NCBI GenBank assembly: GCA_036872755.1
Contig: JAVHNS010000019.1
Span: 496,001 to 560,000 of the forward strand
Origin: Orbilia blumenaviensis
Lineage: Eukaryota; Ascomycota; Orbiliomycetes; Orbiliales; Orbiliaceae
Length of the DNA stretch: 64,000 nucleotides
Direction: 5' to 3'
This document shows positions 1 to 64,000 of this stretch, piece by piece. The notes beneath the pieces are model-generated. The model did not search any database. It had not been told where the DNA came from and worked only from the letters and a program-made list of their open reading frames with translations. The position numbers were made by a program, and so were the translations under genes. Within the stretch, counting starts at the first letter, position 1, and every line of letters begins with the position of its first letter.

Positions 1-1739
1 GCCAAGTGGCGACGAGGACCCCGTTCTTCGAGCTTGCTTGCCATCAATGTTGTCCATTGTCGAGTACCTGCATTTTGGCGTCACAGTATTAGCCCTCTGC
101 GAATGACACCTCGAGTATAGCATCGAGCTCTTACATCCATAGTCCAAATGCAAAGCTAAAGTATAATATCGGATGTCCAGGCCCAATTAAATCTGGCATG
201 AAGATAACCAGACATAATACGTTGAATAGAATCGCGCCGAAGCCGATTAATGTGACCAGATTCGGTGCCATCCATTTTGGCAGAAGCTCGACCGCCCAGT
301 TCCACTATAAAATTCGCCAGTTTAAAGGTATATATGAGCATATGATCCCGGAATGTGTAGATCTCGATGTAAATTGGTGTTCGGGGTGGAGACGTACGTA
401 GTGTCGGAGAATATAGTATGATATCAGGGATTTATCGACAGACTGGTATTTGTATTCTTTTAACGGCGCAAGTGGGTGGTTGTCATTGTGAGTTTTCTTC
501 TCGCCGGACCCTGGATTTACACAATGGAGATATTTAGCTTTTATTTTTATTTTTATTTTGAATGGATTCGGGAAGGGAATGAGACCGGGGTTGGACTGTT
601 GTTTCGCACCATTGGTCACGAGCACGGTCTGCGCAGCCATCCGTCGATGCAATGTCGCTTGGGAGCCAGACGTTTAGCGTAGTTATGATGTATCGACCGA
701 ATTGATATCTGTGTTACCCAGGCCGGGGAATGGTTTGTTGATTCAGGTAAAAACAGGCAGATGGCCCTGTTTATTATTATCGAGAAAGATGGAAACCCCG
801 AAGGTAGAGATACTAGCTGTCTTCAATCCGCTCTTTCTGTCTCTCTTTTTAAAACCAGGGCCCTGGCCGTTATTATAATGGTTGGGGATGTTGGCCGGTT
901 CGGTGTACGCAATCAATCCAGATCTGCTTGTACAGGCAACGGTTGCGGGAAGCTCACACGATCACATGCGCTGTTGGGAAGTTCGTCTCGAATTCTGCGT
1001 TGCACTGCAGTGTACTGTATATGCTGGCCGGTCCAGGATATGTAAATTTGGATTTTAGTCAGTCCACGGTAACTACGATTTCGAATTAATGGGAAGAAGA
1101 AGGAAGAAGAGGAGAAGCAATAGAAGACGGGACGATGGCAAGGGAGAAGAGGAGGATAATGCTTATCGGGCAGGCAGATTGCTGTCCTGATCCCCTGAAC
1201 ATAACACGAGTTTCCCATTTGCGTTTACGTGGATTCAATTAAACTCTCTTCTTTGCTCAAGACAGGGGGTTTCCAGCACACTAGCTACACAGTACGGCTT
1301 CTGGAAGTGTTCCTGAGGATGCAGGGCATTTGCGCTTGGCGTGCATGACGGGCAGAGAGCTTCTGGTTGGACCAGCCGCAATTGGATGTTCTGGGGGAGT
1401 GCCCTTCGGTGGTACAAAGTGGAAAGGTATCTCTTCAGCTCGTTTGAGGCCTCAGACGACTTGGATCGCGGTATCTTCATGTATACATAGCGAGTAAGTA
1501 CTTGAAGTACTTGGTGTAGTAAGGACGCATTTGGTATCTTCTTATGCATGGCCCTGCTGAGCTGAACTGAGCTGCATCCGATATATCTGCACGGTCCGTC
1601 ATCTTTATTTTATTTTATTCCCCGCCATTTCAAGTAAAACCCGACTGCAACGATTTCTGATGGATGGTTTGCGCATTTGTATCTCATAAAATGATATTGA
1701 TAGCCCCCAATTTGCAATTGTACTTGAAATTATAATCGT
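1..1739. other. Intergenic / no gene recognised
   Basis: Open frames here are short, mostly overlap each other on opposite strands, lack introns that would extend them, and encode compositionally unremarkable peptides. The longest (about 104 codons, minus, 1235-1549) has no recognisable domain. I see no rRNA, tRNA or transposon signature. Confidence 0.5.
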
Positions 1740-2945
1740 TCAGAAGGTCTGTCTCAACTCCACCGCATGGACAACGTTTCCTATTTTCACCTTAAGAGCG
1801 TCGCATTTCATCGTCAAATCGGATAGTTTGGTTTGATTGCTCGAGATTGCAGCCGATATGGCCTCGGATAGGTCCCTTGAGGGTTCAGTCAAGCTCCAAC
1901 CAATGGAGACGTGGAAACCCTCACGTGTAGCTCCACGAGCATCCGTTAAATAGAGGCCCGGCTGATTGTGATTTCTCACGACACGATTGCATGTCGCGAG
2001 TAATGATGATAACTGTGTCAACAATTTTTTTACGGTTAGTGGGTCAAAAATACTTTTTGTATTTAATTTTGATTTTTTCGAGCTTGTAAACCCACCAATG
2101 TTTGTCGTGGCTGGCCTGGCATTGCAGGGCCTGTAGCTCTCATAACCCAAAACCAACGGGTGCGATCTTGGTTCGGTACCCACTCTAGGCTTGTGAACTG
2201 GACATCAAATCTATAGAAACCAAAGATGCATACACGTCAGCATAACCGGATAGGAACCACCATATGAGAAAGAAAAGCCAATTAAATTATTTCACGAGTT
2301 GTAATAATCTTACTCCTGAACACCGTTTCTTTGCAAAGCTCGCTCCAGTTCTGTCATGAAGCTGTCCCGTTCCTCTGTTCTCAGCACAATAGGCCGTGAC
2401 ATGCTAATATGCAACGGTAGCTGAGTCCCCAAATCGCTGTACAAAAATGACTCGAGCTTGAAATTCTCGTGGCTATGGAACTTCCCATGGCTCTCAATTG
2501 CCTCGGTGGCTACCTGGAGCAGATGGCCAATATTTGCGAGTTCTGGGGCAGTTAGATGCCCTCGAATCTGTTAGTTTTTCGAGCTTGTGTATACATTATA
2601 GATATTGCCAAAGGGGATTTTTTCTTTCTGTGGAGGGTCAAGGCTATAATAGAGCTAGAGAATAGGCAAGGGAGAAGGTAAGGAAGTACACTCAAAGTAT
2701 AGATGAGTTGGCCAGTTCCCCTCGACGTGAGGAATAGCACGGTGGCGCCCGCCATGAGCTGACGGGTCGTCCTCCTTGGTCAATCTGGGAGCTGTGGTAT
2801 AGAGGTCGTGGAACTTGGATGGGAGAGGAGGCAAGCTTGCACTGGAAGGTGATTGTGCATGTGAGGAGCTGGGACGTTTCGAGTCGTCATCATCGGAATC
2901 AGAATAATCTACTAAGCCAAGGGATGGTTTCCTTTGGTGCGCCAT
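1740..2945 (-). CDS. USB1: U6 snRNA 3'-5' phosphodiesterase Usb1
   Basis: Four exons on the minus strand: 2945-2690, 2560-2314, 2210-2096 and 2012-1740, giving 296 residues. Usb1 is a 2H-phosphoesterase that trims the oligo(U) tail of U6 snRNA in the nucleus, leaving a protected end needed for spliceosome function. Both family HxS motifs are visible: LHISMSR (His136, Ser138) and FHVSIGWS (His240, Ser242). The fungal motif GNWPTHLYFEW near residues 75-86 is rebuilt only when exon 1 ends in phase 1 and exon 2 starts at 2560, which fixes that intron. The N-terminal 60 residues are acidic and Ser-rich (YSDSDDDD), as is usual in this family. Length matches fungal Usb1. The start is the only in-frame ATG before the acidic leader. 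Identity is from motifs seen in the sequence plus family knowledge. Confidence 0.93.
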
Positions 2946-4080
2946 TCTGTAAAATATACAGGTAAGTATAGTAGTGGTATATCGGAATAGTCTGACTCTC
3001 GTAAAGAAGCTGAAGTGAGGAATGAAGATGCTATTCGATGGAGAGCTCGAGCTCCGGCGGTCTCCCCAACATGTTTACAACAAAGCTTGTGTATCCAGAC
3101 TTCAACTTCACGTTTCAGTGAATTTGAACATAAACGTGGGAATGATTCATTCAATTGACTTTGAACGAACACATTTACAAATAGAAAAATACCCATTCAC
3201 ATTTTGTCTTGTTATTATCATATGTTTCCATTACTAAATAAAAACCACCAAGTCACCCAATCCTTCCCACTGAGGTCCATCCTGATAGAATAGTCAAAGA
3301 TGCCTCCATCCCGTCATCGCTTGGCGGAGACACTAACGTGCAACTTCAGGGCAACACAAAAAGCTAACAAGCACGAGCAGATACAAAATGTCTCTCGAAG
3401 ATTTCAGAAATTAAGCCTTTTGAGTTTTTCTTAATTGTGCGCTAGAGACGCTGAGCTTCCGTAGGAAATGTGCATGTGGCTGCAGGATGCTCCAGTTACA
3501 GTTCTTTGGCTTCTCACCAGCTGTGCGCTACGTATGCACAATGCAGGCACCCGCACTCAAGCCTATCCCTTGCATAGAATTATTACCTTCACAAAGTTGA
3601 ACGGGGGCGCTAGGATAGTTCAGCTAGCCCACGCACGCCATGATGTGTGATTATGGCTATCCTGAAGTTGGTCAAGTCTCTAGGTTAGCACAGTTATATA
3701 TGGCCGACTACTGCATCACGTAAACAATCCTCGATCCATGATAGATATATAATCAATGTATGCGCAATTACACAAACGGCAAGCTCCGAAACAATAATAT
3801 TATGAATGTATAAATATATGCGCACCAAGAACAGCTTGACCTTGATCCACATCGATGTCGCGATATCGTAGACGTCCAAGAAATGGGAGACGATATAGAT
3901 AGGAGTCTAGGCAACCCCTTCGAGCACCTAGATACCGTCCAATATTTGTGAATGACGCTTGTACCGTGAGCTAGCTGACCGGCCACTGAAACCTTTTTCA
4001 AAGTATAGAAGGGTCCAGACAAGTTACCTTGACACAATCTATGCTTCACTATCAGAGTCCACACGAATTCAGATGGGGGG
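2946..4080. other. Intergenic
   Basis: The region upstream of Usb1 contains its promoter. Open frames on both strands are short and unsupported. No repeat or RNA gene was recognised. Confidence 0.45.
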
Positions 4081-4087
4081 AATGGTG

Positions 4088-4095
4088 TATATAAA
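4088..4095 (+). promoter_or_regulatory. TATA box ahead of the decayed glycine-rich gene
   Basis: TATATAAA lies about 30 bp upstream of a pyrimidine-rich stretch (4119-4172, CTTCTTTTTCATCATCATTC-like) that looks like a fungal transcription start and leader. It precedes the signal-peptide-like reading frame at about 4262, so it is probably the surviving promoter of that gene. Inference from position and composition only. Confidence 0.4.
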
Positions 4096-4261
4096 ACAAA
4101 ATGGGAATACTCCCTCATGATACTTCTTTTTCATCATCATTCTCTCATCCCCAGATCATCCCTCTTCAATAGATCGCTCAGATCACCACATAAACCTACC
4201 TTGGTAGCAAATCACTCGCTTTACGAGCCATACATTCACTATATTAGAATTTGTATAACTT

Positions 4262-4910
4262 TTGAATAGTTTTTCACGTTCTTCAAATACGAATGTCTTA
4301 GTCATTTCCAGCTTTGCTGTTTTGTCGGGTGCTATTGCAGAACCCGCTGGGATTGAGGGGGTTAACTTCGGCAGGAACGGCGGGGTCGGCGTTGCAGGCA
4401 CTAGCATCAACCCTGGTGGAGGCGGTGGGAACAGGTCAGGGGATTAACCTTGCAGTTGGTGGAGTCGGTGGAGTTAATCCTGGAGGAGACGGGGATGGCA
4501 GGGTTGTAGGTGGCACTGTTTTAGATATTACCTTCAATGGCGGATGGAAACTCTCCGTACCGGTTGTCGATGTCGAAAGCATGAATATTTGATCCTCAAT
4601 ATATTCTAAGATTTTTGCATCTAATATTCAGGATAGATTCCAGGGAATAGTGTACTTAATCTTAAAGGCGTTGGTACCAGCAGATTAGGCGGCGTTGGAG
4701 GAAGCGGCGGCGTGAGGGGAGGCCTTGGGGGCTTGGGGTATTACGGGAAGCCTTAGAGGCATTACGGGAAGCCGTGGGAAGGAGGTCTTGTTGGAGGACT
4801 TAATGGTGTTGGGGGAGGCGGCAAGGGAGGCAGTGGCAAGGGAGGCAGTGACCTCACCATATATTACCGACACCGGCACCCTTTTAGGATTTCTTGATGG
4901 CTTCCGGGGG
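4262..4910 (+). pseudogene. Decayed glycine-rich secreted protein gene
   Basis: A signal-peptide-like stretch (VLVISSFAVLSGAIA then EPAG) is followed by a glycine-rich region in three segments. Segment one (about 4262-4446) has no ATG: the frame opens at a TTG at 4262 that may be a mutated start. Segment two (about 4447-4540, GGVGGVNPGGDGDGRVVGG) is shifted by one base. Segment three (4682-4909) returns to the first frame, contains an in-frame TAG at about 4754 between two copies of a YGKP motif, and continues into GGGGKGGSGKGGS. No intron with normal signals joins segments one and two (the gap would be about 24 bp), so I read this as loss of start, frameshift and stop rather than splicing. 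The original protein would have been a small secreted structural or surface protein. Function unknown. Confidence 0.5.
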
Positions 4911-5490
4911 AGATTCTTTGCATTTCGCAAGGCACCCGATCTCTTGACTGAGAAAACCTGCGATGCCGCTTTAAACGAAGCATCAAATGTTGCCGACTTG
5001 TTCGTCCTCGATCTATTTTAAGCTGTTCAGATAAGGCCCCTGTGAGAGTCCAAACCCTCGCCAATCTGTAATCATATTGGCTAATCTGTACTCACATTGA
5101 TTACAGGAGCTTACAACTGGGTGGTATGAAACTGGACGCGCTTCTGTCGTTCGCGCAGACGCCGTCCCAGAGGTTGAAATGCAAAAGACCCAAAAGGACA
5201 TTGGATTTGCCCAGCAAGGTCTCACATTCATCCCAGATGGCCGAAGCTATGTCAAGAAAACAGAGAAGATTTCCAGGAAGGGAGTAAAGGAAACCTTCAA
5301 GGGAGTCCAGCCAGGCGAGTTCTTTGCCAGCAGCACATATGTTTGATACCGTCAACTCTACTTAACCAACCCTTTGGACTTTATTGAGGAGGGCGAAGAG
5401 GCTCCAAAGCCAATCCGCATGGATGACGTTCGCCCAAAGAATTCCAGTCCAAGAGCAATGTCTAACTCCAAGTCAGACACTAAGGCCTAA
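4911..5490 (+). pseudogene. Relic of a second spliced gene
   Basis: A well-formed intron (GTGAGA donor at 5040, TGATTACAG acceptor ending at 5106) precedes about 80 open codons beginning ELTTGWYETGRASV and ending at a TGA near 5346. After it, a shifted frame from about 5370 to 5490 encodes an acidic/basic tail (NPLDFIEEGEEAPKP... ending SDTKA). Upstream of the intron, two frames between 4900 and 5025 each look coding for part of their length but neither reaches a start. This pattern fits the remains of a multi-exon gene with at least two frameshifts. I do not recognise the family. It might be the 3' part of the glycine-rich gene just upstream, but no reading frame connects them. Confidence 0.35.
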
Positions 5491-7300
5491 AGCTCCGTCG
5501 ATATGGCACTGGTTCCATGACTGCCCATTGGCTGAGAACAAATAAAATGGCATGTTTGAGATTTTAAATAATACCCTAATTATATTTTCTTGTAATACTT
5601 GCGAACTAGGCTTATTTCTAGACAAATGAATAGAGTTAAGGAACTAACTTTTTAGTTAGTGCCTCGACAGAATATAAATGATAGCACTTTGTTGTAAATA
5701 GTGCGTTGTGCCAAGCCAAAGCCTCCACGACAAGGGCTTCCTGATTAGGTTGTTTGAGTGATCTCGAGACGGGCAAGGTAAAAAAAGTGATCAATGCAAT
5801 GACCCCGCGGTTTCACACCGGAAAATCATCCATGCAGGTTTAAGGGTCCACGAGCACCACATTGTGATAACTGCCATGATTAGTCTCCAATCAGCAGCTT
5901 GAGAGCGACAGCTGGGATGCAAGTCACCAGCCAATCCACCGGCATTCCGCCGGGACGAAACGTTGCACAGGACCCAGAGTTCGGATTACCATGGAAGGCT
6001 TCGGAATGGATCTTCAAAAAATGACTTCAGCGAATTCAGGATGTCATATAACATGCGGAAAATCGTGATTTCTGAAAGAATCTGGATTTTCGGATTGTCT
6101 TGGAGGGCTGATGCCACAGTGCTATCATTTTTGCCTGTGTCAGCCCCACATCATAGCAGCCGTGAGGTTAAACCCATGTCTAGCGGCTTTTCATTTGCCG
6201 CATCATCCAGGGTTCACGAATCTTGGTTTTGTGTGTGTTCGTCGCACAGCCGTCGATGGGATACGAGAGCATGAGCAAGCACACAAGCAAAAGCAGCCAG
6301 CGACCGCCCGATTTCCTCGTCGGCGGAGACACCTTGTACTTGTACTTCCAGATTTTCTTCTGCATTCATTAGGGGATGGCGGTCCGGGTAAAGATAGGCA
6401 CCCCATAGGCACCCTTTTGAATCCGAAATGCCTCTGGCCGGAACTAAAAAAACCCTCCATTCAGTTATCTTGGGGTTCGTAGCCATGTCGTAGCTTTAAA
6501 GTTTTCTTGCTGCTGAGCTGCATTCATCCGCTCGAGTCGGTTAAGATGGCTGCTGCAAAACTTCACTTTAGAATTTTTTTACTCGTTTGACGCCCGAATA
6601 ATTGTGGCTTTTTTGGGGCCGTATCCGTATGACCAGAGGAGCGGGAAGGTCAGGTGCAGCACACATGGTCTGGTCGTCCAGTCACCGGGCTGTGTGATGG
6701 GCTACCAAGCGGAGGAGTTCGAGTTCACACAGCACTTGATTGGAGAAACAAAAGTTGGAGATGCTCGAAAGGGGCCTAGAGCAAGCGAGCAAAGTGTGGG
6801 AAAAGGGTCTTTCGAGGTACATGACCGGGGTGATACATTCAGACATGGCTGCCATGGAGGGGTGTGTCTGTCTTGCATGTCGACGAAAGGCGATTGCCCG
6901 CAGCACCCGGACTCCTGGCGTCAGGAAGAAGCAACGAAGAAGCAGAAGGGGGAAAAAAGGTAATTTCTGTATCTGTTATAAGCGGGGAGGCAGTCGTCGT
7001 CGTCAGTCAGGTCTTGAATTCAAATTCAAATTTTTATTATTTTTAATCCGATTCAGAGTACGTACTTGGTTGAGTAATTAGTATGCAAGGTAGCGGTACT
7101 TTGCCTGTTCACTCGCTAAGTGCCCAGACCAGGGAAGTATCTGGGATTTGCCTGACTTGAGCCGTATACCGCAGCGAGGGCGTCGATGAGAGATTGAACA
7201 GCAGAGAGTGTGTGTGTCTGTGTGAGAGTCCAGGGCAGAAAGCCAGAAGGCAGAAGCAGAGTGTATATCAGTGTAATTCTCAAAGCAATTAAAATCCCAG
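5491..7300. other. Intergenic
   Basis: No supported gene. A 119-codon plus frame at 6604-6963 overlaps other frames, has no recognisable domain and ends in a low-complexity basic tail, so it was not accepted. Confidence 0.45.
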
Positions 7301-7826
7301 TATATCAGTCGACCACCGCTTTCGGACCTCCTTCTACTCTTCCTCTTATTATTACTCCTCCTCTTCCTCTTTATCTTCACACATCTTTCTTCCATCTTAC
7401 TTTTTCGAATTCTCCTCCGACCTTTACCTCTTCCTTACTTAACTTAACTTAACTTAACTTACTGGATCATTTCCTCACAGCCTCACCGCAATTCCCGACT
7501 TCATACGACTGTCATCCTTTCCTTCGTCGTTGCTACCTCTTTTTTTCCCCATACATATCCAACTTTCGGAATATCATCCCAACTAGCTAGCTAACCAGAT
7601 ACCCTGCTGCGTTTGTCCGGTTTCCCCAGAAAAACCCACTGCCTTCACCTACCAGGGCCGTTCCAGTCAACGTTGGTGCGCTGATAACCGGACCATTTCT
7701 CGCATCTGCCATCCACGTTCAAGCCGCTGACGACAATCCGAACTGTCATTTCGAGTGGATTTGGGAGAAGTAATAATAATAATACCAGTATAGAGTGAGG
7801 GTGTTCATAATATCACTGTAGTCGAT
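7301..7826 (+). promoter_or_regulatory. Pyrimidine-rich promoter/leader of the 7827 gene
   Basis: Long C/T-rich tracts (7321-7560) precede the start codon at 7827, a pattern typical of the core promoter and 5' leader of fungal genes. A TTAAC pentamer array is embedded at 7434-7462. Confidence 0.4.
7434..7462. repeat. TTAAC-type pentanucleotide microsatellite
   Basis: Five consecutive CTTAA/TTAAC-type units lie in the leader region of the downstream gene. It is a simple repeat, likely length-variable between strains. Confidence 0.8.
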
Positions 7827-9657
7827 ATGGCTTGGGGAAGCGCTACCCCTCCACGCAAAGAAGGCGACACCAGCTGGGTAAGTGGTCTTAATTTTTTCCC
7901 CCTCTGCTTGATTCAATATAATCCAGCTTGTTCTTTTCCCTCGAGCTCTTCTCTCCAGAGCTTGCCTGAGTCTGTCTTTTGTGGGCGAATTCCCTCGGAC
8001 GATACCCGGCTCGAAGAGCTTGCTTCAGGAATCAGCAGTTGGTTAAGGAACAGGGAGCAGGGGAAAGCACTGAGTCGTCAGACAGCGCTATTGTCGTCTC
8101 GCATTGGTCAACTGACTAACTGCTCCACCATTTTTACTTTTTCAGGCGCAAGAATACCTGCTGGACCCTTTAAATGCTGTTGAGGCATATCAAACAGCCC
8201 AGACAGGCGGCCAATACAATAACCAGGTTCCGACACAACACAAAACCCTCTCGGTCGAGCAGTATCTTGCTACAAGCTCAAAGCCGTCTGGATCTGGATC
8301 CGGATCTTCGGGCATAGGCCGTTCTCGCTCTCTCTTGTCGCGAAGTGGCTCGAAGAAGCAGAAGAAACAGGAAGTAGCCGATTCGCAGGAACCGGCATCT
8401 GGCAGCCCAGTACGACGGACAACGTCAATTCGAGACAAATTGATTCGTCGCTTTACCGACGACGGGAAGGACCCTGATAGGCGACAGAGGCCGTTACGTC
8501 CGCTTAATGAGGTTTCCGACAAGGAAATTTCCCGCATGGGAAACACGGTCCCACCGCGAGGACCACGATTGTTGACTCCAGCTCCCGTTCCGGAAACAAT
8601 TCCAGATGCTCAGAATCAACAGGATAAGAATGACCTACAGAACCAGGAGAATAGGCCAGTCTCAAAACGGGTAGAGGATAGATGGTCGAACAATCCATAC
8701 CGAAATGCACTTTTAGACGCAGAAAACCGGGAAAATATTTCTCCTCCAGGAAGTCCGAGTGAGCGAACTCCACTGTCACCAACAAATCCTTTCCGTAGAG
8801 CAGGCGAGGGTTCTTCCCTTCCAATTCAGGGTCCATCACGAGCCCACGCCCGAACGCCTCAACCGCGAGGCAGTATGCTGCGTAGTGATGGTCCTCGGGT
8901 GCCTCTTAGGCCCCATTCCAGGCTCGAAGGCAAACCTCGTCCCGGAACTCAGCGTGTTCCGGCCGCTGATACAATTGATTCACTGGATACCAGCTTTGGG
9001 CTTTTCACCTTTCATCATGAGGGACCCTATGATGCAACTTTGTCTCATCGCAATCGCAATCCGCTGAAGTCCCCAGTCCACGCCACAAGATATGGTAATG
9101 CCATGGCGTTGAGGGCGACAGCCCCGGAGGATATCCAAAATAGCTTACAATTCGGTCGTCCGCTTGAAGGCGTCGCCGCTTTCCCACCAGGGACGCACGT
9201 TACTGGCGGCGTTCTTGATTATGAGGGTATGTTGTCATTTCGGATTAGCAGTCGTAAGGAGAGGCACTGACAGTTTGATTTAGAATATGATGTCAATCGC
9301 AAGGATGGCAACTTTCGCCGATATCCCGGAGAGGTAAGAGAGAAACATATGTTTTTGATGGGTACCTCATGCTAACAGATCTTCCAGAAATATCGAGATG
9401 AAGATTTGAAGGGAAAGGGTATTGAAGGTTATGATGGAGACCTTGCCGCTAAGAAGGAAAAAGAAGCCAGACATCGACGAGGAAAGAGCTTGGATGCCGC
9501 GACTGGTAAACCAGGGGATGTCTTGACCTCTCTCGATCCAGTCACTTCTTCTGTTCGTCGGAACGGTAGCACTGGAGGTAGACTGGAGGGAGCTGCAGCA
9601 AAAATCAAACGAACATTTTCGCTGAAACGCAAGGAGAAGAAGACAGATGATGTCTAG
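7827..9657 (+). CDS. Unrecognised conserved-looking 483-residue basic protein
   Basis: Four exons: 7827-7877, 8146-9226, 9284-9333 and 9388-9657. I do not recognise the family. The protein is soluble, without signal peptide or membrane segment. It opens with MAWGSATPPRKEGDTSW, then carries a Ser/Gly/Arg-rich stretch (GSGSGSSGIGRSRSLLSR), an RRTTSIRDKLIRRF basic motif and a Pro/Arg-rich disordered middle. The folded-looking part is a charged C-terminal block (about residues 375-430: EYDVNRKDGNFRRYPGEKYR, then GYDGDLAAKKEKE). That block spans the two short introns, so its integrity supports the splicing. The last 30 residues are very basic (KIKRTFSLKRKEKK). RxxS/T-P-rich sequence suggests a phosphorylated scaffold or nuclear factor, but that is inference. 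The first intron is 268 bp, long for this window. Confidence 0.8.
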
Positions 9658-10640
9658 CCGACTTCATCTGAACCCCTCTTGCAAGAAAGCCAACAAAACG
9701 ACTCAAAAATTGCAAAGAAGCTCCTGGGGATCCAAAAGTTCATCTCGAAATGCAAATCAATGAGCCTCCTTCCTCAGCGTCAGTAAATCTAATTGTTCAA
9801 CAACTCCCATCACTATACGGCATGATATAAACGCTACTCACCATGCGTCTACATGTATACACACCCTACGACACATCACCCACACCTCAGACGTTACGAT
9901 GGAGTTCTCCTGCTGTTAGAATTGCTTCCACTTTCTTCTTTTTTTTGTTTTCGATTTCTGGATTGAAACATCTCCCCTTTTGATACAAATATTTCCCTCG
10001 TTCATAACCACCCTCCTCATCTTTTGTTTCAAGAGTCAACCTAGGTTTAGATCCACACTTTACCGGCTGCCTGGGCTGTCTACGTATACCTAGGCACTTT
10101 CCCCCGTCTATTTACCACTTTCCCTCTTGGTTACCTTTCTTTCCACTTTTTCTTTTACCTTCTCATCCCTCCTCCTCCATCCCTGCGCATCCCTACCATG
10201 GTTTATATCCTTGTAGGGAGGTAGGTGGGACAGAGTTGACTTACGGCTATTGGGAGGTAATCGTTCATCAAACTGAATAAAAACATGTTTTACGGCTGGG
10301 CCTTTTGGTTTCATTGTTCTGCGTATTTTTCTGGTTTCTGTTCTTTCGAGTATTCGGCGGTATAAAAGCGTGTCTTTATGTCTACCTACTGCTGCGCTTT
10401 TGTTTCAGTTTTTCTGCTCTTTGACGGTTTATGGGTTTTTGTTTTTACATAATGGGGCGGCGGTGTACATTAAAGGAACTGGTTTTGGAATACACTTATC
10501 ACGGTTGTAGAATTATTATTATATTGAAATTACAAAATATACATTTTCCACAAAGTATGATCCTCGTACCTAAGGCTAATTAATCCTATCTACAACCCTT
10601 AGTGCATATCACAACCGCCTATAGACCTAGGTAGGTATCT
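9658..10640. other. Intergenic, 3' flank
   Basis: T-rich 3' flank of the upstream gene and the 3' flank of the small minus-strand gene. No other gene was seen. Confidence 0.45.
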
Positions 10641-11015
10641 TCAGCCAGAATCAAACCCAACATTAGTCCCACCTATAATCCCCTCCTCCTTCCCCAGCGG
10701 AGGACTCTTTACCCCCTTCCCTTCCTTAATCTCCGTATCACCCTCCCCTTCTCTTGGAGTATTATTCAACCCTCTTTTATGAAGCGCATCTTGATCGCCC
10801 ACTAGATGTTCAGGGACTTCTCGGTCGTGAACGGCTTTTTGGACGGCGGATTTTGTGTCTTCGGAGAGAGGGGGTGGGGGGGTTGTTGGTGGGGGCATTT
10901 TTACGCCGACTGTGTTCATTTATCTATATATTAGTGGTGGTATTTTAAACTAAGGGGTGGGTGTTTGTAGGGGCTTACTGGGGTTGCCGGAGCCGCTGGG
11001 GATGTTTATGGACAT
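10641..11015 (-). CDS. Possible 101-residue Pro-rich protein
   Basis: Two-exon model: 11015-10979 (MSINIPSGSGNP) and 10909-10641, joined in phase 1 by a GTAAGC donor and an ACACAG acceptor. The product has a proline run (MPPPTTPPPP) and then an acidic/basic soluble stretch (DTKSAVQKAVHDREVPEHLV) that looks helical. It ends in a Gly/Lys-rich tail. No signal peptide or membrane segment. A single-exon alternative starts at the ATG at 10919 within exon 2 and gives 92 residues. I do not recognise the family. Support is the open frame, plausible splice sites and an amphipathic middle section; it could still be a chance frame. Confidence 0.5.
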
Positions 11016-13272
11016 GGTGGTGGTGGGGGGTATCAATTATGCTATGTGGATTGCGCTGCGTGTTGGTAGGGTGAAAATGCAACAGATTATGTCAGTAGGA
11101 TTTGATAAATTTTCCTTTTGAATAGATAAAAAATAAAAATAGATTAAATTGTCCTTGAAAGAAATAAAATTTGACTTGTACTCCTCTAGGGGGACAAGAA
11201 ATAAAAAAAAAGTCGTAATACTGACTCAATTCCACCATTCCTTTACGTCTTGTTGTTCTAGAACAGTAAAAGGTTTATGATATGTACACTTGTGACGTCA
11301 GGTTTTGGTAATTCTACTACGCAAGGGTTCAATGATCATAAAAAAAACGTTATGGACTAACGTTGCACTGCGCTAGGGCGCTAAATCGAGTCTAATTTTA
11401 AATAGACGAATGTTTTTTTTAGGTTAATGAAGGTATGTACACTACATGCAGGAACATGAGTTTTGCGGGAGGTATTCGCGCGGTAGCTGGACTTTAAGAA
11501 GGCAGGATGTTCATGCTATCTAATATATATCTTGTCTTTAACTCGTTTCGATTCAACTTTAACAGTGGGTACTCATATCTTACTTGGTTCTAACCTGAGC
11601 ATAAAATTTTAGAATTAAATTTATAAATTGCTTGTGGAAGCAGCGCTGCATGCTGGACCCGGTTCTAGATTTTGGAAGCTGTAAATTTGGCCATATTGGT
11701 ACCGCGGGTGGTACGCAATGTATGCTATAAACCGGCATAATAATGTATATCTACTTAGGCACTCACTTCTAGACCTGAAAATCAAGAATTCGAAGTTTTC
11801 TCTTGGAAGTTAACGTAATATATGGAGCCCAAGACAAGATGTTTCTCATTAGAATCTAAAAAAAAACAAAAAAAACCTATAAATATATTGATATTCCAGC
11901 CCGCCAAATGTGTGGTTTTTTTTTTTGTTGGGGGGATAAGATTAAAGTTCGTCTTGTACGCGTAAGTACAGCGACTTCAGGAACCCGCTTGATTGGAAAA
12001 AAGTGACCAGTTCGGTTTTCATGGATTGGTAGGATGTATATATGTATGTATACGTACATACACCAGCCTTGTCTTTCGTAAGGATTCCATGGCTTGGATC
12101 CATGGATTCTCCCAATTGAACTGCCTTTTTCCTTTTTTCCTTTTTTTGCTTTGATGTGGCGGGTTATGTTCAAATCAACTAGTTGCGTCGAATATTGACA
12201 TAATGGGGATGTGATGCATCGCTATCGCGGATGATATAATCACTGGGTATACCAACATTGTTTATACCTCTTAGGTAATTATAGAACGACCTAGGCCTGT
12301 AAATACAATTTATCGGACGTCGCCAGTTCGGAACCTTGCCCGCCAAGGATTCATGATTAAAAAAAAAAAAAAAAAAAAAGATTTGCCCACGCGACATCAA
12401 ATCGATAAACCCGATAACTCGGGGCAGGCTGGCTGGAGTTTCCTCGTTCGTCGATTGGTTAAAATTCCATATCGAAGTCTAGCCTATAAGGAGCCGGCAC
12501 ATGTAACTTCATATACATCGCAGGGTATAACCCCCAATCAAGTCAGGAAGAATTCTCCAAGTGATATCATAACGTTTCATTCAGTAAATTTCGCTCTTAC
12601 TGTACATGGACTATAAAAAACCACAGGACGAACATAAGAGAGAAATTGGAAAGAGGATAAAGCGGAGGATGAAGGGAAGAAGGGAGGAGGGAGAGGATGA
12701 GAGGAAAAATAAGGCGGGAGCATAAAGGAAAACCAGCCAGAGTTTCGGGAAATCTTTTTGCGCCTGTTTATGCATGCACCTTTGAAGAACCGGAAAAGAA
12801 AAAAAAAGAACAAAAAGCCTCGACGAAGAATAAAAGGGAAAGAGCAAAGGAACCGAGCGAATTCAAGGAAGAACATCCCTTCTACCGTGGCATATCACCT
12901 AGGTATTAAAAGGAGAATAGATATTGTTAACAACAGCAAAATGCCCCCACGGTTTACACGGAAGAAAGATGTTTACACAGAAGAGCGTTTTCGTCAAGGG
13001 CGGTCTATCATTTTTTCTCAGTCGCATCGTTCGCACGTATGAGGGCGTGTCATCGGTGAGTACATGATTGTGAGGAGGAGGAGGAGGAGGGGGGTGGGGA
13101 GGGGAGAGGAAGATATAGAGATAATATGGCCAGGATTCACTATTATCTACGATCACGAGGAAAAATATAAAGGTTGGTGTATGCGGATTTAGATGCGGCC
13201 AGTGATAGGGAGGACCATGTTCAGAAAATTTTGGGGTTTCGTCAATGGTGTAAGGGTTGGAGGACTGGGTAT
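11016..13272. other. Intergenic, AT-rich with homopolymer tracts
   Basis: About 2.3 kb without a supported gene. It contains an A19-20 run at about 12360-12379, several T runs, and purine-rich blocks (12640-12720 and 13070-13110, GGAGGAGGAGG-like). Open frames through the purine blocks are low-complexity (Lys/Arg/Glu or Phe/Ser on the opposite strand) and are not credible genes. Confidence 0.45.
12359..12379. repeat. Poly(A) tract
   Basis: Uninterrupted run of about 20 A. No retro-pseudogene body was recognised upstream. Confidence 0.9.
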
Positions 13273-14678
<1,406 letters not shown>

Positions 14679-16583
14679 TTTGGCGGTTGGACGATGTGAC
14701 TCTGGCTGGTTCTCGGGAACTTTAAGGTTGGTGGACTATCTGCGAGAGAAAGGGAGAAGGATCCGGAATCAGACTTTTTTTTCGACCGAACAAGAAGAGG
14801 AAGAGGAAGAGGAAGATTGGATTCAAGCCGCGTGACAGGTTTTCCAGAGAGTAGTATATATGTACCTCAGACAGCTCTAGGCCGAAAAGATGCTTAACAT
14901 GTGCAGATAGCTGTCGAGAGGACTGCCAAGGCTTCCGATGGAGACAAAGCTTAGCGCCAACAGGACGACAGCGGCTGGGAGTGGAGATCAGTCGGAGGAG
15001 GGAACCCTTGACGACGAAGGAGGACGGAAGGGAAGTCGTGATCGGGATGAAGGGTATAATGTGGCGGAGAGAAGACTCCTGCTCAACGGGTTTCTTGAGG
15101 AGTTGTTTCCCAAGTGATCGCGCGGGGTCGAGCGTTTATCGTCTGGTCAAATCCTGCTTGGCTTGGGGAGTTCTGGGAGTGACTCGCGGCTTCGTGAATG
15201 ACTAAGCTAGCGAAAGGACCACTCCTCGTACGGGTTCCGATGGGATGAAGTTCAGGGAGAGGAGAAAGAAGGAAGGGAGGTTTTGAAGAGCCTTTCCGTC
15301 GGTGTAGGGAAGCTAGGACAGTACAGCAGCTGGCCAATGAGTGGTGTCGTTTGGACGATAGGCGGGCTGCAAGGTGCTCGAGTTAGAACCAAAAGAATTT
15401 TGGCAGCCGGGAGACAGGACAGTGTCCGAACAGGCAGGCAACTGGTTCTAGATTGGGAACAGCTTTTGCTTACCTGACAAGCACAAGTATTGCTGTACTT
15501 GGCTAGCTAACTTGGGAGGGACAATATTATTATTATGTCCCTTTCCTTCTTTTTTCTTCCTTTCTCTCTCTCTCTCTCTCTCTCTTTGAAGTTTGACCGG
15601 GGCCGAGGCAGCCGATTCGTTCGGCAGGCAGGGTAGAGAGCAGAGTACTTGTGGCGATGCTGAGTATGAGTGTGTGTGTGTGTGCGTTTTTATTTTTTAA
15701 TTAACGCTTCCCGTGGTGTATGTAGTTGTATGAGTTGTAGTTGTTTGTGGGTTACATAACCATAGTTAGGCTGTGGTTTCCTAACCAGCAGAGAGTGTTC
15801 CTCTGTAGGTCTGCCTGCCGATTTCTTCGTACACAGCAGAGTGTCTACTAGATATCCCGTAGCTAGGTAGGTAGTTCACTCACTGTCTTGGGTAGTGACT
15901 ACTAGATGTTCACATATGAGCTACATGGGTAAGCTACACATAGCACGGCGGAATAGATAGCCAGGCAAATTGTCGCATCAGCTTGGCTGCCCTCTACGTG
16001 CGTGCGTGACGTATATGGAACTTTTCAATAGTAGCGTTAGTTCGATATTAAGGGTGTATGTTATTAATTCCTGATTGAAATAAGCTCAATCGATCTACTT
16101 TTCCGACACCGAATCCTTCTCCTACTACTTCTAACCTTTCTACAAACTCCCCATATGCATCGCTATCTTACCAGCTAGCCAACGGGCCGGGAAGGCAAGA
16201 TTTCGGGTTTACACCTACCAGTAAGTTCCCGGGCATTTGCTTATTCCCATGGGCTCTTATTCTCTTTGTACAACGCTACTAATATAATCCTTTGCTTGGT
16301 CCATCCCGATCAATGGAACGATGGATTAGAAACTAATAGATACTGACAAGTTGATACTACCCCAAGACCCTGAAATCTAAAAACAATGCAGTTGTCAAAC
16401 GAAATTTCGGACAGACTGCCGGGCAACATGCGTTAGCACCGCTGGTGCAAGGCTTCATATGATTGCTGTTTCAACAGACCTAGCTTCGAACTTATACGAC
16501 TGATATACTCATCCTATCTATACCTGTTGCTGGTCTGGTATATTCATGACTCTTTGAAACACAACAAAAAATGCGGCAATACC
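14679..16583. other. Intergenic: CK2 promoter and simple repeats
   Basis: Contains the promoter and leader of the CK2 alpha gene (T/C-rich when read on the minus strand) and simple repeats. Short open frames here have no recognisable domains. Confidence 0.45.
15563..15587. repeat. (CT)n microsatellite
   Basis: About eleven to twelve CT units, followed within 100 bp by a shorter (TG)n tract at about 15670-15684. Confidence 0.85.
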
Positions 16584-16671
16584 TGACGCTGTGGCTCGGT
16601 AGCAGAGCGTGTATAAAGAACTTTCGTTCCTTGAGTATACAAGGCCGTAAGTTCAATTCTGACCGGCGCAA
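16584..16671 (+). tRNA. Degenerate tRNA-like element (pseudo-tRNA or SINE head)
   Basis: About 88 nt fold as a tRNA cloverleaf on the plus strand. The acceptor arm pairs TG(A)CGCTG with CGGCGCA, with a bulged A at 16586. U8-G9 is followed by a D arm GCTC-GGTAGCA-GAGC. The anticodon stem is TGTAT/ATACA, the variable loop is 5 nt, and the T arm is GTAAG-TTCAATT-CTGAC with one A-G mismatch and a canonical TTCAANT loop (B-box-like). The anticodon loop is 22 nt, which could be 7 nt plus an intron, but no U33 is in place and no anticodon can be assigned. The minus strand here encodes a peptide (APVRIEL...RSATE) of the kind produced by reading antisense through tRNAs. A functional tRNA seems unlikely. 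Confidence 0.4.
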
Positions 16672-17390
16672 CTAGTATTGTCGTCGCGGCTCTTTGCTGT
16701 GGTGTTCCCCGGGTGTTTTTACGGGCGTCCTCAGGCGCAACTTCCAATAACTACCTAATTACCTAGTTAAATATGACAACCTGCTGGCTTTGGTTTGGCG
16801 ATTCCATAGTCCAGCCTCGCATGGGACTCTATTTCGATCAGCCTCTAAGGTCTTTCGGGGTAAGTCATCTATAAATGGCAAACACAAATAGACAAAATAC
16901 AGGAACTTTGAAAGAGGGACTATTGCTCCGGGGATATTTCCCACCATAAATAAAGTACTCGAGTATGTAACTAGCCGTGGGCTTAGTCTTGTAGTATACC
17001 GTAGTCTCGTAGTATACGACGCTTCGTTGGCAAGGTGAGTATACCGTGGGCTTGGGTTCAGGGAGATAATAGGTATTCAATATGTGTTGTGCGACTGCGC
17101 TCTCTACGTAATAAACCCGAGCTTGGTCTGACCTGATGCGATGTGATGTGATCAAACCGTCGACAAGATACCTATTTACCTACCTGACCCAGCTGTACCT
17201 GTTTCATGGCCCCGTGGCAGTCGGCCGTCCCCCGCAAACAAATCCAATAGCGATCAATAACGAATATGCTCCCAGGAATGCTAACGAAGTCACACGAGTC
17301 CGGATAACTATCACATTGTACTGACATCACTTCGTATCATCACCTTGAGCTCAAGACTTGTCTCCTCTCTTCTTCATTAACTTAAATACC
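16672..17390. other. Intergenic, promoter of fasciclin-domain gene
   Basis: No gene seen. Short GTAGTATAC-type direct repeats occur at 16990-17050. Confidence 0.4.
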
Positions 17391-18189
17391 ATGGGGTCTC
17401 GGTGCTGGTCCACCATCTCGACGTCTACCCTGCTTGCATTCGCATTCTTCATCGTCTCCTTCGCAGCTGCCATCCTCCCCGTCAATAATTTCGGCCCTTC
17501 CAGAAACCCTCAAGATCCGTTCATAGACATGGATAACTCCCAGAATAACCCGATGCAGAATACCGGCGGTCCAATAGTGTCGGACGCCCTTTCCGTCCAG
17601 AGGGATGTTTCGATATTCTCTGAAATGGTCCGTGGGCTCACAGACCATCAGGTTCTTGGCCGGCTTGAAGATAAAGGCCAAAACACTACAGTATTAGGTA
17701 CCTACTTACCTCACACTGACATGCTTTACGTTACACTTGCACTTCTACTTCCGACGTTATATACGTTACGCTTTAAACGTTTAAGCGGTCATAGTAACCC
17801 AGTAGTTCATAATGGCTGTACTAATTACATGGGATTTCTTTTCTATCTGATGCATATTAGCTCCCTTGAACTCTGCCATGCGATCTCTTCCAAGAAAACC
17901 GTGGGAAGACCCTGACCCGAGAAATAACGTCGAAGGTGCATTCCTCGGCCACGATGGCGAGAAGCGAGCTGCTGAGAACCTCGAGCGGTTTGTCAAGGCT
18001 CATATCGTCCCAGTATCTCCGTTTAAGGAAAACGAGAGAGTTCAGACCCTCGAAGGTGTCACTGTTTGGTGGACAACTGAGAACGGCATCACCAAGCTCT
18101 ATCCCGGCGGAATCCAGGTCAAAGAGGTCAAGAGTCCGGTTCCAAATGGTCAAATCTGGACCTTGGCTGGTGTGGTGCCATATGCTTGA
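17391..18189 (+). CDS. Secreted fasciclin (FAS1) domain protein
   Basis: Two exons, 17391-17697 and 17861-18189, spliced in phase 1 to give 211 residues. The start at 17391 (ACCATGG context) gives a clear signal peptide: a short basic/polar head, then LLAFAFFIVSFAAAI. An in-frame ATG at 17358 would only add 11 residues. The FAS1 fold is indicated by the junction TVLAPLNSAM (residues about 100-109), rebuilt exactly by the splice and matching the H1 motif of fasciclin domains. It is followed by RSLPRKPWED, a HIVP motif (VKAHIVPVSPF), and the C-terminal pattern VTVWW...V...NGQIWTLAGVV typical of FAS1 H2. It lacks a GPI-type hydrophobic tail, so it is probably soluble in the secretory/vacuolar lumen or extracellular. 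It resembles the short single-FAS1 proteins of filamentous fungi. Precise role unknown. Confidence 0.85.
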
Positions 18190-19601
18190 TGATTTTGGTC
18201 GGAAGGCTGGCTTTTTTCTTTCCAGAGAATTTCTATGGCTTGAATGTTAGTCGGAGCAGCAGCAAGGTCTCATACTTATTTCCAGACGGCTCTAGCAGAT
18301 TTATATTTTCCTCCTTTTTCTTCTTCTTCGTATGGATTTATGATATTTACTATGAAATAAGTGCCCTTCGGCAACTTTCCCAGAGATCTATTGATATATC
18401 TAGTCCAAATATTTTAAGAGATGATATAGTATCGATCAGAGGCCTCTCGATGCTTGAAATTATCGCTACATTGCATGCATCACTCTATTCATGTTAGTCT
18501 GGTATCTCAAACGGCAGACGCCATATTGATTATTTTTCATGTCTCATTCCTGCATGCATCCCGCTGGGATATAACTGAAGTTCTAAAATCATGTGCAGGA
18601 TGCCAAGCGAGCGGCCTCACTGCAAGTGGGCTGACTTCTCCTCACGATCCAGAGCATGCATGCAGCGGTACCCGGCATTGCCTCTCGTTCGCTGTGGCAT
18701 GGCATGGCAGCCTTTTCCATTTCAGCTCCCCCATTGCAAGTGTAATATGATGGATTCGATCTTGTTTGGCCCTTGCCCGCCTTCAATTCCACGGCTCTCT
18801 CCCTTTCCCCCTCTAAACGATATCGAGTCGGATGTTCGTATTTGATTCCTTTTATAATATGTTTTTGGCCGCTTTTTGAGTTGGAGAAAGATCAAAAGAG
18901 ACGGTCCCATTTTGGGGCGTTTTTTTCCTTTGGAGAGTCGCCCAAAACAGGCATAGAAATAATCTGCTGCTCGAGTTTTCCGAAAGCCCCAAGTCAAAAC
19001 TCCTTGCAACCTGGCTCATGCAACCCGGAATTGTCGGCCATGAGATAGAGTTATTCCTGTTAACTATAATGGACCTCGTCGACGAAACTGATTCAGTGGA
19101 GGAATTATCGTCATCGAATTATCATATCCTCTGGCTTTTACAATAACATTTTTTCTTTCTCTCTCGGTCTCCGTCTCATCGATTGTCTTTCCGTTTCCTT
19201 TCGAGTTTTTTTTGTTGCATTGGGTGGGACTAACAAGGGCAGAAAAACGAGGTCCTTTTTAGGTGGGTGGTCTCATCACCTCCTCCTCCAGCCGGCCAGC
19301 CAGCTGAGAGGGGAGAAGAGAATCGAATCTCCCCTCATCCCTCAGTTAGCACAGCAGAACAAATAAAAATAAAAATTCTATGCATACAATCGTTAGACTA
19401 TTGATGGATTCCTCTGAATAAAATACTAACACGACTTCATCCGTATCTTTATAGTCCATAGATAACTACTTATCTTTTCCTACATACCTGAGTTATTTCC
19501 ATCAACCAACGAATTTTAGAAAACCCAAAGAGAGAGAGAGAAAAACCACTTTTCGGGGCCCTCTGATCGCAGAGAAACCATATAATCCATAACAAACCAG
19601 G
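18190..19601. other. Intergenic: leader and promoter of the demethylase gene
   Basis: C/T-rich blocks at 19140-19210 and a purine tract (GAGAGAGAGAGA) just upstream of 19602 mark the likely promoter and leader. Short upstream ATGs occur (for example 19381 and 19404), which could act as uORFs if the transcript starts that far out. No other gene was recognised. Confidence 0.45.
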
Positions 19602-22600
19602 ATGGTACTAGAATGCAGGTCCATGGGGACCCGCAAGCCGTCCGGAAGCAGACTTTCTCATGGCTTTTTTACACCTGAAGAGAAACACTCAAAAACCGAT
19701 TACATCGGTGCCTTTGCCGATGGATTAATTGGAAGACGGGATCGTAGGGTCACCAAGGATGATATGTGTATAGACCTGAACCGTTCTCCTGCATTCACTG
19801 CCGCTAGAATGATTATCGAGGACGATATCGATGGATCCATCTGTAGCAGGAGTTCTTCGAGAACTGGGGATAGTGAGAGGACATCACATACCAGTTTCGA
19901 AGTACAGGACCACCTTCACGGCCAGCAGCAGCAGCAGCAGCGGAGGCAGCAGCAGCAGAACACAGGCGAGCCGTATTCACCAGCAATTGCCGTGCATTAT
20001 GGCAGTACCGGTCCGTATCCGACGCCACAGCCCGCATCGAAGCCGCAGACCCCCGTACAGAATCTCAAAATGCAACGTTTCTCGAGTCTGCCAGGTGTTG
20101 ATCTGTCGAATCTTCCTCCTACTCCGGATTCTTTACGGGGTACCCCGTTATCCGGGTTAGGGCTAGATGGGAACAGGAGGAGAAGGCAACCTTCGCCTGA
20201 GATTCCAAGTGCAGATGACCTTGGATTTGGGAAAGAAATTACCCCTACTAGAGAAGTGGAGGCCGATGAGGAGGTGGAGCAGCAGCAGCAGGAGGCTGAA
20301 TGGGAGGATATAGAAGAGGACGGTGATGAAGAGACTATCGAGGAGGATAACATAGTCTATGAATCAATGTCTGAAGTCTATGAGAGTGAAATAGAACAGA
20401 ATGGTCTCGTCTCTAGCGAGGAAGAGGATGAAGAGGAGGAGAAGGGAGAGGATCAGGCTGGCTATGCTTACGAGAATGAAGATTATGAAGATGATGGAGG
20501 GGGGGAAGAGGAGGAAGGGGGGACATTATTGCATTTTAGAAGAGCACTATCTCTTTCTGATGATATTGATACGGCTGATGATAATGAAGGCGAAGGTTTA
20601 GATGAAGAGGACGGCCCTTATACTCCAAAACTGCGTGCCAAACTCGAGGCCTCCCCTCAGCTATCTCCTGTCCTCGAAGCAGCAACGACTTTTCTACCCC
20701 CTCCTTCCATCACCACCTCTTCTCTTCCCATCACCATCACCACCTCTCCAGATTTACCCCTTCCATCTACAGAACCTATTCCTCTTGTCAATCGTACCTT
20801 CAAGTTGACTTCTCATACATTCTCACGTCCGATTTACTCATCTTCTGCTCCTCGACTTTCGTTGTCACGACCTTCTTCTTCTTCTCGTTTTTCTGCTTCT
20901 CTCGTGACCAGCCAACCACGAAGTTCTTCTGAAGGTCTGCCACCACCAGCTGCCCTCCCATCCGGTTTATCTACATCGGATCTCTCTCTGGACACTCTAG
21001 TCTCACCATCATCACAATCTCCTCCCCATCCTTCTGTTGTCCACCTTCTTTCAGATTTCATTGGGGTTCCACCTGCTTCACCTTCTCCATCTGTTCTCTC
21101 TGCCCATCATCCCGCGGATTCGACCAGCATCAATCCATCAGGTTTGTCTATTAATTATTCATCGAAGTCCTCGGTTGAACCCCTCTCTGGGCCCTCCAGC
21201 AGGTTTTCGTCAAGATCACCTTTGGATTCATCCTTGAGCCATTCCATCGACTCCTCACCTTCTCTCTCTCCTAGCAAGCCATTGGACACAATGACACCGT
21301 TCATCAGAACAGTCAAGGCGGACCAGGGTATCCTGCTGGAATCCAGCATAGAGAGACGCTACCCGAAGAAGCAGGTACCAGGGCGAGCTGGGAGTTGCAT
21401 CCCAGTGAACCCATCAGAGTTTCGCGAGTATGCCCAAGAGTGCATCTGGGCCGCAGATGCGGGCAGACTGAACCCCTGGAACCTCCATGAGGGAGAGTAC
21501 GGACTCCTTCGGGAGCATTTGAATCAGTTACATGTCACCACGTACCTGAACATTCGAAATGGAATTCTTCGGCTCTGGTTGAAGAATTCCAAGAAGCGGG
21601 TGACAAAGGAGCAGGCGATGGGGTGTTGCAAGGAGGAGAGGTACTTCGGGCTGGCCGAGGTTGCCTTGGGCTGGCTGACGAGAAGTGGTTATATTAACCA
21701 CGGGTGTCTTGAGATACCCACAAACTTGTCAGCCGGCCCAGGCACCCGGCGAAGAAAAATAATCGCTGTCATCGGGGCTGGGATTTCGGGGCTGGCAACG
21801 GCACGACAACTGGAGGCACTCCTGGCCTCGGCTGGTGAGCGTTCTGGTGGGCCCGGTGTTCCCGACGTTGTTGTCTTCGAAGGAAGACACCGTCTGGGTG
21901 GTCGAGTTTACTCGGCCATTTTAACACCGGGCCCCCATAGCCTCCCAGAAGGACTGGAGCCGGCCGTCGACATTGGTGGACAGATCGTGATGGGTTACGA
22001 TGCCCGGAACCCCCTTGCCGCTCTGATCGTAGATCAGTTGGGAATTCCTTTCCATACTATTGGAAAGGCGTTCCCGATCCACGATCACGACGGTAAGGTG
22101 ATCGGGGATGGGCGGGATACCCAGATCGAGCACGTCCACAACGATATCCTGAGGCGGATATCGAAATTTAGTTACAAAGAGCCGCCGCCGCAGACCGCCC
22201 ATGGTGATGTCAAGTACATCACCAAATGCAAAGACCCATGGGGCATAGGGGGACCGCCGCTTTCAGAAGCCCAAGGAGAGGGGCATGTGGCCCCGCCCGT
22301 TCCTCTCATGGAGAAGGAACGGGAGAAGAAGGAGATACGGGCCTTCCGAAAAACCCTCGAGGGGCACAACGTCAAGGTAGCAAAGGGCTACCATAGGGGG
22401 CAAGCTAGCCTCGGGAAGACCATGGAGGGGGTCTTCTCGGGCTATGCAAGCCTCCTGAAGACGGACGCCAGGGACCTCCGCCTCTTCAACTGGTTCCAAG
22501 CCAACCTGGAGTACGGGAACGCCGTCGAGGTGAACGGCTCCAGTTTGGAGCATTGGGACCAGGACGACGGGAACGAGCCGGCCGGAGCCCATACGATGAT

Positions 22601-24314
22601 TATGGGCGGGTACTCCGAAGTGGCCAAGGGCTTGAGCTCCACCCCCTCGGAGCTCAAGGTCCGCTTGGACCATGTTGTGAAGAGGATCACGTATGATCCT
22701 AAGAACAAAAGGGGGAAAGGTGTCACTCTGGAGTTCGCAGATGGCACCAGTTTCAAGGCCGACAAGGTGGTGGTTACGCTGCCTCTGGGGGTGCTGAAGA
22801 GGGAGGGTGTGGAGTTTGACCCGCCATTGCCGCGGGCCAAACGGGACGCAATCAAGCGTCTCGGCTTCGGCCTCCTAAACAAGGTCATCATGGTGTATGA
22901 GAAAGCGTTCTGGGACACTGATAACTCTGGGTTTGGTTGTTTGCGAGCGGCCGAAGAGGGTCAAGACGAGGACTCTCTGTCGAGTTACGAGAAGAACCGT
23001 GGGCGGTTTTATATCTGGTGGAACACCACTGATGCAGTGGGCCGGCCAACTTTGGTCGGTTTAATGGTTGGCAATGCAGCAGAACAGGTCGAACACGAGG
23101 ACCCCGAGGAAGTTATGAAGGAGGCCACTTCAATACTGAAGAAATGCTGGGGAGAGGACAAAGTCCCGAACAGACCAGAGGAGTGCTTTGTGACTAAGTG
23201 GCGCAAAGATCCCTTTGCATTCGGGTCTTACTCTTACGTTGCTCCCGGTTCGACTGGCGCCGATTACGATACTATTGCTGAGCCCATTAACGACCAGATT
23301 TTCTTCGCTGGGGAACATACAAGTCGGAAGTACCCCGCTACCGTTCATGGCGCATACATCAGCGGTCTTCGTGTAGCTGGAGAAGTTGCAGATTCTATCC
23401 TAGGTCCTATCCAGGTCCCAAGTCCATTGGTCGGACAGCGCATAATGAAATCTAGAACGGAGACCACCGTTGAGACTATGGCCACTAGAACGACCTCAGC
23501 CAGCAATGTCCAGACGACGAAATCCACCAGGGTCCAGAGAACACAGACGACCAAAGTCCAGGAAGTGAAGACCGGCTCTCGAATCTCGGTAACCAGTACT
23601 ATCGTGCAGCAGAAGACCAAACGCAGGGCAGCGTATGAAGAGGAAAGCAGGGTTCAGGCGAAGAGGGCCAGGACGCAGGGTTCTCAAGCAGCAGAACCCC
23701 AAAGGAAGAAGAAGAAGAAGCGCAAGGCAGTCGACGGAGAGGACGGAGTCCAGGCCAAGAGACATCGGACACAGAGCGTTCAAGCAGAACCCTCGAAGCA
23801 GAAGAGAAAGCGCAAGGCAGCTGATGAACCCGAACTCAAGGTTCAAAGCACGAAGAAAGCGCGGCCGTCTAGTACTGAGGCTAAACCAGAAGAGGATGTT
23901 GCGCCTATTGATCCCAAGCCCGAGGGGCCGAAGAAAGATACCGCCAATCCATTCTTGATTTACCAAAAGGATTTCTTTAAGATAGCCCAGAGCAGAGCAA
24001 ACCAGACAAAGCGCGAACAAACCGGCGAGCCAGACGCTAAAGCTGAACGGAACGAAGTCCGAATCGTTCTTGGTGATATGTGGAGGAATGCTGCTGCGGA
24101 TACCAAACGCCGATATCAAAATCAAGCGGACCAGAACAAGCGCGACAATATCCTAAGGGTGAATGACTACAAGCGCCAGATTATTGCATGGGAAGAGAGA
24201 CAAAGTCAAGGTTCTGTAGTTGCTTCTTCATCCCCAGCTCTTGCTCTCTCAGCGGTATATCCCACTCCGGCCAGCACAACCCCGGCAGTTGATGATCGAG
24301 CTGCTCCCGTATGA
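19602..24314 (+). CDS. LSD1-type histone lysine demethylase: SWIRM + FAD amine oxidase + HMG box
   Basis: A single uninterrupted exon of 1570 residues. It is predicted to oxidatively demethylate mono/dimethyl-lysine on histone H3 in chromatin complexes. Residues 1-560 are disordered: a Gln tract (about 107-120), long Asp/Glu-rich blocks (about 210-345) and a Ser/Pro-rich stretch. The SWIRM domain follows (about 583-706, with LHVTTYLNIRNGILRLW). The FAD Rossmann motif VIGAGISGLATARQLE is at about 721, followed by HRLGGRVYS. The FAD-contacting lysine lies in GFGLLNK, and the C-terminal FAD motif AGEHTSRKYPATVHGAYISG is at about 1236. The insert between the two halves of the amine oxidase domain is short and not coiled-coil like the animal Tower domain. 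About 1339-1422 holds three KRKA/VQAKR basic repeats, then an HMG-box-like segment (about 1447-1530). This architecture matches the fungal LSD1/HdmA group. Met8 (19623) is an alternative start. Confidence 0.95.
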   Translation: MVLECRSMGTRKPSGSRLSHGFFTPEEKHSKTDYIGAFADGLIGRRDRRVTKDDMCIDLNRSPAFTAARMIIEDDIDGSICSRSSSRTGDSERTSHTSFEVQDHLHGQQQQQQRRQQQQNTGEPYSPAIAVHYGSTGPYPTPQPASKPQTPVQNLKMQRFSSLPGVDLSNLPPTPDSLRGTPLSGLGLDGNRRRRQPSPEIPSADDLGFGKEITPTREVEADEEVEQQQQEAEWEDIEEDGDEETIEEDNIVYESMSEVYESEIEQNGLVSSEEEDEEEEKGEDQAGYAYENEDYEDDGGGEEEEGGTLLHFRRALSLSDDIDTADDNEGEGLDEEDGPYTPKLRAKLEASPQLSPVLEAATTFLPPPSITTSSLPITITTSPDLPLPSTEPIPLVNRTFKLTSHTFSRPIYSSSAPRLSLSRPSSSSRFSASLVTSQPRSSSEGLPPPAALPSGLSTSDLSLDTLVSPSSQSPPHPSVVHLLSDFIGVPPASPSPSVLSAHHPADSTSINPSGLSINYSSKSSVEPLSGPSSRFSSRSPLDSSLSHSIDSSPSLSPSKPLDTMTPFIRTVKADQGILLESSIERRYPKKQVPGRAGSCIPVNPSEFREYAQECIWAADAGRLNPWNLHEGEYGLLREHLNQLHVTTYLNIRNGILRLWLKNSKKRVTKEQAMGCCKEERYFGLAEVALGWLTRSGYINHGCLEIPTNLSAGPGTRRRKIIAVIGAGISGLATARQLEALLASAGERSGGPGVPDVVVFEGRHRLGGRVYSAILTPGPHSLPEGLEPAVDIGGQIVMGYDARNPLAALIVDQLGIPFHTIGKAFPIHDHDGKVIGDGRDTQIEHVHNDILRRISKFSYKEPPPQTAHGDVKYITKCKDPWGIGGPPLSEAQGEGHVAPPVPLMEKEREKKEIRAFRKTLEGHNVKVAKGYHRGQASLGKTMEGVFSGYASLLKTDARDLRLFNWFQANLEYGNAVEVNGSSLEHWDQDDGNEPAGAHTMIMGGYSEVAKGLSSTPSELKVRLDHVVKRITYDPKNKRGKGVTLEFADGTSFKADKVVVTLPLGVLKREGVEFDPPLPRAKRDAIKRLGFGLLNKVIMVYEKAFWDTDNSGFGCLRAAEEGQDEDSLSSYEKNRGRFYIWWNTTDAVGRPTLVGLMVGNAAEQVEHEDPEEVMKEATSILKKCWGEDKVPNRPEECFVTKWRKDPFAFGSYSYVAPGSTGADYDTIAEPINDQIFFAGEHTSRKYPATVHGAYISGLRVAGEVADSILGPIQVPSPLVGQRIMKSRTETTVETMATRTTSASNVQTTKSTRVQRTQTTKVQEVKTGSRISVTSTIVQQKTKRRAAYEEESRVQAKRARTQGSQAAEPQRKKKKKRKAVDGEDGVQAKRHRTQSVQAEPSKQKRKRKAADEPELKVQSTKKARPSSTEAKPEEDVAPIDPKPEGPKKDTANPFLIYQKDFFKIAQSRANQTKREQTGEPDAKAERNEVRIVLGDMWRNAAADTKRRYQNQADQNKRDNILRVNDYKRQIIAWEERQSQGSVVASSSPALALSAVYPTPASTTPAVDDRAAPV

Positions 24315-25840
24315 AGAACGTCGGCATGATGATGATGACCACGATGTCGATAAGCTTTTCCCTGAGAAAGCGGACCTCTAAGAAACACCTGGTGATGAGT
24401 TTCGCTTTGGAAAGTCAGAGCCCTCATTGAAGCATGTTCTGTTCTAGATGTGTTACTTTTACTGCACATGATGTCGATCCTACGGAGAGCAAAGCACAAC
24501 GGGCAGACGGTGAATGTTCCTCGCTGCTACCTATCAAGGATCTTATATTTTTTCTTCTATTATTCCTTACGGAGTTTTGATTTTTGGAACTGGACGTCTT
24601 TTAACATTTTACCGAGAGACACCTGGTTTCTGGATTTTACTGTTCGATACCATCAGGGCTGTTTTTGATTTTATGTATTTTAGTGGAAGGAGAGGTGTGT
24701 ATGTGTGTGTGAGAGAGAGTGGGGTACTTTTAGGTGGATGATTCTAGGATTGCATTATTTTTTAAAGAAATATTATCTTTTTTTTCTGTAGCATTTGGGA
24801 GCATGTAATGCATATGGATGTCACGGCTTTTTGAACTTATCATTGCTCTGTAGATAGTGAAGGTGAAAAGAGTATATATACACTGTAAATGTGTTTTCTA
24901 CCGTAAAAGCACTCGATCCCCCTACCGCATTTCCGTTCTAATAGCAGTTAGTTGATATGCTGGGACCGAGACTAATATGACCCTACTGATTCCAAAGTTA
25001 GCCCACAACCCCTCTTTAAATTAATGACAATTGATAGATAAGAGATAAATGAAGCCCAAGACAAAGATTTCATTTGTGCAGATTCTATAGCCAAAAAAAA
25101 AAAGACTATAAGAATTTCCAATGTATTTTCAGAGAGAAGATTAATTATACCCTTTTCGTCAATGCGATGTTAGGTCATAAGAAATTAAGAAAGAATGCAA
25201 CGCCAGACGGCTCATGCACTCCCGCTTCCATTCTTTGCCTGTATTTTCGCTACGTCTAAGGATGACGATGGGGGGTTCTCATCATTTGGTGGACATTGTA
25301 TTGGGGTTTGCGATCGCATGTATTAGGTACTAGTCGATGAGGGTACTTACGTGTTTGAGACTGTGGATCGCGACGCGCGATGTCTGTCAGTCTGGATATC
25401 CTGATGGTTGAGGATTTGTAATCTGATATTTCGATACTAAGTGGATATTCAACGGACTATCTTTTGTGCTGTAGAAGATTAGTAGGTTGGGAGGTCGATG
25501 AGCCCCCTTATTCCATCATGACTCAAGATATAATAAGAGGTCAGTAAAGTTGTGCTCACGCGTGTGTGTCACTCATTAAATAGGTCGCCAATTAAGTACT
25601 AAATGTGTTGTGCCTGACGTTAACTATAACGCCACTTTGTTGGACAAGCGAGCCTTCGGTTCTTGCCACAATTTACCATGTCTGTGGCCGTGCTACATTG
25701 ACCTCACAGAGTGCAGACGACCCGACATAAACTAAACCCCAAGCTCACCTTCCCACCACCCATCACGGTTCTATCCGCGAATATACCCCCCCATACATCC
25801 GACAGCTCCTATCAGAACAAAAACTACATCCTCAATCGCC
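24315..25840. other. Intergenic
   Basis: 3' flank of the demethylase gene and promoter of SRP14. A short (GT)n/(GA)n stretch occurs at 24690-24720. No gene was recognised. Confidence 0.45.
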
Positions 25841-26550
25841 ATGCCGCAGGAACGATTGAGTAACGATGAGGTACGTCCCGTCCACCCCCCCGCAGAATTG
25901 CAATGGAAATGGGAACGTGTTCAAATCTAACGCAGTCTTTTTCCATTAGTTCTTCACGAAGCTCTCCGACCTATTAGTCTCCAAAAAGGATCATGGATCT
26001 GTATACCTTACACAGAAGAGATGTAAGTCCTTTAACTTTAGCATTAACTTACCCCATTTAAGATCATTAAGAAGAAAGATAGCTAACATGTATTTTAGTA
26101 TCCTACGACCCCTCCAACCCACCCCCCACAAAAACCCTAACCCGCCCATCGAAAGTCACAAAACCCACATCGTCATCAACAAAGAAAAAGGCAGCGCCGT
26201 CATCTTCATCATCTACATTTACAAAAACGATCCATCCACAACCCACAGAAGCCGACTTAAAAGCCGATTTACTATCCCTCCTCTCCGGATCTACGACGAC
26301 GACAACAGCAGCAGCAGGAGAAGAATCGTCAGACCCCACCGGCCCTCTACCGATATTAATCAGAGCTACAAATGGAAAATCGAATGATTCACGACATGAT
26401 GGGAAACATATCAAATTAAGTACTGTGGTGGAGCCGGATCAGTTAGAGGCGTTTTTTACACGGTATGCGGAAGTGTGCAAGCAGGGATTAACAGGGCTGA
26501 AGAAGAAAGTCAGAAAGAATAAGAAGAGTAAGAAGGCGAAGAAGAAGTGA
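25841..26550 (+). CDS. SRP14: Signal recognition particle subunit SRP14
   Basis: Three exons: 25841-25870, 25950-26022 and 26099-26550, giving 184 residues. SRP14 binds the Alu domain of SRP RNA and contributes to elongation arrest during co-translational ER targeting. The family start is clear: MPQERLSNDE, then FFTKLSDLLVSKK and GSVYLTQKR, with the splices restoring this block. The middle (about 40-110) is an expanded Ser/Thr/Lys-rich and Thr/Ala-rich insertion, typical of fungal SRP14. The conserved core resumes at GPLPILIRATNGK, then KLSTVVEPDQLEAFFTRYAE, and the protein ends in the Lys-rich RNA-binding tail KKKVRKNKKSKKAKKK. No membrane segment or signal peptide. The short first exon (10 codons) with GTACGT donor is fixed by the conserved N-terminus. 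Confidence 0.95.
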
Positions 26551-27217
26551 GGAGGGGAAGGTTTAAATTCGTGGTATGCTTTTTTTTTTTTTCCGTGGGG
26601 TTTCGAGGAGCTACGGTAGAGTCTTTCGTCGAAGAATACCGAGAGACCTGAGGTTGAACTCGAACCTCTGTAATTGGATTAGAGAGGTGTGCATTTGATA
26701 CCCCTGATGGATATTCGAATTATTGCATTCCCTTTTTTTTTTTGGTGTCATATTGTATGAAACAAAAATCTATATGTAGGAGATTAATCTACACTATGCA
26801 TCCAGCCAAGGGGGAAAGTTCCAATAATACTGAAAGATAGGTTAGCCCTGAATCCAAAGGCAAAAATGGGCGAAATAATCTGGTCGGGGATCAGAAAACT
26901 CATAATCGTTCATCAAGATGTTAATGAGCAGTACTCAGGCGGATAAATGTTATACATGTGAAGAGAATATGAAACGCCTATATGAAACGCCAATAGAACC
27001 GCGAAAAAGATTCCCCTGCCGCTTTAGATGAACAATCATAGATCCCGAGAAGAAAAAAGAATATCAGTGGATACAGAGGAAAACGATAATTGAAGAAATA
27101 ACCTCTTTGCAATAGTGCTCAGGGTAGAAAGGAATATGCATATCCAATCAGAAAGCTGATAAAATTGGAAGGATATGATATATATTTTTGTTTTGTTTTG
27201 TTTTTTTTTAGTTTCTT
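26551..27217. other. Intergenic, convergent 3' flanks
   Basis: Lies between the 3' ends of SRP14 and the DUF1746 gene. Contains T11-12 runs at about 26580 and 26731. No gene seen. Confidence 0.5.
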
Positions 27218-28410
27218 CTATCGTCGAAAAAGCATTCGTAACCGTGCATTCGCTAAATTGGCCGCCATCGTCGCGGAGGCTGACGGATTTATTGGGTTAT
27301 GATTTCGGGAATTCCATTGTGACCGAACCGTGTCCACAATTCTTAGATCAGCAATTATGACCTCCCCGGAGTAAATATTGGAATCTGCCGCCGGTCGCCG
27401 CCGAAGCCCGTCACTACTACTCCTGCCACCACCGATGTGGCCTTCAATCGGGGATGCAGCGAAGTCGCTGTTGTCGTCATCAATACCAGCAGTGACGCCC
27501 CTTTCTTCGCTATCGAGGTCTTGCGCGGGTATTATCCGGTTAGGACCAGAGCTATCCAGAAGCTCTTGTTTTGACACCTTAACGGTGAGCATGGTGAGTT
27601 GAAGGATGAGTATTACAAAGTCGATAGATATTAACCGTAAGCGGGATATTGGACCTTCTATTTGAGTATGGGCGAATATGTATTAGTTACATCCTAGTTT
27701 GGCAAGATCGGGTTTTGAAGGGGGGGTTTTTTATGGGGAGTAGCACCAACCTTGTCCTACAAAATCAATAATCATGCCACCGTGCAGGTATCCACCGGTT
27801 GCCTCGGATCCCGAAGGTGGTTCTGAAAAAAGATGAAGGAGGAAGCACATCAGCGTCGAAGCCACGATGGAGACCACCGCAGACCGCTTCTGGGTTCTTT
27901 GGGGTGAAGGAAAGTTCGGTGGTCGTTGGGCGAACAGGTTCTGCGCATTTTTGAAAATATATATTAGCATGTGTACGGCTACTCTGGGAAAGGGTTTGAA
28001 GGCGTGGTTTTCACATACGATCTGGACTATAGCTCGGAGGAGAAATCGGATGAAACTTGTGCTGGAAGTTTAAAGAATACATTTTAGCTTTTTTTTGTAA
28101 CTGAGTAATACGGATATTATGCATGTATCAATAGGAATTTATCGTACTCAAGAAAATAAAGATATGAAAAGTAACAGTAGGTCACTATATCGAGATTCCG
28201 GAGCATGTGATCCAACCAGTCGGACTTCTTCGTCGTAAGCTGGTCTCTCGCGCGAACGTTCGAATGCAAGGCTGATGAAGCAGCATTAGCGTCATCATCT
28301 GGAGGACCGGTGGGCATGATGGGTCGGCTGGCGGTCGGAGGTCGGAGAAGAGAGGGAGAGGAAGAGGAGGACGGGTCTCCAAGCCCTGCAGAGGGGCTGG
28401 CATTGTTCAT
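27218..28410 (-). CDS. DUF1746 membrane protein, Dsc E3 ligase subunit 4-like
   Basis: Three exons on the minus strand: 28410-28148, 28061-27751 and 27657-27218, giving 337 residues. DUF1746 proteins include subunit 4 of the Golgi/endosomal Dsc ubiquitin ligase, which in other fungi controls SREBP cleavage and membrane protein quality control. After a Ser/Pro-rich N-terminus (about 1-60) the domain begins RNLDIVTYCYFSYLYFLDTS and FIRFLLRAIVQ, a junction rebuilt by the first splice. A second hydrophobic segment (VVSIVASTLMCFLLHLF), the family motif GYLHGGMIIDFVGQ, and a third segment (LRLISIDFVILILQLTMLTV) follow. The remaining 110 residues are hydrophilic and poorly conserved. It is divergent from the Rfc2 gene, sharing a 543-bp promoter region. 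Family assignment is strong. That it is the Dsc4 orthologue specifically is an inference. Confidence 0.85.
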
Positions 28411-28953
28411 TGATCATGAAGAGGCTGGTGGAGGGACATCTGAGGTTGCAATGATTCCGGTTGAAGGCCAGGGAGGGTGCCTGGATTGCGACCTTTCTGT
28501 TAGGTCAAACAGACTCTCCTAATCAGAGGCAAACACCACTAATTAAAACGCTGACGAGTTCTGGTGCATATGGTTGTCAAGAGAAGCTGGTATGTCGGAG
28601 GTGCTTCTGCCAAAAGCGCATACGATCTTGTCACCGTGTTCGAATGAACCGACCTTTGCGACCGTCGTGGATGCTTAGTCAGTATGGTGTCGTGAGATTT
28701 TCAGCTGGGGTCCAGTTGGAGTTGAAGTTGAAGTTGTGGAGCAGGCGGAAGGAGGCTCTGAAGGGTTCGCGTCTTCCTCGCTTCAAAGTTCCAGGCAAGC
28801 ACCACTCGCTTGCTTAGCTTTACGCGACCCAGCTCTATTATATCTCTTCAACAACCACGACCTCGATCTCGACCACTACTATTACTATTGCTATTGCTAC
28901 TAGGCCGAAAAATTGGTGTATCCGAAGGGCGAGATTTGAGGATTCGATTCGAT
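28411..28953. promoter_or_regulatory. Divergent promoter region, DUF1746 gene and Rfc2
   Basis: 543 bp separate the two start codons. Overlapping open frames in this stretch carry no recognisable domain. An ACTACTATTACTATTGCTATTGC microsatellite-like stretch lies just before the Rfc2 start and would be read as a Leu run if translation began at an upstream in-frame codon (28810); the family N-terminus argues for 28954. Confidence 0.5.
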
Positions 28954-30427
28954 ATGGCCAGCAACTTCTTCGACCTTAAGAAGCGGAAGGAGGCTGCAGC
29001 TGCCAGCTCGTCGTCCAAACAAAAGGCGGGCCTGTCGCAAGCTGCAGATAGGCCGGTGCCTTGGGTTGAAAAATAGTTAGTGATACTCATGATAATTCAA
29101 ACGAAGAGACTAAGGCTAATTGTTTCATACCTCTAGTCGTCCGAAAACCCTGAGCGATGTTACAGCCCAAGATCATACTATATCGGTTCTCAGAAGAACA
29201 TTACAGTCTTCGAATGTAGGCACCCAATTAACTTACAGCACAGCTTGGAAAACCCTTGTCTGAAATACCAAAAATTTCGAATCGACAAGCTAATGTCATG
29301 ATGTATTGATTATAGTTGCCTCATATGCTTTTCTATGGACCACCGGGAACCGGTAAAACATCTACAATCCTCGCCCTAGCAAAGGAATTATACGGGTTCG
29401 TCACCTTTAGCTCCAGCTTCAGCCACAGTCACAGCTACAGCTACAACAAATCGCATATGAACGAACAATAAAATTGACAAAGACCTTTAGTCCGGAGCTT
29501 ATGAAAACCCGTGTTCTCGAACTAAACGCTTCCGACGAGCGCGGTATCTCTATCGTCCGTGAGAAGGTCAAAAACTTCGCCAAAATCGCAATTTCCACCA
29601 CAACTGCTGCCAATGCTTCGAAATACCCTTGCCCTCCTTACAAAATTATCATCCTCGACGAGGCGGATTCTATGACACAAGATGCGCAATCAGCACTAAG
29701 AAGAACGATGGAAACATATTCGAAAATCACTAGATTCTGCTTGATTTGCAACTATGTTACGAGGATTATCGACCCGTTGGCCAGTAGATGTTCGAAATTT
29801 AGGTTTAAACCGCTGGACGAGGGGAATGCAAGACTTCGACTAAGTAGTATTGCCGACGCTGAGGGGGTTAAGCACCAGGAGGGCGTGATCGATACTTTGA
29901 TCAAAGTTGCAGATGGAGATTTGAGAAAAGCGATCACTTTCTTACAATCAGCGGCGAGACTACATGGGGCAGTTAAGGAGAGGACAGGAGATGATATGGA
30001 AGTTGATAGTGGGGCTAAGGGCGGTGAGATTACTGTCAGGTCGATAGAGGAAATCGCTGGTGTCATCCCGGACAAGACAATAGATGATTTGATGCAGAGT
30101 ATGGAGCCAAGACCGCATGGGCAAGCTGTCTATACCCCTGTTTCGACAGTAGTCCAAGATATTGTCGCAGATGGGTGGAGCGCTGCCCAGGTTCTCCTGC
30201 AGGTAAGTATCTCTCTCCTTCGTTATTCTAAAGCTCATGCTAATATGGTTCTCTAGCTATACAACCGATTGGTCTTCAGTGACATGCTCACTGGCGACCA
30301 GAAAAACCAGATCGTCGCAATCTTTTCAGAGATAGATAAGAGACTCGTGGATGGCGCTGACGAACATCTGGTCACATTGGACATGTCTCTAAGGATCGCT
30401 GGCGTCTTGGGAGATACCGGTTCGTAG
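28954..30427 (+). CDS. RFC2: Replication factor C subunit (Rfc2 of yeast, RFC4 of human)
   Basis: Five exons: 28954-29075, 29137-29215, 29316-29395, 29491-30202 and 30257-30427, giving 387 residues. It is an AAA+ subunit of the RFC clamp loader, which opens and loads PCNA at primer ends and also works in checkpoint loaders. Visible motifs: RFC box II PWVEKYRPK (35-44, spanning intron 1), Walker [12 protein letters not shown] (73-83), ELNASDERG (104-112), Walker [10 protein letters not shown] (147-155), the sensor/arginine finger region with SRC (192-194) and the sensor-2 GDLRKA motif. The C-terminal collar domain ends in [20 protein letters not shown] and the [18 protein letters not shown] block are closer to Rfc2/RFC4 than to the other small subunits. 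Length is slightly above the yeast protein owing to a linker around EVDSGAKGG. Confidence 0.96.
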
Positions 30428-30920
30428 AATTGGCAGGTCTATGAGTTGGCTACTTATACATATACGATCTAATATCGCAAGCTGAGGTGCACACCCCTGG
30501 GCATAACTCTACAGTATAACCAGAGACTTTTGTGTAACTGTACCTGAATTGATTTTACGGTACTATATATAACTGTGCATAGCTATATTTAAGCCATTTG
30601 TTAAAATTAGGGAGGGTTTAGGCGCATACAAGTGATTCATCAACCCCCAGATTAACAATCTATTACGAAAGTTAAGTATAAGACCGATACTAAACAAAAC
30701 GGAAAAGCACAACAGTACTACTGACGGCGAATTACATGGGATATAACTTGAATGGGGAAAAAGCAATGCAAAACTTGCTGGGCGTATTAATTTGTATGAA
30801 GTAAACACTAAACTCCTTCGCTGGACTGTTTTAAAAGATGAGGTATTGAGAATGGGACCGATCTAACGTCTGTCATAATCTTGGCGTTTTCAATTCAGAA
30901 CTATATCCTCCCCGCACAGG
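30428..30920. other. Intergenic, convergent 3' flanks
   Basis: Space between Rfc2 and the next minus-strand gene. An 81-codon minus frame (30563-30808) has no supported start context or domain and is not accepted. Confidence 0.45.
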
Positions 30921-31690
30921 TTACGAAGCAACCTTTGTCTCGGTGAATTCTGGTGTGAAGTTTGCGCCAGTCTGTGATTTTGCGACTTCGAAATCTTCTG
31001 CTGAAGGTGTCTGTGGGAGCTATTATTTTGATGAGATTTTGTCAGTTCCAATGCATTTTAATAGTTAATATTTTAGATAAAATCATGACTCACAGCAGAT
31101 ACTACAGCGGGATTGTTCTGTCTAGCTGCCAGATCCTCTGCAGTAAATGTCTCTCGCGGCGGCAGACGGATTTCCTTTGCAAGTGGAGTAGTTTCCCCGT
31201 CAACTTCGAGCTTTGAGACACCCTCTGAGATTTCCTCGCCGAGAATGCTGTCGCCTCTTCGTCTCAGAGCAACCTGCTGGTCAAATGCTGTGCCAGCAAG
31301 TTCTGCTAAGGGAGTCGATGTCCCGGGAGCATGGGTTTGAGGGAATGTAGTTGTTTGGACGAGCATATCTTCTGGAGGTGAAATAATGTCGTCTGCGACT
31401 GGTGGTGGGGTTTGTTGCTCAGATAGTGAAGGCAAGAGATCTTTCTGATGAGCAGCTGAAACCGGTGAAAGTATAGATGAAGCAGGTAGCGGTAGAGTCT
31501 TTGGAAAGCTATCCGTTCTAGTAATTTGTTTTGGTGGAGCAGTGGTATCGAGCGATGGTGTATCTGAAGATGCCTGGGTCGTTGGCGGGGCGGCATCGTT
31601 GGTTTTATCTTCGCGGGGAGTGACAGTGGAGTCGTCCGTGAACACGACGAACTCCTCGGCGGGCTTGACGTTGTCGGTTATAGTTGACAT
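30921..31690 (-). CDS. Unrecognised 231-residue disordered protein
   Basis: Two exons on the minus strand, 31690-31094 and 31019-30921, joined in phase 0 by GTGAGT and AATAATAG. I do not recognise the family. The protein is acidic and rich in Ser, Thr and Pro over its first 130 residues and lacks signal peptide or membrane segments. Its C-terminal half holds the best candidate for a conserved core: AELAGTAFDQQVALRRRGDS, then LAKEIRLPPRETFTAEDLAA, with exon 2 adding PSAEDFEVAKSQTG and ending KVAS. Strong bias towards SP/TP sites suggests phosphorylation. Support for reality is the long biased frame, the consensus splice pair and a second exon with protein-like composition that ends cleanly. 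Confidence 0.7.
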
Positions 31691-33617
31691 CTTCTTTAGA
31701 ATTCGGAAAGTCCCTTTCTGGTTTGTTCTCCGACAGGTTTTGCTTTGAAGTTGGAGGCGGACTTGTAAATTTTTTTTTTTGGTTTTCCGTTGGGCTTATG
31801 CGGAGTGGTATGATATGATATCACGGCGCGGGGCTGAGTCGGGATGGGGGAAACTTTAGGATATCCGAGATCTTGAGTTTAGGAGTGTCCGGGCCGACTC
31901 TAAAAAATTCTGAAAAGTACCGCGGTAAAAGAACAAAATTTAGATAAAAATAATAGTACAAGTTTCCAGAATCAGGGCGAAGTAAAAAGTATATACAGTT
32001 GGAGAGGTATCTCGGAAGCTGGAAAAGTCTCGTGAGAAATAGAATCGAAACTTTGAAGGGGCCAAGGCACCGCCCTCTGTCTGATACGTTCTGGCTTAGT
32101 TAGTTCCCTCCTAAAAGGTAACTTTTACTTTCCTTGGATGACGACTGCACAGAACTGGCGGGGTCTCAGATGATGTGTTGTGTGGTATAGTCAAGGGAGA
32201 GCTTCAAAAGCCACATACGTACCTCGCTCGTGTCCGAGTGTAGATGTCTAAGTTATTTTGTACACTCTGGCTATTTCGATCCTATTACTGCGGATTATTG
32301 ATCGATATTTTGGCTTTTAGGGCTTTTGGGGGTTTTAGGGTCGTATGAGTGCTATATCATCAGATAGAAGAGAAAAAGACGCCAGATTGCGGCCGACGTC
32401 GAATATAGATATCATGATCCTGCATGAGGGATCAATTAGATCCCTGGGCTATGAAACCCAGCCTGTGCCTGTCTATAAGTTTGTTTATATCTATACGTAT
32501 ATACATATACAGCCACAGTACTAGTATCCATCCTATTATACTGTAGTTATTTAATAATTAGGTACTTGAGTACTCGTAGCATTTAACAGGGTCTTCGAAC
32601 CAGCTGTGGCTGCATAAAAAAAAGAAGCAAGTGCAAGTGGCCACTAGACCCTTTCAACCTGTATGTATGTAGCGCATACGGGATATTACGAGCGCCCCTG
32701 GTCTGTAAAGTACCCACGTACTGCCTACGCGAGCATTAAGTACTCAGACATCTCCCATCGATAAGTACATATCGCATCGTAGTTGGCAGGAAACCCGATC
32801 AAGTTTTCCGGTATAATTCGATGTGCAAGTTTAGCCGCTTGCGCCCTGGCAGCAGTAAATTCCAAATGACGTCAAAGCATCATGGGTACACAAAAGACCT
32901 TCTCCTGAGTACCCACTTAGGTGGCTTTTCTGTTGTCGCCTCTAATTCGAGTTTTCTAATTCTCACATCTAAAAAACCCTTATATAATTAGCCACAACAA
33001 GCAATTTTCCTGAGGCCTTATGCAATTGTGGCCATCGCCTTGAATCAGTCTCGGTGTCTGTTCCTGCTGGAGTGGCTCACCACACCATCTATAGCTACCA
33101 CGCAACACAAATGTTTAAACATCTGTGTAACAAGTAGCCGTGGCAACACAATTTGAAGCACGATTTCCCACACTTTAAATTGACGTACCGAAGTCCTTCT
33201 AACCGGTCTCATTGGACTTCTAAAGCTTTTCAGCTGGATGCTTAAACTAATTTAATGCTACAATCCTGTGATTGTGTGTATACGGCTTGGATATGTACTT
33301 TAAACTATACTTAAACACTAGCTCTATACTTAGTCCTAAAATCTTATTGTCTACACAAGAAAATATTATAAAATACACTTATGATACTAGCCAACGAGAC
33401 CATATTATATCAATATAAAAAGAATTCCAAGCTAAGGAACAAACAATCTAACACGAGTTGGATTCGGTGGGCTCAGTGGATTCGGTGAGTTCAGTTGTAA
33501 GTATATATTAAATTTCTAATGCATCTACTCCGGCCAACTGGAGCCAATCGATATCCACTCCTTAGATAACGCGAACCCTCCGGTTTATACGACTATAGTA
33601 CACCCTCTACTAAAGCT
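31691..33617. other. Intergenic, AT-rich, gene-free
   Basis: About 1.9 kb without a credible open frame. Composition becomes AT-rich from about 32450. A near-duplicate 18-bp unit (TGGATTCGGTGGGCTCAG / TGGATTCGGTGAGTTCAG) sits at 33461-33497, at the 3' side of the secreted-protein cluster. Confidence 0.5.
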
Positions 33618-35095
33618 TCAATCATCGAAGATTATCAGCGGATCATCTTTCTCTATCCCATCAGTGTAAGGCCAGCCCGTCGCGTCTGGAAAACTGTTTT
33701 GGTCTGAAAATTGATCTTCCGGCGGGCCGTCTTCCTCCCTGGCCACCTGCTTCTTCCACCATATCAAATGCTCCTTCTCTACACCACTTTGCTTATTATC
33801 AGTTGCTGGTGGCTTCCCTCCCGTAAACCAGTCATCATCTCCGTACACAATACTTTTTATCTGGTTTCTAATCTGTTCTTCTATTTCTCCTTCAATCTCG
33901 AGATCGTTTGGTACCTCGTTACCAGGGGTCACGCGGCTCCAGTCGACGTCAATCAAATCATCGAGCGAGTATTTTTTGCCCGGTATCGCTTCGCTCAGGT
34001 CATCGATATTCCTGGCATCTGGGTAGAACCCATACTCCTTAGGAACTCGATGAAACCAAGGATGAAACGTTATTTTGGTGTGTTCTGCTCCCAGGCATCC
34101 AAAGTATACTGCGCCCGTCTCCTGCTTCGAACTCTTCTTTGGGCCAGCTATCAAACCTCGATATTCCATTTTCCACTTTACGGGCCTGCCTTTCAATCTA
34201 TCCATAATGGTCCTTTTAGCTGCGGTTCCAGACCCTCGACAAACGGGCCACATATGAGTAAAACCCCAGGGTAATATGCTTTAAAACCTTTGTTAGTATT
34301 GAATTAGTAGTTTTGTGGTATATCAGTGGCCCCACGTACTTTGTTTGCGTATCCTTCTCAGTGAGCCATACAATCCAAATCATTCCTACCTGGTCTCTTT
34401 TTGTGCAACTTTCCATCTTAACTTCCCCATACCTCCCTGGAAATACGGCCTTTCTTCCTTGCGGAGTAGGGTAGATTGTCGCTGGGTCGTAGCTTAAACA
34501 CTCTCCTGTTCCGTGATGACGAATGGACCCGGCCCAGTAGGATATCTTCCTGGAGCCGCGTTTAAACATCCGAATAGATCCTTCAAAATCCCAGCGTAGC
34601 ATTGATATGGGGTGGTTGATACTCTCGTCATCACAAAAATTGTTCTTTTTAGGATTGTTACATCGACATGGCCAATAACTTGGTGATTTATCGCCAAAAT
34701 TTCTGCCGAGGCAGCGCTGGTACTTTTTCTGATCCCCTTGCTCGAACGCTGAAGAAGACATAACAGGCCCAAATTATTAGTAATCAGATCAAGTTATAGT
34801 GCATATAGATGATATAGGGCAGACAATCCTTACATAGAGCCCCAGTCCAATAATATTTCAGAGGCTTGTCAACATCCCTTCCTATGAAGCCTTTGTCTTC
34901 GTATATATAGAAATTCGGAGGGGTATATGAAACAGCATTTGAGGCATCGTATTTCTCGGAGGCCACTTCGATCGCTGCAGCCCTTTTTGTGAGATCCTCG
35001 GATGACGGTTCTTCAAAACCCCGAACTATAGCTATACATGTAATTATACTCACACCCCAAAGGGCGATCGTTGAATTAATGGAAAATAGTCGCAT
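33618..35095 (-). CDS. Secreted protein of the tandem family, copy A (443 residues)
   Basis: Three exons on the minus strand: 35095-34834, 34748-34340 and 34278-33618. The start gives a signal peptide with core WGVSIITCIAIVRG. An upstream in-frame ATG (35131) would place charged residues before it. I do not recognise a named domain. The conserved block, shared with copy B, begins after intron 1: YQRCLG, CRC, then LRWDFEGSI, YWAGSI with GECLSYDP, and VKMESC before IWIVW. Intron 2 falls just before ILPWGFTHMWPVC. YRGL, VYFGC and FHPWFHRVP follow. The paired C...(V/L)xxxC...W pattern is reminiscent of beta-trefoil (ricin-B-like) repeats, but this is only a resemblance. The last 150 residues are acidic and unique to this copy. 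No GPI tail. Confidence 0.8.
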
Positions 35096-35800
35096 CTTTA
35101 ACTCTCTACGGGTAGGAGTATTTCTGGGCACTCCACCTTAGTTTCTAACTGAGCGTGAGAACAAAAACGTCTATTTATGTAACCAGCAAAAATGCAGTCC
35201 AAATTAGGTCTCTACTGGGTTGAGCTCTAAGACCTACTTCTGTTGCGCATGAGCTTGAGAACTCATTAACCTCAAAAGCTAGGTCACAGTACTTCTATAT
35301 CCCAATTACAATATGTAACAACGTTGACTCCACTGCGGTTCCGGGTTCGGGGCTTCATTCTCGAACTTCAAATTCAAAGTTCTCTTGGGGTACCTATTTA
35401 CAGAGTATTGTGACTTTGTGGCACTGTTCATCCTTACATGTGGCAATGTCCGTAACGTAGCCCTCTCAGTTTCACAACAATATTCCATACAGTGTTGCAT
35501 ACGCTTCAAAGAACGATGACCCAGTCTGATAGTAGTACTACTGTTCATGTCCAATTTTCAGTTTCATGACTACCGTGAATTGGGCTGTAGCTTGATCGAT
35601 TTGGTGGCGTAGAATTGATCCCTGTATACATGCTAACCTAGAGCCACGGCATAGAATTTAGATATTTCGTGCGAATATACAAGTAACTGAATATTTTTTT
35701 TTTTTCCTTTCCTTTTCCTGTGTTTCTCTTTCATTCTTTTCTTTCCTTTTCTTTTCTTTGCAACCTTATCGCCGAAATCCTAACCGAGGCTTAGCTATAG
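35096..35800. other. Intergenic within the secreted-protein cluster
   Basis: Contains copy A's promoter. A C/T-rich tract lies at 35697-35760. A short minus frame at 35306-35554 has no support. Confidence 0.4.
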
Positions 35801-35979
35801 CTAGCTGCCACCATATGAAAGATTCTCAAATTTTCTCCTTGTAGGAACCATAGCTTTTGCAGTATAGTATTTTGTCGTTAGACCACTGTTAGTCTCGTTG
35901 CTCACGCATGTACGATACCCAACGTGCTTAGATGGAAACTGCATAGGCTCTGATGAACCCCGTATATACGTATACCCGT
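35801..35979 (-). pseudogene. Orphan terminal exon between copies A and B
   Basis: About 59 codons open on the minus strand to a TAG at 35801, preceded by a good intron end (branch-like CTAATTATTAATGAGC, then CTTCCTTGCAG). The peptide includes GYTYIRGSSEP, GYRTCVSNE and LTTKYYTAKAMV. No upstream exon with a start codon could be joined in the right phase. It shows no clear similarity to the three neighbours by eye. It may be what remains of another small secreted protein gene. Confidence 0.3.
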
Positions 35980-36481
35980 CTGCAAGGAAGCACAGTAAGC
36001 TCATTAATAATTAGCACATTAAGACAAGGGGTGACATTTTCAGATTGATACCGTGGCGCTGGCATTGCTATTTTAGTGTAGGCCCGCCGACACCATAGTT
36101 ACCGCATCGGCACCCAATCTTAAATCTTTTTGCGCATTTTCATATCCTTGAATTCTAGGGTGTATCTTAGGCGATATTGGTACGATTTCTAGAGATAGCT
36201 TAAATCAATGGATTCTGGTTATAATATTATGCCATCAAGTTGCTACTTAAAGCCTCCTCCGTGTGAGAGATAAGGGCTTGAGTGACCAGCTTAAGTGCTT
36301 GGGCTTAGGACTATAACCTTTCGGATATAGTCAAAGATAGTATAGTTCTAATTATGTCTTAATAAGAACGATCGGATATTCGAGAATTAGATAAGTTGTT
36401 AATTAACAAAGTGCACAAATAAACGCATATGACTATATCTAGAACTTGACGACACCAACGTCTATGATATGGAATTGAGGA

Positions 36482-37795
36482 CTAGGCGAAGTCAATTAGA
36501 TACTTGTTCGCAAATGCATCCAACTGCTTCCCGGTGATATCCAAAGTTTTCACGGTGGCAGCTCTAAAGAACCATGGATGAGGACTTATTGCTGTGTGAT
36601 CACTGTCGTGACAACCAAAGTACGCAGTTCGGCCGGAGGTAGGGTCAGTGTTCCACACCAAACCTCGGTAATGCCTCTCATTAGCTCGTTTCCCTTTAGC
36701 TACACATGTTTGCCATAGGTGAGTAGCTCTTGGTAAAAGTCTATCAAGTTTTGTGGAGGATCCAAGTCAGCCATTCTGTCGTTCAAATATACAAAGACGA
36801 AATATAAATATACTAGGGCATAGGCTGGATTTTCATATACCTTGTCTCAGCATCTTTCCTGAAGACCCATAGCACCCAAAGTTGAGGGTCATCAAATTCG
36901 CCAAAGTTCTGATCGTCGACGCACTTTTCGAGAACAACATCGCCGATTTTTCCATACTGACTGCCCTCGAGAAAAGGAGGCGGGGTTTTAACTGGCCTCC
37001 GGAAGGTCAAGCACTTATCGTTATATGCTGACTCAATATAGCCGTACCAAAGTGGCATTTGTTTTTCGCCACGTGTACCTACAATCTGAACATCGGGTGC
37101 AATATTCACGAACCAATTCTTGTAGATGGCAGGGTGGAGGATTCTCCCTCTAAAATTCCACTGAAATCGCGGACTTGGGGAGTTGATGTTATTATCTTTC
37201 TCGCACGACCCCGTCGAACAAGTACAGTGATCGATTTCAACCTCATTCGGGAGCCCCTCGTCTTCGTCTTTCCTAGTGCGTGCGCCTAAACACCTTAACT
37301 CCTTTGTAGATGAGCTAAGGATATTTTTTGACTTCTTCCCTGTGTCAAGTCCTACTCCTTTCAACTTGCTGAATTCTATAGGACGGTTTCAAGGCAGCCA
37401 AGTTAGACCATCATATAATCATCAAACAATAATAAACTCAAGGTCATAACAAATTTAAAATTAAAAAACGGTGGGCCAGCGAGTAATCCCGATATAATAA
37501 ACAAGATTATATGCACCCAGTTGACTAACGTGTGCTTACCTAGTGCGCCAGACCATAAATACTCAGGAGACCATCTCAGCTCCGATACAGTACTATCCGT
37601 ATTGATACTGTCGTAATTATAATACTTCGGGGGTATGATTTTTGAGGAAGCTTTCGCTCTTGGGTTCAGGCTTTGCCCAGTTGATCTCCCTTCCAGATCG
37701 AAACTGAGAATTGGAACTGCTGCTTGAACATGGCACACTACTAGTACCAAGGCTCCGAGAGACGATATGACAGTATATCTGCCATCTGGCTTCAT
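36482..37795 (-). CDS. Secreted protein of the tandem family, copy B (339 residues)
   Basis: Three exons on the minus strand: 37795-37540, 37375-36871 and 36740-36482. The signal peptide is YTVISSLGALVLVVCHVQA. The layout matches copy A segment by segment. WSGAL sits before intron 1 (phase 1). Then come RCLG, a CTCS.GSC cysteine cluster, FQWNFRGRI, LWYGYI with DKCLTFRRP, VVLEKC and LWVLWVF. Intron 2 (phase 2) lies just before LLPRATHLWQTC. Exon 3 carries HYRGLVWN, AYFGCHDSDHT and PHPWFFRAATV, clearly homologous to YRGL...YFGC...FHPWFHRVP of copy A. It ends about 35 residues later, so copy A's long acidic tail is absent. No GPI signal. Function unknown: a secreted, probably disulfide-stabilised protein. 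Confidence 0.8.
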
Positions 37796-38953
37796 GTTTT
37801 ATGAGAATTACTATTCTATAATACTGTGTGAGCGAAGGCTAGGAGTAGAACAATCGTAGGGATAGCACTGGCAAACCTATTATTTCAATTTTTATTTATA
37901 CTTACGCAGCTCTTTCCTTGGCTACATTTAGTAAAGTTCGTAGTGTAATTATAGTTATGGTTATAAAACTATGGATTTACTCAGGTTTTTCTACGCCAGG
38001 CTGCTACTTGAGGGATGCCGGGGTGCCCATTTGATTATGATTTCAAGTTTTCTAGACGCAAAGCCAGAGTTAGTTACATTTGGATATTAATACCGAAATT
38101 ATAATAATAGCCTGAAAAAGAACTAACCTAGGGGCAAAGCCAAATCGTATACGACCCCCTTCGATGAAGCAAAGGTTATAGTCCTATGTACCTAGAGAAG
38201 CACAGCCTCTAATGTTAGTTGAAAACAACGTTTAGCTTCTTTGGTATTTCCTGGTTCGATCATGGCTAAAAGTTTATGGACATCACGAGCATTTAACAAC
38301 CGATGAGCTCTTGTTAACGCCCCATGCACCGATATAATCTTTCAACCCTTTCCTGTGCAGTTGTGCCACAGGTCGGCCGTCAAGGTAAGGTATTTTACAA
38401 ATTTAAATGAAGCATCCAACCAACATAGGCCCACGACCTTAGATATAGTTGTGGGGTCAGCCGCATTTGTTTCATGGATGACCATACATGACTCCTAGGG
38501 CCAAAGTTAAAGGTATTATAGTACGCCAGTGTTAGCTTAGAGGGTCGTCTTATTTCGACTCACACTAGTGCCAACCGTGTGGCATCGCGGGTAACAAGAT
38601 TAATTTCATGTTGTATGAGACTGGACCCGGATAACGAAATACCGAAACACCATGAAGAAGTCATATATCACACCTAGAAATACCACCCTACCAGGTTACC
38701 AGCTACTCAACAAATACCAGCACTGATAATAGTATTGTAAAATTTTCTCCGAATTTATATAATGATGTGCTCGGGGTAAAATATAGGTTGCTTGTTTCTA
38801 GAGCGCATGGATTCGGGGCTGGTTAGAAAGTACACAGCCTGAGAAAGACAAATTCGTCTCGCCTGCACAACAAGACGAGCAGTTTCAAAAGAAGTAGAGT
38901 AATATACACAGCCGTATTCGAATATTCAATAAAAGAGAAAAACAAACAATTAG
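37796..38953. other. Intergenic within the secreted-protein cluster
   Basis: AT-rich sequence between copies B and C. No open frame of note and no recognisable transposon domain. Confidence 0.45.
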
Positions 38954-40204
38954 CTACACGACAAACTTGGGATCGGGGTTTTCCCTTCTATTCCGATCGA
39001 ACTCCGGATAACTTGGGAACAGATGTGTGCACATCTGCATCCAAAAGACATCGGGGGTCCTATCACCTTGCCCTTCCTTTCGCATCGCCTCGTTGCAGAA
39101 ACCGGTTTCTAGCATATGTTCCCCTTGGCAGCACAAAATGGTTTGGTATCTATCAAAAACACCCTCCACCCTATACATGTGTTCTTCGATGTTGTCGTAG
39201 TACCAGTACCCCCACACCGCCGTGAGGGCTTCGCCCTTCCACAAGCCTTTTCCACAGCCGTAGGATACGAGCGAGTGAATTGGCTTCGCGAGGATGGTTG
39301 GTTCCTGATCTTCTGGGCAAGTATGGTTCCACATTCTCGGGATAAAGCTATATTCCGATAAAACAAGATATGAAATTTGTTAGTTATAGATACTATACAA
39401 GGTGGGTCGAGTTTCGAGATCCTCTGGTCCGAATAAATCGCTCGATTAGGTTAAAGTAAACTTACTTCAGTTTAGAATCCGGGTTTCGCCAATCTTTCAG
39501 CTTGAAATACTGATACTGGTTCTGGAGATCACATCTTTCCGAAGTTAAGTTGCCATAGGTCGTGGCTTGGTATGGTAAATCGGGTATTGCCTCATTTGCC
39601 AGTGCTGGTTTCCACTCCATGCACCGCCCAGTTCCCATGTTCCCTACTAGACCCTCAAAGTTTGCATAAGGGTCCTCCGTGGCGGAATTGAACATAGTGG
39701 ATAAAAGCCACTGCGCTCCCATGTCGGCAGGGGCACCCGCTTCGGTGCAAACACGTGAGCCGAAGGGCTGCCATGTTGAGTCCGGGCCCGACCAATCGAT
39801 GAGACACAACCCTCGTCGGTCTTCGGCTTTTTCAACCCAGCCTATGCAAGAGATTGTAAGTATCGTATGCATTTACGATTGTAAATCTTAAATCAACGTA
39901 AAACTAGGCCTAGAGATCTGATTTAATTCTCGAGCGTCGGGCAGTATGTGTTCCAATTCCTTTAGTTACAGTTGTTATATACTTAAGTAGTAGCATAATT
40001 TTAATATATAAAACAAAATTGCTGAGTTTACTTACGGAATCTATAGGGTGGTGCCCCGCCGAATATTTCAACTGGTGGATATGTTGGCTCCTTAATGCCT
40101 TCATAAACCTGTGCAGAAACTCCAGCAGCCATGCATACTGAAACTACGCCCACGAGGGAGATTCTCTGTCTAATACTCCAGCTGCTAGACTTAGAAAACT
40201 TCAT
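38954..40204 (-). CDS. Secreted protein of the tandem family, copy C (312 residues)
   Basis: Three exons on the minus strand: 40204-40036, 39841-39466 and 39347-38954. Signal peptide core: ISLVGVVSVCMAAGVSA before QVYEG. Sequence similarity to copies A and B is weak, but the gene has the same exon count, the same intron phases (1 then 2), and intron 2 in the same place, just before FIPRMWNHTC (compare ILPWGFTHMWPVC and LLPRATHLWQTC). Exon 2 shows two CxxW/C...C units: GLCLIDWSGP to SRVC, and GRCMEWKPA to SERC followed by YQYFKL. These resemble the C...C...(Q)xW layout of the other copies. Exon 3 is unusual: rich in Trp, Tyr and Cys (YGCGKGLWKG, ILCCQGEHM, FWMQMC). No GPI signal. It is either the most diverged paralogue or a related gene with a replaced C-terminal half. 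Confidence 0.75.
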
Positions 40205-41140
40205 CTCTTTCTTTTTCTTTTACTAAATAGAAAAATCTATAACATCAAAGGATTATATAAATATTAAAATGAATATATGATATACTAGGCCAAAGGATAT
40301 GGACAAAAGATAATTATGGGTATTAAACGGTCTCGGAGACCCCCAATACACACGAATTCCGAGGCTTTGAACCAAGTATCGGCGTCGGCTGAAGCTGTTA
40401 GGGAGGCGCAGGCTATCGGATCTTTATCAACATCTATAGCCTAAGTCGACGCCGTGCCGCTTTTTATACATTTAAAGTCTAGACACATCTATAATCTCCG
40501 TCCCTTTCGTATACGTGGTTGAACTAGCACACGATGGTTAGAAAGACTCAGTATCACAACACCTGCCGCGTAATTTAGACTAGAATTAGTGCTATAGTTT
40601 AGGTGTTTTTCTTGGGATTTCTGCGGCTTCTCGATATCCGTCTGTTATTAATTTGTATCCTTACAAAGCCGAGGGCTTGGTGTGATACTTGGTTTGTGTT
40701 GTATGTTGCATTTTTGGGTCAAGACTCTGGTGGCAGTCTGCCAGAATAATATCCAATTTCACAGCCGGCAGAAACACAAAAACGAATCCGGAAAATAGAA
40801 GCCTCTTAGCAGGTAATATAATGTAGGAGTTATTTGGTATAATTACAAATAATAGGGAGCATAGTTTCGAAGCCATGTCTCCCAGGCAGAACCAATTCGC
40901 TAGATAATGAGAGCAATTCACTCTCGTGTCAGAGTCAATACCGAACAAGATCTTAAGAGTGTTACGCCTAACTAATATTGACTGAGGCAACCTGGTCCAT
41001 ACAACGTATATAACATTCAAGAACCCCAACCGAAACGCCGTTTATAACCAACCCTCCACCCGCAAACTTACGAAAAACAGAAATTAAATTGCATAGGTAT
41101 CCTCTCTCTCATTTCATTGGTCCTTCATTTACACGCCCGA
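40205..41140. other. Intergenic
   Basis: Promoter of copy C and 3' flank of the Mph1 gene. A 122-codon minus frame (40661-41029) has mixed hydrophobic composition, no signal peptide and no domain, and is not accepted. Confidence 0.45.
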
Positions 41141-44100
41141 CTATGCACGTTTCGATTGTTTTCTAATCGGCGCATCTGGTTTGCGTCTTTTGGGGGGCGC
41201 GGAGTTCTCCTTAAGTCGTTTCGTTTTCTGTTTGGTTTCCTCCATTAGTTGGGATAAAGATGGCATATCCTCATCGGATTCGAATTCTTCAATGTGTCCT
41301 CTTTTTTTTGTTGTTGTTGGCGATGGAGTTGGTGATACGGATGGCGACGACCCATGCCTCGAGGGCGATGATACAATCAAAATGGGATCTTTCTTTGAAG
41401 AGCGAACGGTCCCCTTTCCCACTATATTTCCAGACTGCGGCTTAACTGACCGAAGAGTAGGCTTCGCCACACTTGTACCAGAAACCCTAGTTGGCGGTTT
41501 GAATGGTTTAAGGTTGCTCATCGAGGCCTGTGGAAGTGCCAAAGGCGCAGCTTGTGCCTCAGAGCTTGGGCCTTTGGGAGGATCAGGAGTTGGACTTCTA
41601 AGAGCTGGTGACGGCGTTGCACTATACACCTCATAGTGGTCCTGAAACTTTTGGATGTCCCAATCATTCATAGTATGCATTTTTTGAAGGAGCGACACCA
41701 TTAGGTTCGTGGCACGACTGTGTCCGACGCGGCCAGTCGGTTGGAGCTTTCGTTGAGATTCCGGATAAGCATCGATTCGTGGAGCGCTAATTAGTTCATC
41801 GTCGTCACCATAAAGAGATTGGTAGCTCATTCGTAGCTCTCGTTCTTGCCGTTCTGATAGACGATACGATGATTCTGGTATTGGTTCTGGGAACGGCTCT
41901 TCCTCAGATTCACCAAGCACACTAGAGTCCTCATCATCATCACTTAGCACCAGTGGTGCCTGGTTTTTTCCCTTTCGCTTGACCTGGATTGGTTTCTTGG
42001 ACTTTGGAGTAAGACCCTCAAGCGCGGCAGCGGTAGTAAACCCTGTTTCGACGCCATCGGGCATAAACCACTTCTTCGGCGGGGCCTTTTTCTTTCCCTT
42101 TCGCTTGCCTGGAGGCGATGCCCTTCCACTCTCAGGTGTTATATCAATTGTCATTTTGACACATTCGGTTTCGATATCGTTTGGTAGAATCCTCGGCGAG
42201 ATTTCTTTGTCATATGTAAATGTGTTCCCCTTTGTGATTGCGTTCTGCATCCATCGATAGTTATCCTGCGCGCGCTCCCATTTGGCTTCTTCTTTACCCT
42301 CCGTCACCAAAACAACGACGCCACCAGCCCTTTTACGGCCTGTTCTACCCATTCGTTGCAGCATACGAATTGGTGAAGCAGAGGCATCAAAACAAACGAT
42401 GAAATCTACTTCACCGATATCTAAACCCTCCTCACCAATACTTGTCGCAACCAAGACATTAAACTCCCCTCTTTTGAATCTCTCAACAGTTTCCTGTTGT
42501 ACCTTTTGCGACATGCCTTCCCCAGTAGTTTTAGCGCTTTGACCAACGAATATTCGGGGTTTGATTATCGGCTCGTGTATCTTTAACACTCTGAGGATCT
42601 CCTCTCCACTTTTCCGATAGTTTGAAAAGACCATGACTCTCGTGTCTTTTTCGCCTCGTTCGGCAGCTTCCGTGAAGTGACGTAATATAGTGCCGCAGAG
42701 GTAATCAAGTTTAGGGTGACCGAGAAACTCTGATTCATTCATCAAAGCCCTGCATCTATTCATCATAGAAAGATATTCCTTGTCCTGAAAAAAGGCAGAT
42801 ACTGCCTTCCCTCCCCCGGAAGACTTTGTGGATTTCTCGTTCTGAAACTCCTTGAGGTAGTCGTAGAATGGGCGGATTCCGTGATATAGTAGAAGCTCAA
42901 AACTATAGGCAAGCGAACTTAGGTTGGCGAAGAGACTAAGTATCGACCCCTTCAATGCTGGAGGTGCAGCTCTAGCCGCTGGACTAACAAAATATTTCTT
43001 CCGGGCTTCCGTTAATGCAAATGCCGTCAAGTTTGTTGGATCAGTGATATAGCAAACTCTCATGTCATTTAGTTTTTTGAGCATCGGTTTAAGGGACTTC
43101 CCGAACAGATCGCGAATCATCGTGATTTCGTCTGTCAGCGGAAATTTCTCCAGCTGTATTTCTCGCTGGTGAATATATTCCCTTATATCGATAGATTCTT
43201 CAGTTCGGATTTCCGTTCGAGCAATGCCCAACGAGGTGATGACCTCCTGCACAGATTCGACCTTCGATCCCGGTGTAGCAGTCAGGGCCATAACCCGAAA
43301 GCTATTATTGAAGCGGCGTATGTACCGAATTACTTTGCAGTAGGCATATTCACCTGTAGCACGGTGGGCTTCATCAACAACAACAAGCACAATCTTCTTT
43401 GGATCACATCGACCAGATGTCAAATCCGTTTCGAGGGTTTGAGGTGTCAGGAAAAAAAGTCGCTTTTCATTCCAATAGTCCGCTCTGTGGCCTGGCGAGA
43501 CATGTCCCGTTAACAGGCATGTTTCGCTTTTAGGTATGCCTACGATCTTATGGCAGGCATCTACTTGCTGGGCGACAAGCGGCTTTGTAGGTGCCATGAA
43601 GATGATCTGTGACTCAGGCGCCCATCTGTACCAATTGTACATGACCGTAGCAGCAATAAAGGTTTTCCCGAGGCCTAAAGATACACCGCAATTAGATACA
43701 AATCCAATCAACTAGCATAGTTCTTGACATACCAGTAGGCAAAGCCACCAAGACATTTGTGAATAAAGCTCTCTTAGTGATATTAAACTGGTAGTCTCTA
43801 TGTGACACATTTGTTGGGTATATCCATGTTTTTGCGGCTTCTCGATCGATCTTATGGTGTGTGGGCGCTTCGCTATGATTTACCAACCGCCAGCTCCGGG
43901 CAGTAGTTTCCCTTGCCTCTTCCTCGCCAGCCACATCTCCGAACAAAGTTCTCTGCCTTAGTTTACTGGGTGTGGTGTTTGTAGGGGGTGCCGGGCGGAA
44001 GTCTTCTTCCTCGTCAATGATGTCTGAAGAAAATATGTTTTCGAGAAGATCGTCATATTCCTCCTCTACCCTCTGAGCATTTGATGCCTGGCCTGAGGTG

Positions 44101-44237
44101 GGTCCGCTTCTTCGATTTGAGGGCGAAGCTTGTTTGCTTCTTGGTGTCTTCTGATTTTCTTCGAATTGTTTGGTTGCAGCTATCAGGAGCTCATCGTCTA
44201 AATCGTCGTCAAATTCATCGTCGCTCTGAAAAGACAT
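41141..44237 (-). CDS. MPH1: ATP-dependent 3'-5' DNA helicase Mph1 (FANCM orthologue)
   Basis: Two exons on the minus strand, 44237-43733 and 43674-41141, giving 1012 residues. Mph1/FANCM remodels stalled replication forks and dissociates D-loops, favouring error-free bypass and crossover control. The intron splits the Walker A motif: exon 1 ends LVALPTG and exon 2 continues LGKTFIAA (about 163-175). Motif Ia is APTKPLVAQQ, motif II VVDEAHRATG (DEAH at 269-272), motif III LTATPG (about 299-304) and motif VI QRMGRTGRKR (608-617). The insert between the two RecA folds holds the family-typical helical region, including LPLTDEIT-like and RAAPPALKG segments. The N-terminal 100 residues are acidic (DDEFDDDLDDELL). 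The C-terminal 350 residues are disordered and Ser/Pro/Lys-rich with NLS-like KRRKPDAPIRKQSKR. It is divergent from the Par14 gene. Confidence 0.96.
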
Positions 44238-44638
44238 CGTTAATTCATAAGTGGAAAGGCAGCTAGCTAAAAAACGTATGGTTGTATGCGGCTGGTAAGA
44301 AGTCGTGAATTCCACTGGGTATCAGATGTGGATATTCGAAACCGCACGAAGACGAGCATATGAGGTGGTGCACTTCAGGCTGTCGACTTGAGCCTGCAGG
44401 CAGCTTTTGTGCGGGAAGACGCGTTAGTTGTGAACAACACGCGCCAAAACTCCACAGCTCCCAAGCCAAGACCAATACATTTGGCTACGGCAAGTCCCGA
44501 CATCTGACCAGACCTATATATATCTTTAGATTTAGAAACCTATCCTACAATTTACTATCAAATCTTGATCTCGGCCTAGCTGAATCACCCACAGGAAAAC
44601 GGGCCGAATACAATATACGAGAAGAGATATCCAGAGAC
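44238..44638. promoter_or_regulatory. Divergent promoter region, Mph1 and Par14
   Basis: 401 bp between the two start codons. A TATATATATC stretch lies at 44515-44524. No open frame of its own is credible. Confidence 0.5.
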
Positions 44639-45173
44639 ATGGCCGGCAAGACTAAGGGCAAAGAAGGCGGTGACTCTAAGAATAAAGGCAAAGGGAAGGC
44701 AGATTCCGGGGAGGGGAGTAGCAAGAGCGGGGGGAAGTTGAAGGCTGCAAATTCGATCAACGTGCGGGCGTTCCCCACTCCCCCGGTCTAATAAAGTATA
44801 ATGGCATTGTCTCTCTGACAGTCGGTTATATTGTACAGGTCCGGCATATTCTCTGCGAGAAACATTCCAAGGCGCTTGAGGCTATTGGAAAATTAGAAGA
44901 GGGCAGCAAATTCGACGCCATTGCCCGTGAGTATAGCGAAGACAAGGCACGGCAAGGCGGGAGTTTGGGCTGGAAGGTTCGAGGATCTCTCGTCAAAGAG
45001 TTTGAGGAGGCGGCATATGCTCTCGAGCCCTCTACTTGTGATAAGCCAGTCTGGACGGGGCCTGTGAAGTCTGCACATGGCTACCACATTATCATGGTGA
45101 GTTACATAATCCTCATAAGATTTGTAAATATTGCACTAATATGATCCGTTTGTAGGTGGAAGGCAGGAAGTGA
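44639..45173 (+). CDS. PIN4: Parvulin-type peptidyl-prolyl isomerase, Par14/Pin4
   Basis: Three exons: 44639-44761, 44839-45096 and 45156-45173, giving 132 residues. It catalyses cis-trans isomerisation of peptidyl-prolyl bonds. Par14 proteins lack a WW domain and act in the nucleus and ribosome biogenesis. The N-terminus (1-40) is a Lys/Gly/Ser-rich basic arm, as in human Par14. The parvulin domain begins at VRHILCEKH (42-50), continues with [20 protein letters not shown] (the GG-LGW core) and ends with GYHIIMVEGRK. The last exon is only six codons (VEGRK plus stop) but gives exactly the family C-terminus, so it is accepted. The first intron begins at GTGCGG after Asn41; this weak donor is the only one that joins in frame to VRHILC. 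Confidence 0.95.
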
Positions 45174-46455
45174 AAAAATGACAGGTCATGCCTGATTGGG
45201 ACCAGCTTCTCGAGTTTGAGCGCTAGAAGAATCGAATTTAAATGTTGAATGCAGACTAAATGCATGCATCTGGACATTGTACATATATACATGCTGCATA
45301 ATACCGAAAGTTTCAGGGAAAACCCAAGGCGCCAGTCTGGAGCTTAGCAACCACGTCGATGGTTCTAGTGTCGCCAGCTGGCACTGGTGATGCAGATGCT
45401 GCTTCCCAAAACTGATTAAGTCCGCGGTGCCGAACCAGGAGTATGTGAACCAGTGGTATGGAAGGAGGGGAAAGGGGCTCAACCTTCAACTCGTTGGCTG
45501 CCAAGGCGGTGTGGATGCGGTTAAAAAATGCAGGTACCGAAATCACCGAGCACCTTCACATTTCGCTTGTTTCCACTCCGGATCTGATCTAAGAAAGAGA
45601 AAAAAAGAGAAGGAAAAAAACCAGGGTCGAGCAATAATAAAAAACGTGAGATGACGACAATTGCCCTCAAAAAGGGAAGCAAACGAGGAGCCAGGCCCCG
45701 CAGTGTATAAAAAATCCCGATTGACATGGTGATGTTGTCTCGTAACGTCTTTTCCTCGTACACCGACGTCCCCCAGGATATGCCACTACTGCATGTCTCC
45801 CTGGGAAAAATTGGTATAGCATATTCTCCCGTTAGACAACGGCGGGCGACAAGTGGAATGTGCATTTTGTCGAGTGTGCAATTTTACTGGAGCGCCATGG
45901 TAATTAATTCATCCAACCGGGTGTGAAGCCAATGCTACCTCGCAGTTATTGGCTGCACCGGTAGACACGTGAGATCCGCTCCAACCTGGGCAACCATACT
46001 ACGATTGGTATGACACTGAAGTTACCTAAACATAAAACATCGATGCATATTGGGACCGGGGGCCAGCAGCCTTAGCCTCGAATCCAAGGATGCTGGATGG
46101 GTGGACGGATGTCCGCCATATGGAAGCGTGCATATCGGAATGCCTGTCCCCTTTAGCCTTTAAAAGCATCGCATAGGCCCGCGCCCTTTAATAGTTTCTC
46201 TTTCTCTTCTTCTCCCATCCATCCACCGACACTCGTTTTGTCCTCCTTGAAAAGTTATCGATAAGTTGATATTTTTTCGTAATTTTCGTGCGACTTAATT
46301 CACCACACTCGCTCAATTTCGTATAACTTTTTTTACCACAGCACTTCGACTTACTGTTGTCCACTCCGAGATAATTCCTAATCTCCCAATTAATCCAATC
46401 AATCAATCGATTCGATCCAAAGTAAATTGTTTACTATTTTAATATCAAATTCAAA
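45174..46455. other. Intergenic; one doubtful minus-strand frame
   Basis: A minus frame at 45313-45560 encodes a non-repetitive 80-residue stretch (PAFFNRIHTALAANELKVEP...LQTGALGFP) that reads like a protein C-terminus, and a separate minus frame starts MSIGIFYTLRGLAPRLLPFL at about 45727. I could not join them with good splice sites, so neither is called as a gene. A long C/T-rich leader (46195-46230) precedes the GPI-protein gene. Confidence 0.4.
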
Positions 46456-47295
46456 ATGAAGTTCTTCGCCACCGCCCTTACTACCGTTGTTGGCTTGACC
46501 GCCTTGGCTGCCGCCCGCCCGCAAGACAGCATTACAGCTGCCCCAGCCAGTGCCACCCCAGCCGGCTTCGATGCTGCCTACTCCAGCACTCTTTCCTGCA
46601 TCAACGCTTGTGGTGCCGGTAACGTCCACTGCCAGGCCGGCTGCCAGGGTCTCCCAGTGTAAGAAAAAATATTCCGAAGATTGAAATTTTACCTCCGAAA
46701 ATTGTGTTGTGAACAAGATCTAATACAGCGTTTAGTCCCGATGCGGATGCCTTGAATGCCACCCACGACTGTGTTGCTGCCTGCCCTCCTGGTGGTGATG
46801 CTGAGAAGAACGCGTAAGTTCATCTATCTGGAATCTATAAAACCAAACTGGTATTTTAATAGAATGTGAATTTAACATGTTTGATACAGTGCCTGGGCTG
46901 TCTGCCAGCAGAAGTGTGTTTCTTCCCTCTACTACACTGCTTCGGTTCCATATTCCAGCTATGTCCCACCCACCGCTGTTGGTTTCAGCAGTGACGCCGC
47001 TCAAACCACTCCTCCAGCTGCTGCTGCCACTGATGATGCTGAAGAGAAAACCAGTAAGTGACATTGCATCTCAATCAGTCTCAGATATCTACAAAATGAT
47101 ATCATGAATAATGGATTGATCGACTAACTCGTCTCATTAGGCAAAGGTGGTTCCACAACCGGCCCCAAGGCCACTGGCACTGAAGCTAGCCAGACCACTG
47201 GACCAGCTCCCACTCAATCCCCCAACGCTGGTTCCTACGTGATTGCCAACGTCCCAATGTTGGGCGCTTTCTTACTGGCAGCTTTCGCTTTGTAA
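46456..47295 (+). CDS. GPI-anchored cysteine-rich cell-surface protein
   Basis: Four exons: 46456-46658, 46736-46813, 46890-47053 and 47141-47295, giving 199 residues. MKFFATALTTVVGLTALAAA is a signal peptide. The mature part has eight cysteines in four CxxxC pairs: CINAC and CQAGC in exon 1, CVAAC in exon 2 and CQQKC in exon 3. This suggests two disulfide-linked helical hairpins. A Ser/Thr/Pro/Ala-rich linker follows (exons 3-4), then a C-terminal hydrophobic segment (NVPMLGAFLLAAFAL) after NAGS, typical of a GPI-attachment signal. The spacing differs from CFEM domains although the cysteine count is the same. Intron 1 ends at the second of two close AG dinucleotides (GCGTTTAG), the only choice that keeps the frame. 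A strong C/T-rich leader and biased codons suggest high expression. Role at the wall or plasma membrane is inferred. Confidence 0.85.
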
Positions 47296-47656
47296 ATGAT
47301 ATTTCCATGTATAGTGGCAAGTTATCCTTATTATTATTATTATTATGAAAATACGGGGAAGGATGAGGAGATACAATTGAGGAGCGCTGCAGCTTCGATT
47401 CTAATACATATTATTCCCGGCATGTGTGGATTTCAGCTTTAATCGTTTCCATTGGTTATATTCATTCTTGGAAAAGAATTGAAAGGCATCTTGGAGGAAA
47501 TTAGCGGAATCCGCGCCGTCAACCAAAAACTTTTCAATGCAATTCACGGTCACGAATTTTTTTTACCAAGAATAAAGAAAAAAAAATTTCGATTTCATTC
47601 TAAAACGTGTGATATCATCGTAAACTAGATCCCGGGATGCTCTCATGATCCTGGTG

Positions 47657-47670
47657 CACACCATGGTGTG
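47657..47670. repeat. Perfect 14-bp palindrome
   Basis: CACACCATGGTGTG is self-complementary. Direct CATGATC repeats flank it. It could be a protein-binding site or chance. Confidence 0.4.
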
Positions 47671-49028
47671 ACCCATGATCAAGCCTAATCACTTCCAATT
47701 GATCACCATGCAATGTTACATACAACACGGCATCCGCAAAAGCAGTTTCAGATGCGAGGTCTGTGCTGTGGATATGCCTTAACCTTGGATTATTGATATC
47801 AAGCCAAGTATAACTATAGCGAGCTCGCTATATATAGTCTGTGCGGGAGATCTCGATCCGCGTCCAACAATTGATTCGGGCTTTTGAAATTTTGTTATCG
47901 AAATGAGGACCCCATACAAAGCGAACAAAAAAAGCCCTCGGAGATAGTGCAAGAAAGGGCGTGAAAAATTGTTGTGATAATTATATATAGCACACATACA
48001 CAGGAGAAAGCAAGGTGTAGAGACAAAGAACCGATCATGACGGAATCCAAACTCATTCTAAACCTGATTCGAATATAATTATAGAATGTTCACGCGTGTA
48101 CGCGTAGATCGACATCGAGCATCTCACAAAAAGGGCCGGCATTGGTTGCGGGTTTGGTGAGCTTTTGCCACTGAAAAATGCCACATAATCAACACAGTAC
48201 TCCTGTTTCCATCAAATTAATATTTTTGAGCCCCTTCAGGCTTAAGATGAAACATACAGATTCGAAAACTAATGTTCGGGTAGTACGTATTTACTTGCGC
48301 TAAGTTGACAGCTTTGTTTCCTGCTTTTTATGCTTGAATTAGACCCTGGCGCATTAGTCGCGATTCGGCTGGCTGGTTAGCTACAAAGGGACGATTCGGT
48401 GGCATATGCATCAACCAAGCCCCCAGAAAGGGATTGAAAGGAGGAAAGGGGTGGTTCTTTTTGAACTGGCTAGACCCTGCTGGGGGAAGCCTATACTATA
48501 ACCTTTAACTCAGAATCGCTCAAATTATCATTTTCCGCTGCCGGACGAATCCCTGACCTCGACGCCAGCCGTAAACGTCCGTTTCGGTAAGCTAGGATGG
48601 TTTAAATGGTATGATACTCAAAGGTATACGGTGGCATTTCTGTATTATAAGCGCCTCCTGTTTGCACCAGCTCGTACATCTACCCTTAAGAGACTCCTCG
48701 CCGTAACTATTGTAGCCTACCCCTCTAGGCAAAGCTGGGGGGCTGCTTTACGAGACAGGGCCTGTTATCTGGTTTATATCCTGACTCGGGCCTGATCTCA
48801 ACGGACAATTAAAATCTACAAAAACTTTATGCATATCCGGTCCAAAGCATCTCATAGTACTAGTCTGTGATAGTATCGGGCATATAGTTGTCAATACTCG
48901 ATCGAACTATCGTAGGGAATTTGGTGCCTCTTTTTGAGGACCCCTATATGTCTTACAGACGCCTTAATGTTTCTTTAACATGCTTTTATCATCATAGGTT
49001 TTAATTTAAGTCTGACATAGATACGCTA

Positions 49029-49047
49029 ACAAAAAAAAAAAAAAAAA
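49029..49047. repeat. Poly(A) tract
   Basis: Run of about 18 A within the gene-poor region. No gene or element body was recognised upstream. Confidence 0.85.
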
Positions 49048-50910
49048 CTTAGAAAATACAACTTTCCCCTATGGCATGAGTTATATGATATAGTGTATCT
49101 ACAATACATGTTGAAACCTGCTATGTCCTTTCTAGGGCATTGCTATCCTACTGCTCCCATAGTAGTATTTGTACCTTATAACTAGTTCCCTAGCAATCAA
49201 TCAGCCGCATCTATATATTCCTACTTTTACGTAGCCGAATCTTTTTATGTTCTTTCCCTGAACCAGAACCGGGCCACTTCGTGGCGGCTGGCCTACGAGA
49301 CCAATCAGAAATAATAATGCCATTTCTAAGGCGATGTAACGTATAACTCACACATGAATCTCGGTCTATTAAACTAACCGCCTACGCATACAAGATCGCG
49401 GTCCGCGGCCCCACCGAGTATGTATATCTAAAGGCGTATAATGTAATTATAAACTTACATTTCTATATTACTAGCATTTGGAACGTCATAAGCCTCGATA
49501 CATTCCTTAAAGGATACCGAGTAGGGTTGGGAGCCACGATTCTGGCCGTAGCTTTAAGGATTTCATGGGTTTAATAGCTACTGATCTCGTAAACAAGCCT
49601 CAACGAAGCAGAACACACAGTTACCAAAACTCCGGGAAATAGTCATGTAGAACGCTTATAATAAATTACTTCTTTTCTTTTCTTTCCCTCTTTTTTTTAT
49701 TTTTTTTTTTTAAAAAAAAAACCATACTGCTGTTCAAGTGATATTTAACACATGCATACTCGCACCCACGTGCGCGTAGCTATGCATATGAGGATAGAGG
49801 CGGCGAGATCTTCGAGGAGCGGGGTACGGTGTTCGGGTCGTTAAGACTGCCAGCCAACCAGTTAACGTCACGTCCAGAACCCACGAATCAGCTTGTATGC
49901 ATGGTTATATTATTGGGTTACCAGAATTCTACTCCAACAGGTAGGTCAGCCACATACGCAGCCTTTCCCGAGAGTTTGACGTCTGATAAACAAAAAATTG
50001 CGTTTTCCCTGTTGTAAAAAATTTAAAAGACCTCTCTCCACCATCCATCCCGGCCAAAATCACCAGACCAGAGCCAGGTCCCAAAGAACCGAGCGCCGGC
50101 ATGCGATTGGATCCCCGCGCCACCGAATGCCCAGGTCGCCGTTATAAAAAAAAACCCAGCCCAAGCCAGACTGAGGGAACGAAAAAAAGAAGGAACGGCA
50201 GACCCGCGCCCAGACCAACAAAAGCCAAAAGCCTCGGACAAACCAGGAAGCAAGAAAATCTAGCTATTACACCAGCAAATGACAAAGAAATCATCACGTT
50301 CCCTTCTGATAATAACCAACCCCAAGACACAAAAAAAAAGAGAGACATAAAAAAAGAGAGGGGCTTTTTTCTTCTTTCCCCTTCTATAGTACTAGTAGCT
50401 TTTTTTTCCCTCTTCGCTACATTATCCTTTTGCCGCAGCGCGCCACCGATGCATACCGCCAAGGTTGAGAGGTTGAAAATCCGCATTTTAGATATGACGT
50501 TTACCCCTCTTATCAGTTCCATTCCGCTTTTTTGGTTCCCTGAACACCCCCGCGGATGGGAGGAAGCAGGAGGATGAGGAGTAGGATGACCGAAAGCGAA
50601 GAGGTAAAAAAAAAAAAAAGGCTGATAATGAACCCGGGCAAAAGCAAGCTAAGGGAAGAAGTAGAAGTAGAAGTGAGCAATGAAGCTTACCCAGGTCGAG
50701 CTATAAAATGGTCGCTGGCGCGCACACGGCCTTTTGCCCTTCTCATCGTTAATTTTACGTAAAGGTCGCAGCGCACAGCAGCATCTCGCACCACTATTTC
50801 CAACGTCACTTCAACACATAAGTCTCAAACTTTACTTCGGCCCTCATAAAAGCCCGGGTATTCAAAAAACCAAAGAATCTACTTGCGAAATCAAAATATC
50901 TTGAGGAAAA

Positions 50911-51399
50911 ATGCCTACCGTTGAACCATCCAGCCACGGCCGTGGAGGTCTGTCTGCCGATATTCCTCTTTTTTTTTATCTTTATAAACAGCCCATAGTT
51001 ATCGCACCTAGAAGCTAACTTCGGATCCTTCCAGGCGCCGGCAACATCGCCCCAGACTCCACTGAATACGTCGACGGCGGCATCGTCCGTACTTCAGCTC
51101 CATCAGGAACCTACAACACCGGCCGCGGAGGCGGTGGTAATGTCGGACACAGCGAAAACACTTCCGAAGCCCAGGATATAATTCCTGAAAACGCACAACG
51201 CGAGCCAGTGCATCCATCCCCGACACACCCTGTTTCCACTGGAGTATGTTACACCTCCGTATACCCCTATATAACAGGATCACAAAGCCTAATGATTTCT
51301 TCATAGCGTGGCGGCGGTGGCAATATCGTCACTTCAGACGGAGAGGCAGAGCACAAAGGTCTCGCTGAGAAGATCAAGGAAAAGATTTTCCACAAATAA
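50911..51399 (+). CDS. DUF3602-type GRGGxGN repeat protein (112 residues)
   Basis: Three exons: 50911-50947, 51035-51243 and 51307-51399. The protein has three glycine-rich repeats: HGRGGAGNI near the N-terminus, TGRGGGGNV in the middle and TGRGGGGNI at the start of exon 3. This is the signature of the fungal DUF3602 proteins, short soluble proteins of unknown function often found in stress-responsive gene sets. Both introns fall inside repeats (GRG|GAGN and STG|RGGGGN), so correct repeats confirm the splicing. The C-terminus is a charged helix (GLAEKIKEKIF). The first donor is a weak GTCTGT. A clean leader and ATG context (AAAAATGCC) support the start. No signal peptide or membrane segment. 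Confidence 0.87.
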
Positions 51400-51765
51400 G
51401 ACTTTAATTGTCTTCGAATGGATTAACTAAGACCAATGTTGGATACCTTTCTTTTGCTATTCCCATTCACTCCTTTGTTACTACTTCTTTTTCTTATGTT
51501 GCCTTTTGACCATTTCTGTTTTACGGGTGGGAGTTTTGATCAGCGATACCCGGGGATACCAGCAATAACTGTCCCCTAACTACGTTCATTGAATAGTTGG
51601 AAGACCTATATTTCTTCTTGTTCTTGATAGAGAGATCCACAAATCCAAGAACCTATACCAAGAATGATATTCGTATTCACGCTGTCTATTAGGCACCAGT
51701 AGTAAAGACACTCGCGGGCAGATGTAGTAAAGTAACATCAAGTACCTAGGTACTCATTATACCTT
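51400..51765. other. Intergenic, convergent 3' flanks
   Basis: 366 bp between the DUF3602 gene and the 3' end of PME-1. Nothing recognised. Confidence 0.5.
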
Positions 51766-53384
51766 CTACATTTCCCACACCTTCTTCGGTAGAACTAAAG
51801 CACTTCTATCATTCCGCTTATAAAACTCCACAAGCTGTAAACACCAAAGAGAAACGAACCCCGCATTAGCTAACCACTCACGCAATCAAATATAAAATCA
51901 CACAATTCTGCCGTAGACGCCACCAAAAGGGAAAAAAAAGGAAATAAACAAGGACAGAAAGAATGAGAAAAGAAAAAGTGAAAGAGACTCACCGCAATAG
52001 CCGTCTTCTCCGGCGCATCCTCGTGCAAAAAATGCCCTACCTCCGGTAGTACCAAGAGCTGATACTTCCCTTGCATCTGCCCTATCGTCAACTCTTTATC
52101 CAACCTATCTGTCCCCGCTAAAATCAGTAGCTTCCCTCCTCTTGCCTCCAAAAATTTACGGCTTAGTCCGATAAACCAATCCTGCCAAAACGGCTGCGTC
52201 GTCGCTAGATCTGTCCGCCATCTCCACGGCCGATTACCCGAGTTTGCAGCAACAGCGGCTACAGTAGACGCATCGCCGCCAGGAGGAACAGCAACAGGGT
52301 TAGTATAATCATAAAGTAGTGCTGGAACTGAAACCCTCGCACTCCTCCCGTTTCTTATCGTTCTACTACGGACATGCCATTCGATACCTTGGTTCAAACT
52401 CGTAAAACCCGTCGGCCGTGTTAGTAAATAGCTCTGCATGCTCTGTAAAGCATCCATTGCGCTACCCTCCACAACATCCAAAACCGCGTAGGCAAGTAAT
52501 CTATCCCCCAGCAGGCCTCGTTTTGCCAAATCGGTGATAACGGCGCCACCAAGGCTATGTCCAACGAGGACTATGGGTGGTAAAGTTTCCCAGCGTAGCT
52601 GCTCCTGAGCTGCTAGAATGGCTTCGTAGAGATCAGTAGATAGAGTGGATAAGCTGAAATCTTGGTCGTTCGAAGTGCTGGTCCCTCCATGACCTCTAGC
52701 ATCTATAGAAAAAATCCCGGCTTCTGGGCTAATTTTACGAATTTCCGAGGCTAGAGCTGCAAACGATAGACCCGAAGACCCGGCGCCGTGGTGGGTGACG
52801 AATAAGGGACCCGACCCGGTGTTCGGAGTGTAATACGCATTGAAGTGAGAGGTCGGATTGGAAGGTGGGATCAAAAGGAGATTTTCCGAGAAGTGATGAT
52901 TCCATGGGATTGGTTCCAGATTATTTCGTCGGCGGGCAGTTCTATATGTAAATACCGAAACAAGGTAGATGAAAGATTTTAATTAGCCATTTGATATATT
53001 CCTTCAATTGTAGCATAAAATAAGGGAAACCCTTGTGCGGTAAAAAAAATATAGCCCATACCATGAAAGAAAAGAAAAAATAAGAGCAAAAGTCATGGGA
53101 ACTGCGGAAAAGAGGTGAAAGAAGGGCACACACAGTTCCGGTCTAGAAGGTGGAGCTATAATCGTAGACGTGGATGAAGCACTTGAAGCACTCGAAGAAT
53201 CGTCGAGGACTCCCTCGTAATATTCCTCGCCATCGCCGTAGCCATCGGGCGGGTCGATATAGTCGCCATCGTCTTCGATATCCAGCTCTTCGAGCTCCTC
53301 AGGCAGGGCGCCTAGTGGGTGAGGGGGCATTGCAGGCAGTTTCGCAAGCTTTGCCTTGAAGAAGTCTCTCCCCAAGGCGCTCAT
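51766..53384 (-). CDS. PPE1: Protein phosphatase methylesterase 1
   Basis: Three exons on the minus strand: 53384-53134, 52941-51993 and 51834-51766, giving 422 residues. PME-1 removes the C-terminal methyl ester of PP2A catalytic subunits, opposing the leucine carboxyl methyltransferase. The alpha/beta-hydrolase features are intact: oxyanion segment HHGAGSSGLSF, nucleophile elbow VLVGHSLGGAV (Ser213), the PME-1 motif LDVVEGSAMDALQSM and the catalytic histidine in VGHFLHEDAPEKTA. An acidic N-terminus (LEELDIEDDGDY) and a Ser run precede ARRRNNLEPIPWNHHF, which is rebuilt by the first splice. The third exon is only 23 codons (LVEFYKRNDR...). Without it the frame would read through the intron into a phenylalanine-rich tail, and the GTGAGT donor plus family C-terminus support splicing. 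Lid residues YDYTNP and the WRTDL stretch are present. Confidence 0.93.
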
Positions 53385-54161
53385 TATGTGCAATTTGACA
53401 TATTCTCGAGAGAATTTAAGCGGTGATTGGAAGGAGCAAGGGTGCCTTTGCAGGAGAATGTCGGGTCGGGTGCAGTACAGTTCAATGTCAGACCAGAATG
53501 GGATCGATGTTAGACTAAGTACAGCAACACACAACGACCAATTTACTGTGTGATCAAAAAGCCCAGGGTGTAGAGGTCCGAGGTGAGGTTTACTGAACAC
53601 CAAAAAAATATAAATTTCATTATCATAAGCTATAGTATAACTTGAACTTATAATTTTATATAACTTGAAATTTAAATATTTTATTTTAAATATTTTAATC
53701 ATATTAAATAGCATTTATTTTATATCTACCGTGACTATTAACATACTAACTTCCATATAATCTTTAGTATACTAATTCAGCAAATTTAGTACTTAACGTT
53801 AATCGGCGGACCCATGACAGTGAAAGGAGGAATATTGTTGATACAATATATCGGCACATAGTTAGTTATTCTATTTAGAAGCTTATTTTATTTAGGATAT
53901 CCAAGATACTAAAATGTTTGCTTTCCCTCCAATCTAAACTCGCTGCTTTTGGATATCAATAAAGCTGCAATAGTAGATATCGGACTTTGTTATAGTAATA
54001 AGTTTGTTATTGTGTATTATCTGATGCAACGCTTGTAGGAGAGAGTAAAACAACTACTTGAGAACATCTATTTAATATCAGCGCTTCATCATGTAAACTA
54101 AGCATTCGGAGAGATGTAGGCTTACCATAGCAAGAAAGGTAAGATAATCGTTACCAGTAAA
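53385..54161. other. Intergenic, very AT-rich
   Basis: Promoter of PME-1, then an AT-rich block (53605-53745) in which few GC base pairs occur, followed by AT-skewed sequence with stops in all frames. Confidence 0.45.
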
Positions 54162-54377
54162 GCTTTTAAGTCTGATAATCTTGACCTTTGCGATGATGCG
54201 TGGGATGAAAATTACTATTCCGATCCTACTATATTCCGTCTATTGCTTTATGATAGTGCTGTACGCCATCTTCCTCCACCAGCTCCTTATCGACTTAGAG
54301 GGTTGCTCTCCATCAAAGCCAGAATAAATGGTAGCTCTAAGCAGAAAACCGACGGTTTGCCGGCGTCATCATCTTGA
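54162..54377 (+). pseudogene. Open coding-like fragment in AT-rich sequence
   Basis: Seventy-one codons open to a TGA at 54375, without a start codon. The peptide is strongly protein-like: FKSDNLDLCDDAWDENYYS, then FRLLLYDSAVRHLPPPAPYRL and RGLLSIKARI. An acceptor-like sequence (CGTTACCAG) lies just upstream, but I could not find a matching exon. It may be the last exon of a decayed gene. Family not recognised. Confidence 0.3.
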
Positions 54378-55272
54378 GAGCGGCTTGGTGGTGCACGAGA
54401 TTCATCTCTGGCTTTAAATTTTCCCTTTTTTTCGTCAGCAGAGTAGCCTTCGGTGCCCGTCATTGTGATATAGACTGAGATATGTAGGTGGAAATGGAGA
54501 AACGAGATGTATCCCGAAGCGATGGGAAACCAGAGATGGCCTGGGGTGAAAAAGAGAGATGACCTAGAGAGATGACCTAGAGAGATGACCTAGAGAGATG
54601 ACCTGGAGAGATGACCTGGAGAGATGATGAAGTGAGAGTGCACGTGGGAGTGGTGATGAAGGAAACACACGTTTTACCTTCAGGTATTTTGAGCTCGATA
54701 ATATGGTGTATCTGTTCTTCTGACCATCTCGGCCATTTAGTTTACTTGGGATGTACTAACTGGAATTTTGGGGGGATGATATTAGCATCTTAACGAATGT
54801 ACTGGTTCTGCGTATAAAGCTTGGTGTTTTCAATTTCAGCTGCGCATGCCGACCTTTGAAAAGATATTTACCTATCTTGAAGGGAAAAGCACAACCATTT
54901 ATAGATAGTGGATATGGGTGAGTCACCAGTAGACGCCGTGTATAGAGGTCAACTAGTCAAATCTTATCCTGTCCTTATTCTTTCTTAGTAGCCTACAATG
55001 CAGAGCTCTATTGCTCTGTTGGAACGGAGACTGGGGTCTGGTCCATGAGTTAAAAAAACAGTTATGAAGCAAATTGTATTTATCAATGTGTAAATAATCG
55101 TTTACCTAGTTAATGAATATTTACATAATGTGGACTACTTTTGACAACCTTATTGACATAATCCCCAGCTGTGAAGAAACAATTTAGCCCGGACTAGAGT
55201 TTCTTGGATTATTCAAACCTCGAGCTAGGCGAATAAACATTAAGATAGATCCCTTGATGACGAAAGTTCTAA
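54378..55272. other. Intergenic with minisatellite
   Basis: Apart from the 13-bp repeat array, nothing was recognised. It holds the upstream region of the 519-residue ORF. Confidence 0.45.
54555..54627. repeat. 13-bp minisatellite
   Basis: Five consecutive copies of AGAGATGACCT(A/G)G plus a partial sixth. The first three end in AG and the next two in GG, so the array shows at least two variant units. Confidence 0.9.
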
Positions 55273-56832
55273 ATGGGGTCTCAGCTAACAAAGCAAAAGC
55301 GAAGGGGAAAGGAACACGGTTTCCTTTCAAATGTTCCACTATCTCTCCGGACCATAAAACCACCTCCAGAAGACCACCCGAACACCGCAACTTTGGATGG
55401 GCCTAAATCGTCTACGCCAGTGTTTTCTCGAACATACAATATGACTACCGTTCTCTTGCCAGATATGCTGGCCACGCAGGATAATCACGAATCCATCAAA
55501 AGACAAATACCAAAGCCACTACGAAAGATAATATATTTTTCGAGTTTTGATATTTGGTGGGTTGATGGCAGGGAGGATCTTGATGAAATATTGATACCCC
55601 TCCAGATCGCACAACGGGCAGTAATTGTCCGAGGGTGGCTGCCCCAGGTCAACTTCAACCTCATAAATGACCCCATTCCTGATTGGACGATTTCCGAACT
55701 TCTAAAATGCAACCGCATGGATAAGATCTTAGCCGAATACGGTGCTAAGGCGTTCCTCTTCCTCGTAAGCGGTACGGTTCTTATGTTGTACGATTCACAT
55801 TCGCAAATGGAATGTAATTTTGCCAAGATACCTCCATACATTGCAGGTTACGCTACTATCCCAATACCTGCCAATATAGTTCCAACATGCAATGGGGTCG
55901 GAAATCCCGACCAGGCAAACTTTACAGTGGGCCAGAATGTCCAACTTGCGTCAACGAAGACTTCATCGGCATGCGCAGGAGTCACTGTCCGTCGAAGATC
56001 CGACGGTAGGCTTTTCGACACCATCCCAAGCCATCTCCCGCATCTGGGTTTTCTGAATCAGCGCTGGGCGATTAGTAAATCGTTCGACTATTTTTTCCCC
56101 CGGTCAGTTTTTCTAGAATCTTTCGACAGGATATCATACGGACTAGGAGAGATGTCTGAGACTGTCCGTGATGTATCCATTACCTTCGACCCGGATTTAA
56201 CGACCCGAGGCTTTCCAATAAACTATGCACACGATCTATCGCTAGTCGCAACTGATACGGCCTTGGATCCAGTTGACGTAAGGTTACAATGGAGCCAGCT
56301 CGAGTCTTCACCCTTTGGCAAGCTTGTTCGGCTCTTAAATCCTGCTCATACTCGGTATGGAGATTCCTTTCCTCAGTGTTGGAGTGTTAGCATAGGGCTA
56401 GCTTTGTGTAGAACATACAAAGAGTGGTCGGAGGGTTCGCAGACTACGATGCAAGCGCGCATCACCGAAGATGACATGCCAATGCTTGCTCGTTCCTGGC
56501 TTTGGAGGGCCGGTACTCGAGATGATAGCCCATTTACTACGCTTGGAGGTCTTTCGGGATCCGCGCTCGCCTTACACGAGCAAGATAAAACTTGGGGGGT
56601 CATTGGTTTTCAGAATTTTGAAGTCAGACTAACAAGAGAACTGAAGTCTGCCAGTACAATTACTGGGGCGAATAAAACAAAGAAAATGTTAGATCAAGGC
56701 ATTATGGGGTTCCATGGAAGCTTTATCCTTCCAAGAGATCTTACGGCTAATTACGAGGTTGTTAACCCCGTTACTTCCATGCAAGCGGCTGCCAGCGGGT
56801 ACGGTGCAGGAACAGGCCAGGGATCGGACTGA
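55273..56832 (+). CDS. Intronless 519-residue ORF with protease-like GLSGSA motif
   Basis: A single exon with no signal peptide or membrane segment. I do not recognise the family with certainty. The N-terminus is basic (KQKRRGKEHG). The middle includes KPLRKIIYFSSFDIWWVDG, an acidic EDLDEIL stretch and a YGAKAFLFLVSGTVLMLYDS segment. The C-terminal third carries GGLSGSALAL (Ser428) followed by TWGVIGFQNFEV. This has the look of the nucleophile motif GxSGxx and following strand of trypsin-like serine peptidases. An upstream AGVTVRRRSDGRLFDTIPSHLPHLG and INYAHDLSLVATDTA could supply His and Asp, but this is a guess. The tail is Gly-rich (SGYGAGTGQGSD). It sits between AT-rich repeats and the transporter, and its lack of introns contrasts with most of its neighbours. 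Likely an accessory gene. Confidence 0.7.
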   Translation: MGSQLTKQKRRGKEHGFLSNVPLSLRTIKPPPEDHPNTATLDGPKSSTPVFSRTYNMTTVLLPDMLATQDNHESIKRQIPKPLRKIIYFSSFDIWWVDGREDLDEILIPLQIAQRAVIVRGWLPQVNFNLINDPIPDWTISELLKCNRMDKILAEYGAKAFLFLVSGTVLMLYDSHSQMECNFAKIPPYIAGYATIPIPANIVPTCNGVGNPDQANFTVGQNVQLASTKTSSACAGVTVRRRSDGRLFDTIPSHLPHLGFLNQRWAISKSFDYFFPRSVFLESFDRISYGLGEMSETVRDVSITFDPDLTTRGFPINYAHDLSLVATDTALDPVDVRLQWSQLESSPFGKLVRLLNPAHTRYGDSFPQCWSVSIGLALCRTYKEWSEGSQTTMQARITEDDMPMLARSWLWRAGTRDDSPFTTLGGLSGSALALHEQDKTWGVIGFQNFEVRLTRELKSASTITGANKTKKMLDQGIMGFHGSFILPRDLTANYEVVNPVTSMQAAASGYGAGTGQGSD

Positions 56833-57955
56833 GCAACGGTTTACGGAGACAACAATGGTGGTCAAGAGGGTCCCGCAGAGAACCACAAATTACAACAACA
56901 GCAACAGCCTTACTACTAGCCTTTGGCACGTCAAGGCGTGTACTGTTTTAGATATTCTCACAATCCGAGAAGCCGGTATGATAGTCTTAATGACAGCGAA
57001 ATTTATCGGTTAGCCTCTATTGGATGCTGATTACTGTCAAATGACGATAGACGAAATTTAACATGATAATCAGAGCAACCCGCTGCCTCAAGAGATGTTA
57101 TCAAATATCAAATATACACACTATGGAAATGGTTCGCTGTTGCTCTAACCTGACAATAATTAATTATTTAATTATTGAAGTAACAGTTTGAATAAATGAC
57201 AAATATTTGAGGCCAACAACTGCTAATAAGAAAAACCAGCTATACAATAGAAAAAAATGCTAATGGGACGCCCGAATAGATTCCAAACCATGCAGACGGA
57301 AGCGCACCTACCGAATCTGTCACTTGTGTTACACCACTTTTACTAGTATAGTAAGTAAATATAACCACGGTCATATATATTTTGGATTTTTTAATGTCAT
57401 ATGAATTGGCCCTCCTAGCTTGTTGGGTATTTTGCGTTGATGTCATGATTCCAACAGTCTGCAGCTTGTGCAACACACTGCGATGACTATAAGACGATGT
57501 TCTATAAATTTAAACCAATGCAATGCAAATGACGAGACCATGCAAATGCAATGTATCCGATATCGATAGTCTATAGATCGGGGCCCGCGGAATGGATGTT
57601 TCAGTAGATCTAAAACATTCCTTCAAGGAAAAACATATACCCGAATTTTCTATCGAGCGCTCGCAATTTATAATATACAGACAGAATAGAAGCTCCTCGT
57701 AATAGCACCAGTAATCGTAGTTTAATACGCTCGAGAATTTTGCACAGTAGTTAATCAACCAGTTCCCAAATCCATTTCCAAAAACGTTATAACGTTAATC
57801 ATATTAGACCAAATGCAATGTATCGATGTATCGATATTAATTCTAGAGGGGTTCCAGCGGCCTCTCCCTCTCAAAACAAAAAAAATAAAACATACTTTTG
57901 TGGTAACGAACCATGCATATCGAAAGCTTCATTCGAAAGTCATCAGTAGGCTTAA
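56833..57955. other. Intergenic
   Basis: AT-rich, with no firm gene. A minus frame at 57240-57476 ends in TQVTDSVGALPSAWFGIYSG then a hydrophobic tail, resembling a GPI-attachment signal, but the rest of such a gene was not found. Confidence 0.4.
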
Positions 57956-60049
57956 TCAGATTCTACTCGTGGACTGCCCTTCTTCATCACCCTGTTCTTT
58001 AGCCTTCGTTTCACCGAGGAACATGTACTATGGAAAATCAGACTACGTTAGCCTAGTTGACGGAAATAAAATAAGTTATTAGGATGCTTCGATATTGGGG
58101 CTCACGTACCGAAGGAACCACAGACAAGATGTTAAACGTTCCCAAAGCAAACATCAACCATCCCCATCCAACCTGATGTCTCATGAATCCAGCTGTGTAC
58201 CCCAGAAGTTAGCCATCACAATCACACATTTAAAATATCAGGGCTCAAAGAATAAAGGGAGGAAGACAAGACATACACAAAAGCGGCCCAACCGTTGTCC
58301 CAGCAGCATACGCAAAATTCCCCAACCCATAACTCTGTGCAAAAGCTCCATACGGCCCAAAAACACCGGGCTTCTCCCTTTCAATCTGCTCAACCACCAA
58401 ACTCATCTCCGTATAAGTCGGCACAAAGATCAAACAATGCGCTAACCCAACTCCTAACAACAAAACCCACAAAAAGACCTGCGATCCTATCGACTGTCCC
58501 GTTGCGAATCCACACAATATGACAACGATGCCACTAGCAATCAGTCCTGTGACGACACATGGCCGGGCACCAATTCGATCACTCAGACGGCCTGCGTAGG
58601 TTGAGAAGAAGTCACCGAAAACGACGAGCGCGAAACAGAGTCCGGCCAAGGTGGATGTGTATCCAAAGGTTTCCTTTGTGTGAAGCGGCAGTACGGTTTC
58701 AAAGCTTGTCATAATAACAGCCTCGACAAACGAGATGAAAACCGCAGTTACAAGTCGTGGGGAACCCATAAGCGTAATAAGTGGGTGAGCATGTAGCTGA
58801 ATATCGAAATTTGGACCATCGGCAGGATTTGGCGGAAGCAGGGGCCTAGACGGGTCGTTCGGATCTGTGTCCCGAAGAATCCACTTGACAGCGTCCTTCT
58901 TCTCGATAATGAGAAGTCGTAAGACGATATCAAAAACAACCATGACAACCATGCATAGGAAAACAGCATCATATCCGAATCTATCGTAGATAAAACCCGA
59001 TAGCGATGGTGCTCCTACGAATCCAATACTCATGGAAGCTCTGTTCACCATAGACCGTTAGTTTAGCCAAATATATACCCCCATTTTCAATCTCTCAGAG
59101 TTTGTAACACATACGCAAGGAGCCCAAGGCTCTCTCCAGCATTCGAGCTACCAACAGTATCGATCACCAATGCCAATCCGACACTCCAAATGCAAGCTGT
59201 CGCAAGACCTTGGATGAATCTCCCAAGGCATAAAACCTGAACCTGAGCTCCGAACCACAGCATCAGCGTGCCCGCAAGCAGCAAGACCAGACCAGACATT
59301 AATGGCCAGTAACGGTTTCGGTAACGATCTAAAATCAAGCAAAAAGTAACCCATTAGTAAAAAAGGCTCTAGCGTGCTTCTTTCTCAGTGCCGTAGCTAC
59401 TACATACCAGCAAGCCATCCAAAGGCGGCTATGAACCCAAAACCAAACTAGTTAGCCTATATTCCTCCCCACAGAATCGAGTATATGCGTCTATCCAAAA
59501 CGTACGTGAACCCAACGAGAACCCCAATCCGTAAACGGCCAACAATATCGCAAGCCATCCCTGTACTACAACCATATTAAACGCCCCGAATTAGTATATA
59601 TTCGACTCCATCATTCCTCAAAAAACCTATCAATGACGGCAATATAAATACCTTGGTCATCAGGAACCCCTGATCTCTTCTCTAACGTAAACGGAAATAC
59701 CCTACATCACCAGCAAAACCTCTTTGTCAGAAAAGGTTCACTCATCTCGGTTGGTTACAGCTAGATGTGCGAAGCAGCTACTCCTAGCTCCCAATGTAAC
59801 GGATAACGGATCTTGGAATTCGGATTTGGAACATACGGTACTACAATGCAACACAGGTTAGCCAATTCCATTGTCCAAAAGGAACCAACCCAGGGGAAAT
59901 AGACCCAGAAATCGAATTATCATTTACTTACCAATGCATCCATAAAGCAGAACATCGACAAAGATAGCAAAACAGACGCTAAAGACAATAAACCCATTCG
60001 ACGACCTAAACTTCCAAAACACCGGCGGCTGATCCTCTTCGTGTCCCAT
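57956..60049 (-). CDS. MFS transporter, DHA1 / vesicular amine transporter-like
   Basis: Nine exons on the minus strand, giving 461 residues: 60049-59932, 59840-59837, 59701-59652, 59565-59506, 59428-59408, 59328-59115, 59040-58277, 58192-58110 and 58027-57956. The protein has the 12-helix major facilitator layout: FIVFSVCFAIFVDVLLYGCIVPVFPF (helix 1), VQGWLAILLAVYGLGFSLGS, the motif A loop with PAFGWLADRYRNRYWP, CLGRFIQGLATACIWSVG and SIGFVGAPSLSGFIYDRFG (motif C region). A long hydrophilic central loop and a second-half SDRIGARPC motif follow. The hydrophilic C-tail (KAKEQGDEEGQSTSR) is cytosolic. Exon 2 is just TACC; without it the frame breaks and the VPVFPF motif is lost. The fold resembles SLC18-type drug:H+ antiporters. 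The substrate cannot be told from sequence; it may be an exporter of toxic cations or secondary compounds. Confidence 0.9.
59837..59840 (-). other. 4-nt microexon of the MFS gene
   Basis: TACC, flanked by TTGCATTGTAG upstream and GTATGTTCC downstream on the minus strand. It sits between a 91-bp intron (59841-59931, GTAAGT donor) and a 135-bp intron (59702-59836, GATGTAG acceptor). It supplies most of Val-Pro of the VPVFPF motif and corrects the phase between exon 1 (phase 1) and exon 3 (phase 2). Confidence 0.75.
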
Positions 60050-62140
60050 CTTGCCTTTCTTCAGCGGATTAAAAAATTTTTGTTTCCGAAATGCAGAAGA
60101 AAGAAAAGATGGAAAGATAGAAGATGGAGAAGCTGGCGCGGGAGGTGGGTAATAATAAAAAAAACTGGAGACCGATATACCAGCCAGCGTTTTAGGCGAG
60201 AAGGGAAAAAGTGCTTTTAGCTACTGATTTGTTTCTCGGGGCGGGCGCTCAGCCAGAGCCGAAGCAAGAGGCGACTTGCTTAACTGGGTTTCGAGTTTTT
60301 TTTGGCGTGTGTGGGCTCCCTGCTAACCTGCTAACGAGGGGGAAGCGGGAATACGATAAACAAGAGGCGCTAGGTCGAAAGAGAACCTCGACCCCGTGGC
60401 CAATGCGTTTCGTCGTCGAAGGAGAGTTCCTCAGTGGACTGATACTGAAAAAAAGATACCAAAAAAATGGAAAGAATCCGGAAGCTCGTCGTAAGATAAG
60501 AAGGAAGAAACTAAAAAAAAAAAGAATTTCGTGGACGAGCTGAAGTCGAAGGCTGGAAGGGGGTGGATCGTGCGTGTAACGATGAAATCACAACGATACG
60601 CCTGGCGTTGTCATCTCCGCTGCGTCGAGGCCGTTAATATATCTGGTATCTCCAATCCGAAAAGAATTGCGCGGTGGGAAGATTAGGTACTTGTAAAAAG
60701 TACTTAAGTATTCTGGAGAGCACGCTCAAAGAAAAAAAAATAAACGCGAATGGAATGATAACTAATAAAAAAGATCAACTATGGATATCAAATATCTAGT
60801 CGTTTATATCGGTCAGTACGCCTCCCCTAAAACTAATAACTTAGAAAGAAAAACGAAGGCTTGTCGAACAAGAAAAAGGAATATCATACAAACCAGCTTC
60901 AAACAGCGATCGATCTCTCTGAGGCAAATCACCCCTTCCCTCAATCAATAACTTCCGCCTCCAAAAGAAATCGAGAAGTGCCGAATATCAAGCAGCTAAA
61001 TTGTACACGAAAAAAAAAAAGCAGCGGCAACCCTTGCCAATCCCGCTCAAGAATGCTGGCTGCCTTTTAGCACAGGCTTTCTGTCAGAAGGGAAAGTGAT
61101 CGCTTGCACCTAAGCACACTTTGAGGTATGTGTACGTATCGCCGTCCAAAACCGATCTTTTTGAGGGAGCTGCTGCGACGGGGAATTAATGACAAGGGAA
61201 GCGCGAGCGGGAAGACGCCAGGCCAAGGAGCTTGAAACCTTATGTCTCGGGAACGGTATATGGATCGAACGGAATATTACTAGGTTAAGGGACAGGAATT
61301 GAAATTATGAGTAGATTATAATCTTCCTTCAAACAGTGCTTTTGGGCATTAAATACAAGGCCGACGGGTTTTAAAGGAGCCAGCCGGATAATGGAATCGA
61401 CAATAATACGTCCAACCTCTAGATAAAATGTTCACAAAAGGCCCAATGCAACTGGTCTAGAGAAGGGGAAAAGGGCATTATAATGCATACGCATACAATG
61501 CACATCAATATTTCCCCAATGGCGCACCTGCAACCCCTCACAGACTCCCCCAATCAAATCGTTCCATCAAACCACAACCATCCGAAGTTAAGCTACCCAC
61601 CCTGCAGATGACGAGAGCGAGGGATCGAAAGACAGAAAAAGAAGGGTCGGCCGTCGGTCGGACTCCATGGGCTGGAACTTTAGAGTCTGGCCTGGGATCC
61701 ACCCACACCCACAGCCAACCGACAGAATTACATACATAGGGAATCCTTGCTCCGGATCTCAAGAATCTAACTAGCGGCACTAACTAGCAGCAAAGCAAGC
61801 AACCTGCAACGCACCGATTCAGTTGCTTGCAGGAAATACAAAAGAATGTGTTGTGCCTAGAGTTACCTAGACCATAAAAAAGAATGAATGGGACTGGACA
61901 TGAGCTCTTTTCTGGAGGGCTGGCTGCGCGCGGAGAGGGGTGGTAGGAAATGGGCCAGATTCATGCCTTATCAAAGGAGAACTCGCTTACGATTACTTCC
62001 TTCCCTAGTGCTTTCTTTTTTGCCTGCCGGGATTCACTTCGTTCTCCTCTAGGAAAAGGAATTACCGAAGGAAATCGAAATCTCAGGGTGTCATGATTGT
62101 GATACGAATGTAGAAGGTTATAAAATCTGAATCTTAAAAG

Positions 62141-62163
62141 GAAAAAAAAAAAAAAAAAAAAAA
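62141..62163. repeat. Poly(A) tract
   Basis: Run of about 22 A in the gene-free region. Confidence 0.85.
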
Positions 62164-62671
62164 CTATGATCGAGCTCTCATGTATATCACATCATCGGCA
62201 CTTCCCACGTCTGCTTCAGCCTGCTCCATTCTGGACAGTGCTTACACTTTGTGTCGACGACTTGTCTTAGGATAATCATTGACACTCTGGTATCCGGACT
62301 TTGATCTTTTCTTTTTCTTTTCTCTTCTCTTTCTTTCTTTCACGCGTACTTGGAATGCGAAACACTGGAGGTTCAAGAATGTGATTCTATATACTAAGTT
62401 TATAGATCGATCAAGCGAAATCAACTCGTGCGCATCCATAATCTTGATCAACTCGTGGCCAACGGCCGTCTATAACTCGTCATCATCGATCACGAGTAAA
62501 ACAGAATGTTATCCCTCCTGATATCAAAACCAGAAACAGGAAAGAGTACGGCAACGTTGAGGGTGTGAACTCGCATCCCGAATAGGACCAACAGATCGAA
62601 ACCAGTGCATGCAAATCATATCGAGGCCAATTGGTCGTCCCCAAAAGAGTGTTGGTAACACAGAAAGCTAA

Positions 62672-62694
62672 AAAAAAAAAAAAAAAAAAAAAAA
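62672..62694. repeat. Poly(A) tract
   Basis: Run of about 23 A, the longest homopolymer in the window. No retroelement body was recognised next to it. Confidence 0.85.
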
Positions 62695-63807
62695 GGAATC
62701 CCCAATTTGCAGTTGCGAGTTACCAATCCCAGGAAAAGGGAAAGCAGATCCGAACCTAAAAATTTCAAAGACTTCGAACGGAAAGAGGAAGAAAGAGGTA
62801 GAAAGCCTCTTCTCCCTCCCTTCCTTCAGCTCCAGAGCTCCATCCAGCTAAACTTCCAAACGCCCTAGCATAACCGTCAAAGTACTTCATTAGTACATGT
62901 AGTAGCTAGCAACCATGCACCAGCTCACCCAAGATGGGGTCATTTTCAAGACAAGACACCTGCACGGAATATCTGCATCGATTATCCCCGCTAGCTAACT
63001 TAGCGAACGTCAAAAAGAAGGTTAGACGAGAGCGTTTCATTACAAACAGAAAAAATAAGGAATCCACCATTTGGGGAGCTAAAGGGTCCAATCATTACCA
63101 GGGCATTTAATAATCTTAACGTAATAGCTGGAGCTTTTAGTGCGTCCTATGACCCCTCCTACATATATACACCTACGATTCTATTTATATTGTGTGTATC
63201 TTAATCATTACTACAGCACCTATCCGATCCTCGAAAGTACAAATTTCTGCTTGAAAATCAAATATTATATTCTCTGTACCGATACCCTCCTTCAGTCACT
63301 AGCTAAGAAACATGACGACAATAAAAAAAGACCCTCTAACTCCGTATAGCATGCGCCGGAAAATAGAGTCTTCGATATATGCATATGCTAGAGAGAAAAA
63401 AAGTGATAAAAGAGACCGCTTTTGTAATATGCCACCCTTTCTAATCATCATAGTAATAACAAAGTCAGGCATCTAAAATATAGACAGGGAATAATAATAA
63501 CAACGACGGAAATCTCGTAAAGCAAATGAACGCCTTGGATCTGAAATATACCCAGTTCCCATAACGCCGTGTGCGATGCCGCTCGAACATATTTATCTAT
63601 CTTCGCTTTGTAAAAAAAGACCAAAACGATAACGTACGATGCAGGATAAAGGTAAATCATCTAAGCGATTGCGTAACGTAAATATGCATCCCGTGAAGCT
63701 CAAAAGATGCAAGAGGAGGGCAGGCTGGTATTCGTATTCGTAATAAGTGAAGGGCAGAACACTTTGGACGATTTATTCTTCGTTCCACTGGATAGAGGCT
63801 TCTTCCA

Positions 63808-64000
63808 TTAAGAAGAGGATTCGCTATCGCTGGACTCGATTACCAAGCGTTTCCGCCTATTGATCCGCTTTTGAGGCCTTTCCTCAGGATCGACAGGCGT
63901 GTGCCGTTCGCTGGCAGCTTGCTGATTGATAACGGGAGAATCGTTGGATTCTGTGCTTAGACGTTTTCTCTTGAGAAATCGCTTCTTGGATGTCTCGTGA
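63808..64000 (-). CDS. C-terminal tail of a basic protein, cut by the window edge
   Basis: An open minus-strand frame enters from the right edge and ends at a TAA at 63808-63810, giving 63 residues plus a partial codon. It is strongly charged with NLS-like clusters (SKKRFLKRKRLS, then RPQKRINRRKRLVIE) and ends in SSDSESSS. The Ser/Asp-Ser tail suits phosphorylation by CK2-type kinases. The composition fits the disordered end of a nuclear protein. Family cannot be told from this part. Confidence 0.6.
   Translation of the reverse strand, partial: HETSKKRFLKRKRLSTESNDSPVINQQAASERHTPVDPEERPQKRINRRKRLVIESSDSESSS

What the first reader, a model, noticed from the sequence alone, without database searches (positions are those of the whole stretch)
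33618..40204. Tandem trio of fast-diverging secreted proteins with conserved gene structure
Seen in the sequence: three consecutive minus-strand genes, each with a signal peptide, three exons, intron 1 in phase 1 and intron 2 in phase 2. Intron 2 falls just before a matching (I/L)(L/I)P...W...C motif in all three. Copies A and B share YRGL, YFGC and HPWF motifs in exon 3; copy C keeps the layout but almost no residues there. Copy A alone has a 150-residue acidic tail. Preserved structure with collapsed sequence identity is what is expected of secreted proteins under diversifying selection, such as effectors or allorecognition and antagonism factors. I recognise no named family; the C...C...W rhythm recalls beta-trefoil lectins.
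Basis: partly seen in the sequence, partly recalled or inferred. Interest (0 to 1): 0.75.

Follow-up and report, generated by a model that had tools for sequence, protein, structure and literature searches.

The report
Old secreted trio of nematode-trapping fungi
Three neighbouring genes of a fungus from the nematode-trapping group make related secreted, cysteine-rich proteins that seem confined to that group and may be distant, unstudied relatives of sugar-binding beta-trefoil proteins; the trio is real and old, but its role is unknown.

Summary
Genes A, B and C (minus strand, 33618-40204) each have a hydrophobic N-terminus, three exons and introns in phases 1 and 2. My B and C models equal database proteins of Orbilia blumenaviensis TWF730. 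Intron 2 falls in one alignment column in A, B, C and a fourth paralogue, D, on another contig. C is a true distant relative: profile E 2e-6, six shared cysteine positions.

The 'fast-diverging' reading is weak. B and C each group with their own orthologues from other species; the 15 hits found are all Orbilia or Arthrobotrys. C orthologues are 58-64% identical. No RIP-like window was found; dN/dS could not be tested.

Fold: no Pfam, PDB or Foldseek match; AlphaFold failed for B and C. The A/B/D profile matches a ricin-type trefoil repeat in two of three expected places (best score reached by 1 of 400 shuffles), but the signal leans on cysteines and C alone does not match. Plausible, not shown.

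Best reading: a lineage-specific secreted family, possibly lectin-like. Tandem, diverging secreted orphans are already described in these fungi (PMC3828140 passages).

The parts
40036..40204 (-). Gene C exon 1 (hydrophobic leader)
   Evidence: product identical to P0004
39466..39841 (-). Gene C exon 2, with the middle repeat shared with A, B and D (about 39504-39662)
38954..39347 (-). Gene C exon 3, with a C-terminal extension of its own (about 38957-39205) that holds four further cysteines
   Evidence: helical in a low-confidence model
37540..37795 (-). Gene B exon 1 (hydrophobic leader, to WSGAL)
   Evidence: product identical to P0011
36841..37375 (-). Gene B exon 2, first and middle repeat-like stretches (middle about 36852-37049)
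36482..36740 (-). Gene B exon 3, YRGL, YFGC and HPWF motifs, short tail
34834..35095 (-). Gene A exon 1 (hydrophobic leader, Lys-Arg at residues 37-38)
34340..34748 (-). Gene A exon 2, first and middle repeat-like stretches (middle about 34369-34536)
33618..34278 (-). Gene A exon 3, YRGL, YFGC and HPWF motifs and the 142-residue acidic tail (about 33621-34046)

Best explanation
A, B and C are old paralogues of a secreted, cysteine-rich protein family known so far only from Orbiliaceae, the family of the nematode-trapping fungi; a fourth copy, D, lies on another contig. Shown: common descent, shared gene structure, shared cysteine frame, and hits only in Orbilia and Arthrobotrys in the database searched. 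Inferred: the proteins are secreted; in A and most orthologues a short propeptide is cut at a dibasic (Kex2-type) site; the core of A, B and D folds as a three-lobed, ricin-type beta-trefoil-like domain with a cysteine pair in each lobe, and C is a diverged form of it; the proteins bind glycans at the hyphal or trap surface or on prey or competitors. The acidic tails of A and D and the extension of C would give each paralogue its own partner or place.
For: Common descent: profile comparison of A/B/D with the C family E 2e-6; middle repeat E 1.3e-6, 0 of 100 shuffles as good; one intron 2 column in four genes, and four cysteine columns filled in 16 of 16 rows, a fifth in 15 of 16 (the missing row is cut short), a sixth one column off. 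Restriction: 3, 7 and 5 hits at E <= 1 among 1724, 604 and 5977 candidates, all Orbilia or Arthrobotrys, two of the 15 being the window's own C and B. Trefoil: A/B/D against a ricin-type repeat profile scores 22.5 at the middle and 19.7 at the first repeat, 0 of 300 shuffles reach either; the joined A/B/D and C middle repeat matches nearly the whole repeat, probability 48.5, 0 of 300; first and middle repeats of A/B/D resemble each other, 0 of 100. In 5 of 5 B-type proteins the middle repeat has a QxW. Processing: KR in A, KR or RR in 7 of 7 A and B homologues read.
Against: No Pfam, PDB or Foldseek match. In a first set 1 of 100 shuffles reached the repeat score. With cysteines masked the score falls to 14.1, reached by 6 of 300. 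C alone does not match: 15.0 (5 of 100) and 15.8 (8 of 100). The third repeat resembles neither of the others (51 of 100 each). Regions were chosen after looking at the sequence. The Asp of the usual sugar site (recalled) is missing after the Cys-Leu in A, B and D. B and D of this genome lack the dibasic site. No expression data; glycan binding is untested.
Confidence: 0.35

Rival explanations
1. One reading: secreted effectors or antagonism factors that diverge fast under diversifying selection, with a fold unrelated to trefoils.
For: Secreted, lineage-restricted, no known domain; B and A orthologues are only 40-47% identical; rapid divergence of secreted orphans is described in these fungi (PMC3828140 passages).
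Against: C orthologues are 58-64% identical with long invariant stretches; cysteines and gene structure are kept; no RIP-like window; the trefoil repeat match. Selection itself was not testable.
Confidence: 0.2
2. Proteins of the fungus's own surface: wall- or matrix-bound structural or adhesive proteins, or self-recognition factors, with no role against prey.
For: Acidic, repetitive tails in D and in the O. oligospora homologues of A, of a kind common in wall and matrix proteins (recalled); conserved across species.
Against: No anchor or wall domain found by Pfam; nothing here tells wall from prey.
Confidence: 0.2
3. Secreted protease inhibitors with a beta-trefoil core (as in Kunitz-type or fungal mycocypin inhibitors; comparison recalled).
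For: The same fold class would fit the repeat signal; the usual sugar-contact Asp is missing.
Against: The repeat matched is the ricin-type Cys-Leu...Cys...QxW kind; no inhibitor family in Pfam.
Confidence: 0.08

Closest known systems
Ricin-type beta-trefoil lectin domain (PF00652, PF14200; CBM13)
   Same: Two of three repeat-like stretches of A/B/D align in register with its repeat; a cysteine pair per stretch; QxW in the middle repeat of B-type proteins.
   Different: No Pfam match above cut-off; third repeat unmatched; usual sugar-contact Asp missing; longer loops; tails and extension.
Small secreted orphan proteins of nematode-trapping fungi (PMC3828140, passages seen; CyrA in PMC8568293, passages seen)
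   Same: Secreted, lineage-specific, no Pfam domain, cysteine-rich, tandem copies with divergent sequence.
   Different: The four copies here are 312-443 aa, over the 300 aa limit used there; no RIP-like window here; expression unknown.
CCL2 of Coprinopsis cinerea (PMC3355094, abstract seen)
   Same: Possible fold class and possible glycan target.
   Different: Described as a cytoplasmic fruiting-body lectin; no sequence relation was tested here.

Membership tests
Ricin-type beta-trefoil lectin | Match to the family's profile above its curated cut-off | tested here: not met
   No ricin-type family listed at E <= 1 or E <= 10
Ricin-type beta-trefoil lectin | Three repeats of the ricin type | tested here: inconclusive
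   First and middle repeat of A/B/D match, third does not; C alone not above shuffles
Ricin-type beta-trefoil lectin | QxW motif in each repeat | tested here: inconclusive
   Read by eye: present in the middle repeat of 5 of 5 B-type proteins, absent there in A, its homologues P0001 and P0002, D and the C family; absent in first and third stretches
Ricin-type beta-trefoil lectin | Beta-trefoil structure | tested here: inconclusive
   Models of B and C have mean pLDDT 29.5 and 35.7; Foldseek gave nothing at E <= 0.001
Ricin-type beta-trefoil lectin | Sugar binding | not testable with these tools
   needs a binding assay
Small secreted proteins of nematode-trapping fungi (PMC3828140) | Shorter than 300 aa | tested here: not met
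   A 443, B 349, C 312, D 376 aa; several C and B orthologues are 294-300 aa, some with pieces missing from the gene model
Small secreted proteins of nematode-trapping fungi (PMC3828140) | Lineage-specific, no Pfam domain | tested here: met
   15 hits, all Orbilia or Arthrobotrys; no Pfam match above cut-off
Small secreted proteins of nematode-trapping fungi (PMC3828140) | Marks of RIP | tested here: not met
   No RIP-like 500-base window by my thresholds; indices of A-D like those of the flanking genes
Small secreted proteins of nematode-trapping fungi (PMC3828140) | Induced during infection | not testable with these tools
   no RNA data held

The most novel reading that the evidence does not exclude
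A new, Orbiliaceae-specific branch of secreted trefoil-like proteins, too diverged for the family libraries searched, in which one ancestral gene gave four paralogues with a common cysteine core but different ends (acidic, Pro-Lys repeats, extension with four more cysteines, short), used as a set of glycan binders at the trap-prey interface.
Probability: 0.25. Interest if true: 0.5.

Novelty: new member of a known kind. Interest (0 to 1): 0.3.

Why it matters
If the trefoil reading is right, the family would be a ready set of lineage-specific binders for studying how nematode-trapping fungi recognise prey or competitors, and a case where gene structure and cysteines outlast sequence. If not, it is still a clean, uncharacterised Orbiliaceae family that annotation leaves without a domain.

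Tried and rejected
Naming by Pfam failed (best sub-threshold hits E 0.11-0.67, unrelated names). PDB sequence searches gave nothing credible: none for profile A2, a dextranase at E 0.089 for A3, an antibody at 0.92 for A5, a designed repeat protein at 0.11 for the C extension of one orthologue. AlphaFold on 7-row alignments failed for B and C; Foldseek on those models listed antibodies and unrelated chains, none at E <= 0.001, and is disregarded. The database label 'Ig-like domain-containing' on three B orthologues is not borne out by the Pfam scan.

RIP as the cause of divergence: no sign in the present sequence. A further copy in the window: of 109 matches 30 lie outside the three genes, the best (E 0.007) from D's repetitive tail, the rest E 0.026 or worse. 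dN/dS: not possible, no orthologue DNA in reach. The tree leaves open whether A groups with its O. oligospora homologues, and warns that D's branch is long and its place unsure; A's orthology rests on BLAST identity and locus-tag order.

Papers: the phrase Orbilia blumenaviensis, TWF730 and three A. flagrans locus tags each found 0 papers; the word blumenaviensis found 6, of which I read passages of one; listings only for apart from the abstract of PMC3355094. So no published description of these genes was found, in a library that lacks most subscription papers.
Full report
Where it is. The products of genes C and B are identical to hypothetical proteins TWF730_004773 and TWF730_004772 of Orbilia blumenaviensis, and the contig length given for them, 745281, equals that of the contig holding the window. 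The genome is 42.46 Mb in 23 contigs. The species belongs to Orbiliaceae and is listed among nematode-trapping fungi that hold TrsA orthologues in PMC12377627 (passages).

Anatomy. C: exons 40204-40036, 39841-39466, 39347-38954. B: 37795-37540, 37375-36841, 36740-36482. A: 35095-34834, 34748-34340, 34278-33618. Introns are in phase 1 and phase 2 in all three. A fourth paralogue, D, lies on contig 14 at 621732-620338, minus strand, 376 aa, with the same phases. Searches of the genome with A, B, C and D found these four loci and no other; C found only itself, and each search scores only its best candidates. No further copy is visible in the window. Of ten neighbouring reading frames scanned, six have Pfam matches and four none at E <= 0.01; they include a DEAD/Helicase_C protein at 41141-43711, an AAA protein of RFC type at 29411-30256 and a SWIRM amine oxidase at 19593-24314.

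Homology. By BLASTP in a small all-against-all set, A and B are 23.5% identical (E 4.6e-21), A and D 28% (1.6e-32), B and D 24% (4.8e-21). C as query finds none of A, B, D at E <= 0.01; A and D as queries touch some C orthologues at E 5e-5 to 0.005, and B touches none. Profile comparison of A/B/D with the C family gives probability 89 and E 2e-6; the middle repeat alone gives E 1.3e-6, 0 of 100 column shuffles as good, the third repeat 16.5 (0 of 100, null maximum 16.0), the first repeat is not above shuffles (9 of 100). Intron 2 falls in one alignment column in all four genes by three alignment modes that know nothing of introns; intron 1 does in A, B and D and lies six columns away in C. A, B and D have eight cysteines after the leader. 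Four cysteine columns are filled in 16 of 16 rows, a fifth in 15 of 16 (the missing row, P0010, is cut short), and a sixth lies one column off between C and the rest; the C family has four more near its C-terminus.

Spread and age. At E <= 1 the protein searches gave 3 hits of 1724 candidates for A, 7 of 604 for C and 5 of 5977 for the A/B/D profile; all 15 are Orbilia or Arthrobotrys and two are the window's own C and B. The search needs shared 5-residue words, so remote relatives elsewhere are not excluded. Identity by BLASTP: C orthologues 57.5-64.2%, B orthologues 42-47%, A to O. oligospora 40-46%, the lowest being a gene model with a missing piece. Locus tags suggest, though the DNA was not seen, that B and C are neighbours in O. 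javanica (TWF718_008120/008121) and A. flagrans (DFL_007239/007238), and B and A in O. oligospora TWF569 (009453/009454). In the tree the C family is a clade (100/100), B and its orthologues are a clade (98/98), D joins B (93/87, long branch, place unsure), and A is not resolved with its O. oligospora homologues; the root is a midpoint. Homologues of A were found only in O. oligospora. So B and C, at least, split before these species did. PMC3828140 proposes tandem duplication followed by RIP-governed divergence for small secreted proteins of these fungi (passages); I found no RIP-like 500-base window here by my own thresholds, and the indices of A-D resemble those of flanking genes.

Processing. 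A has Lys-Arg at residues 37-38 and the seven A and B homologues (P0001-P0003, P0012-P0015) have KR or RR in the same stretch (read by eye); B and D of this genome do not. Kex2 cutting is inferred from this and from recalled knowledge.

Fold. No library named it, and the two AlphaFold models are too poor to use. I built a ricin-type repeat profile from 24 repeats of 13 lectin domains, 12 from named actinomycete plasmids and one from this genome. Against it the A/B/D profile scored 22.5 at its middle repeat and 19.7 at its first; in 300 shuffles none reached either, while in a first set 1 of 100 reached the best score. A full trefoil profile of 9 domains gave 22.4 over 15 columns, 0 of 100. The joined A/B/D and C middle repeats gave probability 48.5 over nearly the whole repeat, 0 of 300. 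Within A/B/D the first and middle repeats resemble each other (21.1, 0 of 100). Against: masking cysteines leaves 14.1, reached by 6 of 300; C alone gives 15.0 and 15.8, reached by 5 and 8 of 100; the third repeat of A/B/D resembles neither of the others (51 of 100 each), nor does that of C its middle one (70 of 100); a first-to-middle match within C (1 of 100) is out of register and not counted; two cross-comparisons (first of A/B/D with middle of C, middle of A/B/D with first of C) are at 14 and 9 of 100. Regions were chosen after looking. Reversed profiles score 7.6 and 9.7, at noise. I take the trefoil reading as somewhat better than even for A/B/D and less for C.

Function. Inferred only. 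A leader sequence, lineage restriction and a possible lectin-like core fit a surface or prey-directed glycan binder. PMC4237727 reports ricin-type lectin transcripts expressed by three nematode-trapping fungi during infection (passages), and PMC3355094 a nematotoxic trefoil lectin of another fungus (abstract); neither concerns these genes as far as I saw.

Noticed in passing
L005 (G000:C14, 620338-621732, minus): Fourth paralogue D, with a run of 11 prolines and a DPKPE-type repeat tail; no identical database protein came up, whose profile held D's core.
   Followed up: partly
window 33618-35095: Gene A, though intact in my model, was not returned as an annotated protein of this strain, while B and C were.
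   Followed up: no
P0003, P0013, P0014, P0015: Database models of A and B homologues lack the stretch just after intron 2, probably a wrong acceptor in the annotation.
   Followed up: no
P0001-P0003: O. oligospora homologues of A end in repetitive acidic tails of 232-241 residues, unlike the less repetitive 142-residue tail here.
   Followed up: no
L028 (G000:C5, around 993717-994052): The only PF00652 match found in this genome; it lies next to a reading frame that looks like a glycoside hydrolase by eye.
   Followed up: no
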